Below, one piece after another: positions 1 to 64,000 of a stretch of 64,000 nt of DNA. The notes beneath the pieces are model-generated. The model made no database searches. It was not told the DNA's origin and was given only the letters and a program-made list of their open reading frames with translations. Origin of the DNA: an uncultured Bryobacteraceae bacterium (GTDB taxonomy: Bacteria > Acidobacteriota > Terriglobia > Bryobacterales > Bryobacteraceae); the NCBI GenBank assembly GCA_938027685.1, contig CALJAM010000018.1, positions 31,452-95,451 on the forward strand, in the 5' to 3' direction. The translations under genes were made by a program, and so were the position numbers. Numbering within the stretch: position 1 is the stretch's first letter; each line of letters starts with the position of its first letter.

Positions 1-1295
1 GCTCCGGCATGCATCGTATCCGCCGCACTATGTGCGCGCGCACTGCTGCCGCAGCATACATGTTTTCAGAGCTGTTAACATCGACGCCGCAGCAACGAGC
101 GCCGGGACACTCCGAGCTTCTCCAAAAACTTTGTATGCTTAGATACGTCTGCTTACCAAGCGTTACAAGTTGTCGATCAGGCACAGTAGAAGAGAGCGTC
201 GTGAACCTTGCTAGGTCGCCCGTTGGCATCCGTCGAAAAGTTTTTAAACGCATGTGGTCCCTGACGCCTTCCTCGCAACCGTGAACTGCGCCCCGGCAGA
301 GCAACCTTCGGGAGACGGTCTACCAGACGCTGGCGTGTCTTGGCTGGCTGAGCCCCCTGGAAAAGCCTCCAGCTCAGCCTTATCTTGATTGCCTTCGAGA
401 GCCTGCGAGTACGCTCTGCCGGGACGAACCCGGAACTACATGAAAGTGTAAAAGTTCGCTTACAAAAACTTATCATAATGCAGAAACGCGCGCTTTATTC
501 TGTACTCGACCTCGGCGAATCCGGAACTTGTGCGATTTCATTCGGCGCGACAGAAAAGGCTCACCAGCCTTTCCAACAAGCTCCCCCGAACATCGCCCGA
601 TTCGAGTCTCGCCCTTGCGAGCGAGCCCTTAGGAACAGCGACCGCACCTCCGGCAGACTGTAGGACGAGCGCTTTCACGAGTCGGCCCTGACACAGGTGT
701 CGCACCGATAAGTTGACCGCAGGCGGCTCCGTCAAGGGCCGGCCGTGCCGGCGCTGCCTGCCGTTGCCCCCTAGCACGTTCCTCGTGATCGGAATCCGTA
801 GACCTGAGGTTCCCGAGCGCGCCGCGAAATAGCTCCACCGGCGGGCACAGGAAACCGGTCGTCCCTAGCCGGACCTCGATCACCGCTCCGACGGCTTGTT
901 CGCTCCGTGCGTCAAGCCGTGCGTCGGAAATGCCAAAGCTCGAGCGGTTGGTCGTCGGAGTTGCGGGGACTAACCCGGAACCGATCTAACGAATGGGCCG
1001 TAACTAGGGCTGTCGATTTCAGGGCAGATCGGACTTACCCCGACTCGCGACCCGGCCTGCGCATGACCTCAGCCGTCCATAGGAGCATTCGAAGTCGGCC
1101 CGAAAGTAAGCAGTTGCGGAGCCCATCCGCCGGCGCCGTGGACTGTGGGGGGCGCGGCCGAGGAGGCCTGTACCTAGGGGTTAGACGGGACCCGTCGCCC
1201 TCCGTCCGCCGGCCGCTAGTAAGATGCTGCTCCGACGAGTAAAATGCCGCCCCGACGAGACAACGTTGAGGCGCGAGTAACCCAACCGCGTGCCT
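1..1295. other. Gene-poor edge region, no supportable gene
   Basis: About 1.3 kb without a recognisable gene. The ORF-track entries here are under 125 residues, have low-complexity Arg/Ser/Pro-rich translations and match no family I know. Base composition is patchier than in the coding parts, with AT-richer stretches around 430-560 and several CTAG tetramers, which are usually rare in bacterial coding DNA. I read it as non-coding or strongly decayed sequence. It lies downstream of the sulfatase stop. Confidence 0.5.
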
Positions 1296-2816
1296 TCAGG
1301 CTGCTTGGCTTTTGTTGCGTTCACCTGCCTGCGGATACCCCTTGGCCAACTCCGCACGACACCGGCGCTCAGTGTCGTCGGGATGTTCGCCGAGCTCTTT
1401 CAACAACAGAGCGTGCAAGTGTTCGACCTGCGCGCGCCGGGCAGGATCGCCAGCCAGGTTCCGGAGTTCGCCGGGATCGGCTTTCAGGTTATACAACTCG
1501 CGTTCGGCGGTATAACGCTCGTCCGGCGGACTGTGATACACATACTTCCACTCGCCGGTCCGCACCATCGCGTAGCCCGAGGCGATATTGTGGGCGTAAT
1601 ACTGACTGACCGCCAGGTCCTTCCACCGAGCCCGCGGATCGTCCATCCACCGCAACATCGAGTGGCCGTTCCAATCTTCGGGGGCGCGGGCTCCCCCGAT
1701 CTCGGCCAGGGTCTGGACCAGGTCCAGTAACGAACAGGCGCCCCGCCGGCGCTGACCGCCTTTCCAGCGTTCGGGCCAGCTCACGATCAAGGGCACGTGA
1801 GCTGCCTGCTCATACATGCAGTTTTTCCACCACAACCCGTGCTCGCCCATGTTCTCACCGTGGTCGGCGGTGTAGACGACCACCGTGTTGGCGGCGAAGG
1901 GGCTGCGCCGCAAAGCCTCCAGGACCTGGCCGATCTGCTCGTCTACCCACTGGGTCAAGGCGTAGTAGAGCTCGCGTCCGCGGCGCACAATCTCCGGATC
2001 CACGTCGATAAGGCCGAATCCGCGGCGGAGGTGCTGGTAGTTTAAAGGCATGCTCGACAGGAATCCGTTCGGGATCACAGGCATGGGGATCTTACCGCGA
2101 AAATGGTTCCAGTAACGCTCCGGCGCTATCAGCGGGAAGTGAGGAGCCAGATAGCCGGCCAGCAGGAAGAAAGGCTTGTCGTTTCGGCTGCGCCGTGATA
2201 GGAACTCCAGCACCCCGGCTGTGACCCGGCGATCGTGGGCCATCACGGTGGAATCCTCACCGGGACGAAAATCCTTGAAGCGACTCTGGCCGGCGGCGTA
2301 ATTGACGGTAGTGTCGTCCGGGCGCCGACGCTCGCCCCGCCCCGTCTTCACACTGTTGTTCATGTTGCCGCCAATCTCGATGAACCCGTACCGGCGGTCG
2401 TGAGCGTAGTGCATTTTGCCGCAAAGAAACGATTCATAACCCACAGCGTTGAGAATACGCGGCAGCGAAGGGATGTCGGCGTGCGGCAGCTCGCAAGAAT
2501 TGTTCCACACCGAGAGGCGATGGATGTACTTGCCCGCGGTGAACGAAGAACGCGACGGCACGCACAGCGGGGAGTTGCAATAGGCGTCCTCGAAGACGAT
2601 GCCCTGCTCGGCAAGACTGTCCAGATTGGGCGTCCGCGCCAGCCGGTTGCCGTAACAGCCGGCGATCTGCCAGTTGTGCTCGTCCGTCATGATGACGAGA
2701 ATGTTCGGCCGCCGCTGCGGGATCGCACGACCTCCTCGTGTCAGCGAGACCGTGAGCGCGGAGCCTAGGAAAGCACGTCGAGACAGCGGAAGAGCCTCGC
2801 TCATGGCAGGCAACAT
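1296..2816 (-). CDS. Tat-exported sulfatase (arylsulfatase A-like)
   Basis: Predicted periplasmic type I sulfatase that removes sulfate esters, probably from a glycan. A twin-arginine signal (SRRAFLG, residues 12-18) and hydrophobic stretch lead the protein. The catalytic CVPSR motif at 85-89 fits C-x-P-S-R, whose Cys is converted to formylglycine. MTDEHN near 43 supplies the metal-binding acid and ADHGENMGEHGLW is the usual second metal/active-site segment. The length of 506 residues is normal. An internal Met at residue 5 (2804) is an equally good start. No formylglycine-generating enzyme or anaerobic maturase is in the window. It stands alone next to a decayed region. Substrate is unknown; the family call is firm. 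Confidence 0.93.
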   Translation of the reverse strand: MLPAMSEALPLSRRAFLGSALTVSLTRGGRAIPQRRPNILVIMTDEHNWQIAGCYGNRLARTPNLDSLAEQGIVFEDAYCNSPLCVPSRSSFTAGKYIHRLSVWNNSCELPHADIPSLPRILNAVGYESFLCGKMHYAHDRRYGFIEIGGNMNNSVKTGRGERRRPDDTTVNYAAGQSRFKDFRPGEDSTVMAHDRRVTAGVLEFLSRRSRNDKPFFLLAGYLAPHFPLIAPERYWNHFRGKIPMPVIPNGFLSSMPLNYQHLRRGFGLIDVDPEIVRRGRELYYALTQWVDEQIGQVLEALRRSPFAANTVVVYTADHGENMGEHGLWWKNCMYEQAAHVPLIVSWPERWKGGQRRRGACSLLDLVQTLAEIGGARAPEDWNGHSMLRWMDDPRARWKDLAVSQYYAHNIASGYAMVRTGEWKYVYHSPPDERYTAERELYNLKADPGELRNLAGDPARRAQVEHLHALLLKELGEHPDDTERRCRAELAKGYPQAGERNKSQAA

Positions 2817-3060
2817 TATAGCCGGGATTTCGGTTCGCCTCCACAGGGCGGTCTCAGTATCCAGCCGCCCAGCCGGGCTCTCGGCTTCCCGAATTCTTCC
2901 CCCTCACCGATCCCAACCCGACCCTTGCACGGCCTGCTCACGCGACCTGCCTCAAACCGGAACACCAAAGATCGCCGGCCCCATCGAATCCACCCTGACA
3001 GTTCCCGGACACCGTTCCGCGGGTTTGTAACAAAGCCGCCGGAGTCGCGGCAGATAAAAC

Positions 3061-3450
3061 ATGTCATGCGACTATTGTTCTATCTGGGACCGCGACGCCC
3101 GGCAAGGCCCGATCCTTCGCTACGTTTCCCTTGAGAAGCGCATCCCCGCCGATCACCCCTTGCCCGCCATCCGACCCTTGATCGATGAGGTCCTCGCCGG
3201 CCTCTCATGCCGCTTCGACACTCTCTACGCTCGCAGGGGGCGACCCTCCATCCCGCCCGAACCCTGCTGCGCGCCCTGCCGCTCGCGCTTTTCTACTCCA
3301 TCCGTAGTGAGCTGCTACTGGTGATGCCGCTCGGCTAAGACGTAGCGTGGCAGCGATTCGTCGGACTGGGAGTGAAGTTAGTTCTCCACCGGGCGACGGC
3401 GTTCACCGGAAGCCGGGATCAGCTGAGGGTGGCGGCGTTTGAAAGGGGAC
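3061..3450 (+). pseudogene. IS5/IS1182-type transposase remnant (DUF772 N-terminus)
   Basis: Decayed N-terminal third of a transposase. The first frame reads RYVSLEKRIPADHPL and YARRGRPSIPPE, hallmarks of the DUF772 domain of IS5/IS1182-type transposases. Near base 3262 the reading shifts by one frame and continues as LLRALPLALFYSIRSE, passes a stop, then WQRFVGLG and ATAFTGSRDQL, which matches the order of the family (FVGLG...ATAF.KNRDRL). At least one frameshift and one in-frame stop are therefore present. No DDE catalytic core and no terminal inverted repeats could be found downstream. Conservation of motif order across frames makes the call secure; the exact IS type is not. Confidence 0.8.
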
Positions 3451-4175
3451 GCGGGATTCCTACCGGTACGAAGCGCTCGAGGGTAGGGCCGAATGGGGCT
3501 ACGGCGCGTAACTAAGGGTGGTTCAGTGGAAGCAGTTCAATGCGATGGCGCGGGTGGCGCAGAACAGGAGGAGCGTCGCAGCGCGGTGGATGGGCGGACA
3601 ACGACGCATAGGGGCAGGCGCTACGTCAAAAGGGGGGCCGAAGCTCGCGGCAGATTTCCGGCTGGACGAAGGCGGTGGGATAGTTGAGGAAGGCCGAGTT
3701 CACGGGGGAAAGTTGGAATGGCTGTTCACGCTGGTGACGCGCGTGCAGCCAGGTGGGGATGGGGGACCGAATTCCGCAGTTGAAGAGAGTGACCAAGCCG
3801 TTCGAGGAGCTGGGAGAGCCGATCCGATACCGGCCGGGCGGCCTGCACAGGCGCATCGGAGAACAGAGGTCATTTTCGCGTCTGCCTCAGGCAAGAACCT
3901 GGTCGGGAGCCGACTCGTAGCGACCGGTTTCCTGGCGCCGCAAGAAATTCATCTCTACAGGGCAACGAAGATGGCTGGGCCCAGCAGCTTCAAGATGACG
4001 AGGAAATGACGAAGGCAGCCAGGCAAGGGTTCCCGGTGCCCGAGGCTCGGTTTCTCGGGGCGTCGCATGCCGCAACTCGAGCCGGGTCACACAAGCACCC
4101 TGACATTGTCGCGACCTAGGGTATAACTGGCAGCACGACCCGGCGCCGCGGCCGGTGTAAGCTGTAGGCTCTGAG
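3451..4175. other. Non-coding or decayed stretch between IS remnant and tRNA
   Basis: Apart from the possible minus-strand fragment at 3626-3856, I see no gene here. Translations in all frames are short or low-complexity. The stretch links the transposase remnant to tRNA-Arg, a common landing site for integrated DNA, but no integrase gene or att-like repeat of the tRNA 3' end was seen. Confidence 0.45.
3626..3856 (-). pseudogene. Possible decayed coding fragment, unknown family
   Basis: A minus-strand open stretch has codon use like the real genes here, with mostly G/C at third positions, and a non-repetitive translation including the segment PFQLSPVNSAFLNYPT. It has no plausible upstream context, no ribosome binding site that I can see, and no family I recognise. 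It sits between the transposase remnant and the tRNA gene, so it may be a fragment of a deleted gene. Could equally be chance. Confidence 0.25.
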
Positions 4176-4252
4176 TGGCAGGCGCGGCAGGACTCGAACC
4201 TGCGACCCTCTGCTTAGAAGGCAGATGCTCTATCCACCTGAGCTACGCGCCC
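4176..4252 (-). tRNA. tRNA-Arg (anticodon TCT)
   Basis: The reverse strand gives a 77-nt cloverleaf with 5' GGGCGCG acceptor arm pairing CGCGCCT (one G-U), a D-arm segment AGCTCAGGTGGATAGAGC, an anticodon stem-loop TCTGC-CTTCTAA-GCAGA with anticodon TCT, a T-arm containing GGTTCGAGTCC, discriminator G and an encoded CCA. The TCT anticodon reads AGA/AGG, rare in this GC-rich genome. It lies just downstream of the DMT permease on the same strand. Confidence 0.97.
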
Positions 4253-4315
4253 GTGCTTCCCTACTACCAAAGTCTAACGCAGCCCGGGCCGCCTTGCGCC
4301 CGCGGCGCTGCGCCG

Positions 4316-5170
4316 TCAGTCGCGCCCGGCGCGTCGCAAACTGTAAGCAACGCACCCGCTCAAAATGAGCACCCCGCCGGCCAGCGCCGGCCCGCTCGGG
4401 CGTTCCCCGTGCACCAACCATGCCCAGATCGGACTCAGCGCCGGCTCCGCCATCAACAGTAGCGACGCCTCGAGCGCCCGCACGCGTTTCAACGCTCGCG
4501 TCATGCAAAGATACGCCGCCGCGATCTGGAAGATGCCGAGGTAAAGAATGACGGCAACATCCCTCACACCCACCGCTCTCACCGGCAGCGCCCAGGGCAG
4601 GCAAACAACGAAGGCCAGCGCATTGCCCACCACCGGAGCTGTAGCGGCGGAAGCAGGTCGCCGGCTGCCCAGCCACCTCAGTCCGGCGATCGTCAACGCC
4701 CATGTCCACCCGGCAATCGTCGCGAGCACGTTGCCGCGCAGGGGATCCGGCGCGGTCGCGACCGGGGTCTCCCGCGCCACGAAAAACAGGGCGATCCCTA
4801 CCGCCACCACACCGAGCAAACCCAGCTCGCCACGACGAGCCCGCTCCCCTAACAGCCACGGGCCGAGCAACACCAGGTACAGCGGGGCAGCATCCTGCAG
4901 GAAAATGGCGTTGGCGGCCGTCGTGAGCTTGTTCGCCAGCACGAACAGCACCAAGGTGGCCGCATAGGCGAGTCCGGGCGCTAGAACGTACCTGCTCCAA
5001 CCCCGGCGCGCCTCGCGCGACATCGCCAGCAGCGCTACGGCGCCCGCAGCAGAGCGGAACCCAGCCACCTGCCAAGCCGACAACTGCGTGGCCTTGATCG
5101 CGGTCCCGCCCGTCGAAAACAGCAGGGCGGCGGCGAGCAGCAACAGCCTGTCCGCGAGGGCGTCTGCCAT
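4316..5170 (-). CDS. DMT-superfamily permease (EamA family)
   Basis: Inner-membrane transporter of the drug/metabolite superfamily, 284 residues with about ten hydrophobic helices arranged as two EamA repeats. The first begins at LLLLAAALLFSTGG and the second around LATIAGWTWALTIAGL. The second repeat ends with the family-typical AEPALSPIWAWLVHGERP, then a last helix and a short basic tail. Substrates of such carriers are usually metabolites or amino acids and cannot be told from sequence. It diverges from trpC; with trpC starting at 5248, about 77 bp remain for both promoters. The ORF 4230-5474 in another frame is a shadow of this gene. Confidence 0.88.
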   Translation of the reverse strand: MADALADRLLLLAAALLFSTGGTAIKATQLSAWQVAGFRSAAGAVALLAMSREARRGWSRYVLAPGLAYAATLVLFVLANKLTTAANAIFLQDAAPLYLVLLGPWLLGERARRGELGLLGVVAVGIALFFVARETPVATAPDPLRGNVLATIAGWTWALTIAGLRWLGSRRPASAATAPVVGNALAFVVCLPWALPVRAVGVRDVAVILYLGIFQIAAAYLCMTRALKRVRALEASLLLMAEPALSPIWAWLVHGERPSGPALAGGVLILSGCVAYSLRRAGRD

Positions 5171-5247
5171 GCAAACTATTGAAAGTACCGCAGCTCAAAC
5201 CGGCGCCGCGCAGCCTGCGCGTCTGGTACCATGAAAGATCTCCCGCA

Positions 5248-6027
5248 GTGACAAGGTCGATCCCCGACTTTCTGGCTCGGATCGTGGCGCATAAGCGCCG
5301 GCTGATCGAATTTCGAACCTTCCGACGGGAAGAGCTCGAGCAGCGGGCGGCATCCGTACCCAGACGCGATTTCGCGGGCGCGCTATCGGGTCCTCCGCCC
5401 GCCGTCATCGCCGAGATCAAACGCGCCTCACCCAGTCGCGGCACGCTCGCAGCGGACGCCGACGTTCGCCGCACCGCCGAGGCCTACGCGCGAGGAGGCG
5501 CGGCTGCCCTTTCGGTTCTGACCGAGCCGCAATATTTCGCCGGTTCTCTGGCTGACCTCGAGCAGGCCCGCGCCGCCACTTGCCTGCCCCTCCTGCGCAA
5601 AGATTTTACGCTCGACGAGTACGACGTGGCGGAGGCGGCCGCGCACGGCGCCGACGCGATCCTGCTGATCGCCGCGATCCTGCCGCCAAGCGATTTGCGT
5701 CGGCTGCGCGAGTACGCCGAAGGCTTGGGCCTAGCGGCCCTCGTGGAGGTTCACGACCGGCAGGAACTGCTGGCGGCGCTCGATTCGGGGGCGCGGATCA
5801 TCGGCGTCAACAACCGAAACCTGCGCACGCTCGAGGTACGCCTGGAGACGTCCCTCGAGCTGGCCGCGCAAATCCCGCCGGGGGTGATCAAGGTCAGCGA
5901 AAGCGGCATTCACTCTTCCACTGACGTGCGGTTGCTGCGCCAGGCGGGCTACACCGCGTTTCTGGTGGGCGAGCATCTGATGACGTCCGCCGATCCCGAA
6001 GCCGCCCTACGGGCCTTGCGATCATGA
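5248..6027 (+). CDS. trpC: Indole-3-glycerol-phosphate synthase
   Basis: Closes the pyrrole ring in tryptophan synthesis, turning CdRP into indole-3-glycerol phosphate. The TIM-barrel motifs are all visible: VIAEIKRASPSRG with the catalytic Lys/Ser segment, LLRKDFTLDEY, GVNNRNLRTLEV, and VSESGI followed by FLVGEHLM for the phosphate site. The ORF track starts at ATG 5179, but that leaves 8 bp to the divergent permease and adds a non-conserved leader. GTG 5248 gives 259 residues, normal for the family, and space for promoters. First gene of a long aromatic operon; trpE, trpG and trpD are not in the window. The stop overlaps trpF by 4 nt. Confidence 0.94.
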   Translation: MTRSIPDFLARIVAHKRRLIEFRTFRREELEQRAASVPRRDFAGALSGPPPAVIAEIKRASPSRGTLAADADVRRTAEAYARGGAAALSVLTEPQYFAGSLADLEQARAATCLPLLRKDFTLDEYDVAEAAAHGADAILLIAAILPPSDLRRLREYAEGLGLAALVEVHDRQELLAALDSGARIIGVNNRNLRTLEVRLETSLELAAQIPPGVIKVSESGIHSSTDVRLLRQAGYTAFLVGEHLMTSADPEAALRALRS

Positions 6028-6641
6028 TCGTCAAGATCTGCGGCATCACGAATGCGCAGGATGCGGCGGCCGCCGCGGAAGCCGGCGCGACCGCCCTCGG
6101 CGTCAATTTCTATCCCGAGAGCCCCCGCTTCGTGACGCCCGAGCAGGCTTACCACATTCTTTCGGTGGTCCCCGAAGAAGTCTGGAAAGTGGGCGTTTTC
6201 GTGAACGAGCCGCGTGAGCGGGTCGAAACGTTGGCGCGTGAGCTCGGACTGGACGTCGTCCAGCTCCACGGCGAGGTTCCTGAATGGCCCACGGGCCTAC
6301 GCGTTTGGCGCGCGGTTCGGGTGGAGCCCGGCTTCCCCACCGCCGATCTCAGCGATCCCCACGTGGAAGCTTTTTTGCTCGATGCAGCCCCGGCCGGCGT
6401 CTGGGGCGGTTCAGGTGCATCTTTTGATTGGCGCCTCGCTCGCGGTGCTCGCAGCCGAATCATCATCGCCGGCGGTTTGGATGAGACCAACGTGGCCGAG
6501 GCCATCCGCCAGGCCAGACCGTGGGGCGTGGACGCCTGCTCGCGTCTGGAGCGCGCACCGGGACGCAAGGACCACATCCGCATGCGTCGTTTCATCCAAG
6601 AGGCGCTGGCAGCTGCCCGGGAAGGAGAACAGACGTGCTGA
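6024..6641 (+). CDS. trpF: Phosphoribosylanthranilate isomerase
   Basis: Amadori rearrangement of phosphoribosylanthranilate to CdRP, the step before TrpC. The protein has 205 residues and begins [12 protein letters not shown] with the catalytic Cys. It continues with [18 protein letters not shown] and [14 protein letters not shown], and the phosphate-binding [11 protein letters not shown] near the C-terminus. The start ATG overlaps the trpC stop (ATGA), and the TGA stop overlaps the trpB GTG, so translation is probably coupled. Standard monofunctional enzyme. Confidence 0.96.
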
Positions 6642-7852
6642 CATCCCTGCCTGACGCACGTGGGCACTTCGGCCCTTACGGCGGACGTTTCGTGCCCGAA
6701 ACCCTGATGGCGCCGCTCGAGGAGCTGGAGAAGGCCTACTTCGAGGCGCGCCGAGATCCTGTCTTTCAGGCCGAACTCCGAACGCTGCTCCAGGAATACG
6801 CCGGGCGGCCCACACCCCTCTATTTCGCCCGAAGGCTGAGCGAATCGCTCGGAGGCGCGAAGATCTACTTCAAACGGGAAGACCTGCTTCACACCGGCGC
6901 GCACAAGATCAATAACTGCCTGGGTCAGATTCTGCTGGCGCGGCGGATGGGCAAGCGACGCATCATCGCCGAGACCGGCGCCGGACAGCACGGCGTGGCC
7001 ACCGCGACCGTCGCCGCGCTCTTCGGCATGGAGTGCGTCATCTACATGGGCGCCGAAGATATGGAGCGGCAACGGCTGAACGTCTTCCGCATGCGCCTGC
7101 TCGGTGCGCACGTGGTGGGCGTCAACAGCGGCAGCCGCACGCTCAAGGACGCCATCAGCGAAGCCATGCGAGACTGGGTCACCAACGTGGCCGACACTTA
7201 CTACCTGCTGGGCTCCGCTCTCGGGGCGCACCCCTACCCGGTCATGGTGCGCGACTTTCAAAGCGTGATCGGCGAGGAGACCCATCAGCAGATCCTGGCC
7301 AAGGAAGGCCGCCTGCCCGACGCCGTCTTCGCCTGCGTCGGGGGAGGATCCAATGCCATCGGCATCTTTCACCGCTTCCTCGCAGAGCCCGGCGTCCAGC
7401 TGATCGGCGTGGAGGCGGGCGGGCGCGGCCCGCTCCTGGGCGAGCATGCGGCGCGGTTTTCCGGAGGCGCCCCCGGCGTGCTCCATGGCGCCTACAGCTA
7501 CCTGCTGCAGGACGAGTACGGGCAGGTCGCCCCGACGCACTCCGTCTCGGCCGGCCTCGATTACGCGCTCGTCGGTCCCGAGCACGCCTGGCTGCGCGAT
7601 CAAGGCCGCGCCGAGTACGTTGCAGTGGGCGATCGCGAAGCCTTGGAGGCGGCGCGCCTGCTGGCGCGCAGCGAGGGGTTGATTGCGGCGCTGGAATCCG
7701 CGCACGCGGTGGCCGAGGCCGTGCGGCGGGCGCCCGGCGCGAGCGGACAGATCTTCATCGTCAACCTATCCGGCCGAGGGGACAAGGACATTGACATCTA
7801 CCGGCAGCACTTCCCCGAGTTGGACGAAGACCCGTATCAGCCGCCTCTTTGA
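6635..7852 (+). CDS. trpB: Tryptophan synthase beta chain
   Basis: PLP enzyme joining indole and serine to give tryptophan, working with TrpA. From GTG 6635 the protein has 405 residues. The PLP lysine is in HTGAHKINN (Lys91) and the phosphate cup is [20 protein letters not shown] and [10 protein letters not shown] are family signatures. The track extends the ORF back to 6521, but that part overlaps trpF in another frame and is not conserved. GTG 6635 follows a good GGAAGGAG site and overlaps the trpF stop by 7 nt. Canonical TrpB1 type, since it sits beside trpA. Confidence 0.96.
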
Positions 7853-8624
7853 GCGCGTGCGCAGGGAGGGCCGACCCGCCCTCATCGCCTACCTGACGGC
7901 CGGTGATCCGTCGCTGGAGCGAACCGTCTCGCTGGTCGCTGCCCTCGAAGAAGGCGGCGCGGACCTGATCGAGCTGGGCGTGCCCTTCTCCGACCCCATC
8001 GCTGATGGCCCGGTGATCCAGCGCGCCTGCCGGCGCGCCCTGCAGGCGGGCGCGACGCTGCCGCGCATCCTGGAGACCGCGTTCCGCATCCGTTCGCGCT
8101 CGCAAATCCCGCTGTTGCTGTTCAGTTACCTCAACCCGGTGCTGCGGTACGGCTTCGAGGCCGCCGCACGCGACGCCGCCGCCGCGGGAGTGGACGGCTT
8201 CCTGCTTACCGACCTGAGCGTGGAGGAGGCCGGAGATTACACGGCTGCCTTGCGCCGAGCCGGTCTCGACACGGTCTTCCTGGCGGCTCCGACGAGCACC
8301 GACGAACGTCTCCGCCTCGTGGCGCAGCACTCCAGCGGCTTCGTATACTTGGTATCACGCACGGGCGTCACGGGTGAGCGCGAAGCGCTTTCCGAGCAAG
8401 TAGGCCGGCTCGTCGCCAGACTGCGGGCCATCACGGCTCTGCCGCTGGCGGTGGGCTTCGGCATCTCACGTCCGGAGCAGGCGGCTGCGGCAGCGCGCCT
8501 GGCCGACGGCGTGGTCGTGGGCAGCGCGTTCGTGCGAATCATCGAGCAGGCCCACGAGAGCGCCGATCTGGAGACACGCCTGAGGCGTTTCGCGCGCGAG
8601 CTCAAACAGGCGATGACGGGTTGA
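7791..8624 (+). CDS. trpA: Tryptophan synthase alpha chain
   Basis: Cleaves indole-3-glycerol phosphate to indole and passes it to TrpB. The conserved core starts at [26 protein letters not shown] and includes [17 protein letters not shown] with the catalytic Glu, a second catalytic acid in [21 protein letters not shown], and the phosphate loop VGFGIS...VVVGSAFV. The start is uncertain: the core overlaps the end of trpB, there is no ATG, and TTG 7791 after GAGGGGACAAGG is the best in-frame candidate (277 residues). GTG 7857 would cut into the conserved N-terminus. The track start at 7683 is far too early. Confidence 0.9.
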
Positions 8625-8630
8625 GCCGCC

Positions 8631-8957
8631 ATGGATCGCAACGAAGCATTGAAGGCGCTGGCCGCGTGCCGCGCGCAAATCGATGCGTTGGACCTGCGCA
8701 TCCTCGAGCTGCTCAACGAGCGGACGCGCATCGTCGAGGAAATCGGGCGGCTGAAGCGCCGGTTGAACCTCCCCATATATGAGCCGCGCCGCGAGGACGA
8801 AGTCTACGCAAACGTCACGTCGCACAACGGCGGCCCGCTCACTGCCGAGGCCGTGCGTCGCGTCTTCGAACGCATCATCGACGAAATGAGAACCGTGCAG
8901 AAGCTACGCATGGAGGAAGAAGCCCGGCGCTCGGTTCCCGAGCCGGAGGACCACTGA
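8631..8957 (+). CDS. Chorismate mutase (AroQ class, type II fold)
   Basis: Small all-helical enzyme, 108 residues, converting chorismate to prephenate, the branch point to Tyr/Phe. AroQ features: the IDALDLRILELLNERTRIVEEIG helix with the catalytic Arg, then RLKRRLNLPIYEPRRED supplying the Lys/Arg and Arg-x-Asp/Glu pairs, and a C-terminal helix FERIIDEMRTVQK. It lies 6 nt after trpA and 13 nt before the DAHP synthase, so it belongs to the operon. In some bacteria such AroQ domains associate with DAHP synthase and feed back on it; the adjacency makes that plausible but unproven. Confidence 0.93.
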   Translation: MDRNEALKALAACRAQIDALDLRILELLNERTRIVEEIGRLKRRLNLPIYEPRREDEVYANVTSHNGGPLTAEAVRRVFERIIDEMRTVQKLRMEEEARRSVPEPEDH

Positions 8958-8970
8958 GGGGAGCACTGCC

Positions 8971-9984
8971 ATGTTGGTCATCATGCAGGAAGGAGCCACA
9001 GAGAGCCAGATCCAGGCGGTCATTGACCGGCTGGTGGCGCTCGGTTTCGCCGTGCATCGTTCGACCGGTGTGGCGCACACCATCCTGGGGGGCATCGGTC
9101 CGGAAAGCCATGTAGACCCCGCCGAGTTCGCGGTGATGGACGGGGTGAAGGAATGTCACCGGGTGATGTCGCCCTACAAGCTGGCCAGCCGCCACTTCCG
9201 GCCGGAGGGCACCAGGATTCGCCTCGGGGAAGTCGAAATCGGCGGCCCGCGCGTGGTCGTCATGGCCGGCCCCTGCAGCGTGGAGAACAGAGACCAGATC
9301 ATGGCGGCTGCCGAGCGCGTGGCTCGCGCCGGAGGAACCGTGCTGAGGGGCGGCGCTTTCAAGCCCCGAACGTCTCCACACAGCTTCCAGGGCCTGGGCG
9401 AAGAGGGACTGCGACTGCTGCGCGAGGCCGCCGATCGCTACGGGCTGCTCGCGGTCAGCGAGGTTATGGACGCCAGTCAGATCGAACTGGTCGCCGCTTA
9501 CGCGGACATCCTCCAGGTGGGAACCCGGAACATGCAGAACTACCACCTGCTGCGCGAGCTGGGCCAACAGCCCAAGCCCGTCCTGCTCAAACGCGGCCTT
9601 TCCGCCACGATCGAGGAATGGCTCCTCGCCGCCGAGTACATCATGAACGAAGGCAATTACAACGTCATCCTCTGCGAACGCGGCATCCGTACGTTCGAAA
9701 CCTACACGCGCAACACAATGGACATCACCGCCATCCCCGTGGCCAAGAAACTCTCTCATCTTCCCGTGCTCGCCGATCCCTCCCACGGCACCGGGCGGCG
9801 CGATATGGTGCTCCCAGTGGCCCGGGCCGCGGTAGCCGCCGGCGCCGACGGCCTGCTCATCGAGGTCCATCCCGAGCCGGAGCGCGCCCTGAGCGATGGG
9901 GCCCAATCGCTGCGTCCCGACCAGTTCGAAGAGCTGATGAGCCAGTTGCGCATCATCGCCCAGGCCGTGGGAAGGAGCTTATGA
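8971..9984 (+). CDS. aroF: DAHP synthase, class I beta with N-terminal ferredoxin-like domain
   Basis: First enzyme of the shikimate pathway, condensing phosphoenolpyruvate and erythrose-4-phosphate. It has 337 residues. Residues 1-70 ([14 protein letters not shown]...) form the ferredoxin-like regulatory domain known from Thermotoga maritima DAHP synthase, where it confers Tyr/Phe inhibition. The barrel carries [49 protein letters not shown] and [14 protein letters not shown], the usual substrate and metal motifs. Its placement between chorismate mutase and prephenate dehydrogenase ties entry to the pathway to its aromatic exits. Start is ATG after GGGAGC. Confidence 0.95.
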
Positions 9985-11276
9985 ATCCTCAGGGATTCCG
10001 CACCGTAACCATCGTGGGTACCGGCCTGATCGGCGCCTCGTTCGGCCTCGCTCTCAGGCGTGCCGGCTTCCGCGGCCGGATCTTAGGCGTCAGCTCCCCG
10101 CCGGCCCTCGAGGATGCGCTGCGCGTGGGTGCGGTGGATCGAGCAGCGAGTCTGGAAGAAGCGGCTTCGCAGTCGGAGCTGGTCTTTCTCGCCCGACCCA
10201 TCCTTGGTATTCTCGAGACGCTGCCGCGGCTCGACGCCTTCGTGCCCGAGCACTGCCTGGTCACCGACGCCGGCAGCACGAAAGCCCTCATCGTGGAGCA
10301 GGCGCGCCGCAGCCTCACTAGGGCGCGGTTCCTCGGCGGCCACCCCATGGCCGGCAAAGAGAAACGGGGGGCGGCCGAGGCGGAAGCCACCTTGTTCGCC
10401 GGGCGCACCTGGATCCTCACCCCCGTCGAACCCGCCGAACTGCAAGCGCCGGCGGCTCAGGAACTGCTCCGCTGGATCCGAGCCATAGGCGGTCGTCCGC
10501 TCATGCTGTCGCCGGCGGAACACGATCGCATCGTGGCTCTGACCTCCCACCTCCCCCAGTTGCTATCCACCGCGCTGGCCGCGACCCTGGCGCGGCAGCT
10601 CGAACGACCCGAGCACCTTGCCGCCTGCGGACCCGGCCTGCTCGATATGACGCGGCTTGCCGCCAGCCCCTTCGAGGTCTGGCGCGACATCCTTGCGACC
10701 AACGAGAGACCCATCAGGGAGGCGCTGGAGGCGTGCATCAAGACTCTGCGGGCGGCATGGGACGGCGCCGCAACCGTGAGCGAACTGTTTCAGTCCGCCA
10801 ACGAGTTTGCCGCACGCTTGCGCCAGGGCCCACCCGGCGAGGAGGCGCAGTTGAAACAAAAACAGCGAGTCCTGTTTGTTTGCACCGGCAATTCGGCCCG
10901 CAGCCAGATGGCGGAAGGCCTGATGCGTCATCTGGCAGGCGACCGCTTCGAGGTCGCCAGCGCGGGCACTCACCCGAGCTTCGTGCGCCCGGAAGCGATC
11001 GCCGTCATGCGCGAACTCGGTGTGGATATCTCGGGCCACCGCTCGAAATCGCTCGACGAGTTTCTCGAGCAGCCCTTCGATTTCGTGATCACCGTGTGCG
11101 ACCAGGCGCGCCAGAGCTGCCCGGTCTTCCCCGGCCCTGCACGACGGATCCACTGGAGCCTCGAGGATCCGGCGGCGGCCCAGGGTTCCGAGCAAGAGCG
11201 GCTCGCGGTCTTTCGCCGCGTGCGCGACGAGCTCAATGAGCGCATCCGCGCGTTCCTGGCGGAGTCGCCACGGTGA
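9981..11276 (+). CDS. tyrA: Prephenate dehydrogenase fused to arsenate reductase/LMW phosphatase
   Basis: One uninterrupted 431-residue frame joins two enzymes. Residues 1-285 are a full-length TyrA: Rossmann motif VGTGLIGAS (12-20), [26 protein letters not shown], and a C-terminal [13 protein letters not shown] where TyrA proteins usually end. After about ten linker residues, residues 296-431 are a low-molecular-weight phosphatase of the thioredoxin-coupled arsenate reductase type: CTGNSARS (Cys301, Arg307), the relay pair Cys373/Cys380 in [10 protein letters not shown], and the acid in SLEDP. A TTG at 10851 preceded by AGGAGG could also start the second domain alone. The ATG at 9981 follows GGAAGGAGC and overlaps the aroF stop. 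The track start at 9153 is wrong. Confidence 0.9.
10839..10853 (+). promoter_or_regulatory. Internal Shine-Dalgarno and TTG before ArsC-like domain
   Basis: GAGGAGG at 10839-10845, then five bases, then TTG at 10851 in the same frame as tyrA. This is a near-ideal ribosome site exactly at the domain boundary, so a free phosphatase could be made besides the fusion. The same bases also encode Glu-Glu in the linker, so the match may be chance. Confidence 0.45.
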
Positions 11277-11323
11277 GCGATCGACTGCGCCCCGTCGGCG
11301 AAGCCTGAGAAGCCGCGAACCGC

Positions 11324-12640
11324 ATGCCGCTGCGTCGCGAGCTGGGCCTTCGCGATCTGGTCCTCTTCAATCTGGCCGCCGTTGTGGGCATCCGTTGGCT
11401 GGCGGCGGCGGCGCGCGTCGGGCCGCCGGCGCTCCTGCTGTGGCTGCTCGCGGCGGCGCTGTTTTTCGTGCCCTCCGCCCTGGCCGTCTCGCGCCTCGCC
11501 TCGCTCTGGCCCGAGCAAGGCGGACTTTACGTTTGGACCCGTCGCAGCTTCGGCGACTGGCACGGGTTCCTCTGCGGCTGGTGCTACTGGCTGAGCAATC
11601 TTTTCTACTTCCCGAATCTGCTGTTGGCCGGGTTGGGCATGGCCGCCTACCTGGCGGGCGAGCGCGGCATCGTGCTTTCGGAGGACCGAACCTATTTGGT
11701 CGCGGGCGCCCTGCTGGCGCTCTGGACTAGCACGCTCACCCATCTGGTGGGCCTGCGCGTGGGCAAGTGGACGGAAAACGTGGGCGCCCTGGCGACCTAT
11801 GCTGCGGGCTTCATGCTGGTGGTTTGCGGGGCGGCGGTATGGCTTCGGGGTCAGGTCGCCAAGGTCGCCGGCCCCTGGAGCCCGCGCTGGGACTGGGGTA
11901 CCGTCAATTTCTGGTCCCAGATTGCTTTTGCCTACGGCGGATTGGAACTAAGCGCCGCCATGGGTGGAGAAATTCGCGACCCCGTCCGCACGGTGCCGCG
12001 GGCCGCGTGGCTGAGCGGGGCGGCTATCGCAGCCTTCTACATGGCCGGGACGGGCGCGATGATCCTCCTCACGCCGCCGGAGAACATCAGCATCCTCACA
12101 GGCCTTGCGCAGGCGGGCGCTGCCGCCGCCAGGACGCTGGATATGGCTTGGATCAGCCCCTTGCTCGCTGCCCTCGTCACCTTGGGCATCGTCGGACAGC
12201 TCGGCGCCTGGCTGGCGGGCTCGGCACGCATTCCTTTCGCGATCGGCCTGGATCGTTACCTGCCGCAGGCCTTCGCCCGTTTGCATCCCCGCTGGGGCAC
12301 GCCGCATGTGGCGATCCTGACGCAAGCCGCGGCCTGCAGCGTCTTCCTACTCACCCTACAGGCCGGAGAAAACCCGCGCTCGGCTTACCAGCTGCTGGTG
12401 GACATCACCGTGATCACCTATTTCATTCCGTTCGTCTATATGTTTCTGGCTGCCGGGAAGCAGCACTTGCGCCTGGGCTCGCTTTGCGGCCTCGCCGTGA
12501 CGTTGCTCGCCATCGGCGTCTCTCTGGCCCCGCCCACCGAGGCCGAGCGGCCGGTTCTTTTCACGCTGAAGATCGCAGGCGGGTGCGTGCTGCTCATTGC
12601 GGCGGCTAGGATGGTTTTCACGAGGTCGCAGCGCAGGTGA
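11324..12640 (+). CDS. APC-family amino-acid permease
   Basis: Inner-membrane protein of 438 residues with about twelve hydrophobic helices. It matches the amino-acid/polyamine/organocation family: LRDLVLFNLAAVVGIRWL at the start corresponds to the unwound helix 1, FFVPSALAVSRLASLWPEQGGLYVWTRR is a strong family segment, and AYGGLELSAAMGGEIRDPVRTVPRA is the helix 6/loop signature. Substrate is not readable; position behind trp/tyr genes suggests, but does not show, an aromatic amino acid. ATG 11324 lies 47 bp after the tyrA fusion, and its stop overlaps the folC start. Confidence 0.88.
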   Translation: MPLRRELGLRDLVLFNLAAVVGIRWLAAAARVGPPALLLWLLAAALFFVPSALAVSRLASLWPEQGGLYVWTRRSFGDWHGFLCGWCYWLSNLFYFPNLLLAGLGMAAYLAGERGIVLSEDRTYLVAGALLALWTSTLTHLVGLRVGKWTENVGALATYAAGFMLVVCGAAVWLRGQVAKVAGPWSPRWDWGTVNFWSQIAFAYGGLELSAAMGGEIRDPVRTVPRAAWLSGAAIAAFYMAGTGAMILLTPPENISILTGLAQAGAAAARTLDMAWISPLLAALVTLGIVGQLGAWLAGSARIPFAIGLDRYLPQAFARLHPRWGTPHVAILTQAAACSVFLLTLQAGENPRSAYQLLVDITVITYFIPFVYMFLAAGKQHLRLGSLCGLAVTLLAIGVSLAPPTEAERPVLFTLKIAGGCVLLIAAARMVFTRSQRR

Positions 12641-13929
12641 CTTACCCCGACTCGGTCCGCTTCCTTTACTCGCTGGCCAACGAAACCCGCACCGCGGAGC
12701 TCGGACTCACGCGCATCACGCGATTGCTGGAAGCGCTGGGCGATCCCCATCAGGGGACACGGTTCGTGCACGTGGCGGGCACCAACGGCAAGGGATCCAC
12801 TTGCGCCATGATCGAAAGCGCGCTCCGGGCGGCCGGGCGCCGCACCGGACTCTATACCTCTCCGCACCTGGTGGAGCCGACCGAGCGAATCTCGATCCAG
12901 GGCCGCCCGGTCTCCCGCGAAGATTTCGCTCTCGCCTTCCGGCAGGTGCACGCGGCGGCCGAGCGACTGCTGCGGGAGGAACTCATCGCTCAGCACCCAA
13001 CTTACTTCGAAACCGTCACGGCCATGGCCTTCTGGCTCTTCCGTCGCTACGGCGTGGAGATCGCGGTGCTCGAGGTGGGGCTGGGCGGACGCCTGGACGC
13101 CACCAACGTCGTACACCCGCTCGTCTCGGTGATCACGCCGGTGGACTTCGACCACGAAAAGTACCTGGGCAAGAGTCTCGAGTCCATAGCCTGGGAGAAA
13201 GCGGGAATCCTCAAAGCGGGGGCCGACGCCGTGTTCGCACCCCAACGGTCCGAGGTGGCGGAGGCACTCGAGCGGGCCGCACGGGAGCGCGGCATCGCGC
13301 CGGTTTGGGCGGCGCAACTTTGGCGCGCGGAGGACGTAGTCCTGGAGCCTTCGGGCAGCCGGTTCACCGCCTGCGGTCGCGTGCGCATCCCGGTTGCCTG
13401 CCCGCTTCCGGGCGAGCATCAGGTCACAAACGCGATCACGGCCATTGCCGTCCTCGACCGACTGGGAGTGCCGGTGAGCGCCGTTCAGGAGGGAATCGCG
13501 CGCGTCCGGTGGCCGGGGCGCTTGGAACGCGTAGCCTCCCAGCCCGACATTTATTTGGACGGGGCCCACAACCCGGCCGGCGCGCAGGCTCTCGCGGCCT
13601 ATATCCGGCGCTTTTACGCCGGAAGGCGCGTCTGGCTGATCTACGGCGCGGCGCGTGACAAGGCCGTCGCCGAAGTCGCTGCCATTTTGTTCCCGCTGGC
13701 CGACGAAGTGATCGTCACCGCTGCTAACCACCCTCGGGCAGTTCGTCCCGAGCTGATTCGCGAGCTGGCCTCGCATCCCCGCCTGCGCCTGGCGCCGCGC
13801 TTGACCGACGCGCTCCGGCTGCTCGACGGAGCCTCGCCCGCGGATGCAGTTTTCATCACCGGCTCGCTCTTTCTGGTGGGGGAAGCCCGCGCCCTCCTGG
13901 GACCTTCCCGGGCTGAAAACGGCGCGTAA
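12637..13929 (+). CDS. folC: Dihydrofolate synthase/folylpolyglutamate synthase
   Basis: Cytoplasmic Mur-ligase-family enzyme that adds glutamate to dihydropteroate and extends folate polyglutamates. The protein has 430 residues with P-loop GTNGKGST (48-55), SPHLVEPTERISI, VLEVGLGGRLDATNVV, ITPVDFDHEKYLG, WEKAGILK and the C-terminal domain opening with YLDGAHNPAGA. The GTG start overlaps the permease stop as GTGA. Folate is also a chorismate product through pABA, so its place in an aromatic operon is sensible. Confidence 0.95.
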   Translation: MTYPDSVRFLYSLANETRTAELGLTRITRLLEALGDPHQGTRFVHVAGTNGKGSTCAMIESALRAAGRRTGLYTSPHLVEPTERISIQGRPVSREDFALAFRQVHAAAERLLREELIAQHPTYFETVTAMAFWLFRRYGVEIAVLEVGLGGRLDATNVVHPLVSVITPVDFDHEKYLGKSLESIAWEKAGILKAGADAVFAPQRSEVAEALERAARERGIAPVWAAQLWRAEDVVLEPSGSRFTACGRVRIPVACPLPGEHQVTNAITAIAVLDRLGVPVSAVQEGIARVRWPGRLERVASQPDIYLDGAHNPAGAQALAAYIRRFYAGRRVWLIYGAARDKAVAEVAAILFPLADEVIVTAANHPRAVRPELIRELASHPRLRLAPRLTDALRLLDGASPADAVFITGSLFLVGEARALLGPSRAENGA

Positions 13930-13938
13930 AATGGTTCC

Positions 13939-14673
13939 GTGCTTGCGAAGCTGCGAGCCTGGCTGCTTACCGCGCCGTTGATTGTCCTCATTACCGCCGT
14001 CTGCGGCACCGTCTCCTGGGTGCTGGCGCTGGCGGACCGCTCCGGGCGCAAGCCGCATCGCGTGGCGCAGATCTGGGCGCGGCTCCTGCTGGCCGTCAGC
14101 GGCGTGCGCGTCCGGGTGCAGGGACTGGAGAACATCTCGCCCGACGGCGCTTACGTGTTCGCCTCCAATCACCTCAGCTTGATGGATACGCCGCTGGTCC
14201 TTGCAAACATTCCGGTCCAGTTCCGTTTCCTCGCCAAGCGCAGCCTCTACAAAGTGCCCTTCATCGGCTCCCATCTGAACCGAGCGGGCCACATCCCAGT
14301 CGAGCGGGAGGACCCGCGGGCTTCGCTGCGCACCCTGGCCGAGGCGGCGCGCGTAGTGCGTGAACGCGGCGTCTCGCTGCTGGTCTTCCCCGAGGGTAGC
14401 CGCTCGCGGGGCCCGTTGGGCGAGTTCAAGCAGGGCGCCGCTTACATTGCCATCAAGGCAGGTGTCCCCCTGGTGCCCTTGGCCATCCGGGGCACGGCCC
14501 GGATCCTGCCCGCCGGCTCGCTGACGGTCAGGCCGGGCGAAGCCCTGCTACGAGTGGGACGACCGATCCCCACCGCCGGCTTCAGCCCCCACGAACACCG
14601 ACGGCTGACGGCGTTGTTGCGAGAACGAGTGGCGGAACTGCTGGATGAGCGTGCAGCCTGCGCGCCCGCCTGA
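13939..14673 (+). CDS. plsC: 1-acyl-glycerol-3-phosphate acyltransferase
   Basis: Membrane-associated enzyme making phosphatidic acid from lysophosphatidic acid. The protein has 244 residues: an N-terminal hydrophobic helix (LLTAPLIVLITAVCGTVSWVL), the catalytic H-x4-D box NHLSLMD (His78-Asp83), FLAKRSLYKVPFIG, VFPEGSRSRGPLGEFKQGA, and VPLVPLAIRGT. These are blocks I-IV of the family in order. GTG 13939 starts 9 bp after the folC stop; it is probably the last gene of the operon and meets the isomerase gene tail to tail. Confidence 0.93.
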   Translation: MLAKLRAWLLTAPLIVLITAVCGTVSWVLALADRSGRKPHRVAQIWARLLLAVSGVRVRVQGLENISPDGAYVFASNHLSLMDTPLVLANIPVQFRFLAKRSLYKVPFIGSHLNRAGHIPVEREDPRASLRTLAEAARVVRERGVSLLVFPEGSRSRGPLGEFKQGAAYIAIKAGVPLVPLAIRGTARILPAGSLTVRPGEALLRVGRPIPTAGFSPHEHRRLTALLRERVAELLDERAACAPA

Positions 14674-14677
14674 AGGC

Positions 14678-15565
14678 TCACGCCATCGCCAGGATCTTAT
14701 CCAGCGCTTCCGAGATCTTTCGCAGATATTCGGGATCCTCCGGTCGGTGCCCGTATTCAGGCGAGATGAAGCCCTGGTAGCCCACCTTGACAAGCGCAGC
14801 CATAACCTCCTTCCAGTCCACGTCGCCCTGCAACAGGTCTACGAAGCGACCCTGTTCGGCGCGCGTGGAAAGCTTGTAGTCCTTGGCGTGCACCCGCTTG
14901 ATGCGCGAACCCAGGGTAAGAATCCAGTCCTGCGGGTAGCCGTACTGCAGGATGTTGCCGATGTCGAAGTAGGCTCCGACCCACCGACTTTTGAATTGAT
15001 CCACGAAGGTGCGCATTTCCAGCGGGCTGACGAGGAAACGGTTCCAAACGTTCTCCGGAAGCAGGTACACGCGCGCCTTCTCGGCCTCCGGCACGACTTT
15101 TTTCATTTCCGCACTCACGCGCTCCCATGTGTCCTGGTAGCCGATCTGGAACTTCGGCCCCGTACCCAGACGGCCGGGCACGATAAGCAGCGCCCCGCAG
15201 TCCATCCAGGAGGCCAGTATCACAGCCCTGCGCAGCGCTTCCACACCGCGCGCGCGAACCGCGGGGTCGGGGTGGTTCAGCGGATTCGGAGATAGCGGCG
15301 CGGAGACCCACAGGCTGACGATCTCGATCCCCGCTTTGCGCGCCTCGTCGCCCAGCCGTAGCGCCCGATCACGATCGGTGTCGAGCGGCAGCAACTCTCC
15401 CAGCGGAATTTCCAGGCCTTCGAAACCCGCGCTGCGCGCCTGTCGGAACTGCTCTTCTAGGGGCATCTCCTTGGGGAAGATGGTCGCGCAAATGCCCTTG
15501 CGGAAACGCGCGCGGCTCTGCATCGCGGGAAGAACTCCGGTGAGTGCAAACTGCCGCCTGGTCAT
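14678..15565 (-). CDS. Exported sugar-phosphate isomerase/epimerase-like TIM barrel (copy 1)
   Basis: Xylose-isomerase-like TIM barrel, 295 residues, acting on an unknown sugar. A short Tat-like leader (MTRRQFALTG) suggests export, though its hydrophobic core is brief. Family segments include GFEGLEIPLGE near the first strand, LLPENVWNRFL with a metal-type Glu, VGAYFDIGN, RVHAKDYK and ISPEYGH. It is a clear paralogue of the gene at 26612-27487, sharing the ENVWN...SPLE block and the DWI-TLG-RI-RVH block. It lies 46 bp after the GHMP kinase on the same strand, so the two may act on one sugar. Confidence 0.85.
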   Translation of the reverse strand: MTRRQFALTGVLPAMQSRARFRKGICATIFPKEMPLEEQFRQARSAGFEGLEIPLGELLPLDTDRDRALRLGDEARKAGIEIVSLWVSAPLSPNPLNHPDPAVRARGVEALRRAVILASWMDCGALLIVPGRLGTGPKFQIGYQDTWERVSAEMKKVVPEAEKARVYLLPENVWNRFLVSPLEMRTFVDQFKSRWVGAYFDIGNILQYGYPQDWILTLGSRIKRVHAKDYKLSTRAEQGRFVDLLQGDVDWKEVMAALVKVGYQGFISPEYGHRPEDPEYLRKISEALDKILAMA

Positions 15566-15611
15566 GGCAAGGCGATTCTAGCAGGAACTCGCCAAGCCGG
15601 GAAGCCGGCAG

Positions 15612-16610
15612 TCAATCGGGTAGGATTTGGGGACGGATCACCGCCACGCCGAGGGGCTCCATCGCTCGAACCAGCTCCGAGAACATCTTCTCGCCGCGGT
15701 AGGTTCCCACGATGGCGCCGCCGGAACCGGCGAAATTGGAGCTGGCGCCCACGCGCCGCGCGGTCTCGATCATCCGCATGTTGCCGTCGGAAATCTCGTA
15801 GATCTGCGCCCGCAGGTCGAAGTTCCGGTTGATCAGGGCGTCCAGCGTCTCATAGTCGCGCTCGAGCAGCGCCTGACGCCCGCGCTCAGCCAACCAGGCC
15901 CACGTCCGCATGGCTTCGACCACCTGCGGATCACCCTGTCGCCATCGCTCCCGCACGTTACTGTGAAAAACCTCGGTCCCTTCGCTCAGGCTGGTCTTGT
16001 AGGCTACATACACATCCGGCAGGAGCCCGGGATCCAGGCGCTCGTATTGACCGTATCCCCTGCCCTCCATAAGCTCCCGGGAAAAGTCCATGTAAACCAG
16101 ACCCTCGTAAACCTGGATTACGCGATCCTGAGGACCGGCAGGGACTCCCAGCTCCTCCGTCTCGGTTTTCCAGATCAGGTCCGCCTGCCAATGCAGGGGA
16201 ATGTCCACGCCGTAGTAAAGGCACAGCGCCCTCAGTCCGGCGGTGATGATAGCGCTCGATCCCCCCAGGCCGAGCCGCATAGGAATGTTCGTCTCGTACT
16301 CGATAGTGAAATTGCGGTGCGGCAGACGAATCCCATGGCGGCGGCAATAATCCATGAATCGCACGATCAAGGCCTGCAGCAGCCGGATGCCCCCGTAATA
16401 GCCGCGCCAGCGGGTCGTCTCATACAGGTCATCCAGACTCTCGAAAATGGGGGTGTCGGCCTTGGAGGGCCGGATCTCCAACCGGGCGCTAGGGTACAGG
16501 AGGACCCGCGCCCGGAAATTCCGCACCACGAAAGATATGGTCTTGCCGTAATAGCCGTCGCTGGGATTGCCCAATAGGCCCGCGCGCGCGTAAGCGTAGG
16601 TCTCGATCAT
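15612..16610 (-). CDS. GHMP kinase, glucuronokinase-like
   Basis: Small-molecule kinase of the GHMP family, 332 residues. The N-terminus has [18 protein letters not shown], typical of sugar kinases in this family, and the phosphate loop is GLGGSSAI (113-121). The C-terminal [15 protein letters not shown] is the third GHMP motif. The NPSDGY-GK-I pattern resembles plant glucuronokinases (glucuronate 1-kinase) more than galactokinase or mevalonate kinase; this finer call rests on memory. Likely cytoplasmic. It is probably first in an operon with the downstream TIM-barrel isomerase and diverges from dtd across only 29 bp. Confidence 0.82.
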
Positions 16611-16639
16611 GGGCGCACTCTGGCATACTTATATACCAT
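16611..16639. promoter_or_regulatory. AT-rich divergent promoter between GHMP kinase and dtd
   Basis: The only 29 bp between two divergent start codons contain CATACTTATATACCATATG, the most AT-rich patch nearby. On the minus strand it offers TATATA/TATAAG about 15-20 bp before the GHMP kinase ATG. On the plus strand a TATATA ends 4 bp before the dtd ATG, which would give a nearly leaderless message. Matching -35 elements are not evident. Confidence 0.4.
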
Positions 16640-17122
16640 ATGCGTGCGGTCGTGCAGCGAGTGCGTGAGGCCCGCGTGGAGGTGAACGGCGTCGTCACAG
16701 GCTCCATCGGCAGAGGCCTGCTGGTGCTCCTGGGCGTAGCCCGTGAGGATACCCCCCGGGACGCAGACTATCTTGCGGAGAAAATTGCGGGGCTGCGCAT
16801 TTTCCCGGACGAGGAGGGCAAGATGAACCGGAGCGTGCGGGACGTCGGAGGCGCACTCCTCGTGGTTTCCCAATTTACCCTTTACGGCGACACCCGCAAG
16901 GGACGACGCCCCAGTTTTGACCGGGCCGCTCCGCCCGAACAGGCGCGGGCGCTTTATGAGCGCTTTGTGCAAGCGCTGCGCGCCGGCGGGCTGCCCGTGG
17001 AAACCGGGGTTTTTCAAGCCATGATGCAGGTTCACCTGATCAACGACGGGCCGGTTACCATCATCTGCGACTCCGGGGCGCCCGAAACATCCCAGGGTGA
17101 GATTGGATCGGTCGGGTCATAG
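16640..17122 (+). CDS. dtd: D-aminoacyl-tRNA deacylase
   Basis: Cytoplasmic editing enzyme that hydrolyses D-amino acids from mischarged tRNA. The protein has 160 residues starting [13 protein letters not shown]. Signature motifs are [17 protein letters not shown] (the SQFTL active-site strand) and NDGPVT near the C-terminus (the GP-mostly-cis motif), separated by the usual distance. The last 15 residues ([15 protein letters not shown]) are a non-conserved tail. ATG has no clear ribosome site, and an AT-rich box lies directly upstream. Confidence 0.95.
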
Positions 17123-17160
17123 CCGTCCGCCCTCTCGAACATTAAGTTTTTTGCGGAAAC

Positions 17161-17191
17161 TTTACTAAACTAACTCGGTGTGTGCTATTGT
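17161..17191 (+). promoter_or_regulatory. Candidate promoter of small basic protein
   Basis: TTTACT at 17161-17166 and TATTGT at 17186-17191, 19 bp apart, in an AT-rich island upstream of the start codon. The spacing is slightly long and both boxes are imperfect, so this is a candidate only. Confidence 0.35.
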
Positions 17192-17208
17192 GTAGGTAGG
17201 TGTTCACC

Positions 17209-17484
17209 ATGCCGAGACCTGCACAAGAGGTTCCGAATCGTGAGTTGCTAGCTGCTGCTCTGGAAGGTCTCCAGCTCCAGCGGCAAAGAATTGATGAACA
17301 GATCCGGAAGGTACGCGAGCTGCTCGGTATCAGGCGCGGCCGTCCGCCCGCCGCTAAAACGGTGGCCAAAGTTGCCGCTCCGGCTAAACGCCGCACCCTG
17401 AGCGCCGAGGCCCGTAAGCGGATTTCACTGGCTCAAAAGAAGCGGTGGGCTGAGTACCGAAAGAAGATAGCGGCCGGCGGCTGA
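17209..17484 (+). CDS. Small basic protein of unknown function
   Basis: 91-residue Lys/Arg/Ala-rich protein. An N-terminal helix (ELLAAALEGLQLQRQRIDEQIRKVRELLG) looks able to form a coiled coil. It is followed by a proline/lysine linker (RRGRPPAAK, AT-hook-like RGRPP) and a C-terminal basic segment RRTLSAEARKRISLAQKKRWAEYRK. I have the impression that such RKRIS-AQKKRW tails recur in acidobacterial proteins, possibly nucleic-acid binding, but no function is known to me. ATG 17209 follows GTAGGTAGG; the track uses GTG 17200. It stands alone with its own AT-rich promoter region. Confidence 0.78.
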   Translation: MPRPAQEVPNRELLAAALEGLQLQRQRIDEQIRKVRELLGIRRGRPPAAKTVAKVAAPAKRRTLSAEARKRISLAQKKRWAEYRKKIAAGG

Positions 17485-17490
17485 TTCTAG

Positions 17491-18255
17491 TTATCGCGGC
17501 GAACCCGGCTGCGCGCCCTCCGGGGCAGTGGTATCTCCGCGCGCAGGACGCGCGGTCCAGCCATACAGGCGCCGCAGCTCAGCTACGCTGCCCTCCGCGA
17601 TAATCCGCCCGCGCTGGAAGAATACAGCCCGCCGGGCTATGGCCTCCGCAAACTCTGTGTCGTGTGTCACGATGATCTTGGCTTGAGGCAACGAAGCCAG
17701 CAGGGTCAACAGTTCCCGCTGGGCGGGCGGATCAAGGTAAGTGGTGGGTTCATCGAGCACGAGAATATCGGGTTCGGCCGCAAGCACCGCAGCCAGCGTA
17801 GCGCGTCGCTTCTCTCCCGCACTCAAATGGTAAGGGGGACGTGTTGCTGCCCCCTCCAAACCCACCCGGGCTAATACCGCGCGCGCCTTCTTTTCGGCTT
17901 CCGCCGGAGCCACGCCGCGGCATAGGAGCGCAAAAGCTACATCCTCGACGACCGTGGGCATGAAAAGCTGCTCGTCCGGGTCCTGGAAAAGCAAGCCCAC
18001 CCGGCGGCGGATTTCCTCCAGATTCCGCTTTTCCAAACGCAGGCCGCAAACAATGACCTCCCCATCGCCCCGGAGCAGGCCGTTCAGATGGAGGACGAAA
18101 GTCGTCTTGCCCGACCCGTTGGGCCCTAGTATCGCGACCGTTTCCCCGGGATACAAATCGAAACTTACCCCGTCCAGGGCCGCAGTCCCGTCCTCGTAAC
18201 GGAACCGTAGGTCGCGCACCCGGATCAGCGGTTCCCCGCTCGCGCTATCCCGCAT
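17491..18255 (-). CDS. cbiO: ECF-type cobalt/nickel transporter, ATP-binding protein
   Basis: ATPase of a group I energy-coupling-factor importer. Starting at Met 18255 the protein has 254 residues, with Walker A GPNGSGKT (44-51), Q-loop LLFQDPDEQLF, which is typical of CbiO/EcfA proteins, signature LSAGEKRR, Walker B ILVLDEPTTYLD and switch His in IVTHD. The track start at 18303 adds a Cys-rich non-homologous leader lying inside cbiQ. Start overlaps the cbiQ stop by 11 nt, so the genes are coupled. Metal specificity comes from the CbiM partner. Confidence 0.93.
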   Translation of the reverse strand: MRDSASGEPLIRVRDLRFRYEDGTAALDGVSFDLYPGETVAILGPNGSGKTTFVLHLNGLLRGDGEVIVCGLRLEKRNLEEIRRRVGLLFQDPDEQLFMPTVVEDVAFALLCRGVAPAEAEKKARAVLARVGLEGAATRPPYHLSAGEKRRATLAAVLAAEPDILVLDEPTTYLDPPAQRELLTLLASLPQAKIIVTHDTEFAEAIARRAVFFQRGRIIAEGSVAELRRLYGWTARPARGDTTAPEGAQPGSPR

Positions 18256-18976
18256 AAGCCAGGCCCGTGCGCACGCCGGCGCACAACAACAAGCCTGCCG
18301 CAACCAAGACCCAGTCGCCGGCTTCCATCCGCTCGTTCCGCAATTCGGCCAGCCGCCCTGCGTAACCCCGCGCCAGCATCGCGCGGTGAATCGCCTCGGC
18401 CCGCGCCTGCGATCGCGCGAAAAGAACCGCCAGTGCGCCGCCCGCCGCCCTCCACAAACTGCGGCTCCTGCGAAAACCGCCGCGGTCCAGGCCGCGGCTC
18501 AAGGCAGCCAGCCGCATGTGCTGCGCCTGTTCGGAGAGTACGAAGAGATACCGGTAGAGAAAGTGCGCTACCTGAACCAAGAATCGCGGCGCCCCCAGCC
18601 ACTCCATGGCCCGCAGCAGGCCGGGCATGGGCGTGGCGCCCATCACCACCAGCACCGCCGCGGCCGACAGGTAGCTTCGCACGACCAGATCGGCAGCCTT
18701 GCCGGTGGCGCCGCTCAACCACACGCCCGCAGCGAAAAAGAGCGCGAAGGGAAGAACCGCGCCGGCTCGCAGCGCTACGCCGAGCGCCGGCAAGCGACCC
18801 GACGCCACCCCCGCGCTCGCCAGTGCACCGAAGCCGATCACGGCCTGCGGCGTCAGTCTCGGCATCGTCGCCAACGCCACCAGGTACGCCAGCAGCACGA
18901 CGAGCTTGGCCCGGGCGTCTCGCTTCTGCAACCAGCCGGGCCGCCGGTTCCATTCGTCGAGTACGACGTGGTGCAA
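18245..18976 (-). CDS. cbiQ: ECF-type transporter transmembrane protein CbiQ
   Basis: T-component linking CbiM to the ATPase. The start is LHHVVLDEWNRRPGWLQKRDARAKL; several hydrophobic helices follow. Coupling-helix motifs near ALSRGLD and MLARGYAG contain the Ala-Arg-Gly pattern that docks on CbiO. The track begins at 19024 inside cbiM; TTG 18976 sits right behind the cbiM stop with GGAG eight bases upstream and gives 243 residues, so I prefer it. Middle gene of cbiM-cbiQ-cbiO. Confidence 0.88.
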   Translation of the reverse strand: MHHVVLDEWNRRPGWLQKRDARAKLVVLLAYLVALATMPRLTPQAVIGFGALASAGVASGRLPALGVALRAGAVLPFALFFAAGVWLSGATGKAADLVVRSYLSAAAVLVVMGATPMPGLLRAMEWLGAPRFLVQVAHFLYRYLFVLSEQAQHMRLAALSRGLDRGGFRRSRSLWRAAGGALAVLFARSQARAEAIHRAMLARGYAGRLAELRNERMEAGDWVLVAAGLLLCAGVRTGLAYAG

Positions 18977-18977
18977 G

Positions 18978-19880
18978 TCAGCCGCTCCTGCGTCGGACCA
19001 CGGCGCGCCTGAGGAGCACGCCAACGCCGTACAGCAAGGCCACGCCCGCCAGGCCCGCCGCCGCCTGGCTCCACCAGGACGAGGGCGCCCAGGAAAGCCG
19101 GTACTCGGCCAGCGGCGCAGCCACTAAGGCGCGGGCTCGTTCCGAGATTCCGGCTCGCTGCGCCAGCGACTCCAGGACGTCAGGCGCTTCGGACGCCACC
19201 CCTACCATGCCCACGGCCAGCAGGACAGCCAGCATGCCCAACAGGACGTGCCCGCGATGGGGATACGCAGCTTCCACGGCGCCGGGTCGCAGCACCAGCA
19301 ACGCCCGCAAGACCGCCAGCGTCAACAGACCCTCCAGCAACCCGCTTGCCACCAGCAGCGCAGCCGTCGTCCACAACAGGGCGACCGGGATCCGCACCCC
19401 GGAGAGAATCAGCTCCGCTATCGCCATGGCGCCGCTCGTCAACACCGAGAGCAGACAACCCAGAACAACGGCGAACCACCGCAGGCGTCCGCGACCCCAC
19501 ATGGCGTAGGGCAAGTATCCGGCCGCGATGCCCGCCACCCCCATGTTCAACACGTTGGCGCCCAGCGCCAGTACACCACCGTCCTGAAAGAGCAGGGCCT
19601 GGACCAGCAGGATGGCGGTCATCACTACCACGGCGGGCGCCAGCCCAAGGGTCACCGCCAGCAGCACCCCGCCCAATAGGTGGCTGCTCGTGCCGAGGCC
19701 CAGCGGGAAATTCACCATCTGAGCAGCGAAGACGAACGCCCCCATCACGCCCAGCAGAGCGAAGCGGGACTCCTCGAGGCCGCGTCGCGCGCTCCGCGCC
19801 GCCACGGCGACGCAGGACGCGCTCAGCACGCCTGTCGCCGTCAGGACGGCAGGATGCAGAAAGCCGTCGGGAATGTGCAT
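18978..19880 (-). CDS. cbiM: Cobalt/nickel ECF transporter substrate-binding subunit CbiM (with PDGLE-like tail)
   Basis: Membrane subunit that binds the metal ion. The protein begins MHIPDGFL; the N-terminal Met-His plus a second His pocket binds Co(II) or Ni(II) in this family. Hydrophobic core segments include FVFAAQMVNFPLGLGTSSHLLGG, a strong CbiM/NikM signature. Residues about 210-300 resemble the PDGLE (CbiN/NikN-like) domain with a degenerate motif, EAPDVLESLAQ, and a last membrane helix, so CbiM and CbiN functions seem fused. Cobalt versus nickel cannot be decided. No cobalamin riboswitch is visible upstream, where the PGPGW gene ends 33 bp away. Confidence 0.9.
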   Translation of the reverse strand: MHIPDGFLHPAVLTATGVLSASCVAVAARSARRGLEESRFALLGVMGAFVFAAQMVNFPLGLGTSSHLLGGVLLAVTLGLAPAVVVMTAILLVQALLFQDGGVLALGANVLNMGVAGIAAGYLPYAMWGRGRLRWFAVVLGCLLSVLTSGAMAIAELILSGVRIPVALLWTTAALLVASGLLEGLLTLAVLRALLVLRPGAVEAAYPHRGHVLLGMLAVLLAVGMVGVASEAPDVLESLAQRAGISERARALVAAPLAEYRLSWAPSSWWSQAAAGLAGVALLYGVGVLLRRAVVRRRSG

Positions 19881-19913
19881 GGAACGATCAGCGTAGCACG
19901 AATGCGAGGGACG

Positions 19914-20138
19914 TCACACCGCGGGCCGTCCCCGTTCCCGCACCCTTTCTAGCGCCTGTGCCGCCTTTCGCCTCAACCAGTTGACCGCACGCCTCGCCCA
20001 TCGAAAATGCTCGCTTAGCACCGCCAGGCCGCCCAAGGCGATCAACAACCCGGGACCGGGCACGCCGGGGAGGGATAAAAGCAGCCCGACGACGAGCATG
20101 CCGAATCCCACGACTATGCGGATCGCACGGCGCAGCAC
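19914..20138 (-). CDS. Small membrane protein, PGPGW family
   Basis: 74-residue inner-membrane protein. Two hydrophobic stretches surround the motif LPGVPGPGLLIALGGLAVL, which matches the PGPGW family of putative transmembrane proteins. A basic amphipathic tail with WLRRKAAQAL follows. I place the start at GTG 20138 (VLRRAIRIVVGFG); the 249-residue track ORF starting at 20663 is mostly antisense to the PilZ gene. It precedes cbiM on the same strand by 33 bp and may share its transcript. Function unknown. Confidence 0.8.
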   Translation of the reverse strand: MLRRAIRIVVGFGMLVVGLLLSLPGVPGPGLLIALGGLAVLSEHFRWARRAVNWLRRKAAQALERVRERGRPAV

Positions 20139-20330
20139 CTTATTTCCGCATTGTAACAGCCCCCGTGCGCTAACCCTCGACCTTGCCCGGCGCTCGGGCC
20201 GGAACGCGGCGGAGGCCGTGGACTCCGTCTTACTTTCACCGACCGCCTCAAACTTCCGTACCGTAACCCGAGCGCTCAAGTAACGGATTGACCGCCGGGG
20301 TCTCCGGCCCCTACCCTGAATTAGCCGCAC

Positions 20331-20651
20331 ATGATCGAACAGCGCAAGAGCCGGCGCTACCAGATCCGGTTGCCCCTGCGCATCGTGCGCCGGGGAACCG
20401 CGCCGTTTTCGGCACAGGGCGAAACCTGCAACCTTAGCTCGCGCGGCGTACTTTTCGCCAGCAACTGCGAGATCCCAGTGGGCGAACGAATCGAATACGT
20501 GATCCAGTGGCCGTGCGCGGACAAGCGTGAGGGTCCGAGGGATCTCTACTGCTTGGGCTCGGTCCTCCGTGTCACCGCCGACCCCGAGAAGGCCACTTTC
20601 CTCATCGCCGCCACGCTGGATCGCTACGCCTTCACCCGCCTGAGCGAGTGA
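20331..20651 (+). CDS. PilZ-domain protein
   Basis: 106-residue single-domain protein, probable cyclic-di-GMP receptor. The N-terminal RKSRRYQIRLPLRI contains the R-x3-R part of the PilZ ligand motif, and NLSSRG supplies the second part ((D/N)-x-S-x2-G). The remainder gives the expected beta-barrel strands up to FLIAATLDRYAF. It is free-standing, with no output domain, so it would act through a partner. Divergent from the PGPGW gene, and 50 bp before the helicase gene. Confidence 0.9.
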   Translation: MIEQRKSRRYQIRLPLRIVRRGTAPFSAQGETCNLSSRGVLFASNCEIPVGERIEYVIQWPCADKREGPRDLYCLGSVLRVTADPEKATFLIAATLDRYAFTRLSE

Positions 20652-20701
20652 ACGCGGGCACACCGTCTGGCGTATACTGAAGCAAAGAAAAGGCGAAAGC
20701 G

Positions 20702-23065
20702 ATGCCCGCGAACCTCACCTTCGATTTCCCGGAGCTGCCCGATCCGGAGACCGGCTTGACCCGCCGCGGCGGTCTCGACGCCTTCCTCGAGCATTTCCAG
20801 AACCTCGCCGCTCGAGAACCCTCACCCGTGCGCGCCATACGCCGGCAGCCGGCCCGCCCGGGCGAGTACACGGCCTTCCCCGAAGAGGTCGACCCGCGGC
20901 TCCGCCAGGCCCTGGCCGCTCAAGGCATCCAGCGCCTGTACTCGCACCAGGCCGAGGCCTTCCGTCTGCTCGCCACAGGCCACAACGTCGTAGTCGTCAC
21001 CCCTACGGCGAGCGGAAAGACGCTATGTTACAACCTGGCGGTTCTCAACGACCTTCTTCAAGACCACGCACTGCGCGCTGTCTACCTTTTCCCCACCAAG
21101 GCCCTTGCGGAAGACCAGCTCCACGAACTCCAGACCCTTGTCGACTCAATGGGCGCCGAGGTGCGGGCCTTCACCTACGACGGCGATACCCCGCAAGATG
21201 CCCGCCGCGCCATCCGCGAACGGGCCAACATCGTGCTCACCAACCCGGACATGCTCCACACCGGCATCCTGCCCCACCACACCCGTTGGGCGAAGCTTTT
21301 CGAGAAACTGCGTTACTTCGTCATCGACGAGCTGCACACTTACCGGGGCGTCTACGGCAGCCATCTCGCCAACCTGATTCGGCGGCTGAAGCGCATTTGC
21401 GCCTTCTACGGCTCCTCGCCGCGCTTCGTCTGCTGCTCGGCCACCATCGCCAACCCGCGTGAGCTCGCCGAACGGCTGCTCGAAGAGCCCGTCGAACTGG
21501 TGGATCGCAATGGCGCCCCGGCCGGCGAGAAATATTTCATCTTCTACAACCCTCCCGTGGTCAATCGCCAGCTTGGTATTCGCCGCAGTTACCTGGGGGA
21601 GGCGCGGCGGGTGGCGACGGAGTTTCTCGAGCGCGGCCTGCAAACGTTGGTTTTCGCCAACAACCGGCTGGCCACCGAAGTCCTTGTCACCTACCTCAAG
21701 GACGCCGCCGCACGCCTGCCTCTGCCGCCCGGCGCCGTGCGTGGCTATCGCGGAGGCTATCTGCCGCGCGAGCGGCGCGAGATCGAACGCGGGCTCCGCG
21801 AAGGTCGCATCCGCTGTGTCGCCGCCACCAACGCCCTCGAGCTGGGCATCGACATCGGGTCTCTCGACGCCGTCGTCATGGCCGGCTACCCGGGCACCAT
21901 TGCTTCCACCTGGCAGCGCGCAGGCCGTGCGGGCCGCCGCCGGTCGGCTTCCGTCGCCGTGCTGGTCGCCTCCAGCGCCCCGCTCGATCAGTACATCATC
22001 GAGCATCCCGATTACTTCTTCTCGCAGTCGTCCGAGCATGCCTACGTCAACCCCGATAACTTGGAGATCCTCGTCAACCACCTCAAGTGCGCCGCCTTCG
22101 AGTTGCCGCTGCGCGAAGGCGAGAAGTTCGGCCCCCACGCCGTGGAGCCGCTGTGCCGCTTCCTCGAGGAACTGCGCCTGCTGCACCACTCCGGCGACGC
22201 TTGGCATTGGACTTCCGACACGTACCCCGCAGACGCCGTCAGCCTGCGCGCGGTGACCAGCGACAACTTCGTCGTGGTCGATATCACCGAAGAACCGGAG
22301 GTCATCGCGGAGGTCGATTTCCCCTCCGCCTTGACCGCTCTGCACGAGAAAGCCATTTACCTGCACGAAGCGCGGCAATATCAGGTCGAGCGATTCGACT
22401 ACGAAGGACGCAAAGCCTATGTGCGCCGAGTAGAATGCGATTACTTTACCGACGCCATCGACTACACCCAGGTCAAGGTACTCGAGGAATTGGAATCGGC
22501 GCCGGTGGGAGACGCGCGCGCCGCACACGGCGACGTGCGCGTGAATCGCCAGATTGTCGGGTTTAAGAAAGTCCGCTTCTACACCATGGAGAACGTGGGC
22601 GCGGGCAACCTTTCCATGCCGGAGCAGGAAATGCATACCACCGCCTTTTGGCTGCATTTCCCCCGCGCTTTCCTCGAACGGCTCGGGGAATTGACGCCGA
22701 CCGAAATCCAGAGCGGCCTCACCGGGCTCGCCAACGTGCTGCGAACCGTGGCCGCCTTCCTGCTGATGTCGGATCCGCGCGATATCGGCATTGCGGTGGG
22801 AGAGGAAACAGGCGGGGCGGTGAGAATGTTCGAGCCGGACCTGTTCCTTTATGACGCCTATCCCGGCGGGGTTGGACTCAGTCCGCAACTGTTTCGCAGC
22901 GTGCGCCCCCTCCTGCGCCACGCGGCCGAGCTGATCGCCGGCTGCCAGTGCGAATCGGGCTGCCCGAGTTGCGTGGGTCCGATCGGAGAAGTCGGCGAGG
23001 CCGGCAAGCAGGCCGCCATGCGCATCCTTTCGGAATTGCTCCGCGAGACCCCGGCTGCCGCATGA
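20702..23065 (+). CDS. DEAD/DEAH-box helicase with DUF1998 domain (MrfA/YprA-like)
   Basis: Superfamily 2 helicase of 787 residues. Motif I TPTASGKT (100-107), Ia PTKALAEDQ, motif II DELH (D-E-x-H) followed by TYRGVYGSH, motif III SATI, and motif VI QRAGRAGRR are present. A winged-helix/barrel region follows. The C-terminal DUF1998 segment ends with CQCESGCPSC, four cysteines that in Bacillus MrfA bind zinc. MrfA and yeast Hrq1 unwind damaged DNA, MrfA in excision repair of crosslinks or mitomycin lesions; the same role is likely. ATG 20702 follows AAAAGGCGAAAG. The 754-residue antisense ORF is a shadow. Confidence 0.93.
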   Translation: MPANLTFDFPELPDPETGLTRRGGLDAFLEHFQNLAAREPSPVRAIRRQPARPGEYTAFPEEVDPRLRQALAAQGIQRLYSHQAEAFRLLATGHNVVVVTPTASGKTLCYNLAVLNDLLQDHALRAVYLFPTKALAEDQLHELQTLVDSMGAEVRAFTYDGDTPQDARRAIRERANIVLTNPDMLHTGILPHHTRWAKLFEKLRYFVIDELHTYRGVYGSHLANLIRRLKRICAFYGSSPRFVCCSATIANPRELAERLLEEPVELVDRNGAPAGEKYFIFYNPPVVNRQLGIRRSYLGEARRVATEFLERGLQTLVFANNRLATEVLVTYLKDAAARLPLPPGAVRGYRGGYLPRERREIERGLREGRIRCVAATNALELGIDIGSLDAVVMAGYPGTIASTWQRAGRAGRRRSASVAVLVASSAPLDQYIIEHPDYFFSQSSEHAYVNPDNLEILVNHLKCAAFELPLREGEKFGPHAVEPLCRFLEELRLLHHSGDAWHWTSDTYPADAVSLRAVTSDNFVVVDITEEPEVIAEVDFPSALTALHEKAIYLHEARQYQVERFDYEGRKAYVRRVECDYFTDAIDYTQVKVLEELESAPVGDARAAHGDVRVNRQIVGFKKVRFYTMENVGAGNLSMPEQEMHTTAFWLHFPRAFLERLGELTPTEIQSGLTGLANVLRTVAAFLLMSDPRDIGIAVGEETGGAVRMFEPDLFLYDAYPGGVGLSPQLFRSVRPLLRHAAELIAGCQCESGCPSCVGPIGEVGEAGKQAAMRILSELLRETPAAA

Positions 23066-23081
23066 GGCGCCGCTTGGCCGT

Positions 23082-23119
23082 TTGACAGCGGCCCCGCCGT
23101 CAATGGATAGTGTCCATTG
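23082..23119 (+). promoter_or_regulatory. Candidate transketolase promoter with overlapping palindrome
   Basis: TTGACA at 23082-23087 is a perfect -35. About 18 bp downstream lies GATAGT as a weak -10, inside a perfect inverted repeat CAATGGA-TAGTG-TCCATTG (23101-23119, 7-bp arms, 5-bp centre). No T-run follows, so it is not terminator-like. A palindrome over the -10 element is the classic place for a repressor operator. Confidence 0.55.
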
Positions 23120-23185
23120 GCCCGCGCCGGCGGTCCGGGGCGCGGAGAAGCCGACGCAAGCCTGTTTTGACCAGGAGGCAAGCAA

Positions 23186-25438
23186 ATGTCGATCAACCTG
23201 CTCGATTTGGCCCAGCCCGGTGCGCTGGAAACCCTCGAGCATGAGTACCCGATTCGCGTGCGCCGCCAGGCCGACGGTTCCGTGTACTTCGACCTTCGCA
23301 GCCTGCCGCTGAGCTCGATCGAGGGCTTGGACGAGCATCGCATCGCGCGGCTGGCTCGCATCGTGCGCGGTCTGGCCTTCACTGCGGTGGACGCAGCGCG
23401 CTCGGGTCATCCGGGCGGCTCCTCCTCGAAAACCGAGGCAGTGCTCACGTTACTGGCTTCAGGCATGCTGGCCTTCGATGCCTGGGATCCCAAGCACCCC
23501 GGACGCGACCGCGTAGTGTGGTCCGCAGGCCACTGCACGCCGCTGTTCCATGCGCTGGTGGCCCTCATCTACGAGTGCCTGCGTCGCAAGGGCGAGCGGC
23601 TGAACCCGGATGCGGCCGCGGCTGCCACTTACCCGGAGCACCTGTTGCGCTTCCGACGTCTGGGCGGCCCGAGCGGTCACGTCGAGTCCCACTCCCCGCT
23701 GGCCGATGCGTGCACGGGCTCCTCTGGCCATGGTCTCTCCGCTGCGCTCGGCATGGCCGTCCTGCACCGCTCCTGCGGCCTGCCCACGCGCGTCTTCGTC
23801 ATCGCCGGCGACGCCGAAACCGAAGAGGGCATGAGCTACGAGGCGCGCAACCTCGCCTCCAATTTGGGCATCGAGAACCTGACCGTTCTGCTCGATTACA
23901 ACCGCTTCGGCATCGACGGACCCATCGCTCAAGTTCTTCCTTTCCCCTATCTGAACCACTGGATCGCGTTCGGATGGAATGTGATCGAAGCCGACGGCCA
24001 CAACCCGCGGGAGCTGGCGTGGGCCATCCGTCTGGCCGTGGCCGGCTTCGGCAATCGCAAGCCGACTGTCGTTCTCTATCACACGATCAAGGGGAAACAT
24101 TACGGCAAACTCGAGGGTACGGCCGATTCGCACGGCACGCCCCTGCCTCACGCGGAGTACCTCGAACTGATGCGCGCTCTGGGCTTCCCCTTGGACGAGC
24201 AAGCCACACCCGCGCAGGCCCTGGACATCGTGCTCTCGCAACTGGACGCCGCCGACGTGAACTACCTGATCGGACGCCTCCAGGCCGCGCGCTCGCGAGT
24301 GCCCCCGGAACCCCACCTCGTTCACGTGCTCAAGAAAGCCCTCAACGAGGAGCAGCCAATCGATTATCGCAGCCTCCAACGGCCCGAACCCCTACCTGCG
24401 GAGCTGGTCTTCCCCGAGGGCGAGAACGTCCCCACCCGCCGCGCCACCGAAGCCTGGTTCGCCTGGGTCATGGAGCGCTGCCCATTCTTCTGGATCGGAG
24501 CCGGCGACCTGGCCAAGTCCATCCTCACCGGCAAAGCCGAGCAGGTTCGCGGGCTCCTCAGTCGTGACCACCCGCTGGGGCGCGGCATCCGGTTTGGCAT
24601 CGCCGAACAGAACATGGCCATGATGTCGGTCTCCATGGCCGCGGATACGCTGCCCGGCGGCTACCGCCCCATGACCGTCTTCGCCAGCTACGGGGTTTTC
24701 TCCGTGATGATGGCCAACGCGGTGCGTATGGCGCTCATCGGCAACGACGTGAATCCCCGCTCGCGCGCCTTCTTCATTCTGCTGGCGGCGCATGACGGGC
24801 CCGAAACCGGAGAAGACGGTCCCACCCACCACGGCCTTTTCTGGATGTCTCTGTTCTCGGCCTACCCGGGCATCAAGGTCTACAAGCCTCTGGACGCCAA
24901 CGAAGCCGTCGAGATGCTGTTTCACGCCCTCAGCCGGGGCGAGCCGGTCGCCTTCTCCGTGGTCCGCCCGCCCGTGCCCGTTTTCCGCCGCGGCAACGGG
25001 GTGCCTCCGGCGCGCGAGGCGATTCACGGCGCCTACGTCTTCAAGGACTACGCCCACAACGGCAAACGTAAGGTCGCGCTGGCCGTCTGCGGCGGCCAGA
25101 TGATGGCCAACGTGCTGGCGGCGCTCCCCGAGCTGGAGGACAGGGCTGACTTCAAGCTCATCGCCGTCACTGCGCCGCAGCTCTTTGAAGAACTGCGACG
25201 CCAGAACCCCGAACACGCTCGACGCATTCTCTCCGACGAGGACCGTACCCGCCTGATGGCGTTCCACACCGGCTGGAGCGGCTTCCTCTACCCGCTGCTG
25301 CTGCCGCCGGATTGGCACGGCCGCATTTTTGGGATTGACCGCTTCCAGCGCTCCGGTACTCCAGCGGAGATCTACGCCGCAGCAGGTTTCGATCCACCTG
25401 GCATCCGCGACAAGATTTACGCCTTCTTGAAAAGCTGA
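23186..25438 (+). CDS. tkt: Transketolase
   Basis: Thiamine-diphosphate enzyme moving two-carbon units between sugar phosphates in the pentose phosphate pathway. It has 750 residues, longer than the usual 660-680, with a 45-residue N-terminal extension. SGHPGGSSS, AGHCTPLFHAL, GDAETEEGMSYEARNLAS...LLDYNR (the ThDP/Mg motif, with GDA in place of GDG), HTIKGKHYG, then the pyrimidine domain FGIAEQNMAMMSVSMAA and DGPETGEDGPTHHGLF. The divergence leaves the exact donor open, so a related ketolase is possible. Strong AGGAGG lies upstream of ATG 23186. Single-gene unit with its own promoter and palindrome. Confidence 0.88.
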   Translation: MSINLLDLAQPGALETLEHEYPIRVRRQADGSVYFDLRSLPLSSIEGLDEHRIARLARIVRGLAFTAVDAARSGHPGGSSSKTEAVLTLLASGMLAFDAWDPKHPGRDRVVWSAGHCTPLFHALVALIYECLRRKGERLNPDAAAAATYPEHLLRFRRLGGPSGHVESHSPLADACTGSSGHGLSAALGMAVLHRSCGLPTRVFVIAGDAETEEGMSYEARNLASNLGIENLTVLLDYNRFGIDGPIAQVLPFPYLNHWIAFGWNVIEADGHNPRELAWAIRLAVAGFGNRKPTVVLYHTIKGKHYGKLEGTADSHGTPLPHAEYLELMRALGFPLDEQATPAQALDIVLSQLDAADVNYLIGRLQAARSRVPPEPHLVHVLKKALNEEQPIDYRSLQRPEPLPAELVFPEGENVPTRRATEAWFAWVMERCPFFWIGAGDLAKSILTGKAEQVRGLLSRDHPLGRGIRFGIAEQNMAMMSVSMAADTLPGGYRPMTVFASYGVFSVMMANAVRMALIGNDVNPRSRAFFILLAAHDGPETGEDGPTHHGLFWMSLFSAYPGIKVYKPLDANEAVEMLFHALSRGEPVAFSVVRPPVPVFRRGNGVPPAREAIHGAYVFKDYAHNGKRKVALAVCGGQMMANVLAALPELEDRADFKLIAVTAPQLFEELRRQNPEHARRILSDEDRTRLMAFHTGWSGFLYPLLLPPDWHGRIFGIDRFQRSGTPAEIYAAAGFDPPGIRDKIYAFLKS

Positions 25439-25668
25439 ACCGGCCCGTCCGGTTTCAAAATGAAACACACGGCGCGAGACGAAACAGCTGCGGGCCTCCG
25501 TCTGTTCCGCTTCTTCCACCCACACGAGCGCAGCGCTGACGGACGCCGCACGCCCGCCCTGAAGGGTCGCCGGGCAATCCTTTCGTCCCTCTAGGGTTTT
25601 CCTCCGAGCGCTCGCTCGGGTGTTTCCCGCATAGGAATTCCTGCCCGCTTGGAGGCACGCTTGCTTAT

Positions 25669-26481
25669 GTGTCTGCCCGAACGGCAATGTCGAGAGCACA
25701 CACACCTGCGAAGGGAACCAAGACAGCGACCCGCTCCGCCCAGGCGCAGTCCCCGGATGATCAGGCCCGCCGCGACCGCATCATCCTCGAGCACCTGCCG
25801 CTGGTGCGTGCCATTGCGCTGCGCGTTCACGAGAGCCTGCCCGTCCACGTGGAGCTGGACGATCTGGTGCATGCAGGCATTCTCGGCCTCTTCGATGCGG
25901 TCGCGAAGTATAGGCCCGAAAAGAAAGTGGCCTTCTCCAGCTACGCCAAGCACCGCATCAAAGGCGCGATTCTCGACAGCCTGCGCCAACTCGATTGGGC
26001 CTCGCGCGACATGCGTCGGCGCCACAAGAAACTCGAGGCGGTCACCCGCGATCTGGCGGCCATCCTGCACCGGAATCCTACCGAGGCCGAGGTCGCTGAG
26101 CGCATGGGAGTCGATCTGGAGCGCTGGCGCCAGATGCTGGCCGACCTGCAACACATCGGCCTGGTCTCGATGGGATCGCGCCGCGAAGGCGACGATCTGC
26201 CGCCGCCCGAGGTGCCCGCGCAGCCGGATTGCAGGCCCGATCGGATCTGTGCACGTACGGAACTGCGCCGGGCGCTGGCTCGCGCCATGCAAACCTTGCC
26301 CGAGCGCTACCGCAAAGTGGTCGTGCTTTACTACGGCAACGACCTGACCATGAAGGAAATCGGCGGCATGCTCGGCATCAACGAGAGCCGCGTCTCGCAG
26401 ATCCACAAATCGGCGCTGGCCCGCATGGCTGTCGCACTGGAATCCGCAGGTCTGAGCGCCGGCCACTTCCTGGCCTCGTGA
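25669..26481 (+). CDS. RNA polymerase sigma factor, FliA/WhiG type
   Basis: Alternative sigma-70-family factor of 270 residues with region 2 (VELDDLVHAGILGLFDAVAKYRPEKKVAFSSYAKHRIKGAILDSLR), region 3 (RDLAAILHRNPTEAEVAERMGVD) and region 4 (LPERYRKVVVLYYGNDLTMKEIGGMLGINESRVSQIHKSAL). The RIKGAILDSLRQLDW segment is typical of FliA/WhiG. No flagellar genes are in the window, so the regulon could be motility, envelope or stress. GTG 25669 has GGAGG 13 bp upstream; ATG 25687 is an alternative. The anti-sigma/STAS pair at 31.5 kb may or may not belong to it. Confidence 0.92.
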   Translation: MSARTAMSRAHTPAKGTKTATRSAQAQSPDDQARRDRIILEHLPLVRAIALRVHESLPVHVELDDLVHAGILGLFDAVAKYRPEKKVAFSSYAKHRIKGAILDSLRQLDWASRDMRRRHKKLEAVTRDLAAILHRNPTEAEVAERMGVDLERWRQMLADLQHIGLVSMGSRREGDDLPPPEVPAQPDCRPDRICARTELRRALARAMQTLPERYRKVVVLYYGNDLTMKEIGGMLGINESRVSQIHKSALARMAVALESAGLSAGHFLAS

Positions 26482-26611
26482 GATCGGCGGTGACGACTTC
26501 TTGGCGGCTGGTGACCAAAGACCGTCACCCTCCGGCCCGCCCTGCCCTCCAGCCCAGTACGCTGGGGCGGCCGGTGAGCAGAAAGCCGAGTGCGCAGTTC
26601 ACCTCACCAGC

Positions 26612-27487
26612 TCAACCCGTCGCGCCGCCGCTCACGTTCCGGCCTCCTTCCAGAATGCGATCCACACGGCGGCTGAGATCTTTCAGGTACTCGGCATCGC
26701 CCCCGGGCAGCTCCAGCGTGGCCGGCCCCTTGTATCCGATCTCGGCCAGCGCCTGGTACACCGCAGGCCAGTTGACGTCCCCTTCGCCCAGATTGACGAA
26801 CTCGGCCACGCGCTTGCGGAACCGGAAATCTTTCAAGTGCACGCGCACGATCCGACCGCCCAAGGTTCGGATCCAGTCTTCCGGGAAGCCGAACAGCACC
26901 ACATTGCCCACATCGAAATACGCCCGCACCCACGGGCTCTCAAACTCGTCCACGTAGCGCGCAAACTCGAGCGGGCTGAGCAGGAACTTGTTCCAAACGT
27001 TCTCCACCGCGATCACGATCCTGTACTTCTCGGCCAACGGCAGCAGACGCCGGATCTGTCGCTGCGAACGTTCCCAAGCCTGCCGGTAGCCCGTCTCCGC
27101 GTTGACCACCGCCGGAACCAGCAGCACCACGTCCGCACCCCACAGCCGCGCGTTTTCGAGGCTGGTCTCCATGCCCTTGATGCTTTGTTCCACGACGGCC
27201 GGATCCGCCGAAGAAAGCGGATACTTCCAGTGCGCCTGGTTCATGACCGAGTGGATGCGCAGGCCCGCTGCTTCGGCCGCCTTCTTGATCTCGGTCGCCT
27301 CCGCCGGATCCTCGACCGTGCCCACTTCCATTTCTTCGAAGCCTGCCTCGCGCGCCAGCCGACAACGCTCCGCGTAACTCAGATTCCGGGGCAACATGCT
27401 CAGGAGAATGCCCTTGCGGATCGGAAGCCGTCCTGTCGCACTCGCCGCCGCAGCGAGAGGAAATGCCAAGAACTCTCTCCGTCTCAT
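26612..27487 (-). CDS. Exported sugar-phosphate isomerase/epimerase-like TIM barrel (copy 2)
   Basis: Xylose-isomerase-like barrel of 291 residues with Tat leader MRRREFLAFPLAAAASATG. Key segments: GFEEMEVGTVED, VIAVENVWNKFLLSPLEF with the metal Glu, VRAYFDVGN, VRVHLKDFR and ATLELPGGD. Paralogue of copy 1 at 14678, sharing the ENVWN block and the DWI-TLG-RI-RVH block. Likely periplasmic, on an unknown sugar or lactone. It follows the next gene (27504) by 16 bp on the same strand, so the two form an operon. The divergence between copies suggests different substrates, not a recent duplication. Confidence 0.87.
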   Translation of the reverse strand: MRRREFLAFPLAAAASATGRLPIRKGILLSMLPRNLSYAERCRLAREAGFEEMEVGTVEDPAEATEIKKAAEAAGLRIHSVMNQAHWKYPLSSADPAVVEQSIKGMETSLENARLWGADVVLLVPAVVNAETGYRQAWERSQRQIRRLLPLAEKYRIVIAVENVWNKFLLSPLEFARYVDEFESPWVRAYFDVGNVVLFGFPEDWIRTLGGRIVRVHLKDFRFRKRVAEFVNLGEGDVNWPAVYQALAEIGYKGPATLELPGGDAEYLKDLSRRVDRILEGGRNVSGGATG

Positions 27488-27503
27488 CCCAAGACTCCTG
27501 CTC

Positions 27504-28421
27504 TCAGGCTAAACTCAATCCCAGCTCGCGGGCCAGATTCTGGATATACCGCTTGCCCTCTTCGTACTCCTCGGGCGTTTTCAGATGCTCCAGCATGAGC
27601 GGGGCATCCACGGGTAGCCTTGCCAGCTCGCTCAGATACGTCCGATAATCGAGTTGGCCGCGCCCGGGGATTACCTCCACGAAATGCACGTTCATCTCGA
27701 CGATCCACTCCAGATCCTTGGCGTGACACGAAACGACCCACGGGCCCAGGCGTCGGAAGCACTCGCGGATGAACTCGCTGTTCCGGTAGAACCGCTCAGG
27801 ACTGTTGATGCCGTTGGCTACGTCGATGTGCACGCCGAACGCTTTCCGGTCGATCGCTTTCAGGAGCCGCGCATAACTGTCGGGCGAATCCGGGATGGCC
27901 CAGCCCATCATCTCGTACGCAAAACGCGTCCGCCGAGGCTTGACCTCGTCGATCAGCCGCCGCGCATTCTCGACCGCCGCATCGAAGAATTCCTTCGAGA
28001 AGTTCTTGGGGTGCGGACCGTACCACACCTTGGGGTTGTATGATCCGGCGATGTTCACGCAGCAGCGCGCGCCCACAGCGTCGGCCAGCGCCAGGCGATC
28101 GCGCACGTACTCGAAGTTTTTCTTGCGCTTGGCCTCGTCGGGATCGAGGAGGTTCGCCCAGGCGCCCACCTCGGCGATAACGACGTCCTCGGCTGCGAAG
28201 GCCTTCTCGATCTCCCGCAGTCGCTCGCGGTCCTCCAGTTTCGCGGGAGGGCAATAGGCGGCGCTGTAACCCAGCCTGCGGTGCTCCCGTGCGAGCTCCC
28301 GCGGATCGTCGCTTTTGAGGAAAATCGGCCCACCCAGGCGCAAGGGCCGGTTGGCCGCGCGACCGACAGAGACCGTGGCAGCCAGCGTCAGCGCCCTTCG
28401 ACGAGTAATTCCGGGACCCAT
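27504..28421 (-). CDS. Exported sugar-phosphate isomerase/epimerase-like TIM barrel (copy 3)
   Basis: 305 residues with Tat leader TRRRALTLAATVSVG. The barrel has AHRRLGYSAAYCPP-type start (here EHRRLGYSAAYCPP), IAEVGAWANLL, GARCCVNIAGS, RFAYEMMGWAIPDS, FGVHIDVANGINSPERFY, VSCHAKDLEW and HVEVIPGRG-like FVEVIPGRGQLDY, typical of the sugar-phosphate isomerase/epimerase family close to hydroxypyruvate isomerase. Only distantly related to the adjacent copy 2. The pair probably works sequentially on one exported substrate. Start ATG 28421; upstream 500 bp are gene-free and must hold the promoter. Confidence 0.86.
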   Translation of the reverse strand: MGPGITRRRALTLAATVSVGRAANRPLRLGGPIFLKSDDPRELAREHRRLGYSAAYCPPAKLEDRERLREIEKAFAAEDVVIAEVGAWANLLDPDEAKRKKNFEYVRDRLALADAVGARCCVNIAGSYNPKVWYGPHPKNFSKEFFDAAVENARRLIDEVKPRRTRFAYEMMGWAIPDSPDSYARLLKAIDRKAFGVHIDVANGINSPERFYRNSEFIRECFRRLGPWVVSCHAKDLEWIVEMNVHFVEVIPGRGQLDYRTYLSELARLPVDAPLMLEHLKTPEEYEEGKRYIQNLARELGLSLA

Positions 28422-28926
28422 GCGTCAATTCTAGCCCGACGACCGGCATCCGCACCGTTCACCTGCGAGGGTTCCCTTTCCGGCGTTGCCGCGCCGGCAC
28501 TCGGTCCCGCGTTCCCGGGCGAGTATTCGATTGGGCCTGCTGCCGGGCGACTACGTGGGTATGGGCACCGGCCTGCTCGGCGCTGTCACCCGCGGCGACC
28601 GCAGAGCAACCCCTGCACGGCGCTGGCCTCGGCTAACTCGAGGGTCGCGATTGGTTGCGTCGCGGCGCCGGCTCCCGGCCATGGATGCGCGCCGGCCGCT
28701 TCCGCGCGGTTGCTAGGCCCGAACCGGGCCCGTCGTTGCCCCCGTTCGCCTGACCGTTGACTTCGCCCGGCAATCGCTGGAAACCCGGGCTCAGCCACCC
28801 TCGCTGACGCGAGCTGCGCTCTGAGCGCGAAGCTCGCGGCCGCGATGGCGGGAGACCGCACAGCCAGCCACTCTCGCGGCGTCGCCCGACAAGCACACTG
28901 CCGGCCGGGCCTCCGGCCTGATCGGC
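28422..28926. other. Intergenic stretch without a supportable gene
   Basis: About 500 bp between a minus-strand isomerase start and the 3' end of the response-regulator gene. ORFs in the track here are Arg/Pro-rich and unrecognised. It should contain the promoter of the isomerase pair near its left end; I see no good -35/-10. GC-rich inverted repeats occur at the right end (for example GGCCGGGCCTCCGGCC around 28903). Confidence 0.45.
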
Positions 28927-28939
28927 GGGGCTGCGCCCC
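28927..28939 (-). terminator. GC hairpin just after narL-type gene
   Basis: GGGGC-TGC-GCCCC, a perfect 5-bp stem with a 3-nt loop, ends one base before the stop codon of the response-regulator gene (on its downstream side). No clear T-run follows on the minus strand, so intrinsic termination is doubtful; it may instead protect the 3' end. Confidence 0.3.
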
Positions 28940-28940
28940 C

Positions 28941-29606
28941 TCAGGCAGGCATCGGGATCTTGATGATCTTCTTCTGGATGGCGTACTGCACCAGCTGGGC
29001 CTTGTTGTGAATGTCCAGCTTGCGCATCAGGTTGAACTTGTGCGCTTCGACGGTCTTGACGCTCAGGTTCAGTTGACAGGCGATCTCCTTGACCGAGTTG
29101 CCCTCAGCCAGCAGCTTGAGCACCTCCTTCTCGCGCGCCGTGAGCGTCGCGAAACGCGGCACGCGCGGTCCGTTCCGCAGCCGGCTCCTGAAGTCGTCCA
29201 CCAGTTGCGAGAGCATGCGCGGGCTCAGGTAGCTGCCGCCGCGGTGCACATCGCGAATGGCGGCCAGGCATTGAGCCGCAGGCGTATCCTTGAGAACGTA
29301 GCCGCTGCCGCCCACTTCCATGCTTTCGACGAGGTAGTCCTCGTCGTCATACATGGTCAGGAACAGCACCTTCGTCTCGGGCCGGTTGCGCCGGATCTGT
29401 CGGGCAGCTTCGAAGCTCGACGCGCCCGCCATGCCGATATCCATCAGCACCACGTCGGGGCGCAACTCGGCGGCCTTGGCGACGGCTTCGCCCGCCTCCC
29501 CAGCCTCCCCCACGACTTCCATGTCCGGTTCGGCGGAGATCAGCGTCCGCAAACCTTGCCGGAACAGTGTGTGATCATCCACCAGCAGGATTCGGATCTT
29601 GCCCAT
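28941..29606 (-). CDS. NarL/FixJ-family response regulator
   Basis: Cytoplasmic DNA-binding regulator of 221 residues. The receiver domain has the acidic pair VDDH, the phosphoacceptor Asp56 in LMDIGM, and the switch Thr/Lys region FLTMYDDE and GYVLKDT. The C-terminal LuxR-type helix-turn-helix is LTAREKEVLKLLAEGNSVKEIACQLNLSVKTVEAHKFNLMRKL. It ends with an unusual IPMPA tail. It lies 92 bp downstream of the histidine kinase on the same strand, and they are the obvious pair. Confidence 0.95.
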   Translation of the reverse strand: MGKIRILLVDDHTLFRQGLRTLISAEPDMEVVGEAGEAGEAVAKAAELRPDVVLMDIGMAGASSFEAARQIRRNRPETKVLFLTMYDDEDYLVESMEVGGSGYVLKDTPAAQCLAAIRDVHRGGSYLSPRMLSQLVDDFRSRLRNGPRVPRFATLTAREKEVLKLLAEGNSVKEIACQLNLSVKTVEAHKFNLMRKLDIHNKAQLVQYAIQKKIIKIPMPA

Positions 29607-29698
29607 GGTGACTTACCTTTCGCCGGCCTCCTTGCGCCGAAGACGCCCCTGCGGCCTTGGTGCTCGCCCCACGGCAACGCGCCCTTTGGCCTGCTTGC

Positions 29699-31324
29699 TC
29701 ATGCGGGAGACGCATGGCCCGCTTGGCGCCGGCGTGGCGCCAACTCCGGTGCGGGCAGCTCGACCGCGATCACGGTGCCGCGGCCCGGTGCGCTCCGGAG
29801 CTCCAGGCGGCCGCCCAACAGCTCCACACGGTCCTTGATCCCGCGCAGGCCGAGACCGCGAGAGTCGGCCAGGACCTCGCCCACCCGGAAGCCCACGCCG
29901 TCGTCCTCCACGCGCACCCTCACCCGCTTATCGTCAGACTGCAAGGAAAGGTTTAGACGCCGCGCCCGGGAGTGTTTGCCCGCGTTCGTCAGACACTCCT
30001 GCACCAAGCGGTAAAGCACGCGCTCCAACCGCTTGGGTACTTCGCGTCGCAGCCGGAGCTCCGCGCGCACCGGAATGCCGTAGCTCCTCTCGAAGCGCGA
30101 GATCAGTCGTCGCAGCGCCGCCTCCAGCCCCAAGTGCTCGAGCACCGCCGGACTGAGGTCCGCCACCAACCGGCGGATTTCCTCTATGCTCCGCTCGACC
30201 ATCCGCCGCGCTTCCGCCAGGCCGCGCCTGAGCCCATCCTCGGTCCCCGCCTGCTGCTCCAGCATCTCCAGCCGCAGCCTCAGGCACAACAGGCTCTGGC
30301 CGGCCTCGTCGTGCAGCTCTTGACTGATTCTCTGCCGCTCCGCCTCCTCGACATGCACCATCTGGGAAGCGAGCGCGCGGATCTGCTCCTCACGCGTGCG
30401 GAGTTCTTCGGCCAGCCGGGCCTTCTCGGACGCCGCGAGAATGCGTTCGGCCGCCACCGTGAGCACGCGTAGCTCCCGCGGGAGCCACTCGTAAGGCTTG
30501 CGGAAGCCCAATTGGAGCACCCCCGCCAGCGACCCGTCCGCCAGCAGCGGCACCGACCAGCAGGTCGAAAACTCCCTGCGCCATGATTCCTCCGGCACGA
30601 GGTCGCGGGCTGCGGAACCCATGACGATTTGCCGCGGCCTTGCCAGACGCCGCTCGATTCCACGTGGGAGGGCCGGAAGCGACGCAGCGCTACCCCGGGG
30701 CCAGCGTCCCGCCTGCAGCCAGCTCGAGCCGTCGCTCTCCCGCAGATACAACGCCGCCGCATCGGCCCGCGCCCATCGCACTAGCGTATTCAGGCACCGC
30801 TCGATCAGCTCCCGGTGGTCCCTCGCTTCCAGTTCGGCGCAGAAAAGCTCGTGGAAAGCCTCGGCCTCAGCCTCGCGGACCCGGTAATAGGCGTGATGCA
30901 GAACAAGCAGGGCGGCGAGATCGAGTTGCCGCCATGCCGTGCCCAATCGATTGAAGTGCGCGGGCGCCGCTCGCCGCAGCAGCCGCCCCAGGTGCCGACC
31001 CGCCCAACCCATCTCGAGCGCCACCCGCCCCGGAGCGACCTCGAGCTTGGCGAGCCGGCGGCCGTGGTAGTCCACCTGCTCGAAATAGTCTGCGAGGGGA
31101 CGCCCCTCCGCCAACACGGCCGCAGCCCCGATGCACGTGACGGGCGCTAGCGCCCGCCGCACGGCGGGCGGCACGCCGGCCGTCCTCCACCGCTGGGTCG
31201 CCAGCCTTTGCAGACGCGGCAGATCGGGCGCCGCCAGACGCGCCAGCTCGAGCAGCGGCGCGCGCAACTCCTCCAGCAGAGATCCCGCCAGTTCCCCGGC
31301 CGCCGAAAACGCCTTCGTGCGCAC
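29699..31324 (-). CDS. Cytoplasmic sensor histidine kinase (GAF, HisKA_3)
   Basis: 541 residues without a signal peptide or membrane helix. Residues 1-160 are an Arg/Leu/Ala-rich helical domain I do not recognise. About 165-300 form a GAF sensor domain (ERCLNTLVRWARADAAALYL...GVLQLGF), and 300-335 a coiled linker. The dimerisation/phosphoacceptor segment is RISQELHDEAGQSL with His338. The ATPase domain has VQECLTNAGKHSRA (N box), VEDDGVGF (G1) and GLGLRGIKDRVELLGG (G2). This is the NarX/DegS-like class, fitting the NarL-type partner downstream. It diverges from the anti-sigma gene with about 140 bp between starts. Confidence 0.92.
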   Translation of the reverse strand: MRTKAFSAAGELAGSLLEELRAPLLELARLAAPDLPRLQRLATQRWRTAGVPPAVRRALAPVTCIGAAAVLAEGRPLADYFEQVDYHGRRLAKLEVAPGRVALEMGWAGRHLGRLLRRAAPAHFNRLGTAWRQLDLAALLVLHHAYYRVREAEAEAFHELFCAELEARDHRELIERCLNTLVRWARADAAALYLRESDGSSWLQAGRWPRGSAASLPALPRGIERRLARPRQIVMGSAARDLVPEESWRREFSTCWSVPLLADGSLAGVLQLGFRKPYEWLPRELRVLTVAAERILAASEKARLAEELRTREEQIRALASQMVHVEEAERQRISQELHDEAGQSLLCLRLRLEMLEQQAGTEDGLRRGLAEARRMVERSIEEIRRLVADLSPAVLEHLGLEAALRRLISRFERSYGIPVRAELRLRREVPKRLERVLYRLVQECLTNAGKHSRARRLNLSLQSDDKRVRVRVEDDGVGFRVGEVLADSRGLGLRGIKDRVELLGGRLELRSAPGRGTVIAVELPAPELAPRRRQAGHASPA

Positions 31325-31381
31325 CTGAACTTAATCGTGCGGGCGCCGGCCGGCCTTTAGTCTCCTTCGCCGGCCCGGTGT

Positions 31382-31411
31382 TTGACTTTCCGCCCGGCCT
31401 TTCAGTACCCT
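31382..31411 (+). promoter_or_regulatory. Candidate promoter before anti-sigma/STAS pair
   Basis: TTGACT (31382-31387), 18 bp, then TACCCT (31406-31411). The -35 is good and the -10 poor. Spacing equals that of the two TTGACA promoters at 38138 and 44784. It lies 54 bp before the ATG at 31466. Confidence 0.35.
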
Positions 31412-31465
31412 ATCGGTTCGACCCGGCGGGCCGCCGGCAGCGCGCGGCGGCGCTGTCGGAACGCC

Positions 31466-31906
31466 ATGGCCGAAGAGACCGCCCGCGAGACCTATCGCAT
31501 CGATCGCAGCCTGGAAAGTCGCCTGGAAAGCGCTGACGCGGCCGAGGAACTGGCTGTTTCCGTGGCGCGCGAGGCCGGCCTCGACGAGGACGAACAGCAT
31601 CGCTTCGGCATGGCGGTGCGCGAAACCGTGATCAACGCCGTCGTCCACGGAAATCGCTATAATGCCCGCAAGAAGGTTTACTTGAGCATCCTAGCGACGA
31701 AAGATCGGCTCACGGTGACCGTGACGGACGAGGGCGAAGGCTTCCGGCCGGAATCCCTGCCCAACCCGGTCGCCGAGGAAAACATTCTGCAACAATCCGG
31801 GCGTGGAATCTTCCTGATCCGCGCCTTCGTGGACGAGTTCCACGTGCGCCGCGCCCCGCAAAAAGGCGCGGAAGTCACCTTGGTCAAATATGTCCGGCGG
31901 CCGTAG
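31466..31906 (+). CDS. RsbW-like anti-sigma factor serine kinase
   Basis: 146-residue ATP-binding protein of the GHKL family. N box AVRETVINAVVHGNRYN, G1 box VTVTDEGEGFRPE, and G2 box SGRGIFLIRAFVDEF are in order, which is the RsbW/SpoIIAB arrangement. Such kinases bind a sigma factor or phosphorylate a STAS antagonist. ATG 31466 is preferred; the track start at 31382 adds an Arg-rich leader that includes the candidate promoter. The STAS gene starts 39 bp downstream, completing a partner-switch module. Confidence 0.92.
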   Translation: MAEETARETYRIDRSLESRLESADAAEELAVSVAREAGLDEDEQHRFGMAVRETVINAVVHGNRYNARKKVYLSILATKDRLTVTVTDEGEGFRPESLPNPVAEENILQQSGRGIFLIRAFVDEFHVRRAPQKGAEVTLVKYVRRP

Positions 31907-31945
31907 CGGACGCCGCCCGGCAAAGTTCCAGCGAGGAGGATTCAA

Positions 31946-32293
31946 GTGAGCGTACGACTTAGCACCCGGCAGGTAGGTGACGTTACCGTGGTGGACGTCT
32001 CCGGAAGGATTACCTTGGGAGAAGGGTCGAGCAGCCTGCGCGAAACCATTCGCGAGCTGCTGGCGAAGGGCCATCGCAAGATCCTGCTGAACCTGGCCGA
32101 CGTCTCCTATATCGACAGCTCCGGCATAGGCGAACTGGTGTCCGGCTACACCTCGGTGACGAACGCCGGCGGCCAGCTCAAGCTCGTCAATCTGACCAAG
32201 CGCGTCAACGATCTGCTGCAGATCACCAAGCTTTACACCATCTTCGACATTTACGACAACGAGATCACGGCCATCCGCAGCTTCGGGACTTGA
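31946..32293 (+). CDS. Anti-sigma factor antagonist (STAS domain)
   Basis: 115-residue SpoIIAA/RsbV-like protein. The conserved loop YIDSSGIGEL carries Ser58, the residue phosphorylated by the partner kinase, at the same position number as in SpoIIAA. The N-terminal strand pair VTVVDVSGRITLGEG and the C-terminal LVNLTKRVNDLLQITKLYTIFDIYD are typical. GTG start after a strong AGGAGG. Immediately follows the RsbW-like kinase. No PP2C phosphatase (RsbU/SpoIIE) gene is in the window. Confidence 0.95.
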   Translation: MSVRLSTRQVGDVTVVDVSGRITLGEGSSSLRETIRELLAKGHRKILLNLADVSYIDSSGIGELVSGYTSVTNAGGQLKLVNLTKRVNDLLQITKLYTIFDIYDNEITAIRSFGT

Positions 32294-32362
32294 TGCCGAG
32301 CCGGACGCCACGCCCGCGTCCGGGCACGCTAAAATCGTCTTAGACCTGCCAGCGAGGCCAAC

Positions 32363-33064
32363 GTGGATCGTATCACCCGCAAGGAGCTCAAGACCGATAA
32401 GTTCGTCACCGAGGTCAGTGAGACGGTCGAGTTCTTCGCAACCCATCGTCGGGAGATCATACGCTACGGCGCAATCATTCTCGCCGGTCTCGTGCTGCTC
32501 GCAGCGGGTAGCTGGTACCGGCGCCATCAGCGCGCCCTCCGGCAGGAGGCCCTCAACCAGGCGTTGGCGATTTACAACGCACCCGTCGGACAGACCGGCA
32601 ACCCCTTCCTGCCCGGCTACCCCAGCGAAGAGGAAAAAAACAAGGCCGCGCTGAAGGCCTTCTCCGAGCTGGCCGCCCGCCATCCTCGCTCCCCGGAGGG
32701 GCTGATCGCAATCTACTACTTGGGAACGATGGCCGCCGATCGCGGCGACCTGGCGGAGGCCGAGCGGCGCCTCAAGCAGGTGGCGGAATCGCGCCAGGCG
32801 CACTACGCCTCGCTCGCCAAGATCGCCCTCAGCGACATCTACCGCGCCCAGGGCAAGCTGGGCGAGGCCGAAAAATTGCTGCGCTCGCTGATCGACAAGC
32901 CGACCGACTTCGTCTCCAAGGAACACGCCACCATTCTCCTGGCCGAGTTGATCAAGGACCGACGCCCGGAAGAGGCGCGCAAGCTGCTCGAACCGCTGCG
33001 CACTGAGCGCAGCGTGATCAGCCGGCATTCGCTGTCGCTGTTGGCGGAGATCCCGCCCAAGTGA
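32363..33064 (+). CDS. Membrane-anchored TPR protein (YfgM-like)
   Basis: 233 residues. A short cytoplasmic N-terminus (FVTEVSETVEFFATHRREIIRYG) precedes one membrane helix (AIILAGLVLLAAGSWY), and the rest is periplasmic with TPR-like helical repeats such as GLIAIYYLGTMAADRGDLAEAERRLKQV and AKIALSDIYRAQGKLGEAEKLL. The layout matches YfgM/Tol-associated TPR proteins linked to secretion or envelope quality control. The GTG start lies after a weak GCGAGG. Probably cotranscribed with dgt 9 bp downstream. Confidence 0.85.
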   Translation: MDRITRKELKTDKFVTEVSETVEFFATHRREIIRYGAIILAGLVLLAAGSWYRRHQRALRQEALNQALAIYNAPVGQTGNPFLPGYPSEEEKNKAALKAFSELAARHPRSPEGLIAIYYLGTMAADRGDLAEAERRLKQVAESRQAHYASLAKIALSDIYRAQGKLGEAEKLLRSLIDKPTDFVSKEHATILLAELIKDRRPEEARKLLEPLRTERSVISRHSLSLLAEIPPK

Positions 33065-33073
33065 ATCGGGGCC

Positions 33074-34195
33074 ATGGGCCTGCTCGCGCCCGGCCTGCGC
33101 TTCCCCGTGGCGCGCAGCCGCGGACGGCGCTATCCCGAACCGGAACATCCTTACCGGAATCCTTTCCAGCGCGATCGCGATCGCATCGTGCATGCCCGCG
33201 CCTTCCGCCGTCTGGAGGACAAGACCCAAGTCTTTCCGCCCGACCTCTCCGATCACTTCCGCAACCGCCTGACGCACACCATCGAGGTCGCGCAGATCGC
33301 ACGTACGGTCGCCGGCGTGCTGGGCCTGGACGAAGACCTCACCGAGGCGCTGGCCCTCGCGCACGACATCGGGCACCCTCCCTTCGCTCACGCGGGCGAA
33401 GAGGAACTCGACCGCCAGATGCGGCGTTTCGGCGAACGCTTCGATCACAACCTCCACGCGCTGCGCATTGTCGAGAGCTTCGAACAGCGATACGCCCGCT
33501 TCCCGGGCCTGAACCTCACCTTCGAGGTGCGCGAAGGCATCGTCAAACACTCGCGCGAGCTGGAACCCGGCCGGCAGCCCGATCTGGACGAATACCTGCC
33601 CGGCTTGCGCCCACCGCTCGAGGCCCAGTTGATCGATGCGGCCGATGAAATCGCCTACAACACCGCGGATCTGGACGACGCCTATTCGGCCGGCTTCTTC
33701 AGCTTTCAGGAAGCGGCGGAGGAGATCGCCGGCTTCCGCCAAGCAGCCGAGGAGGTTGCACGCCTGTTCCCCGAGGCGCCCGAACGCATCCGCTTTCACG
33801 AGATCCTGCGCCGGCTGATCGATCGCCTGGTGACCGGACTGATCCAGGGAACCGTGAGGGCGGTGGGCGAGTCGGGCGTCGCCGATGTCGAGGACGTCCG
33901 TCGCCACCCGCACCGGCTTGTGACCCTCAGCGCCGATGCCGCCGGGCTCGCGCGCCAGCTCAAAGACTTTCTGTGGCGGCGCGTCTACGATTCCGCCCCC
34001 GTGCGCGAGGAGCGCCGGCGCTCGACCGCTGCCATCGCGGCCCTGTTCCAATACTACCTGGAAGATCCCTCCCGACTGCCCGAACCCTACGCCGTGCTGG
34101 CGGCGCACGGCGCGCCCCATCGGGTCATCTGCGACTACATCGCAGGCATGACCGACGGTTTCCTCCGCCGCACCTGTCGCCGCCTCGGCCTATGA
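33074..34195 (+). CDS. dgt: Deoxyguanosinetriphosphate triphosphohydrolase-like protein (HD domain)
   Basis: Cytoplasmic HD-domain enzyme hydrolysing dNTPs to deoxynucleosides and triphosphate. The protein has 373 residues. N-terminal RNPFQRDRDRIVHARAFRRLEDKTQVF is the family hallmark; metal ligands are His68 in RLTHTIEV and His97-Asp98 in LAHDIGHPPFAHAGE, and the final Asp is in LIDAADEIAYNTADLDDA. This is the short dGTPase-like type. The 3' end overlaps a small minus-strand gene by 6 nt. The 809-residue antisense ORF is a shadow. Confidence 0.93.
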   Translation: MGLLAPGLRFPVARSRGRRYPEPEHPYRNPFQRDRDRIVHARAFRRLEDKTQVFPPDLSDHFRNRLTHTIEVAQIARTVAGVLGLDEDLTEALALAHDIGHPPFAHAGEEELDRQMRRFGERFDHNLHALRIVESFEQRYARFPGLNLTFEVREGIVKHSRELEPGRQPDLDEYLPGLRPPLEAQLIDAADEIAYNTADLDDAYSAGFFSFQEAAEEIAGFRQAAEEVARLFPEAPERIRFHEILRRLIDRLVTGLIQGTVRAVGESGVADVEDVRRHPHRLVTLSADAAGLARQLKDFLWRRVYDSAPVREERRRSTAAIAALFQYYLEDPSRLPEPYAVLAAHGAPHRVICDYIAGMTDGFLRRTCRRLGL

Positions 34196-34363
34196 GGACC
34201 CGCGGAACCCGCTCTCCTCGTGCGTAACGTAGCTGGAGAGCTCGGCCAGCCTGACGCCGTGCAGCTTGCGCAAATGCCGGCAGATCTCTTCGGCCAGATC
34301 CTCCGGGCGCTCCCAGTCCTCGTGCTCCAGCTCGACTTTCACGAACACGTCGGTGCGTCGCAT
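34190..34363 (-). CDS. Small conserved-looking protein, unknown function
   Basis: 57 residues from ATG 34363: MRRTDVFVKVELEHEDWERP, then an Ile/Leu-rich helix and a final strand, ending ESGFRGSS. The balanced composition and G/C-ending codons look like real coding, unlike the shadow ORFs. The track starts at 34429, but the extra residues overlap the upstream region of the Cys-rich gene. It converges on dgt with a 6-nt overlap and diverges from the Cys-rich gene. No family known to me. Confidence 0.5.
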   Translation of the reverse strand: MRRTDVFVKVELEHEDWERPEDLAEEICRHLRKLHGVRLAELSSYVTHEESGFRGSS

Positions 34364-34416
34364 CAGCCGGATGATACGATAGGATCGAACGCCACTGCAC
34401 GGGAAAGATTCCCCTA

Positions 34417-35070
34417 ATGGCAGGTGCAACCAGCAATCTCTGCGAACTATGCGAGACCCGTCGCGCGCGGCGCGCCTGCCCCGGCATCCGGGGCGAGATC
34501 TGCTCGGTCTGCTGCGGCACCGAGCGTGAGGTCACCGTAAGCTGCCCGCTCGATTGCCCCTACCTTGAAGAAGCGCGTCGCTTCGAGCGGCTGCCGGCCG
34601 GCGCCGGCGAGCCGCCCACGCCCGAAGTCGAGTTGACCGAGGATTTCATCGACCGCAACGCGGGGCTGATCGGCCTGGCGGCAGATGCCATCGCCCGCAT
34701 GGCCCTCGAGGTGCCCGGCATCGTCGACTCCGACGTGCGCGAGGCCCTGGACTCGCTCGTGCGCACCTACCGTACGTTGGAGACGGGCCTCTATTACGAG
34801 ACTCTCCCGGCGAATCCGCTCGCCGGAGCCATCCACCGCACCGTGCGCAGCGAAATCGAGGAAACGCGCCGGCGGATACGCGAAGCCCGCGGGACCACAC
34901 CCTACCGCGATGCCGACATTCTGGGCGCGTTGGTCTTCCTGCAGCGGCTCCACCACGTCGCCCACAACGGAAGGCCGCGCGGCAGGGCCTTCATCCACCA
35001 GCTGGTCCGGGAGTGGCAGCGCCGTCGGCAGGCCGAGCGCGAGCGCTCCTCGAACATCATCCTGCCGTAG
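34417..35070 (+). CDS. Cys-rich zinc-ribbon-like protein of unknown function
   Basis: 217 residues. The first 50 hold eight cysteines as CELC...C...CSVCC...C...C, arranged like one or two small treble-clef or ribbon zinc sites. The remainder is helical and acidic then basic: LTEDFIDRNAGLIGLAADAIARMALEVPG, a middle LDSLVRTYRTLETGLYYETLP, and a very basic C-terminus (WQRRRQAERERSS). I do not recognise the family. It overlaps the 3' end of pdxT on the opposite strand by 14 nt. Zinc binding is inferred from cysteine spacing only. Confidence 0.82.
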   Translation: MAGATSNLCELCETRRARRACPGIRGEICSVCCGTEREVTVSCPLDCPYLEEARRFERLPAGAGEPPTPEVELTEDFIDRNAGLIGLAADAIARMALEVPGIVDSDVREALDSLVRTYRTLETGLYYETLPANPLAGAIHRTVRSEIEETRRRIREARGTTPYRDADILGALVFLQRLHHVAHNGRPRGRAFIHQLVREWQRRRQAERERSSNIILP

Positions 35071-35659
35071 CAGCCCCGCGCTCCACCTGCTCCACGAACA
35101 GGCGGTGCACCCGTCGGTCCGCGCTCAGCTCGGGGTGGAACGTCGCCGCCATGTGGCGTCCTTCCGCCACGAGCACCGGATCGCCGAGATAGCGCGCGTA
35201 AACGCGCACATTCGGTCCCGTGCGGCGGATGATCGGCGCGCGGATGAAAACCGCCTCCAGCTCGCCCTCCCCGGCGGCGCGCGCGAATTCCGGCTCCGGC
35301 TCGAGCCGGACCACGCGGCTTTCCAGCTGTCGTCCGTAGGCGTTGCGCTCGACGACGATGTCCATTAGCCCCAGGGAAGGCTGCGGCGGGTTCGTCACCT
35401 CGCCGGCCAGCAGGATCGCGCCCGCGCACGTGCCTAGGATCGGCCGCTGGCGGCCGAAGACCCGGAGCGCCTCGAACATGCCTTCATCCTCCAGCAACCG
35501 GAGCATGGTCGTGCTTTCACCGCCCGGGATGACGAGCGCGTCCAGCCCGTCGAGCTCCGTGACCCTGCGAACCATGACCGGACGCGCTCCTGCTTGCTCC
35601 AGCGCCTTCCCGTGCGCCTCGAAGTCCCCCTGCAATGCCAACACGCCGACCCTTCTCAT
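35057..35659 (-). CDS. pdxT: Pyridoxal 5'-phosphate synthase glutaminase subunit
   Basis: Class I glutaminase supplying ammonia to PdxS for PLP synthesis. From ATG 35659 it has 200 residues: MRRVGVLALQGDF, the oxyanion-hole region VIPGGESTTM, nucleophile Cys in GTCAGAILLA, and the His-Glu pair in ATFHPELS. The track start at 35719 adds a non-conserved leader overlapping pdxS. It begins 13 bp after pdxS stops, so the two are cotranscribed, as is usual for the 24-subunit complex. Confidence 0.96.
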   Translation of the reverse strand: MRRVGVLALQGDFEAHGKALEQAGARPVMVRRVTELDGLDALVIPGGESTTMLRLLEDEGMFEALRVFGRQRPILGTCAGAILLAGEVTNPPQPSLGLMDIVVERNAYGRQLESRVVRLEPEPEFARAAGEGELEAVFIRAPIIRRTGPNVRVYARYLGDPVLVAEGRHMAATFHPELSADRRVHRLFVEQVERGAATAG

Positions 35660-35672
35660 GGACGGAGAGTCC

Positions 35673-36557
35673 TCACCAGCCGCGTACCGCGAGCCGCTGG
35701 GATTCGGGTAGGTGCGCAACGTCCAGACCCGGCATGCCCATGCCCAGCTCCTCGCTGGCCTCCAGCAGTTTCTGCGGGTCGTTGTAGTAGGTGACCGCTT
35801 TCACGATGGCTCGCGCACGCGCTTCGGGATCCTCGCTCTTGAAGATCCCCGAACCCACAAACACCGCCTCGGCGCCCAACTGCATGACCAGCGCCGCATC
35901 GGCCGGCGTCGCGATGCCTCCGGCAGAGAAATTGGGCACCGGCAGTCTGCCGTGCTCGGCCACCCACTCGACCAGCTCCAGCGGCGCCCCCAGCCTCTTG
36001 GCTTCCGCCGCCAGCTCCTCCTTGCCCATCACCGTAAGCTGGCGGATCTCCCGTTGAATGGCGCGCATGTGCCGCACGGCCTCGACCACGTTGCCCGAGC
36101 CGGCCTCGCCCTTGGTCCGGATCATGGCCGCGCCCTCGGCAATGCGCCGCAAGGCCTCGCCCAGATTGCGCGCCCCGCAGACGAACGGCACCTTGAAGGC
36201 CCGTTTGTCCACGTGATGCTCCTCGTCGGCCGGCGTGAGCACTTCGCTTTCGTCGATATAGTCGACGCCCAACGCCTCCAGGATCCGCGCCTCCATGAAG
36301 TGCCCGATGCGACACTTCGCCATCACCGGGATCGAGACCGCCTCCATGATCTCGCGGATCTTGCGGATGGGCGCCATCCGCGCCACGCCGCCTTCGCGCC
36401 GGATGTCGGCCGGCACGCGCTCCAGCGCCATGACGGCGACCGCGCCGGCCTTCTCGGCGATCCGCGCCTGCTCGGCGTTGGTGACGTCCATGATTACGCC
36501 GCCCTTCAGCATCTCCGCCAATCCGACTTTCACGCGAAACGCATCGTCCAGAAACAT
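35673..36557 (-). CDS. pdxS: Pyridoxal 5'-phosphate synthase subunit
   Basis: Builds PLP from ribose-5-phosphate, glyceraldehyde-3-phosphate and ammonia. The protein has 294 residues starting [26 protein letters not shown], with the ribose Lys in [65 protein letters not shown] and [30 protein letters not shown] are all near-invariant family blocks. Middle gene of regulator-pdxS-pdxT. No pdxA/pdxJ genes are in the window, so the DXP-independent route is used. Confidence 0.97.
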
Positions 36558-36602
36558 GCTGTCGACCTCCTCGGGGCCGCCGTGGCCGGCGCCCCCAAAA
36601 TC

Positions 36603-38075
36603 TCAAACCAGCGCGGGCGCGGGCTCGTAGCCTTCGCCGCCGCGCGCGTGTCGCAACTCGTTCCGCAGCAGCCGACCCAGGATTTCAACCCCGCGGCGGA
36701 TTCTCTCCGCCGGCAGGCCGGCAAAACTCAACCGCAAGGCGCATGGATCGCGCCGCGAGACCTCGAAGTACGCCCCGGGCAGGTAGGCCACGCCTTCGGC
36801 CAAGGCCCGCGGCAGCAGCCCTGCGGCGTCCAGGCCCCCGGGCAGGCGCACCCACACGTTCATGCCGCCCTGGGGCCGCGAATAAAACGTTCCCTTTGGG
36901 AAATGTTTTTCCAGGGCGCCCAGCAGCGCCCGCAACCGCTCGGCCCCGGCCGCACGCACACGCTCGCGGTGCGCCGCCAGTCTGCCCGATTCGGCGAAGC
37001 GCAGCAGCACGGCCTGCGAGAGATGATCCGTGTGCAGGTCCGCAGCCTGTTTGGCCTCCGCCAGCCGCGCCACCAGGAGCTTGGGCGCGATCACCCAACC
37101 CACGCGCAGACCCGGAAAGCCCGCCTTGGAAAAGCTGCTTACCAGGACCGTGTCCCCGGACTCGTCCAACCGCTTCATCGGGGGCTGAGCCGCCCCGTCG
37201 TAGCGCAGCTCGCCGTAGATGTCGTTCTCGATGAGCACCGCGCCGGCCTCCCGCACCATGCGCAAGAGGCTTTGGCGCGCATGGACCTCCAAGGTCGCGC
37301 CGGTCGGATTCTGAAAGTCGGGCGTCACCGCGACCAGCCGCGGACGGAGGCGCCCCAACAGCCGCCCCAACTCGTCCAGGTCGATTCCTCCGGGGCCTAC
37401 CGGCACCCCCGCCACACGCGCGCCCGCCCGCAGGAACACGTTCTTCAGGCCCGGATAGACCGGATCTTCCACCAGGACGGCATCGCCTGGCCTCACCAGA
37501 ACCCTGGCCAGCAAGTCCAGGGCCTGCTGGCAGCCGCTGGTGACAATCACGTCGTCGCCATCGCGCAGCAGCCCGCGTTTCCGCGCCTCCGCCGCCAGAT
37601 ACTGGCGCAGGGGAGGATAGCCCAAGGGCGACCCCAACTGGAGGATGGCCGCCGCATCCGGCCCCGCCAGCACTTCCTCAGCCGAGCGGCGCAGGTCCTC
37701 GAGCGGGAACAGATCCTCGGCAGGACGCGAGCTCGCGAAACTGATCAATCCGGGGCCGCCCGGCGGCGCGGGTGCCGGCGGGAGATCCGCGGGGGGCAAA
37801 AGCTTTTCCCAAGCCAGGGCGGGCAGTGCGGGCCCGGTCGCGACAAAGCTGCCCCGGCCGACGTGTCCGCGGATCAGGCCTTCGGCTTCGAGCAGGGCGT
37901 AGGCGGCGGTGACGGTGGTGCGGTTCAGACCAAGCCGACCAGCCAATTGGCGGCTCGGTGGCAATCGCTCGCCCGCCCGCAGCTCCCCGCTGACGATCAT
38001 CTCCCTGAGCCGCAGGTAAAGCTGCCGATAAAACGGCACCCGCGAGTCCGGATCGAGCCGGATCCCGATCTGCAT
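36603..38075 (-). CDS. MocR-type regulator (GntR helix-turn-helix plus aminotransferase domain), PdxR-like
   Basis: From ATG 38075 the protein has 490 residues. Residues 1-75 are a GntR winged helix (PFYRQLYLRLREMIVSGELRAGERLPPSRQLAGRLGLNRTTVTAAY). The rest is a type I aminotransferase fold with GCQQALDLLARVL, VTPDFQNPTG, and the PLP-Lys in SSFSKAGFPGLRVGW. MocR proteins such as PdxR sense PLP and control pdxST. Here it lies directly upstream on the same strand, 45 bp before pdxS, so it may regulate its own operon. An amino-acid catabolic regulator is the alternative. The track start at 38135 is too early. Confidence 0.9.
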   Translation of the reverse strand: MQIGIRLDPDSRVPFYRQLYLRLREMIVSGELRAGERLPPSRQLAGRLGLNRTTVTAAYALLEAEGLIRGHVGRGSFVATGPALPALAWEKLLPPADLPPAPAPPGGPGLISFASSRPAEDLFPLEDLRRSAEEVLAGPDAAAILQLGSPLGYPPLRQYLAAEARKRGLLRDGDDVIVTSGCQQALDLLARVLVRPGDAVLVEDPVYPGLKNVFLRAGARVAGVPVGPGGIDLDELGRLLGRLRPRLVAVTPDFQNPTGATLEVHARQSLLRMVREAGAVLIENDIYGELRYDGAAQPPMKRLDESGDTVLVSSFSKAGFPGLRVGWVIAPKLLVARLAEAKQAADLHTDHLSQAVLLRFAESGRLAAHRERVRAAGAERLRALLGALEKHFPKGTFYSRPQGGMNVWVRLPGGLDAAGLLPRALAEGVAYLPGAYFEVSRRDPCALRLSFAGLPAERIRRGVEILGRLLRNELRHARGGEGYEPAPALV

Positions 38076-38095
38076 TGCCCTCGTAGCATACCATA

Positions 38096-38117
38096 TTGGT
38101 CGGCTAGGTTCAACCAA
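38096..38117. promoter_or_regulatory. Inverted repeat upstream of PdxR-like gene
   Basis: TTGGT (38096-38100) and ACCAA (38113-38117) flank a 12-bp spacer that also contains GGTTCAACC, itself palindromic. The element lies 20-42 bp upstream of the MocR-type start, in the space between it and the divergent ABC operon promoter. It could be an autoregulatory operator; the arms are short, so chance is possible. Confidence 0.35.
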
Positions 38118-38137
38118 CCGTCCGCCCCCCGCCACGT

Positions 38138-38167
38138 TTGACAGGCTTCCCGACGCCTCCCTATCAT
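38138..38167 (+). promoter_or_regulatory. Sigma-70-type promoter of ABC export operon
   Basis: TTGACA (38138-38143), an 18-bp spacer, TATCAT (38162-38167), followed by GAG. It stands 136 bp upstream of the ATPase start, giving a long leader. The same boxes, spacing and downstream bases recur at 44784-44813. Confidence 0.6.
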
Positions 38168-38302
38168 GAGTATTCGAGTCGTTTCACCGCCGTCCTGATA
38201 TTGCTACGCAGGCGCGTCCGCTGCCGCGCCCGGCCGGTCGAGGCATGGTTCCTCTCTGGACGGGCGTGGGCGGCACGCCGCGCCTCGTCCTGTGAGGGTC
38301 GG

Positions 38303-39274
38303 ATGATCAAAGTCGAAGGTTTGACCAAGCGGTACGGGCGCACGGTCGCCGTGGACGATATCTCGTTCGAAGTGCAGAAAGGGCAGATCGTCGGTTTCCT
38401 CGGCCCTAACGGCGCCGGCAAAACCACGACCATGCGCGTTCTGACCTGCTTCCTTCCTCCTACTGCGGGCACGGCGCGCGTCGCCGGATTCGACGTCCTC
38501 GAGCAGCCGCTCGAAGTCAAGCGCCGCATCGGCTACCTGCCCGAGAGCCCGCCGCTTTACCCGGAAATGGAGGTTCGCGAGTATCTGAACTTCGTGGCCC
38601 GGCTCAAGGGCATCCCCAAACGCGACATCCCGCGACGGGTGGAGGAGGTTTGCGAGCGGTGCGCCATCGGCGACTACCGCGACAAGCTGATCTCCAAGCT
38701 CTCCCGCGGTTACCGTCAGCGCGTCGGCCTGGCCCAGGCCATCATCCACAACCCTGACGTGCTCATCCTCGACGAGCCCACCGCCGGCCTGGATCCCAAG
38801 CAGATCATCGAGACGCGCGAGCTCATCAAGGGCTTGGCCGGCGAGCACACCATCATCCTGAGCACGCACATCCTGTCGGAAGTCGAGCAGACCTGCCAGC
38901 ACGTCATCATCATCAACAAGGGCAAGCTCGCGGCCCCGCCGGACACGGTCGAGAACCTGACACGACGGCTGCGCGGGGCCGAATCGGTGGCGGTGGAAAT
39001 CGAGCCGCGCAACGGGGTGCCAGACGCCGCCTCGGCGCAGCGGCGCCTCGAGCAGGTGGCCGGCGTCAGCCGCGTGCTGCCTCGCGACGGCCGCGACGGG
39101 CGATTGCTGTTCGAGGTCGAAAGCCTGCAGGGTCGCCAGGTGCGGGCCGAGATCGCGCGCGCCGTGGTCGAGGCCGGCTGGAACCTGACCGAGCTGCGTC
39201 CCGTGGCCTTGAGTCTGGAGAAAATCTTCCTCGAGCTGACCGCTTCCGAACAGGCGGCGGGAGGTGAGCGGTGA
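38303..39274 (+). CDS. ABC transporter ATP-binding protein (GldA-like)
   Basis: ATPase of an ABC-2 export system. From ATG 38303 it has 323 residues: Walker A GPNGAGKTT, Q-loop GYLPESPPLYPEM, signature LSRGYRQR, Walker B VLILDEPTAGLD, and switch HILSEVEQ. A C-terminal extension of about 90 residues with a ferredoxin-like feel (VAVEIEPRNG...LLFEVES) is typical of the GldA/NatA group. The track start at 38138 includes the promoter. It overlaps the permease gene by 4 nt. It forms one unit with the next three genes. Confidence 0.92.
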   Translation: MIKVEGLTKRYGRTVAVDDISFEVQKGQIVGFLGPNGAGKTTTMRVLTCFLPPTAGTARVAGFDVLEQPLEVKRRIGYLPESPPLYPEMEVREYLNFVARLKGIPKRDIPRRVEEVCERCAIGDYRDKLISKLSRGYRQRVGLAQAIIHNPDVLILDEPTAGLDPKQIIETRELIKGLAGEHTIILSTHILSEVEQTCQHVIIINKGKLAAPPDTVENLTRRLRGAESVAVEIEPRNGVPDAASAQRRLEQVAGVSRVLPRDGRDGRLLFEVESLQGRQVRAEIARAVVEAGWNLTELRPVALSLEKIFLELTASEQAAGGER

Positions 39275-40038
39275 GAAACTTCCTTACGATCTATCGCAAG
39301 GAGCTGAAGAGTTACTTCGCATCCTGGGTGGCCTACGCCATCATCGCTTTCTTCGCCGTGGTCTACGGCTATTTCTTCTATGTGGCCACCGCCATCTTTG
39401 TCAACCAGAGTTTTCAGTCGCAGATGATGGGCCGCGGCTTCCCCATGGACATGCACGAGTGGGTGATCCGACCCCTGATGATGAACGTCAGCGTCATCGG
39501 CCTGTTCGTCATCCCCATGATCACCATGCGCCTGTTCGCCGAAGAAAAACGCTCCGGCACCATCGAGCTGCTCATGACCTCCCCCGTCCGCGACGCTGAG
39601 ATCGTCCTCGGCAAGTGGCTGGCCGCTACCACGTTCTATGCCTGCGTACTGGCGGTCTCCGCGCTCAACCTCGTCTTCCTGTTCATCTACGGCAACCCCG
39701 ACTGGAAGCCCATTTTGGTCGCCTACCTGGGACTGCTGCTGCAGGGCGCCTGCCTGCTGGCCTTCGGCACCTTCATTTCCAGCCTTACGCGCAACCAGAT
39801 CATCGCGGCCGCCGGCGCTTTCGCCGCCTGCCTGCTGCTCTGGGTCTTCGAATGGGTCACTGCCTATGAGACCGCCGGCTGGGCACGCGTCGTCTCCTAC
39901 CTCTCCGTGCTGACCCACTTCGAGCCCTTCGCCAAGGGCGTCTTGGACAGCAAGGATGTGATCTACTACGTCTCGGCCATTTTCCTAGGCCTGTTCCTGA
40001 CCGTCCGTTCCCTGGAGTCACTGCGCTGGAGGGCGTAA
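39271..40038 (+). CDS. ABC-2 permease (GldF-like)
   Basis: Inner-membrane permease of 255 residues with six helices. It begins RNFLTIYRKELKSYFASWVAYAIIAFF, the amphipathic entry helix of ABC-2 permeases. MRLFAEEKRSGTIELLMTSPV is the family motif before the third helix, and LLLQGACLLAFGTFISSL follows. Best likeness is GldF, whose homologues occur far outside gliding Bacteroidota beside GldG. The GTG start overlaps the ATPase stop, and its TAA abuts the next ATG. Confidence 0.9.
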   Translation: MRNFLTIYRKELKSYFASWVAYAIIAFFAVVYGYFFYVATAIFVNQSFQSQMMGRGFPMDMHEWVIRPLMMNVSVIGLFVIPMITMRLFAEEKRSGTIELLMTSPVRDAEIVLGKWLAATTFYACVLAVSALNLVFLFIYGNPDWKPILVAYLGLLLQGACLLAFGTFISSLTRNQIIAAAGAFAACLLLWVFEWVTAYETAGWARVVSYLSVLTHFEPFAKGVLDSKDVIYYVSAIFLGLFLTVRSLESLRWRA

Positions 40039-41421
40039 ATGAAGCTCAAGCTCGGCTGGTTCAAGAAGCGTCAAACCAGGTACACCGCCTACGTCACGGT
40101 CTATCTGCTCGTGGTGCTGGCCGCCCTGGTCACGGCCAACTGGCTGGCCAACCGCCACAATCGTTCCTGGGATTCCACCAAAAACAAGCGGTTCAGCCTC
40201 GCCGACCAGACCGTGAAGATCGTACGCGGTCTCAAGCAGGACGTCCGCATCACCTACTTCGACGAAACGCGCAGCTTCGAGCGCGCCCGTGATCTGCTCG
40301 ACCGCTACGACAACCTCTCGCCGCGACTCACCGTGGCCTACGTGGACCCCTACAAGAAGCCCCAACTGGCCCGCGCCGCCGGCGTCAAGACCATTCCTAC
40401 CATCGTGGTCGAAACCGCCGGACGGCGCGAGGAAACCACCAGCCTGACCGAAGAGCAGCTCACCAGCACGCTCATCCGCGCCCTCAAGAGCGGCGAACGC
40501 CACGTCTGCTTCGTCAAGGGCTCGGGCGAGCACGTCCTCGAGGACAGCGGCCAGCGCGGCTACTCGAATTTCAAGGACCTGCTCGAGCGCAACAACTACC
40601 GCACGCGCGAGATCTCACTGCTCGAAAAGCCCGAGGTCCCCTCCGACTGCACGATCCTCGTGGTGGCCGGCCCGCGCTACGACTACCTGCAACCCCAGGT
40701 CGAAGCCATCAAGAAGTACGTCGAAAACGGCGGCCGCGCCCTCTTCATGCTCGACCCGCCGCTTAAGATGCCCAAGGAGGAGGTCGGCGAGAACCCGGCC
40801 CTGACCAAACTGCTCGAATCCTGGGGCGTCATTCTCGAGAAGAACCTTGTGCTCGACACCAGCGGCATCGGCTCGCTCTTCGGATTGGGCCCGGAAGTCC
40901 CGCTGGTGGCCAACTATGAGTATCACGCCATCGTGCGCGAGATGAAGGGGACGGCAACCGCTTTCCCCATCGCCCGTTCGGTCGACACCAAAACCGCCGA
41001 CAAGGTTACGCTCGACAAACTCTTCTCGACGACTTCCAACAGCTACGCCACGACGAACCTCACCAGTGCCGCCATCCGTCTCGATCCCTCCAAGGACAAG
41101 AAAGGCCCCTTCAACCTCGCGGTGGCCGGCACCTACAACACCGGCAAGGAAAACCAGAACGGCCGCTTCGTAGTGGTGGGCAGCTCGGATTGGGTGGCCA
41201 ACTACATTCTGCGCTTCCAGGGCAACCGTGATCTGGCCATGAACATGATCAACTGGCTGAGCGCCGACGAAGACCTCATCGCCATACGCCCCAAGGAACC
41301 CGAGGACCGCCGGCTCACCCTGACGCGGGCACAGATGCGCACGGTCTTTTACTCGAGCGTCGTGTTGTTGCCCCTGGCGGTCATCGCCGCGGGTTTCTCG
41401 GTCTGGTGGCGCAGGAGGTAA
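40039..41421 (+). CDS. GldG-family auxiliary protein of ABC export system
   Basis: 460 residues. An N-terminal helix (YVTVYLLVVLAALVTANWLANRHNRSWDST) is followed by KNKRFSLADQTVKIVRGL, typical for GldG/ABC-type auxiliary proteins. A large extracytoplasmic domain includes TYFDETRSFERARDLLDRY, RHVCFVKGSGEH and ENGGRALFMLDPPL, and a C-terminal helix (VFYSSVVLLPLAVIAAGFSVWWRRR) returns to the membrane. Such proteins join GldF-like permeases; the exported substrate is unknown. It starts immediately at the permease stop. Confidence 0.88.
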   Translation: MKLKLGWFKKRQTRYTAYVTVYLLVVLAALVTANWLANRHNRSWDSTKNKRFSLADQTVKIVRGLKQDVRITYFDETRSFERARDLLDRYDNLSPRLTVAYVDPYKKPQLARAAGVKTIPTIVVETAGRREETTSLTEEQLTSTLIRALKSGERHVCFVKGSGEHVLEDSGQRGYSNFKDLLERNNYRTREISLLEKPEVPSDCTILVVAGPRYDYLQPQVEAIKKYVENGGRALFMLDPPLKMPKEEVGENPALTKLLESWGVILEKNLVLDTSGIGSLFGLGPEVPLVANYEYHAIVREMKGTATAFPIARSVDTKTADKVTLDKLFSTTSNSYATTNLTSAAIRLDPSKDKKGPFNLAVAGTYNTGKENQNGRFVVVGSSDWVANYILRFQGNRDLAMNMINWLSADEDLIAIRPKEPEDRRLTLTRAQMRTVFYSSVVLLPLAVIAAGFSVWWRRR

Positions 41422-41425
41422 GACC

Positions 41426-42760
41426 ATGCGGCTGCGCGGCCTGCTGATCGCTGCTGCGGTTCTGGCCCTTCTTGCCGGCGGCGTCTGGTGGTCCAACCGC
41501 GCGAAAAAGGCCGAGGAGGGCAAGCCGCGCCCCGATGAGCCGCCCAAAATCCTGAGCCTCGCCGAGGACCAGATCCGCAGGATCGAGATCCGCAAGAAGG
41601 ACGCCGAGCCCACCGTCATCGAGAAAAACGAGGCGGGCACCTGGGAAATGAAGGCGCCGCGTCCGCTGCGCATCGATCGCGACGCGGTCAGCTCCATGAC
41701 CTCCACGCTCAGCTCGCTCAACTCGGATCGCCTGATCGAAGAGAAAGCCGAGGACCTGGCGCCTTACGGCCTTCAGCAGCCTGCCCTCCAGCTCATCGTC
41801 ACGCTGAAGGACGGCAAGACGCACACGCTTCATATCGGCGACGAGACGCCCACCGGCGGCGGCTACTATGTGCGCCTGGAAGGCGATCCCCGCGTCTTCA
41901 CCATTGCCTCCTGGAACAAGTCCAGCCTCGACAAGAGCTGGCAGGACCTGCGCGACAAGCGCCTGCTCACCTTCGATCAGGACAAGCTCCTGCGCATCGA
42001 GCTGACGGCTAAGGGTCAGACCATCGAGTTCGGCAAGAACGCACAGAACGAATGGCAGATCCTCAAACCCCGTCCCTTGCGCGCCGACAGCTTCCAAGTC
42101 GAAGAGCTCATCCGCAAGCTGCGCGACGCGCGCATGGATACCTCCGTCTCCGAAGCCGAGGCCAAGAAGGCTGCCTCCGCCTTCGCCCAGGCGACGCGCG
42201 TGGCGGTCGCCCGCGTGACGGATTCCTCCGGCACCCAGGAGCTCGAGGTGCGCAAAGACAAGGACAAGAACTACTACGCACGCAGCACCGCGGTCGAGGG
42301 CATCCATAAGATCTTCAGCGATATTGGCGACGGGCTGGACAAAAGTCTGGAGGACTTCCGCAACAAAAAGCTCTTCGATTTCGGCTGGAGCGATCCCTCG
42401 CGCATCGAGGTGCGCCAGGGCGGCCAGACTGTCGTTTACCAGAAGTCAGGCGATAAATGGATGGCGGGCGAAAAAACCATGGATTCGCCCAGCCTTCAGG
42501 CCGTCATCGATAAGCTGCGCGATTTGAGCGCGGTGCGCTTTCCCGAAAAGGGCGGCGGCACGTCGGAACTGGAAATTACGGTAACCTCGAACGAAGGCAA
42601 ACGCGTCGAGAAAGTAATCCTCTCGCGCCAGGCCGACAAGTGGTACGCCGTGCGGGACAATGAACCGGCGGTTTACGAGCTCGAGGCGCGCCCCGTGGAC
42701 GAGTTGAAGAAGGCGCTCGGCGAAGTCAAGGAAGCCAAAACGGAGCAGAAGAAGAAGTAG
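41426..42760 (+). CDS. DUF4340-domain membrane-anchored protein
   Basis: 444 residues. An N-terminal signal-anchor (LLIAAAVLALLAGGVWWSNR) precedes an extracytoplasmic part with two or more beta-rich repeats of the type I-RIEIRKKDAEPTVIEKNEAGTWEM and RIELTAKGQTIEFGKNAQNEWQI, which is the DUF4340 pattern. The C-terminus is Lys-rich (EAKTEQKKK). DUF4340 genes usually follow GldG-like genes, as here, 4 bp apart, so it is probably the outer accessory of the same export system. Function is unknown. Confidence 0.88.
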   Translation: MRLRGLLIAAAVLALLAGGVWWSNRAKKAEEGKPRPDEPPKILSLAEDQIRRIEIRKKDAEPTVIEKNEAGTWEMKAPRPLRIDRDAVSSMTSTLSSLNSDRLIEEKAEDLAPYGLQQPALQLIVTLKDGKTHTLHIGDETPTGGGYYVRLEGDPRVFTIASWNKSSLDKSWQDLRDKRLLTFDQDKLLRIELTAKGQTIEFGKNAQNEWQILKPRPLRADSFQVEELIRKLRDARMDTSVSEAEAKKAASAFAQATRVAVARVTDSSGTQELEVRKDKDKNYYARSTAVEGIHKIFSDIGDGLDKSLEDFRNKKLFDFGWSDPSRIEVRQGGQTVVYQKSGDKWMAGEKTMDSPSLQAVIDKLRDLSAVRFPEKGGGTSELEITVTSNEGKRVEKVILSRQADKWYAVRDNEPAVYELEARPVDELKKALGEVKEAKTEQKKK

Positions 42761-42830
42761 AACGCTCGGGATCTTCGGCCCGCAGGGGAACTTTTAGGGG
42801 AGGTTGGAGCCGCCCGGGCGGCTCCCGGCA

Positions 42831-44189
42831 ATGTTCGGTCTTCTCACAGACCTTTACGAGCTGACTATGGCGGCCGGCTACGTGCAGGCCGGCAAGGCGA
42901 CGGAAATCGCCACCTTCGAGCTCTTCATCCGCCACCTTCCCCAGCGCCGCAACTTCGTCATCGCTGCGGGTCTCGAGCAGGCGGTCGAATACCTGCTCGG
43001 ACTTTCCTTCACCCCCGAAGAAATTGACTACCTGCGCGGCCTGCCGCAATTCGCCCGCGCGCCCGCGGAGTTTTTCGACATCCTGCGCAGGCTGCGCTTC
43101 AGCGGCGACCTGTGGGCCGTCCGCGAAGGCACCCCGATCTTCCCCGGCGAGCCCGTACTGACGATCAGAGCGCCGCTCATTGAAGCGCAGATCGTCGAGA
43201 CCTACCTGCTGGCGACCATCTCCTATCAGACGATGGTGGCCACCAAGGCTGCGCGCATCGTGGAAACCGCGGGTGGCCGGGCCGTGGTGGAATTCGGTAC
43301 GCGGCGCGCCCATTCGCCGCAGGCGGGCGTGCTGGCGGCGCGCGCCGCCTACATCGGCGGCTGCATCGGCACCAGCAACACGCTCGCCGGAATGCAGTTC
43401 GGCATCCCCGTCTACGGTACGGCCGCCCACTCCTGGGTGCAGTCGTTCACCGACGAGCTGGAAGCCTTCCGGCAGCTCCAGAAGCTCCTGGGCGCGGCCA
43501 CCATTTACCTGATCGACACGTACGACACGATCGAAGGAGCGCGCAAGGCCGCCTCCCTGGGACGTCCCTTGTGGGGCGTGCGGCTGGACAGCGGGGACCT
43601 GTCGACGCTTTCCCGCCGGGTTCGCGCCATCCTCGATGAGGCCGGTCTGCATGAGGCTCGCATCATGGCTTCCGGCGACCTGAACGAGTACAAGATCCGC
43701 GAGCTGGTGCGGGCAGGCGCTCCCATCGATGCTTTCGGCGTGGGCACGGAGCTGGTGACCTCGGCCGACGCTCCAACGCTGGGCGCCGTCTACAAGCTGG
43801 TCGAACTCGAAAGCAATGGAGTCCGCCGCTTCACTGCAAAGTTGAGCGCAGACAAGGCCACCCTGCCCGGCGCCAAGCAGGTCTATCGTTTCGAGGATCA
43901 CGACCTGGTGGCTTGTGCCGGCGAACCTGCGCCGCCGGGCGGCAAGCCGTTGCTCGAGCCCGTGATTCGCCGCGGGGCCATCCTCGCCGAGCTGCCCAGC
44001 GCGGCGGCTGCCCGCTCTCACGCAGCGGCCTCCCTGGCTGCCCTGCCCGCTGGGGTCCGCAGGCTGGAGAGCGCCGAGCCTTACCGCGTCGACTATAGCC
44101 AGGCTCTGCGGGAGCTAGCCGAGCAGTTGCGCAAGCACCCGGGAGCCGGCCTGGCGTCGCCGGCATCCAAAACCAGGGAGGGATCGTGA
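42831..44189 (+). CDS. pncB: Nicotinate phosphoribosyltransferase
   Basis: NAD salvage enzyme converting nicotinate and PRPP to nicotinate mononucleotide. From ATG 42831 it has 452 residues: LTDLYELTMAAGY at the N-terminus, ATFELFIRHLPQRRNFVIAAGLEQAV, VEFGTRRAHSPQAGVLAARAAYIGG, the catalytic His region YGTAAHSWVQSF, and WGVRLDSGDLSTLSR with the PRPP phosphate region MASGDLNEYKI. The first 9 residues in the track (42804) are probably leader. It overlaps pncA as GTGA. Confidence 0.95.
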   Translation: MFGLLTDLYELTMAAGYVQAGKATEIATFELFIRHLPQRRNFVIAAGLEQAVEYLLGLSFTPEEIDYLRGLPQFARAPAEFFDILRRLRFSGDLWAVREGTPIFPGEPVLTIRAPLIEAQIVETYLLATISYQTMVATKAARIVETAGGRAVVEFGTRRAHSPQAGVLAARAAYIGGCIGTSNTLAGMQFGIPVYGTAAHSWVQSFTDELEAFRQLQKLLGAATIYLIDTYDTIEGARKAASLGRPLWGVRLDSGDLSTLSRRVRAILDEAGLHEARIMASGDLNEYKIRELVRAGAPIDAFGVGTELVTSADAPTLGAVYKLVELESNGVRRFTAKLSADKATLPGAKQVYRFEDHDLVACAGEPAPPGGKPLLEPVIRRGAILAELPSAAAARSHAAASLAALPAGVRRLESAEPYRVDYSQALRELAEQLRKHPGAGLASPASKTREGS

Positions 44190-44773
44190 AAACCGTCTTC
44201 TTCGACGTAGACACCCAGATGGATTTTCTCTTCCCGGCCGGCGCACTTTACGTGCCCGGCGCCGAGAATCTGTTGCCGTCGCTCAAGAAATTGCGGGATT
44301 ACGCGGCGGCCCACGGCATCCTCATCATCTCGAGCACGGATGCGCACGAGGAAGACGATCCCGAGTTCGCGCAGTGGCCGCCGCATTGCGTGCGGGGCGC
44401 CATGGGTCAGCAGAAACCTCCCGAAACGCTCTTGGAACCGCGCCTGGTAGTGCCGCTTGCTCCCGGCGATTATTCGGTCGATGAGGCTCGTCAGATCATC
44501 ATCGAAAAACGGGCGCTCGACGTGTTCACCAACCCCAATCTTTCGGTCCTGCTCGAGCGAGTGGGAGCCGCTCGCTACGTCGTCTACGGCGTGGTCACCG
44601 AATATTGCGTGCGCTACGCAGCGCTGGGTCTGCTCAAATCAGGCCGTCAAGTCGAGTTGGTGACCGATGCGGTTTGCAGCCTCGATCCGGAAGCAGGGCG
44701 CCGCACCTTCGAGGAGATCGTCGAGGCCGGCGGCCGGCTGACGACGGTCTCCGAAATATGCAGCACGCCATGA
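44186..44773 (+). CDS. pncA: Nicotinamidase (isochorismatase-like hydrolase)
   Basis: Hydrolyses nicotinamide to nicotinate, feeding the adjacent PncB. The protein has 195 residues. FFDVDTQMDFLFPAGALYVPGAE carries the catalytic Asp, STDAHEEDDPEF and PPHCVRG the metal and substrate region, and VVTEYCVRYAALGLL the nucleophile Cys. The metal site D-x-H is present as DAH. GTG start overlaps the pncB stop. The two genes give a complete nicotinamide-to-NaMN route. Confidence 0.92.
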   Translation: MKTVFFDVDTQMDFLFPAGALYVPGAENLLPSLKKLRDYAAAHGILIISSTDAHEEDDPEFAQWPPHCVRGAMGQQKPPETLLEPRLVVPLAPGDYSVDEARQIIIEKRALDVFTNPNLSVLLERVGAARYVVYGVVTEYCVRYAALGLLKSGRQVELVTDAVCSLDPEAGRRTFEEIVEAGGRLTTVSEICSTP

Positions 44774-44783
44774 TCGGCCCGGC

Positions 44784-44813
44784 TTGACAATCGCGTAAGC
44801 CGATCCCTATCAT
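44784..44813 (+). promoter_or_regulatory. Sigma-70-type promoter of HU-like gene
   Basis: TTGACA (44784-44789), an 18-bp spacer, and TATCAT (44808-44813), followed by GAG. It shares the 13-mer TCCCTATCATGAG with the promoter at 38138. It stands 68 bp before the TTG start of the HU gene; the leader contains a GC-rich inverted repeat (GGGGC...GCCCC). Confidence 0.65.
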
Positions 44814-44881
44814 GAGCTTTGCGCTCTAAGGGGCGGGCTGGTTTGCCGGCCCCCTCTGGCTGGGCACGTTAGGAGGTCGCT

Positions 44882-45148
44882 TTGATCAAGCTCGATATCA
44901 TCAACGAGGTCGTGAAGACCACCGGAATCACCAAGACCAAGGCGGAAATGGCCGTCGAAACGGTGTTCGAAACGATGAAGCGTGCTCTGGCCCAGGGTGA
45001 GCGGATCGAGTTGCGTGGATTCGGCATCTTCAATGTGCGCCCGCGCAAGACCGGCATCGGTCGCAACCCGCGCACGGGCGCCGAGGTCGCCATTCCGCCG
45101 GGAAAAGCCGTGCGCTTCAAGCCCGGTAAGGAATTGCAGTCGCTTTAG
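44882..45148 (+). CDS. HU/IHF-family DNA-binding protein
   Basis: 88-residue nucleoid protein: helical dimer region MIKLDIINEVVKTTGITKTKAEMAVETVFETMKRAL, then GERIELRGFGIFNVRPRKTGIGRNPRTGAEVAIPPGKAVRFKPGKEL with the arm motif GRNP-TG. IHF-like features (long N-terminal helices, RNP arm) make an IHF-type role possible. The TTG start is supported by AGGAGG six bases upstream and by exact family length. Own promoter directly upstream. Confidence 0.96.
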   Translation: MIKLDIINEVVKTTGITKTKAEMAVETVFETMKRALAQGERIELRGFGIFNVRPRKTGIGRNPRTGAEVAIPPGKAVRFKPGKELQSL

Positions 45149-45160
45149 CCGTAAATTTCC

Positions 45161-46141
45161 GTGTCTTTCCAGCCTTACGCGCAAGGCCCTCGCCCGTACC
45201 AGCCGGGTAACGGCGCGGGCCTGAAATCCTATTCCCTTTACGCCGCGCCGAAACGCAAGCGTTACGGCGTCCACCTGCTCCTGGTGGCGCTCACCCTGGT
45301 CACCACCAGCACGATGGGCGCCCGGCTCGCCTACAATTTCCGCCTCAACCGTCCGGCTTTCGATCTCGAGCGTGACCTTGCCGCGCTCGGAGACATCTGG
45401 GGCCGACCCTGGCTCCTACTCGACGGGTTGCCTTTCTCCCTCACTCTGCTCACCATCCTGCTTGCCCATGAGCTGGGACATTACCTGGCCTGCGCCTACT
45501 ACCGCGTGGACGCTACCCTGCCCTATTTCCTGCCCGCCCCGACTTTCGTGGGCACCTTGGGCGCCTTCATCCGCATCCGCTCGCCCATTTACTCCAAACG
45601 CATGCTTTTCGACATCGGCATTGCCGGGCCTCTGGCCGGCTTCGCGGTGCTGTTGCCGGCGCTCGCCATCGGGCTGGCCTACTCCAAGGTGATCCCCGGC
45701 ATCGCCCATCGCGGCGATCTCGTCTTCGGCACGCCGCCGCTGCTCTGGTTCATGCAGCGACTGATTTTTCCAGGCGTACCCTCTTCGGACATATACCTGC
45801 ACCCGGTGGCCCGCGCGGCCTGGGTAGGACTGTTCGCCACCGCACTGAACCTGCTACCCATCGGCCAGCTCGACGGCGGACACATTCTTTACTCCTTCGC
45901 GGGCGACAAGCACCGTCTGCTTTCGCGCCTCTTCCTGCTCGCCCTGCTGCCCATTGGATTCTTTTTCTGGGAAGGCTGGCTGGTCTGGGCCGTCCTCTTG
46001 CTGTTGTTCGGCATGCGACATCCCTCCATCTACGACCCCAGTCCCATGGACGGGGGCAGGCGCCGGCTGGCCTGGCTCGCGCTGGCGGTCTTCCTGCTTT
46101 CCTTCACGGTGGATCCCATCCGCCAGGGCGTCGCCTCCTGA
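45161..46141 (+). CDS. Site-2-protease-family metalloprotease (M50)
   Basis: 326-residue membrane peptidase with six to seven helices. The zinc motif HELGH is at 103-107 and the second motif NLLPIGQLDGGHI supplies the third ligand Asp. A proline-rich cytoplasmic N-terminus (SFQPYAQGPRPYQPG) lacks a domain. No PDZ domain is seen, which points to the compact S2P group. Targets may be anti-sigma factors or signal peptides; none is evident here. GTG start 12 bp after the HU stop. It heads a run of five plus-strand genes. Confidence 0.9.
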   Translation: MSFQPYAQGPRPYQPGNGAGLKSYSLYAAPKRKRYGVHLLLVALTLVTTSTMGARLAYNFRLNRPAFDLERDLAALGDIWGRPWLLLDGLPFSLTLLTILLAHELGHYLACAYYRVDATLPYFLPAPTFVGTLGAFIRIRSPIYSKRMLFDIGIAGPLAGFAVLLPALAIGLAYSKVIPGIAHRGDLVFGTPPLLWFMQRLIFPGVPSSDIYLHPVARAAWVGLFATALNLLPIGQLDGGHILYSFAGDKHRLLSRLFLLALLPIGFFFWEGWLVWAVLLLLFGMRHPSIYDPSPMDGGRRRLAWLALAVFLLSFTVDPIRQGVAS

Positions 46142-46151
46142 ACGGCCGATC

Positions 46152-46889
46152 ATGAAGATCTCCGCCACGATCATCACCGAAAACGAAGAGCGGAACCTGC
46201 CGCGCGCCATCGAGAGCCTGCGCTGCTGCGACGAAATCGTGGTCGTAGACTGCGGTTCTACGGACCGCACGGTCGAAATCGCTCGGCGGCTGGGTGCGCG
46301 CGTGCTCGAGGCCGAGTGGCGCGGCTACGCCGCCCAGAAGAATTACGCCGCCGAACAGGCCCGCTTCGACTGGATCTTCTCTCTCGACGCTGACGAGGCT
46401 CTCAGCGAGGCGCTGGAAGGCGAGATCTGGCAACTGAAAAAGACCGGGCCCCGCTACGACGCCTACACGGTTCCACGACTGGCGCAGTACCTGGGCCGCT
46501 GGATCCTGCACTCCGGCTGGCATCCGGATCGGAAGATCCGCCTCTACGATCGTCGCAAGGCACGCTGGATCGGCGAGTTCGTCCACGAGCGCGTCGAAAC
46601 CACGGGGCGCGTCGGCCACCTGCGCTCCAACCTGTTGCATTTCACTTGCGACTCCCTCTCGGAGCATCTGAAACGCCTCGACCGCTACACCACGTTGGCT
46701 GCCCAGGAGTTGGTGGCGCGCGGCGAGAAGATCGGTTGGAGCCGGCTGCTGCTGGCCCCTTGGTGGACCTTCTGGCGAACCTACGTGTTTCAGTTGGGCT
46801 TCCTTGACGGCTTCGAGGGGCTCACCATCGCCCGCATGGCGGCGATTTACACTTACCTCAAGCTGGCCAAGGCCCGTAATATGAGTTGA
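46152..46889 (+). CDS. Glycosyltransferase family 2 (WaaE-like)
   Basis: 245 residues: MKISATIITENEERNLPRAIESL, DEIVVVDCGSTDRTVEIA, AAQKNYAAEQARFDWIFSLDADE with the DxD, WHPDRKIRLYDRRKARWIGEFVHE. This pattern is that of lipopolysaccharide core beta-1,4-glucosyltransferases (WaaE/KdtX group). Cytoplasmic face of the inner membrane, probably acting on lipid-A core or a related lipid. ATG 46152 begins 10 bp after the protease stop; the track start 45954 lies within the protease gene. Confidence 0.9.
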   Translation: MKISATIITENEERNLPRAIESLRCCDEIVVVDCGSTDRTVEIARRLGARVLEAEWRGYAAQKNYAAEQARFDWIFSLDADEALSEALEGEIWQLKKTGPRYDAYTVPRLAQYLGRWILHSGWHPDRKIRLYDRRKARWIGEFVHERVETTGRVGHLRSNLLHFTCDSLSEHLKRLDRYTTLAAQELVARGEKIGWSRLLLAPWWTFWRTYVFQLGFLDGFEGLTIARMAAIYTYLKLAKARNMS

Positions 46890-46925
46890 ACACGGAATCG
46901 GCGCCGCCGCGGACGGGGAAGGACT

Positions 46926-47870
46926 GTGAGGATCGTGCATGTGGATAGCGGCCGCTCGATGCGGGGAGGCCAGTGGCAGGCCCTGTGGCTGCACGAAGGC
47001 CTCGTCCGCGCCGGTTGCGACAGCCGCCTGTTCGCACCACCGGCCTCGCCGCTATACCGCGAAACGCAAGCGCGCGGCCTGCCCGTCGAAGCCCTGCGCT
47101 TCACCTCGCTCTGGCGAGCGGCCCGCGTCGCCGACCTCGTGCACGCTCACGACGCCCGCGCTCACACGCTGGCCGCCCTTACCGCGCACCCGCGCCTGGT
47201 CGTTTCGCGCCGCGTGGCCTTCCCGCTCGCCCGCACGCCCTGGTCCCGCTGGAAGCAAAGCCGCGCACGCCGTTGGATTGCCGTCTCCGAGTACGCGCGC
47301 GCAGCGCTGGAGGAGGCTGGTATCGAAGCCTCCCGCATCGCGGTCGTCTACGACGGCGTGCCCCTTCTACCCTTGTCGACCCGGCGCGGAGGGATCATCG
47401 CGCCGGCCAGCGACGACCCGCTGAAAGGAGGCGAGCTTCTGCAGGCGGCGGAAAGACTCGGCGACTTCCGTGCGGCGCGCTGCGCCGACCTCGTCGCCGG
47501 CCTCCGTGACGCCGCCTTGTTGATCTATCTCAGCCGCATGGAAGGCCTGGGTTCCGGCGTGTTGCTCGCGATGTCCGCGGGCGTGCCCGTCGTCGCCAGC
47601 CGCGTGGGCGGCTTGCCCGAGATCGTGCGGCATGGCCAAACCGGTCTGCTGGTGGAAAACACCCCCGGAGCGGTGTCCCAAGCCGTCAGAACGCTCATCT
47701 CCGATCCCGAGCTCGCCCTACGCATGGGGGTCGCGGGCCGCAGCCTGGTGAGGGAACGATTCACGCTGCAGTCGCTGGTCCAACGGACCCTGGATGTCTA
47801 CCGAGAGGTGCTCTCATGCTCTCAGCCATCGCGGCCGGTCTCCTCGGCCTGCTCATCGGCAGTTTCCTGA
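46926..47870 (+). CDS. Glycosyltransferase family 4, short form
   Basis: 314 residues of GT-B fold. N-terminal MRIVHVDSGRSMRGGQWQALWLHEGLVRAG, middle LVHAHDARAHTLAAL and WIAVSEYARAALEEAGI, C-terminal SRMEGLGSGVLLAMSAGVPVVASRVGGLPEIV with the donor Glu. It is shorter than the usual 360-400: between DDPLKGG and the ADLVAGLRDAALL helix about 40 residues of the nucleotide subdomain appear missing. The reading frame is intact. GTG start. The last 55 nt overlap the prepilin peptidase gene, so its C-terminal tail is not conserved. Confidence 0.82.
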   Translation: MRIVHVDSGRSMRGGQWQALWLHEGLVRAGCDSRLFAPPASPLYRETQARGLPVEALRFTSLWRAARVADLVHAHDARAHTLAALTAHPRLVVSRRVAFPLARTPWSRWKQSRARRWIAVSEYARAALEEAGIEASRIAVVYDGVPLLPLSTRRGGIIAPASDDPLKGGELLQAAERLGDFRAARCADLVAGLRDAALLIYLSRMEGLGSGVLLAMSAGVPVVASRVGGLPEIVRHGQTGLLVENTPGAVSQAVRTLISDPELALRMGVAGRSLVRERFTLQSLVQRTLDVYREVLSCSQPSRPVSSACSSAVS

Positions 47871-48610
47871 ACGTGTGCATTCACCGGTTGCCGCGCGACC
47901 TTTCCGTCGTACGGCCCCGCTCCTTCTGCCCGCGGTGCGGCGCGACCATCCGCTGGTATGACAACATCCCCCTGCTGAGCTACCTGCTGCTAAAGGGGCG
48001 GTGCCGCAATTGCGGCGAGCGGATCCCGCTGCGCTATCCTGCCGTCGAGCTGGCCGCCGCGGCTCTCTTCATCGGCGCCGTGCTACGCTTCCCGTCCGCG
48101 CCCCATGCCGTTCGGACCATGATTCTTAGCGCCCTGCTGCTCGGCCTGATCGTGACGGATCTCGAGACCCGCATCCTGCCCGACGAATTCACGATCGGCG
48201 GCGCCGTCGCCGGACTGCTGCTGGCGCCGTTGGTGCCGATCGAGGGCTCCCTGATCCTGCTCTTCGCGCCGCTCCGCTGGGGCGCCCGCTGGCTCTCTCT
48301 GGGCGAGGCCCTGCTGGGCGCTCTGCTCACCCCCGGCCTGCTTTACGTGACAGCCGCCGTGTACGAGAAGGTGCGCCGCCGTGAAGGCATGGGTTTGGGG
48401 GACGTTAAGATGGCGGCCATGCTGGGCGCCTTCCTCGGTCTTTACGGCGCGCTGCTGGCGCTGTTGCTCGGCTCCCTGGCCGGCTCGATTGTCGGACTCG
48501 TCTACATCAAAGCCACGGGCAGGAAGATTTCCGAATACGAGCTGCCCTTCGGCACCTTCCTGGGCGCCGCCGCGCTCGCGATCGCTTTCCTGCGACCCAC
48601 GCTCGCGTGA
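47816..48610 (+). CDS. pilD: Prepilin peptidase / N-methyltransferase
   Basis: 264-residue inner-membrane aspartyl protease that trims type IV prepilins and pseudopilins. The N-terminal methylase domain has two CxxC pairs (FCPRCG, RCRNCG) and IGSFLNVCIHRLP. The catalytic aspartates are in TDLETRILPD and MGLGDVKM. Helices cover the remainder. No pilin genes are in the window. It overlaps the GT4 gene by 55 nt, with ATG 47816. Confidence 0.94.
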   Translation: MLSAIAAGLLGLLIGSFLNVCIHRLPRDLSVVRPRSFCPRCGATIRWYDNIPLLSYLLLKGRCRNCGERIPLRYPAVELAAAALFIGAVLRFPSAPHAVRTMILSALLLGLIVTDLETRILPDEFTIGGAVAGLLLAPLVPIEGSLILLFAPLRWGARWLSLGEALLGALLTPGLLYVTAAVYEKVRRREGMGLGDVKMAAMLGAFLGLYGALLALLLGSLAGSIVGLVYIKATGRKISEYELPFGTFLGAAALAIAFLRPTLA

Positions 48611-48632
48611 GAGTCGTGCTCACGGGGATGGC

Positions 48633-49403
48633 ATGAAACGGGTTCTCACCGCGTTGGTCCTGGTTCCCGTCACCCTGGTCCTGCTGCTGCGCGCTCCGGC
48701 CGTAGTCTTCGTCGCCGCAGCGGCGGTGGTGGCCTGCCTGAGCTACCGGGAATACGCAGGCCTCGTGAGCCGTCACGGGATCCGAGCTCCGGGACCGCTG
48801 GGCTACGGAGCGGGCATCATGCTGCTGGCTGTGCCCGCCGAGGCCTGGGCCGCCGTCACCCTGTTGGCGCTGATTGCGCTGACACTGGTCATGAGGGACA
48901 GGCCGCTCGCAGGCGTTCTTCCCCGCGCGGCGGCTCTTACGTTCGGCCTTCTGTGGATCTTCGGAGCCTGGCGCTGCGGCATCGAGCTGCACAGGCTCGA
49001 TCCTTACTGGCTCCTGTTCGTATTCGTTCTGAACTGGGTCGGCGATACCGCGGCCTACTACATCGGCCGCGCCCTGGGCCGACGAAAGCTGGCGCCCGAA
49101 CTTAGTCCGGCCAAGACCTGGGAGGGTGCGGTCGCTTCCGCGCTCTTCGCCCTGGCCGCGGGCTGGGCCTACGCACGAATGGTCTGGCCCGGCATGGCCT
49201 TGCCCCCCGTGCTGTTGGCCTCGGCGGTCTGCAACGTTACCGGTCAGATGGGCGATTTGGCGGAGTCGGCCGTCAAGCGCGGCGCCGGGGTCAAGGACAG
49301 CGGGACCGCCCTGCCCGGCCACGGCGGCTGGCTCGATCGCACTGACGGATTGCTCTTCTCCATGCCCGCCGTCTACCTGCTTGCCCAGCGGCTGCTCCGC
49401 TGA
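48633..49403 (+). CDS. cdsA: Phosphatidate cytidylyltransferase
   Basis: Makes CDP-diacylglycerol from phosphatidic acid and CTP. From ATG 48633 it has 256 residues, with about seven helices. The family signature is split as SPAKTWEGAVAS and QMGDLAESAVKRGAGVKDSG...PGHGGWLDRTDGLLF, including the conserved KD and DR-D residues. GTP-type Rossmann motifs are absent, as expected. The track extends back to 48381 in the prepilin-peptidase region; that part is a shadow. Together with plsC at 13.9 kb it covers two steps of phospholipid synthesis. Confidence 0.94.
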   Translation: MKRVLTALVLVPVTLVLLLRAPAVVFVAAAAVVACLSYREYAGLVSRHGIRAPGPLGYGAGIMLLAVPAEAWAAVTLLALIALTLVMRDRPLAGVLPRAAALTFGLLWIFGAWRCGIELHRLDPYWLLFVFVLNWVGDTAAYYIGRALGRRKLAPELSPAKTWEGAVASALFALAAGWAYARMVWPGMALPPVLLASAVCNVTGQMGDLAESAVKRGAGVKDSGTALPGHGGWLDRTDGLLFSMPAVYLLAQRLLR

Positions 49404-49407
49404 GACG

Positions 49408-50616
49408 TCAGTGGATCGTGCGCGTCTTGCGCGCCAGAAAGTCCATGAGTAGATACTGCCCCAGCGTGTAAGGCGTCGTGAAATACGCCTTGCCGCGGCA
49501 CAGTTCGGTCGCCTTCTGCACGAAGGCCACCAGCTCGTAGTCGCTGGCCAGCATGAAAGTGTTGATCTGGATGCCCTGCCGTCTGCAGCGGTCCACCTCT
49601 TCCAAAGTACGAGCGATCACCAACGGATCCAGGCCGTACGCGTTCCGGTACACACGCCCGTCATCGAGCGTGATGGCCGACGGCTTGCCGTCCGTGATCA
49701 TGATGATCTGCTTCATGTCCTTGCGTTCCTGCGCCAGCAGCCGCTGCGCCAAAATGAGCCCGTCGCGCGTGTTCGTGTAGTAGGGGCCGACCTGCGCGCG
49801 GGCCAGCTCGGAGAGCCGCAGCTCCTCGGCCCGGTCGTGAAAGAGCACGCAACGGAGGCTGTCGCCGGGATATTGCGTCCGAATCAGATGCGCCAACGCG
49901 AGCGCCACCTTCTTGGCAGGCGTGAAACGGTCCTCCCCGTAGAGGATCATGCTGTGGCTGGCGTCCAGCATCAGCACGGTGGCGCACGAACTTTGATACT
50001 CGGACTGGTGCACGTGCAGGTCCCCATACTCCAGCTCGAGCGGCAAATTCGGCCCCTGCCGTCGGATGGCCGAAAAAAGCGTGGCCGCCACGTCCAGGTT
50101 CAGCGTGTCGCCAAACTCGTACGGCCGCGAGGCGCCCGATGCCTCGATGCCCGTGGCTAGCTCCCGGGTGTCGTGAGCGCCGAAGCTGGCCTTGCCCAGC
50201 GCGCCCAGCAGGTCTTTCAGGGCGCGGTAGCCGAGGAAATCCAGCGACTTGTCGGTAATCTCCACCTCCACCTTGCCCGGCTCGTCCGCCTCCCCTTCGG
50301 ACGCGGCCACGTAGCCCTCCTCGATCAGCCTTCGCGCCAAACGCTCCACCAGCTGCTGCAACTCCGCCTCGGACATTCCCGCGAGACTTTGCTCGATCCG
50401 CGACCCATCAGTGAGCTCCGCCAACAGGCCGCGCTCCAGCGCCTCGTGAATGGCCCGCTGTAGATCCTCCAGCGTCCGCCGGTCGAATTCGACGAAGCGA
50501 AACCCGGCGCGCGAAAAGCCGCTGTCCAGAAAGAAATCAGCCAGCGCCTGGAGCAGATCTTCGGCGCTGATGCCCAAATCCTCGCCCGTGTAGCGCGAAT
50601 AGGTAATGCGCCGCAT
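49408..50616 (-). CDS. VWA-domain protein, partner of AAA+ ATPase
   Basis: 402-residue cytoplasmic protein. Residues 1-190 are helical, with [35 protein letters not shown]. The VWA domain has the MIDAS metal site DASHSM and the Thr/Asp positions in TNTRDGL and [10 protein letters not shown]. The final part ([18 protein letters not shown]) may be a tail helix. It starts 12 bp after the AAA+ gene on the same strand. Such MoxR/Mg-chelatase-like ATPase plus VWA pairs act as metal-insertion or protein-remodelling machines; the client here is unknown. Confidence 0.9.
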
Positions 50617-50628
50617 GGCCGCGTTCCC

Positions 50629-52125
50629 TCAGTTCAACTGCCGGCGAACGCCTGGACGGCGGCCCTCATCGATGCCCGTTTCCCGGCGACGCTCGGAAGC
50701 TGCGTAACCGAGTTCCTCGCTGCGGCTGATCCGGCGGTGCGCGTAGAGCCCCTCGAGAATGAACTCCGCCGCCGCCAGTCGCAAGGCCGGCGGGTCCTTC
50801 GCCGTCACGCCCAACGCCGGCAGGTGGTCGAACAGGCCCTGGATGAGGGAGAGCTGTTTGAGCAGGACTGTAGCCGGGGCGTACTCCTCGAGCTTGAGCG
50901 TGCCCCCCAACTCGAACCATTGCACGATGGAACTGAGATTGGCGCCGTCCAGCACCCGGCTGTGCACGCGTCCGATCGCCGCACGCACCAGATCGCGCGC
51001 CACCGCCTCGGCGCCTTTGAGCTCACCCTCGTATTCCAGCTCCAGCTTGCCCGTGATGGCGGGCAAGGCGGCGTACAGATCGAGCGCGCGCGGCACCGCC
51101 AGCGGCTCACCCGTGCGCAACGCCCGGCGCTCCGCGTTGGAAACGACGTTTTCGAGCAATGAAATGGGCAGCCGTTGGGAAACGCCGGAGCGGCGATCCA
51201 CACGCTTGTCTTCGCGCGCCAAAAACGCCAATTGCTCGACGGCCTCGCGGATGAAATCCGGCACCTGAATGCGCACCGGGGACGGTCGCTCGGTCCAAGC
51301 CTCCTGCCGCGTGATGGCCAGGCCGTGCTCGAGGCTCAGTGGATAGTGCGTGCGGATCTCGCTGCCAATGCGATCCTTGAGCGGCGTGATGATCTTGCCC
51401 CGCGCCGTGTAGTCCTCGGGATTCGCGGTGAACACTAGCAGGACGTCGAGCGGCAGGCGCACCGGATACCCTTTGATCTGCACGTCCCCTTCCTGCATGA
51501 TGTTGAACAGTCCCACCTGGATCTTCCCCGCCAGATCCGGCAGCTCGTTGATGGCGAAGATACCCCGGTTGGCCCGCGGCAGCAGGCCGTAATGGATCGT
51601 CAGTTCGTCGGAGATGTCACGTCCGCGACGCGCCGCCTTGATCGGATCGATGTCGCCGATGATGTCAGCGATGGTCACATCCGGCGTGGCCAGTTTCTCC
51701 ACGTAGCGATCTTCGGGCGCCAGCCAGCGCAAAGGCGTCTCGTCGCCCATCTCGGCGATGAGCTCGCGGCAGGCGCGGCACAGCGGCCGATAAGGGTTGT
51801 CGTGAATCTCGCACCCCGCCACGGCCGGAATCCACTCGTCGAGCAGGCCCGTGAGACTCCTCAGCAGCCGCGACTTGGCCTGCCCGCGCAGCCCCAGCAG
51901 GATGAAATTGTGCCTGGCCAGGATGGCGTTGACCAGTTGCGGGATGACCGTGTCTTCGTAACCCAGGATGCCCGGAAACAGCTCTTCACCCGCCTGCAGC
52001 TTGCGGATCAGGTTGCTCCGCATCTCGTCCTTGACGCTGCGCTGCGCCAGGCGCTCCGCCGAGAATTCCTCGCTGCGCCGGAGTGCTCCCAGTGTGAGAG
52101 GAAGATCCCCTGAGTTGGTACCCAT
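50629..52125 (-). CDS. AAA+ ATPase, magnesium-chelatase ChlI-like
   Basis: 498 residues. Walker A-like [16 protein letters not shown] (78-90), with Ala-Lys-Ser in place of GKT/S, Walker B region [11 protein letters not shown], sensor VFTANPEDY, and arginine finger region [17 protein letters not shown] are ChlI/MoxR features. An insert between them contains cysteines [18 protein letters not shown], which might bind a metal. The C-terminal part is helical. It diverges from a TrmB-type regulator with about 100 bp between starts and precedes the VWA gene. No porphyrin or chlorophyll genes are near, so a chelatase reaction is unlikely. Confidence 0.9.
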
Positions 52126-52226
52126 GGCTTTGCATCCCCTTATGCGCCGATTCTAGCAGACGCTGCCTGCAAGCCGCCCGCTCGTTTGCTATTGTTGTTC
52201 AGTTCGGGTGAGCAGGGGGACGCCGA

Positions 52227-53033
52227 ATGCCTGACACCGCCTTCCAACGCCTCTGGCGGCGCCTGCAGCAACTCGGCCTGAACGCATACGAAGCCCGCTC
52301 CTACCTGGTTCTGCTCGGGCACCCGCGCTTCAAGGCGCTGGAACTGGCGTCACGGGCGCGCGTGCCGCGCCAGAAGATCTACGAGGTGCTGGACAGCCTG
52401 CTCGAAAAGGGTTTCGCGCAGGTCGTGCAGGAGAAAACCAAGCTTTTCTCCGCCATCGAGCCCGAGCTGGCCATCCCTGCGTTCCTCGAGCGCCAGAGGC
52501 GCATGCAGGAGCAGGAGTGGCGAGACCAAGTCCGACTGGCCGACGAGCTCGTGAAGGAACTCAGAGCCGTCTGCCCCGAGGGCCAGGGCGGGCGCGGAAC
52601 CCTGGATTACCTGCGCATCGTCAGCGAACCCGCGCAGATCGCCTCTCAGTACCGCCGCATGTTGGAGGAGGCGCGCTCGGAATACCTGGAATTCTCCCGT
52701 CCGCCCTACGCCGTGGATCCTCTGGACGAACGACTGGTCAAACAGGCGGCCGGCCGCGGCGTCCGCTGCCGCCTGCTCTTTCAGGCGGGCACGCTTGACG
52801 AAGCCCACCGTCGCCGTTTGCAGGAGTACCGCCAGGCCGGCGTCGAGATCCGCCAAGTCTCCGCGCTGCCCATGAAGCTGGCCGTATTCGACGGCGAGCG
52901 CGGCCTGCTCGCGCTGCTGGACCCGGTCGTCACCCGCCCGGCCTGGACTGCGGTCATCTTCGATCACCCCGCCATGGGCGAGGCCATGCGCGGCCTGTTC
53001 GAGGATCGCTGGCGCCGCGCGGAGGAACTCTGA
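52227..53033 (+). CDS. TrmB-family transcriptional regulator
   Basis: 268 residues. The N-terminal winged helix LQQLGLNAYEARSYLVLLGHPRFKALELASRARVPRQKIYEVLDSLLEKGF is the TrmB signature. A coiled linker (ERQRRMQEQEWRDQVRLADELVKEL) is followed by a C-terminal phospholipase-D-like effector domain (LDYLRIVSEP...YLEFSRPPYA...VRCRLLF). TrmB proteins are mostly archaeal sugar regulators but are also found in bacteria. Its divergent position suggests control of the AAA+/VWA operon. ATG after GCAGGGGG. Confidence 0.88.
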   Translation: MPDTAFQRLWRRLQQLGLNAYEARSYLVLLGHPRFKALELASRARVPRQKIYEVLDSLLEKGFAQVVQEKTKLFSAIEPELAIPAFLERQRRMQEQEWRDQVRLADELVKELRAVCPEGQGGRGTLDYLRIVSEPAQIASQYRRMLEEARSEYLEFSRPPYAVDPLDERLVKQAAGRGVRCRLLFQAGTLDEAHRRRLQEYRQAGVEIRQVSALPMKLAVFDGERGLLALLDPVVTRPAWTAVIFDHPAMGEAMRGLFEDRWRRAEEL

Positions 53034-53044
53034 ACGACTCCCGC

Positions 53045-54013
53045 TCAACGCTGCACCGCGGCCTGACGTCCTGCCCGCGTGCGGATCTCGCGAATGGCGT
53101 AGATGCGTCGCCCCTGGCTCTCGAAGTAGGTGCGCATCAGCATCTCGCCCAGCAGGCCGGTCGAGAACATCATGATCCCGGCCAGCAGCAGCAGGCTCCC
53201 CGCCAGCAGCAGCGGCCCGTGCTCGATCAGGATCTCGTGCCCCATGAGCTTATAGACGAACAGGTAGCCCAGGATGGCTCCGCCCACCGTCGTGCCCGCT
53301 AGGCCGAACTTGCCGAAGAAATGCATCGGCCGGGTGAAGTAGCTGAGCAGGAACTTAATGGTGAGAATGTCGAACAGCACGTGAAAAGTTCGGCCGAGCC
53401 CGTAATGCGAACCGCCGCCGGCGCGGGGCGCGTTCTGGATGGGAACTTCGGCGATGCGTGCCCCGTAAAAGCTCGCCAGCGCAGGAATGAAACGGTGTAG
53501 CTCCCCGTACAGGTTGATGTCCCTGAGAATCTCCGCCCGGTAGGCCTTGAACGTGGTCCCGAAATCGTGCAGCTCGATGCCGGACAATTTCGCCATGATC
53601 CAGTTGGCCACGCGGGAAGGAAGCTTGCGCGTTATGGGATTATCGACACGGTTCTTGCGCCAGCCGCTGGCGATGTCGTAGCCTTCGTCAATCTTGGCCA
53701 GCAGAAGCGGGATATCCTCGGGGGCATGCTGCAAGTCCGCGTCGAGGGAAATGACCACCTCCCCGCGCGCCTCGTGAAAGCCGGCCGAAAGCGCCGCCGT
53801 CTGACCGAAATTGCGCCGCAGGCGGATTACCTTCACGCGATCGTCGGAATCGGCCAGGCCGGCCAGGAGCTCGAAACTGCGGTCCGTGGAAGCATCGTCC
53901 ACAAAGATGATCTCGTAGGGCCGCCCCAGCTTCTCCAGCGTGGCGGTGAGACGGTCGTACAGCGGCAGCAGCGAACTCTCCTCGTTGTGGACCGGGATCA
54001 CCACCGAAAGCAT
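53045..54013 (-). CDS. Glycosyltransferase family 2, membrane-bound (ArnC/GtrB-like)
   Basis: From ATG 54013 it has 322 residues. The catalytic domain carries MLSVVIPVHNEESSLLPLYDRL, IIFVDDASTDRSFE, RRNFGQTAALSAGF and DADLQHAPEDIP with the DxD. Two C-terminal hydrophobic helices (GLAGTTVGGAILGYLFVYKLMG and LLLAGSLLLLAGIMMFSTGLLGEMLMR) are typical of polyprenyl-phosphate sugar transferases. Probably loads a sugar onto undecaprenyl phosphate. The track start at 54238 overlaps DegT. Last gene of a GT2-DegT-GT2 run. Confidence 0.92.
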   Translation of the reverse strand: MLSVVIPVHNEESSLLPLYDRLTATLEKLGRPYEIIFVDDASTDRSFELLAGLADSDDRVKVIRLRRNFGQTAALSAGFHEARGEVVISLDADLQHAPEDIPLLLAKIDEGYDIASGWRKNRVDNPITRKLPSRVANWIMAKLSGIELHDFGTTFKAYRAEILRDINLYGELHRFIPALASFYGARIAEVPIQNAPRAGGGSHYGLGRTFHVLFDILTIKFLLSYFTRPMHFFGKFGLAGTTVGGAILGYLFVYKLMGHEILIEHGPLLLAGSLLLLAGIMMFSTGLLGEMLMRTYFESQGRRIYAIREIRTRAGRQAAVQR

Positions 54014-54029
54014 GGCTTCCGTTACCAGT

Positions 54030-55139
54030 CTAACAGCGGCCTCGTAGGTAAAAGTCGCGAATGCGGCCCGCGACCTCCGCCGCCGCTTGTTCGGGCAGGT
54101 GAGGATAGAGCGGCAGGGAAATGACTTCGCGGCAGGCTCGCTCGGCCACCGGCAAGTCGCCTCGTCGTGCGCCGCAGTCCTGAAAGGCAGGCTGTAGGTG
54201 CAGTGGTACCGGATAGTGAACCGCTGTGCCGATACCATGGGAGGCCAGGTAGCGACGTAACTTTTCTCGGCTGCGCACCCGAATCACGTAGAGGTGATGC
54301 ACGGATCCGGTGCGGTCGAGCAGCCTCACCCCGGGGCAATCGCGCAAGGCCTCGTCGTACAGTGCCGCCAACCGCTGCCTCTGCCGGTTCCACTCGGGCA
54401 GGTAGGTCAGGAACGCGCGCAGGTAACAGGCCTGCATTTCATCCAGCCGCGAGTTCACGCCCGCCAGTCGGCTCACATGCCCGCCCGCTCGTCCGCCGTC
54501 GCGCAGCATGGCCAGCCGCCTGCGAATGCGCGCGCTGCCCGTCACTACGGCGCCCGCGTCACCCAGCGCACCCAGGTTCTTCGTGGGATAGAAACTGTAC
54601 GCCACGTATTGCGACCAGGCCGCCAGGGGACGCCCGCGATAAAGGGCTCCGTGGGCCTGACAGGCATCCTGCACCAGCACCGCGCCGAGCTGCTTGGCCA
54701 GATCGCGCCAGCGGTCCAGCTCGCACGGCCGCCCATACAGGTGCACCGGCATCAAGGCCGCCGTCCGCCGCGTGGCGCGCCGCGCCGTGTCGTCGACATC
54801 GAGCAACAAAGTTTCCGGGTTGACGTCGGCAAAGCGCGGACTGGCTCCCGCAGCGCGAATGGCAAGGCCCGTAAAAGGCGCCGTCAGCGGCGTCGTAATC
54901 ACTTCCATGCGCCGCTCGGTGACGCCCGCCGCGCGCAGACAGAGCTCCAGCGCCGCCGTCCCCGTCCCCGTGCCCACGGCGTAGCGCGCCCCCATCGCAC
55001 GCGCGAACTCCGCCTCGAAACCTGCCACCTGCTCGCCCAGAATGAATTGACCTCGCTCGAACATCTCGCTCAGGCGCGACTCCCACAGCGGCCTCGCCTC
55101 CTCGATGGCGGGCTTCAGATCGATGAAAGGGATTCTCAT
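54030..55139 (-). CDS. DegT/DnrJ/EryC1/StrS aminotransferase (sugar aminotransferase)
   Basis: PLP enzyme transaminating a nucleotide-linked keto sugar. The protein has 369 residues: MRIPFIDLKPAIEEARPLWESRLSEMFERGQFILGE, AVGTGTGTAALELCLRAAGV, VDDTARRATRRTAALMPVHLYG, VQDACQAHGALY, and the PLP-Lys in YSFYPTKNLGALGDAGAVV. The C-terminal HLYVIRVRSREKLRRYLASHGIGTAVHYP is standard. It overlaps the upstream GT2 start/stop by 4 nt. With its flanking transferases it resembles pathways for amino-sugar lipid modification (ArnB-like), but sugar identity cannot be read. Confidence 0.95.
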   Translation of the reverse strand: MRIPFIDLKPAIEEARPLWESRLSEMFERGQFILGEQVAGFEAEFARAMGARYAVGTGTGTAALELCLRAAGVTERRMEVITTPLTAPFTGLAIRAAGASPRFADVNPETLLLDVDDTARRATRRTAALMPVHLYGRPCELDRWRDLAKQLGAVLVQDACQAHGALYRGRPLAAWSQYVAYSFYPTKNLGALGDAGAVVTGSARIRRRLAMLRDGGRAGGHVSRLAGVNSRLDEMQACYLRAFLTYLPEWNRQRQRLAALYDEALRDCPGVRLLDRTGSVHHLYVIRVRSREKLRRYLASHGIGTAVHYPVPLHLQPAFQDCGARRGDLPVAERACREVISLPLYPHLPEQAAAEVAGRIRDFYLRGRC

Positions 55140-55888
55140 GCCAGTCGGGGATTCTCGCCGTTGACGGCCGGGCGGATCACCAGCCGGTAGTAGAGCCGGA
55201 TGAGCTGCCAGAACGTCGTCGCCAACGAGCGCATGCGGAAGAACTGCGAGCGTCCGTGCAGCCGCGGGTAGTGATGCACGGGAACTTCCAGCACCCGGTA
55301 CGGACTGAGTTCCAGTTTGCGCACCAGCTCCACGCAGATCGTGCCGCTGGTCGAGCTCAGCCGGATCTCATCGAGCAGGCTGCGCCGGATCAACCGGTAG
55401 TCGCAATCAATGTCGCGAATGCGAATGCGAAACAGAAATCGCGCGAACGCGTTGTAGATCCGGCCGATGACGATGCGGTGCCAGGGATCGTGCCGCTCGA
55501 TCTTGTAGCCGTTGACCAGACCGACGTCCGGAGCCATCAAAGCCAGCAGCTTGGGCAACTCGCCGGGATCGTACTGGCCGTCGCCGTCCGTGTAGAAGAC
55601 AAGCTCCTTGGTTGCCGCTGCGAAACCGCTGCGCAGCGCGGCGCCGTAGCCCATATTCTTCTCGTGCGTCACCACACGCAGACGCGGGCCGTAACGCTGT
55701 TGGAGGCGGGCCAACACTTCGGCCGTTTCGTCACGGCTGCCGTCATTGACCACGATCACCTCGTAATCCGAGGTCAGCTTGGGCAGTAACGCAAAGGTCT
55801 TCTCCAGCAGCGACGGCAACGAGGCGGCGTCGTTGTAGGCGGGAAAGAACACGCTCAGACTGGGCGCTGCGGGGGGCGCCGCGGGCAT
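55136..55888 (-). CDS. Glycosyltransferase family 2 (DPM1-like)
   Basis: 250 residues without C-terminal membrane helices: LSVFFPAYNDAASLPSLLEKTF, YEVIVVNDGSRDETAEVL, EKNMGYGAALRSGF and YTDGDGQYDPGELPKLL with the DxD motif. RDIDCDYRLIRRSLLD and VHHYPRLHGRSQFF are typical of dolichyl/polyprenyl-phosphate sugar transferases. An Ala/Pro-rich leader (MPAAPPAAPS) suggests the true start could be a few codons later. First gene of a three-gene minus-strand cluster. Likely glycosylates a polyprenyl or lipid carrier. Confidence 0.9.
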   Translation of the reverse strand: MPAAPPAAPSLSVFFPAYNDAASLPSLLEKTFALLPKLTSDYEVIVVNDGSRDETAEVLARLQQRYGPRLRVVTHEKNMGYGAALRSGFAAATKELVFYTDGDGQYDPGELPKLLALMAPDVGLVNGYKIERHDPWHRIVIGRIYNAFARFLFRIRIRDIDCDYRLIRRSLLDEIRLSSTSGTICVELVRKLELSPYRVLEVPVHHYPRLHGRSQFFRMRSLATTFWQLIRLYYRLVIRPAVNGENPRLA

Positions 55889-56003
55889 AAGAACCCGATT
55901 CTAGCGCGGCTGCCCCGGGATCGCCAAGGTTCGGCGGCCTCTTTCCGGTATGATTGCAATGGTTCCGGGCCGCACGACCCGGGCCTTCTGAACAGGGTAG
56001 GCC

Positions 56004-58223
56004 ATGCTCTCACGACGCTTCCAGGCCCGCAGACAGCGCCCCATCCACCAGGACACTCTCACCGAGCCTTGGCCCGAGGCGGGCCTCGTACTGTTCAACA
56101 GTCCGTACGATCCCCCGGCCAGTCTGCGCATCGAAGGCGGCCGTATCGTCGAGCTGGACGGCAGGCCGGAAGCCGAGTTCGACGCCATCGACCGTTTCAT
56201 CGCACTTCACGCCATCGATTGCGCGGTGGCCCCGAAGGCCATGGCGATCGAGCCGAGAGTTCTGGCCCGCATGCTGGTGGATATCAACGTGCCCCGCTCG
56301 GAATTGGTGCGCCTGGCCGGCGGCCTGACCCCCGCGCGCCTGACGCAAATTGCGGCCGAGCTCAACGTGCTGGAGATGATGATGGCGCTGGCCAAAATGC
56401 GCGCGCGTCGCACGCCCGCCAACCAGGCCCACGTCACCAACCGCAAGGAGCACCCGGCCCTGCTGGCGGCCGACGCCGCGGAAGCCGCCGAACGCGGATT
56501 TGCGGAGCTGGAAACCACCGTCGGGGTCACCCGCTATGCTCCCTTGAATGCGCTGGCTGTGCTGGTGGGATCGCAAACCGGCCGCGGCGCCGCGCTCACG
56601 CAGTGCGCGGTCGAAGAGGCCCTTGGCCTGCGCCTGGCCCTGCTCGGGCTGACCACGTACGCCGAAACCCTCTCGGTCTACGGCGACGAGCGGGCATTTC
56701 GCGACGGCGACGACACGCCCTGGTCGAAAGCATTCCTCGCCTCGGCCTACGCCTCGCGCGGCATCAAGGTGCGCTTCACCTCGGGCAGCGGCTCGGAGGC
56801 GCTCATGGGCCACGCCGGAGGCAGGTCCATGATCTATCTGGAGGCCCGATGCCTGCTCGTCGTCAAAGGCGCCGGTTCGCAAGGCGTGCAGAACGGCTCC
56901 ATAAGCTGCATCGCGCTGCCGGAATCTCTGCCCGGTGGCGTTCGTGCCGTGTTGGCCGAGAACCTGCTGGCCGCGATGCTGGATCTCGAAGTGGCCTCGG
57001 GCAACGACGCCATGGCTTCGCACTCGGAAATACGCAAGACCGCCAAGTTAATGCTGCAATTTCTGCCCGGCACGGACTTCATCTTTTCCGGTTACAGCGT
57101 CATGCCGCGCGAGGACAATCTCTTCGGCGGCGGCAATTTCGACGGTCTGGATCTCGATGACTACAGCGTGCTCCAGCGCGACATGCTCGTCGACGGCGGT
57201 CTGCGGCCGGTTCGGGAAGAACGGTTGCTGGCTGTCCGGCGCCGCGCAGCGCAGGCGCTGCAGGCGGTCTTCGAAGAGTTGGGGCTGCCGCCCATCCGCG
57301 ACGAGGAGGTCGAGGCCGCGGTCTATGCGCACTCCAGCGACGACATGCCCGATCGTGACCAGGCCGCCGATCTGGCGGCGGCCGAGCGCTTCCTGCGCGA
57401 GCGGCGCAACGCTGCGGACGTGATCCGTGCCCTGGCGCGCCGCGGCTTTCGCGACATAGCCGAGAAGATCCTGTGCGTCGAGAAACTGCGCGTATCGGGC
57501 GATTACTTGCAGACCTCCGCCATGCTGGCGCCCGACATGCGGGTGATCAGCGCCGTCAACGATCCCAACGACTATGGCGGCCCGGGCACGGGCTACCGGA
57601 TGGGCGAAGAGCGCCTGCGCGAGGTCGCCGCCCTGCCCTGGGTCCGGGATCCCCACCGCATCGGCGCACCGGCTCCGCGCGAGCCCTGGCTGCATCCCAG
57701 GGGTCCGGCGCGGCCCCGCGACGATGCTAATGAAATCCTGATCGCCGTCGGTCCCGCGTTCGGCTCTGCCCTCGATGCCACCCTGACGGGCCTGCCCCAC
57801 CGCGACGTGCTCAGCGCGCTGGCCAGTGGGATTCGGGAGGCTGGGCTCACGCCCCGTGTGGTCAAGATCTACCACACCGCCGACCTTGGCTCCATTGGCT
57901 GGGCCGGATCGCAGTTGAGCGGTTCGGGCGTGGCCGTCGGCATCCAGTCCAAAGGCACTACGGTCATCCACCGACGAGGGTTGGCGCCGCTCGACAACCT
58001 CGAGTTATTCCCGCAGGCGCCGAACCTGACCCTGGAAAGTTACCGAGCCATCGGCCGCCAGGCCGCTCTTTACGCTCGCGGAGAACCCGTCAAGCCCGTG
58101 CCCGTCGTCATCGACAACATGGCGCGCCTGAAATACATCGTGCAGACGACCATCCTGCACCGGCGCGAAATCGAGCAGGTCGACCCCGATCGCCTTCCCG
58201 AGGAGATGATCTGGGATGAATGA
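56004..58223 (+). CDS. B12-dependent diol/glycerol dehydratase, fused large and medium subunits
   Basis: Adenosylcobalamin enzyme dehydrating a 1,2-diol or glycerol to an aldehyde. The protein has 739 residues. Residues 1-560 match the large subunit: GSGSEALMGHAGGRSMIYLEARC, GSQGVQNGSISC, ASGNDAMASHSEIRKTAK, FIFSGYSVMPREDN and DYSVLQRDMLVDGGLRP. About 580-739 match the medium subunit (AVGPAFGSALDATLTGLPHRDVL, KIYHTADLGSIGWAGSQLSGSGVAVGIQSKGTT). The medium part lacks the N-terminal extension that targets Pdu microcompartments. The small subunit overlaps downstream by 8 nt. No reactivase or shell genes are adjacent. Substrate not determined. Confidence 0.92.
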   Translation: MLSRRFQARRQRPIHQDTLTEPWPEAGLVLFNSPYDPPASLRIEGGRIVELDGRPEAEFDAIDRFIALHAIDCAVAPKAMAIEPRVLARMLVDINVPRSELVRLAGGLTPARLTQIAAELNVLEMMMALAKMRARRTPANQAHVTNRKEHPALLAADAAEAAERGFAELETTVGVTRYAPLNALAVLVGSQTGRGAALTQCAVEEALGLRLALLGLTTYAETLSVYGDERAFRDGDDTPWSKAFLASAYASRGIKVRFTSGSGSEALMGHAGGRSMIYLEARCLLVVKGAGSQGVQNGSISCIALPESLPGGVRAVLAENLLAAMLDLEVASGNDAMASHSEIRKTAKLMLQFLPGTDFIFSGYSVMPREDNLFGGGNFDGLDLDDYSVLQRDMLVDGGLRPVREERLLAVRRRAAQALQAVFEELGLPPIRDEEVEAAVYAHSSDDMPDRDQAADLAAAERFLRERRNAADVIRALARRGFRDIAEKILCVEKLRVSGDYLQTSAMLAPDMRVISAVNDPNDYGGPGTGYRMGEERLREVAALPWVRDPHRIGAPAPREPWLHPRGPARPRDDANEILIAVGPAFGSALDATLTGLPHRDVLSALASGIREAGLTPRVVKIYHTADLGSIGWAGSQLSGSGVAVGIQSKGTTVIHRRGLAPLDNLELFPQAPNLTLESYRAIGRQAALYARGEPVKPVPVVIDNMARLKYIVQTTILHRREIEQVDPDRLPEEMIWDE

Positions 58224-58623
58224 GAAGCTTCTTTACCCGCTGGCGGAACATCATCCGGAGCGGCTGCGCACGCCCTCCGGCCTGGGCTTCGAAGATCTCA
58301 CCGTGGACGCGCTGCTGGAGGGTCGCGCCTCCATGGACGATCTGCGCGTGAGCGCCGAGGCGCTGTGCATGCAGGCCGAGATCGCGCGCGCGGCAGGCCG
58401 ACGTCAACTCGCCGAAAACTTGGAGCGCGCCGCCGAGCTGACGCGAGTACCCGAGGACGAGATCCTTCGCATTTATGATGCCCTGCGGCCCGGGCGGTCC
58501 ACACGCGCGAGGCTCGAAGAACTGGCGGCGATGCTCGAGCGCCGCTACCAGGCCTTTCGCACCGCGGCCCTGGTGCGCGAAGCCGCGGACGCCCTTCCCC
58601 AAACGGGCGGCAACGGCCGCTAA
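58216..58623 (+). CDS. Diol/glycerol dehydratase small subunit
   Basis: 135-residue third subunit of the B12-dependent dehydratase: [35 protein letters not shown] is the typical PduE/DhaB3 core, then [34 protein letters not shown] and [17 protein letters not shown]. It is about 40 residues shorter than PduE because the N-terminal extension is missing, consistent with a cytosolic, non-encapsulated enzyme. Starts within the fused gene (8-nt overlap) and ends 4 nt into the convergent isomerase gene. Confidence 0.95.
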
Positions 58624-59525
58624 CCGAAAGCCTCCTTGAGAAGGGCGAAGCTCTTCGGCACCGCGGTCTCCGCCGGCTCCTTGCCTTCCATCTCCAGCGA
58701 CACCCATCCCGCGAAGCCCGCCTTGCGCAGGATCCCGGCGATCCGCTTGTAGTCTAGATCCAGCGTGTACCACTCGCCCCCGCCGTGGTAGGTCTTCGCC
58801 TGCACGATGATCGCGTGCGGCGCCAGCTTCTCGATGCCTGCGTAAGGATCGTCCGGAAAGTTCCCGGTATCAAGGTTGATCCCGAACCAGGGCGATCGAA
58901 TCGCACGATGGATCCGAAGCAGATTGTCCGGCTGGGTAGTGAGGCCCCAATGATTCTCCAAGGCCAGCACTACCCCGAACTTCTCAGCCGTCGGCAGGCA
59001 AGCTTCGATGCACTCGATGCACCATTTGAAGGCGTCTTCATCCGTATAGCCGGGCAAAGGCGGTTCGATGCCGCGCACCTTCATCAGCTCGTCAAAAGAC
59101 TTGATCGTGCCCCACCGTCCTGAATTGATGCGGATGCACGGGATCCCCAGCCGCGCGGCCAGTTCGATGCAGTGCTCGGTGTGCCGCACTGCCTTCTCGC
59201 GCTCCTCCGCCTTCGGCGAAATGAAGTTCTGGTGGATGGACAGCATCACCAACGCCAGCGAGTTGCGGAACGCCAGCCGCTTGAGCTCGTTCACGTAAGC
59301 CGGGGATTCGTCCCGCATCTGCCGATGCAGGATCTCCACGCCGTCGAAGCCGATTCGTGCCGCGGCCTCGATGACCTTTTCGATGGGGTAACGTTCCCCG
59401 CGGAAATGCCAGTAAGAGTAAGTAGAAACCGCCAGACGGATTCGCGGCCGCGACGCGCCTTCGGGCCCCGGCGGCAATAGAATCGCCGCCGGCGAGGCCA
59501 ACAAGCTGCGCCGTGTCACTCCCAT
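58620..59525 (-). CDS. Exported sugar-phosphate isomerase/epimerase-like TIM barrel (copy 4)
   Basis: From ATG 59525 it has 301 residues. Tat leader [16 protein letters not shown], then [62 protein letters not shown] with the metal Glu, [26 protein letters not shown] and [11 protein letters not shown]. This is a close xylose-isomerase-like family member, resembling hydroxypyruvate isomerase-type enzymes. It converges on the dehydratase small subunit (4-nt overlap) and diverges from the Asp-box gene. Fourth such protein in the window; likely periplasmic. The track start at 59555 adds residues before the Tat motif. Confidence 0.86.
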
Positions 59526-59571
59526 GACCGGAAGATAACACGAAGGCGCCCGCACGAGATACCATCACCGT

Positions 59572-61839
59572 ATGCGCGCCCTCCCGATTTTCGCAGCGGC
59601 GCCCGCCGCCCTCTTAATGCTGGTGCACCAGGGAGCGCCCCGTCACGACGCCTGGCGCATCCTCGGTCCCGGAGGCGGCGGCGCCCAGTTCCTTCCCACC
59701 ATCAGCCCGCATGACCCCGATCGTGTCCTGGTCGCTTGCGACATGACCGGCTCCTACATCTCGCACGACGGCGGCGAATCATGGCGCATGTTCAACCTCC
59801 GCGGAACCACGCGATTCTTCGTGTTCGATCCCGTCGAACCCGACACGATTTATACCTACGGGATCGGCCTGTGGCGCTCGACCGACGGCGGCGCCACCTG
59901 GTCGCTCGTCTTCCCGGATCCCGGGACCATCACCGCCGTTCTCATGCCGGACGATCACGCCGGCGTGACGCTTTACAGCTCCGGGCGCCCCGCGCCCCGC
60001 ATGACCGCGCTCGCCGTGGATCCTGCCCATTCGCACGTCCTCTACGCAGCCATGGATGGCGTCCTCCACGTATCTGAAGACGGGGGCGCTACGTGGAAGC
60101 GCCTGGAAGACCTTCCCGACGGGGCAAGGCAGATTTACGTGGATCCCGCCTCCCCGATCGATGATCGCGTCATTTACGTCGTCGGCTCGCGCACCGTGAG
60201 CGTTCGCCAGGGAGGCCGGTGGCGGCAGGGGCCGGCCCCGGAGGGGGTCAGCTCCTTCGCCGGCGTTTCGGCAGGCCTTCCGGGCCAGGGCGCGCCGCTC
60301 GTGGTCTACGGCATCTCCGGTTCATCGCTTTGGATTTCTGAGGACGCCGGAGCGAGCTGGCGGCGCGGCCACCTGAACGGAGCGCAACTGCGCGCCGTGG
60401 CCACAAGCCTGAACCACCCGGACACCGTCTACCTCTCCTACAGCGGACTGGTCGAAGACGGCACGAACTGGTTCGGCGTGGCTCGCAGTGACGATCGGGC
60501 AAAGACCTGGCGTCTGGTATGGAAAGAGTCGAGCCGCACGGCTGACAACATCCGCGAGGCCTGGCTGAGCGAGCGCTTCGGCCCCGGATGGGCCGGCCCT
60601 CCCTTCAACCTGGGCGTGGCGCCGCGCAATCCCAACATCTGCTTCGGCACTGACTACGGCCGCACGATGCGCACCACCGACGGGGGCCAATCGTGGCACG
60701 CCGTCTATTCACGCCGCGTGCCCGACGCGGGTTGGACCAGCACGGGACTCGACGTGACCACTTGTTACGGCGTCCACTTCGATCCCTTCGATTCCAACCG
60801 CGTCTTCATCACTTACACCGATATTGGCCTGTTCCGCAGCGAGGACGGCGGGCGAAGCTGGATCAGTTCGATCGATGGCGTACCGCGCCGCTGGTGGAAT
60901 ACAACCTATTGGATCGAATTCGATCCCGAGGTTCGCGGCCGCCTCTGGGGCGTCATGAGCCGCGTGCACGATCTGCCTCGCCCGAAGATGTGGCGCACCA
61001 CTTCGCCTTCCACCTACGAAGGCGGCGTCTGCCTCAGCGAAGATGGAGGTCGCACCTGGCGCGCATCGAGCGAGGGCATGCAGCCCTCGGCCGTCACTCA
61101 CATCCTGCTCGATCCCGAAAGCCCGCCGGACGCCCGCGTGCTTTACGCGGCGGCATTCGGTCGCGGAGTCTACAAGTCCGTGGACGGCGGCCGAAGCTGG
61201 ACGCTCAAGAACAACGGCATCGAAGGAAGCGAGCCCTTCGCCTGGCGGCTGATCCGCGATCACGAGGGCACGCTCTATCTGATCGTCGCGCGGCGCACGG
61301 AAGACGGCAGCTACGGCAATCCGGGCGACGGCGCGTTGTATCGCTCGCGCGACGGCGCCCAAAGCTGGAACCGCATCCCGCTGCCGGAAGGCGTCAACGG
61401 CCCCAACGGGCTCGCCATCGATCCTGAAGATCCCCGGCGTCTCTACCTCGCAGTTTGGGGCCGCCGGACGCCTCAGGGCGCGCGCGACGGCGGGATCTTT
61501 CTTTCCACCGACGGCGGCGCGACCTGGCGCAACGTGCTGGCTGCCGATCAGCACGTCTATGACGTCACCGTGGACCCGCGCAACGGCGTGCTTTATGCCG
61601 CCGGCTTCGAGTCCTCGGCCTGGCGCTCGGAGGATCGCGGCGAGACGTGGCAGCGCATTCGCGGCTTCAACTTTAAGTGGGGCCACCGCGTGATTCCCGA
61701 TCCCAACGATCCGGGCATGGTTTACATCACGACCTTCGGCGGCAGCGTTTGGCACGGTCCCGCGAGCGGGGATCCGCAAGCACGCGAAGACATCGTGACC
61801 CCGCAGCTCTCGCTGCTCGGGCTCGCGCGGCGCCGATAA
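59572..61839 (+). CDS. Exported Asp-box (BNR/VPS10-like) beta-propeller protein
   Basis: 755 residues with a Sec-type leader (ALPIFAAAPAALLMLVHQGAP). At least ten Asp-box motifs S/T-x-D-G-G-x-S/T-W occur, for example SHDGGESW, STDGGATW, SEDGGATW, TTDGGQSW, SEDGGRSW and SVDGGRSW, indicating two stacked propellers as in sortilin (VPS10) and xyloglucanases of family GH74. Catalytic aspartates of GH74 were not verified, so it could be a glycan hydrolase or binder. The 3' end repeats imperfectly just after the stop. ATG 59572, divergent from isomerase copy 4. Confidence 0.86.
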   Translation: MRALPIFAAAPAALLMLVHQGAPRHDAWRILGPGGGGAQFLPTISPHDPDRVLVACDMTGSYISHDGGESWRMFNLRGTTRFFVFDPVEPDTIYTYGIGLWRSTDGGATWSLVFPDPGTITAVLMPDDHAGVTLYSSGRPAPRMTALAVDPAHSHVLYAAMDGVLHVSEDGGATWKRLEDLPDGARQIYVDPASPIDDRVIYVVGSRTVSVRQGGRWRQGPAPEGVSSFAGVSAGLPGQGAPLVVYGISGSSLWISEDAGASWRRGHLNGAQLRAVATSLNHPDTVYLSYSGLVEDGTNWFGVARSDDRAKTWRLVWKESSRTADNIREAWLSERFGPGWAGPPFNLGVAPRNPNICFGTDYGRTMRTTDGGQSWHAVYSRRVPDAGWTSTGLDVTTCYGVHFDPFDSNRVFITYTDIGLFRSEDGGRSWISSIDGVPRRWWNTTYWIEFDPEVRGRLWGVMSRVHDLPRPKMWRTTSPSTYEGGVCLSEDGGRTWRASSEGMQPSAVTHILLDPESPPDARVLYAAAFGRGVYKSVDGGRSWTLKNNGIEGSEPFAWRLIRDHEGTLYLIVARRTEDGSYGNPGDGALYRSRDGAQSWNRIPLPEGVNGPNGLAIDPEDPRRLYLAVWGRRTPQGARDGGIFLSTDGGATWRNVLAADQHVYDVTVDPRNGVLYAAGFESSAWRSEDRGETWQRIRGFNFKWGHRVIPDPNDPGMVYITTFGGSVWHGPASGDPQAREDIVTPQLSLLGLARRR

Positions 61840-61943
61840 TTCATTCCGCCCCCCAATTTGGTGATCCAAAGCTACGGGCTGCTCGCGGTCGCACGGCGAT
61901 AAGAATTCTTCTCCCTCCCGCCGACTGCGTGCTCCAAAGCTGC
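61812..61943 (+). repeat. Imperfect tandem repeat at 3' end of Asp-box gene
   Basis: Unit 1 (61812-61877) starts GCTGCTCGGGCTCGCGCGGC, runs through the stop and into ...CCAAAGCTACGG. Unit 2 (61878-61943) starts GCTGCTCGCGGTCGCACGGC and ends ...CCAAAGCTGCGG. Both include a short Leu-Ala-Arg-Arg coding end followed by a TAA, an AATTC block, a C-rich block, and the CCAAAGCT tail. Differences are scattered substitutions and small indels. The second copy looks like the 3' end of a lost or duplicated relative of the gene. Confidence 0.6.
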
Positions 61944-61988
61944 GGGGAGACCGGGGTGGCGCGCTGCCCAACGCGATATTGACCGGCG

Positions 61989-62019
61989 TTGGCAGGTTCG
62001 CACCCTCGCGGTTTACAAT
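61989..62019 (+). promoter_or_regulatory. Candidate promoter of TonB-dependent receptor
   Basis: TTGGCA (61989-61994), 19 bp, TACAAT (62014-62019), about 37 bp before the ATG. The ribosome site TAGGAGG follows at 62041-62047. -35 has one mismatch to TTGACA, and the -10 one mismatch to TATAAT. Confidence 0.45.
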
Positions 62020-62055
62020 GCCGGGTGTCAGGGGTAGCGATAGGAGGCTGAACCA

Positions 62056-64000
62056 ATGCAACCCACCGAAAAACTAGCGGCCGTCATTTTAGCTTGCGCC
62101 GTCGTTTTCATCGGGCTTCTTCCGCTCCATGCGCAGGAATTCCGTGGAACGATCACCGGAACCGTCACCGACGCCCAAGGAGCCGTGGTGCCCAACGCCA
62201 CGGTCGAAATTCGCAATCTCGACACCAACGTCACGCAGACCCTTCGCACCAACGAGAGCGGCGTTTACGTGGCGCCGCTGCTGATTCCGGGCCGTTACAG
62301 CGTCTCGGCCACTGCGCCCGGATTCAAGAAGGCAGTGCGCGAGCCGGTAGAGCTCTACGTGGGCGCCAGGCTTCAGGTGGACCTCTCGCTCCAGCTCGGC
62401 GCCACCACGGAAACCATCACCGTGACCGCGGAAGCCGAACTGCTCGAAACCGCCACGGCATCCCGCGGCCAGCTCGTGGACTCGGCCAAGGTCCGCGATC
62501 TGCCGATCCTGGGACGGAACCCCTTTATGCTGGCGGCCACCACGCCCGGCGTCTACAGCGGCCTTTATGCGGGCAAGGTGGCGACTTTCGGCCGCCCGTT
62601 CGACGGCGCCGCCGCACAAATGTCCATGCAGGGCATCGGCGGGCGCTACGAGATCTTGCTCGACGGCGTTCACAACGCACCGCCCGAGCGCGCCAACCAC
62701 ACCTACGTGGGCTTTGTCCCCTCGCCCGAGGCCGTCCAGGAGTTCAACGTCCAAACCAACATCTACGACGCTCAGTACGGCCGCACTTCCGGCGCCGTCG
62801 TCAACGTGGCCCTCAAAAGCGGCACCAATGTTCTCCACGGCTCACTTTTCCATTACTTCCGCCACGACAAGCTCACGGCCAACCTGTTCGAGTCCAATTG
62901 GGCCAACCGGCCGCGCGCCGTCTACCGCTGGAACCAGCCGGGCGTCCAGCTGGACGGGCCCGTCTGGATCCCGCGTCTGTACGACGGCCGCAACCGCACC
63001 TTCTTCATGTTCTCGTTCGAAGCCATTCGTAACAGTAATCCCAACCCTTACGTAGGGACCGTGCCTACCGAGCTGCAAAGGCAGGGCGATTTCTCGCAAA
63101 CTCTACAGGCCAACGGACAACCCATCACCATCTACGACCCTCTGACCACGCGCCAGGTGGGCGCCACATGGTTGCGGGATCCTTTTCCGGCCAACCGGGT
63201 GCCTGCCAACCGCATGGATCCGGTGGCCGCCAAGATCGCGAATTACTGGCCGCGCCCCAACCAACCGGGAACCATCACCGGCGCTTTCAACTACGTCGCC
63301 AGTCCGAACCCCGATACGGACAGCTACAACCAATACGCCCTGCGCTTAGACCAACAATTGACCGGCAATCACAAGCTCATGGGACGCTTCGTTCGTAACG
63401 TGCGCACCCAGACCAAGGGCGACGCCGCGTTCCCCTTCCCAGCCAGCCCGCCCGGCGATTTCGGTTACAAGCATTGGCGGAACAACTACGGCGCCGCGCT
63501 GACCTGGACCGCCGTGCTCAACCCCACAACCGTCTGGGACAACCGCTACGGCTGGGTCCGGCATCCCTTCGGGTTGAAGCGTCCCGGGGATGAATTCGAT
63601 CCCTCGGCTCTCGGCTTCCCGCAATCGCTGGTCGCCCAACTGCCGCGGTTGACCTTCCCAGGCATCGCGGTCGCCGACTACGCCACACTCACTGCGGCGG
63701 AAAGCCAGTACACCACCACCGACACCCACTCGGTTACCTCCACCATCAACCGCGTGGCGGGCAAGCATTCCCTTAAGTCCGGGCTGGAGTTCCGCGTCAT
63801 GCGCTACAACCTCCAGATGCCCATCTCCCACTTCGGCACGTTCAACTTCACCCGCGCCTTCACACAGCGGGATGCGCTGCGCGCCGAGGCCGCCGCGGGC
63901 AACGCCTTCGCCAGCTTCCTGCTCGGCTACCCGGCGAGCGGCAGCGTGCCTTACAACATCGCCCCGGCCTATCAGTCCCTTTACTGGGCCGGCTTCCTCC
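62056..64000 (+). CDS. TonB-dependent receptor with carboxypeptidase-regulatory-like domain (3' truncated by window)
   Basis: Open to the window edge, so it is absent from the ORF track; 648 codons are visible of what is usually about 1,000-1,200. Signal peptide ILACAVVFIGLLPLHAQ, then a CarboxypepD_reg-like domain (GTITGTVTDAQGAVVPNATVEI... to LQLGATTETITV), a linker, the plug domain (ILGRNPFMLAATTPGVYSG, MQGIGGRYEILLDGVHNAPP, TSGAVVNVALKSGTNVLHGSLFHYFRHDKL), and beta strands. This Oar-like architecture is abundant in Acidobacteriota. Outer-membrane uptake of a large substrate, probably a glycan. Perfect TAGGAGG nine bases before ATG 62056. Confidence 0.92.
   Translation, partial: MQPTEKLAAVILACAVVFIGLLPLHAQEFRGTITGTVTDAQGAVVPNATVEIRNLDTNVTQTLRTNESGVYVAPLLIPGRYSVSATAPGFKKAVREPVELYVGARLQVDLSLQLGATTETITVTAEAELLETATASRGQLVDSAKVRDLPILGRNPFMLAATTPGVYSGLYAGKVATFGRPFDGAAAQMSMQGIGGRYEILLDGVHNAPPERANHTYVGFVPSPEAVQEFNVQTNIYDAQYGRTSGAVVNVALKSGTNVLHGSLFHYFRHDKLTANLFESNWANRPRAVYRWNQPGVQLDGPVWIPRLYDGRNRTFFMFSFEAIRNSNPNPYVGTVPTELQRQGDFSQTLQANGQPITIYDPLTTRQVGATWLRDPFPANRVPANRMDPVAAKIANYWPRPNQPGTITGAFNYVASPNPDTDSYNQYALRLDQQLTGNHKLMGRFVRNVRTQTKGDAAFPFPASPPGDFGYKHWRNNYGAALTWTAVLNPTTVWDNRYGWVRHPFGLKRPGDEFDPSALGFPQSLVAQLPRLTFPGIAVADYATLTAAESQYTTTDTHSVTSTINRVAGKHSLKSGLEFRVMRYNLQMPISHFGTFNFTRAFTQRDALRAEAAAGNAFASFLLGYPASGSVPYNIAPAYQSLYWAGFL

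Follow-up and report, generated by a model that had tools for sequence, protein, structure and literature searches.

A single reading frame encodes TyrA followed by ArsC

The stretch analysed here (the window; 64,000 nt of contig CALJAM010000018.1) belongs to a Bryobacteraceae metagenome-assembled genome (MAG; Acidobacteriota) of 3.93 Mb and 97% completeness, labelled G000. Its forward strand carries a gene cluster in the order trpC-trpF-trpB-trpA-aroQ-aroF-tyrA-arsC-permease-folC-plsC. The AroQ chorismate mutase (8631–8957) was assigned from its sequence and its position in the trp-aro operon, the order of which is conserved in relatives. It is followed by a DAHP synthase of the aroF type (8971–9984), whose stop codon overlaps the tyrA start (ATGA). 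The amino-acid permease (APC family; 11324–12640), assigned from Pfam PF13520 and synteny, also lies 3′ of arsC in a sister species. The stretch from trp to tyrA is conserved across Bryobacteraceae and order-level relatives, with the DAHP synthase absent or unmatched in some. The trpC-trpF-trpB-trpA-aroQ-aroF-tyrA order (window positions 5179–9984) is common to many Bryobacterales and forms an aromatic supraoperon whose genes lie close together or overlap at their ends. Since several junctions are 4-nt NTGA overlaps (trpC/trpF at 6024, aroF/tyrA at 9981 and permease/folC at 12637), translation of neighbouring genes is probably coupled.

Translation of positions 9981–11276 (forward strand) yields one open reading frame of 431 codons plus a TGA, with no internal stop, as the first-pass annotation of this DNA had proposed. 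The frame encodes a complete prephenate dehydrogenase (TyrA) and then a complete thioredoxin-type arsenate reductase (ArsC). Three Pfam domains exceed their curated cut-offs: PDH_N at residues 21–153 (10041–10439), PDH_C at residues 177–258 (10509–10754) and LMWPc at residues 297–426. A search of the whole genome at E ≤ 0.001 returned this frame as the only match to TyrA and the only match to ArsC; hence, it must supply both proteins. The fused frame is known from one MAG.

The TyrA portion (residues 1–290; 9981–10850, forward strand) was identified from Pfam and NCBIfam models and from its relatives in the PDB, which are prephenate dehydrogenases (3dzb, 3ggg and 2g5c). Many NCBIfam prephenate dehydrogenase models match residues 2–284, none of them attaining its equivalog cut-off. 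The GxGxxG dinucleotide-binding fold and further conserved motifs (17 residues) are present, and conserved residues include G13, G15, G18, S99, H121, H190 and R225. At positions with ≥90% conservation among aligned homologues, the sole departure is Gly171 in place of Ala. Comparison with the sister species gave a dN/dS of ~0.16 for tyrA, at synonymous sites that are close to saturation. By its domains and motifs this portion is a prephenate dehydrogenase, with catalysis predicted.

The C-terminal domain groups with thioredoxin-type arsenate reductases

The ArsC portion spans 10851–11276 (forward strand) and was identified from the LMWPc domain, TIGR02691 and PDB relatives, which for this part of the protein are arsenate reductases (8p5n, 1jl3 and 1jf8). 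Alignment to the B. subtilis and S. aureus enzymes places Cys301 (10881–10883) on the catalytic cysteine and Arg307 (10899–10901) on the P-loop arginine, in a CX5R P-loop that reads C301-TGNSA-R307. Cys373 (11097–11099) and Cys380 (11118–11120) align with the two resolving cysteines, equivalent to Cys82 and Cys89. Together, Pfam, TIGR02691 and these alignments bear out the earlier claim of two complete domains with all four ArsC residues in place. The CX5R P-loop is common to B. subtilis ArsC (1jl3), S. aureus pI258 ArsC (1jf8) and Deinococcus indicus ArsC2 (8p5n; PMC10483234), and the G000 domain also shares with them two resolving cysteines seven residues apart and a full-length domain match. 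Unlike these three, it sits fused behind TyrA, outside any ars operon. The TIGR02691 model for thioredoxin ArsC is matched at 129 of its 129 positions (residues 297–425) with 141.6 bits, which is below the curated cut-off of 174.3. Judged by its residues and homologues, the domain thus belongs with the thioredoxin-type arsenate reductases, although not as an exact TIGR02691 equivalog.

The LMWPc fold family also includes low-molecular-weight tyrosine and arginine phosphatases, and a phosphatase would fit a genome in which Acr3- and ArsB-type arsenite efflux pumps were not found (see below). However, the resolving cysteines equivalent to Cys82 and Cys89 are present, the TIGR02691 score is far above those of Wzb- and YwlE-type matches, the best PDB relatives are arsenate reductases, and the majority of homologues lie in ars operons. 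We consider it very unlikely that the domain is a phosphatase rather than an arsenate reductase. The earlier suggestion that tyrosine synthesis is coupled to a protein-tyrosine-phosphatase is likewise unsupported, given that the domain groups with thioredoxin-type arsenate reductases and that its nearest free homologues are mostly in ars operons. Relative to the sister species, arsC has a dN of 0.12 and a dS of 1.53 (dN/dS ~0.08, with synonymous sites near saturation), indicating that it evolves under strong purifying selection in the genus.

The start signals of arsC are retained at the junction

The two domains meet in a 13-residue linker (10830–10868, forward strand) that consists of the end of the native TyrA tail and the native ArsC N-terminus. 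Within it, a Shine-Dalgarno-like AGGAGG (10840–10845) lies 5 nt before a TTG (10851–10853), confirming the earlier observation of an AGGAGG-preceded TTG exactly at the junction; we regard this TTG as a credible internal start. Free ArsCs of relatives begin MKQKRVLVLC, MEKKRLLVLC or MKPRVLILC, and the window reads TTG-KQKQR. Because the starts of these free proteins align at position 10851, the TTG in the linker is probably the native arsC start. (The combined alignment of separate TyrA and ArsC proteins misplaced TyrA rows over the ArsC region, and only the ArsC starts were read from it.) The TyrA side also has its native length: 74 codons separate the motif GPGLLDM from the TTG, and 74 residues separate it from the stop in the sister tyrA, while in the other relatives read here this tail is 69–71 residues long. 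Since both the tail length and the ArsC start match, essentially only a stop codon is missing between two complete genes. Among 192 in-frame internal ATG, GTG and TTG codons in ten genes of the region, none but the TTG at 10851 has a complete AGGAGG at a distance of 4–10 nt; the pattern AGGAGG-N4–9-[AGT]TG occurs 12 times in the 64-kb window, counting both strands.

A TGA in the +1 frame (10852–10854, forward strand) overlaps the TTG and would end tyrA if the frame were shifted by one base. The resulting TTGA resembles the NTGA overlaps at trpC/trpF, aroF/tyrA and permease/folC. It is conceivable, if on balance unlikely, that the fusion is an artefact: close to the tyrA terminus, the assembly may contain a surplus base or have a stop codon miscalled. 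On that reading, tyrA would really end at the TGA at 10852–10854, leaving two distinct genes coupled in translation. The overlap falls exactly where a native stop is expected, three other junctions of the cluster have overlaps of the same kind, and one extra base in the short G/C runs at 10826–10836 would yield the same picture. However, the TTGA is weak evidence for an artefact, since any NTG-AAA start automatically gives a TGA in the +1 frame.

tyrA and arsC are separate genes in a sister species

A sister species of the same genus, G002, has the corresponding locus on contig JAPWUP010000174.1 (locus L029), where tyrA and arsC are separate and not fused. Its tyrA ends in a TGA that overlaps (ATGA) the ATG of a gene for a D12-class adenine DNA methyltransferase (L029:1138–2004). 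This gene is followed by a 54-bp spacer with GGAGGAG, and a free arsC that has its own Shine-Dalgarno sequence and a GTG start, after which permease, folC and plsC follow as in G000. A second G002 contig, C284, overlaps the end of the first at 98.8% and bears the trp genes, giving a colinear operon. Across 14 colinear genes (about 11 kb), each gene of G000 matches its G002 counterpart in one frame, with no frame break. This argues against an artefact, because it shows that indels are no general problem of the assembly in this region. The unfused state of the sister and of all sampled relatives, on the other hand, is what an artefact would lead one to expect. No counterpart of the D12 methyltransferase turned up in G000, and its occurrence in relatives is sporadic. 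In a phylogenetic tree, the ArsCs of G000 and G002 are sisters.

As evidence against its own reading, the first-pass annotation had named close relatives that all carry the two genes separately, divided by a stop; G002, the only sister with a readable locus, has just this arrangement. A third genome of the genus, G001, has no tyrA or arsC; its contig starts inside the downstream permease and is uninformative at the junction. The search for the same architecture in related genomes, which had also been proposed, revealed no TyrA-ArsC fusion besides that of G000 among the 61 genomes searched as relatives, and none among the matches listed from 396 genomes of the phylum. Outside this genus, there was no sign of TyrA beside ArsC among the matches listed from 237 genomes of the family. 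An apparent match over residues 198–428 in G060 proved to be an arsC beside arsM and arsR (L120), not a fusion. As judged from these searches, related genomes do not share the architecture, as they would for a conserved multidomain enzyme.

arsC is retained in a genome with a broken arsM

Free ArsC homologues in the family are 66–77% identical to that of G000. Among the matches listed, most of the best ones beyond the genus have an arsR, arsM, acr3 or aquaporin gene within 1.5 kb. Ars operons of Bryobacteraceae (arsR-arsM-acr3-arsC, for example L113 and L114) carry such free homologues, whereas in G000 arsC lies in the trp-aro operon and Acr3 and ArsB were undetected in the genome. Neither Acr3 (TIGR00832) nor ArsB (PF02040) was found in G000, G001, G002 or G030, with a control genome, G010, scoring positive. 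The arsC of G030 (L110:5637–6221), the most similar outside the genus at 77%, stands alone with no adjoining ars genes.

The arsM gene of G000, for arsenite methyltransferase, is a remnant (L185:3880–4678; contig C12, about 53879–54677) whose reading frame contains a TAG and is broken twice. We judged assembly indel noise unlikely as the cause, given the combination of a TAG with two frame breaks and the open reading frames of the genes alongside. In G001 and G002, the search for arsM gave generic methyltransferase matches only. GlpF-type channels are known to pass arsenite, and an aquaglyceroporin-family gene is present in G000; its product could do the same. Going by its substitution pattern, the orphan arsC is kept under selection despite the damaged arsM and the lack of matches to pumps of the Acr3 and ArsB types. 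An arsenate reductase under selection in such a setting raises the question of the role of ArsC.

A probable local merger of two operon neighbours

We think that the fusion is probably real but very local, two neighbouring operon genes having merged at the level of the species, and that it does not amount to a new conserved enzyme. The domains are complete, the native ends abut, the Shine-Dalgarno sequence and start of arsC are retained, and the sister is unfused. In this genus, an arsenate reductase of ars-operon descent would have come into the trp-aro operon; loss of the tyrA stop in this species would then have let tyrA read in frame into arsC. The stop may have been lost in one of two ways. 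If the gene order of the sister is ancestral, a single deletion could have removed the end of tyrA, the methyltransferase gene and the spacer; alternatively, one base may have changed at an NTGA overlap. Either G002 gained the methyltransferase gene by insertion or G000 lost it along with the tyrA stop; the latter, as a single event, would account for the fusion. Initiation at the tyrA start codon is predicted to give a 47 kDa TyrA-ArsC protein, and free ArsC (15 kDa) is probably made as well, by some internal initiation at the TTG at 10851. The two parts would act independently of each other, TyrA making the tyrosine precursor and ArsC reducing arsenate with thioredoxin through a Cys301/Cys373/Cys380 relay.

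The merger could instead have been selected for its function, with the ArsC domain attached to TyrA as, for example, a regulator through which tyrosine synthesis senses redox state or oxyanions. TyrA is known to gain C-terminal regulatory domains (ACT, REG; PMC1173090), both domains here are intact and under purifying selection, and arsC is retained in spite of the broken arsM and the missing Acr3 and ArsB matches. However, arsC is free in the sister and the fusion is not conserved, the Shine-Dalgarno sequence and start of arsC are kept, and the ArsC residues are those of a standard thioredoxin-coupled enzyme. We therefore regard selection for attachment as very improbable. Even less credence goes to a bifunctional TyrA-ArsC in which the orphaned ArsC was co-opted to make tyrosine synthesis responsive to redox state or oxyanions while free ArsC came from the internal start.

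No TyrA-ArsC fusion is described in the literature searched, consistent with the earlier statement that none was known; one case without conservation is too little to establish a new coupling. In the catalogue of Song et al., TyrA fusions have aromatic-pathway or regulatory domains as partners and include very recent single-lineage cases; some, like HisHb-TyrA in Rhodobacter sphaeroides, are confined to a single organism or narrow clade (PMC1173090). The merger in G000 is likewise an in-frame tyrA fusion, but its partner is an arsenate reductase that has kept its own start signal (compare PMC1173090). If the frame is real, it represents a young fusion caught beside an unfused sister, with the partner gene still carrying its own ribosome site and start codon.
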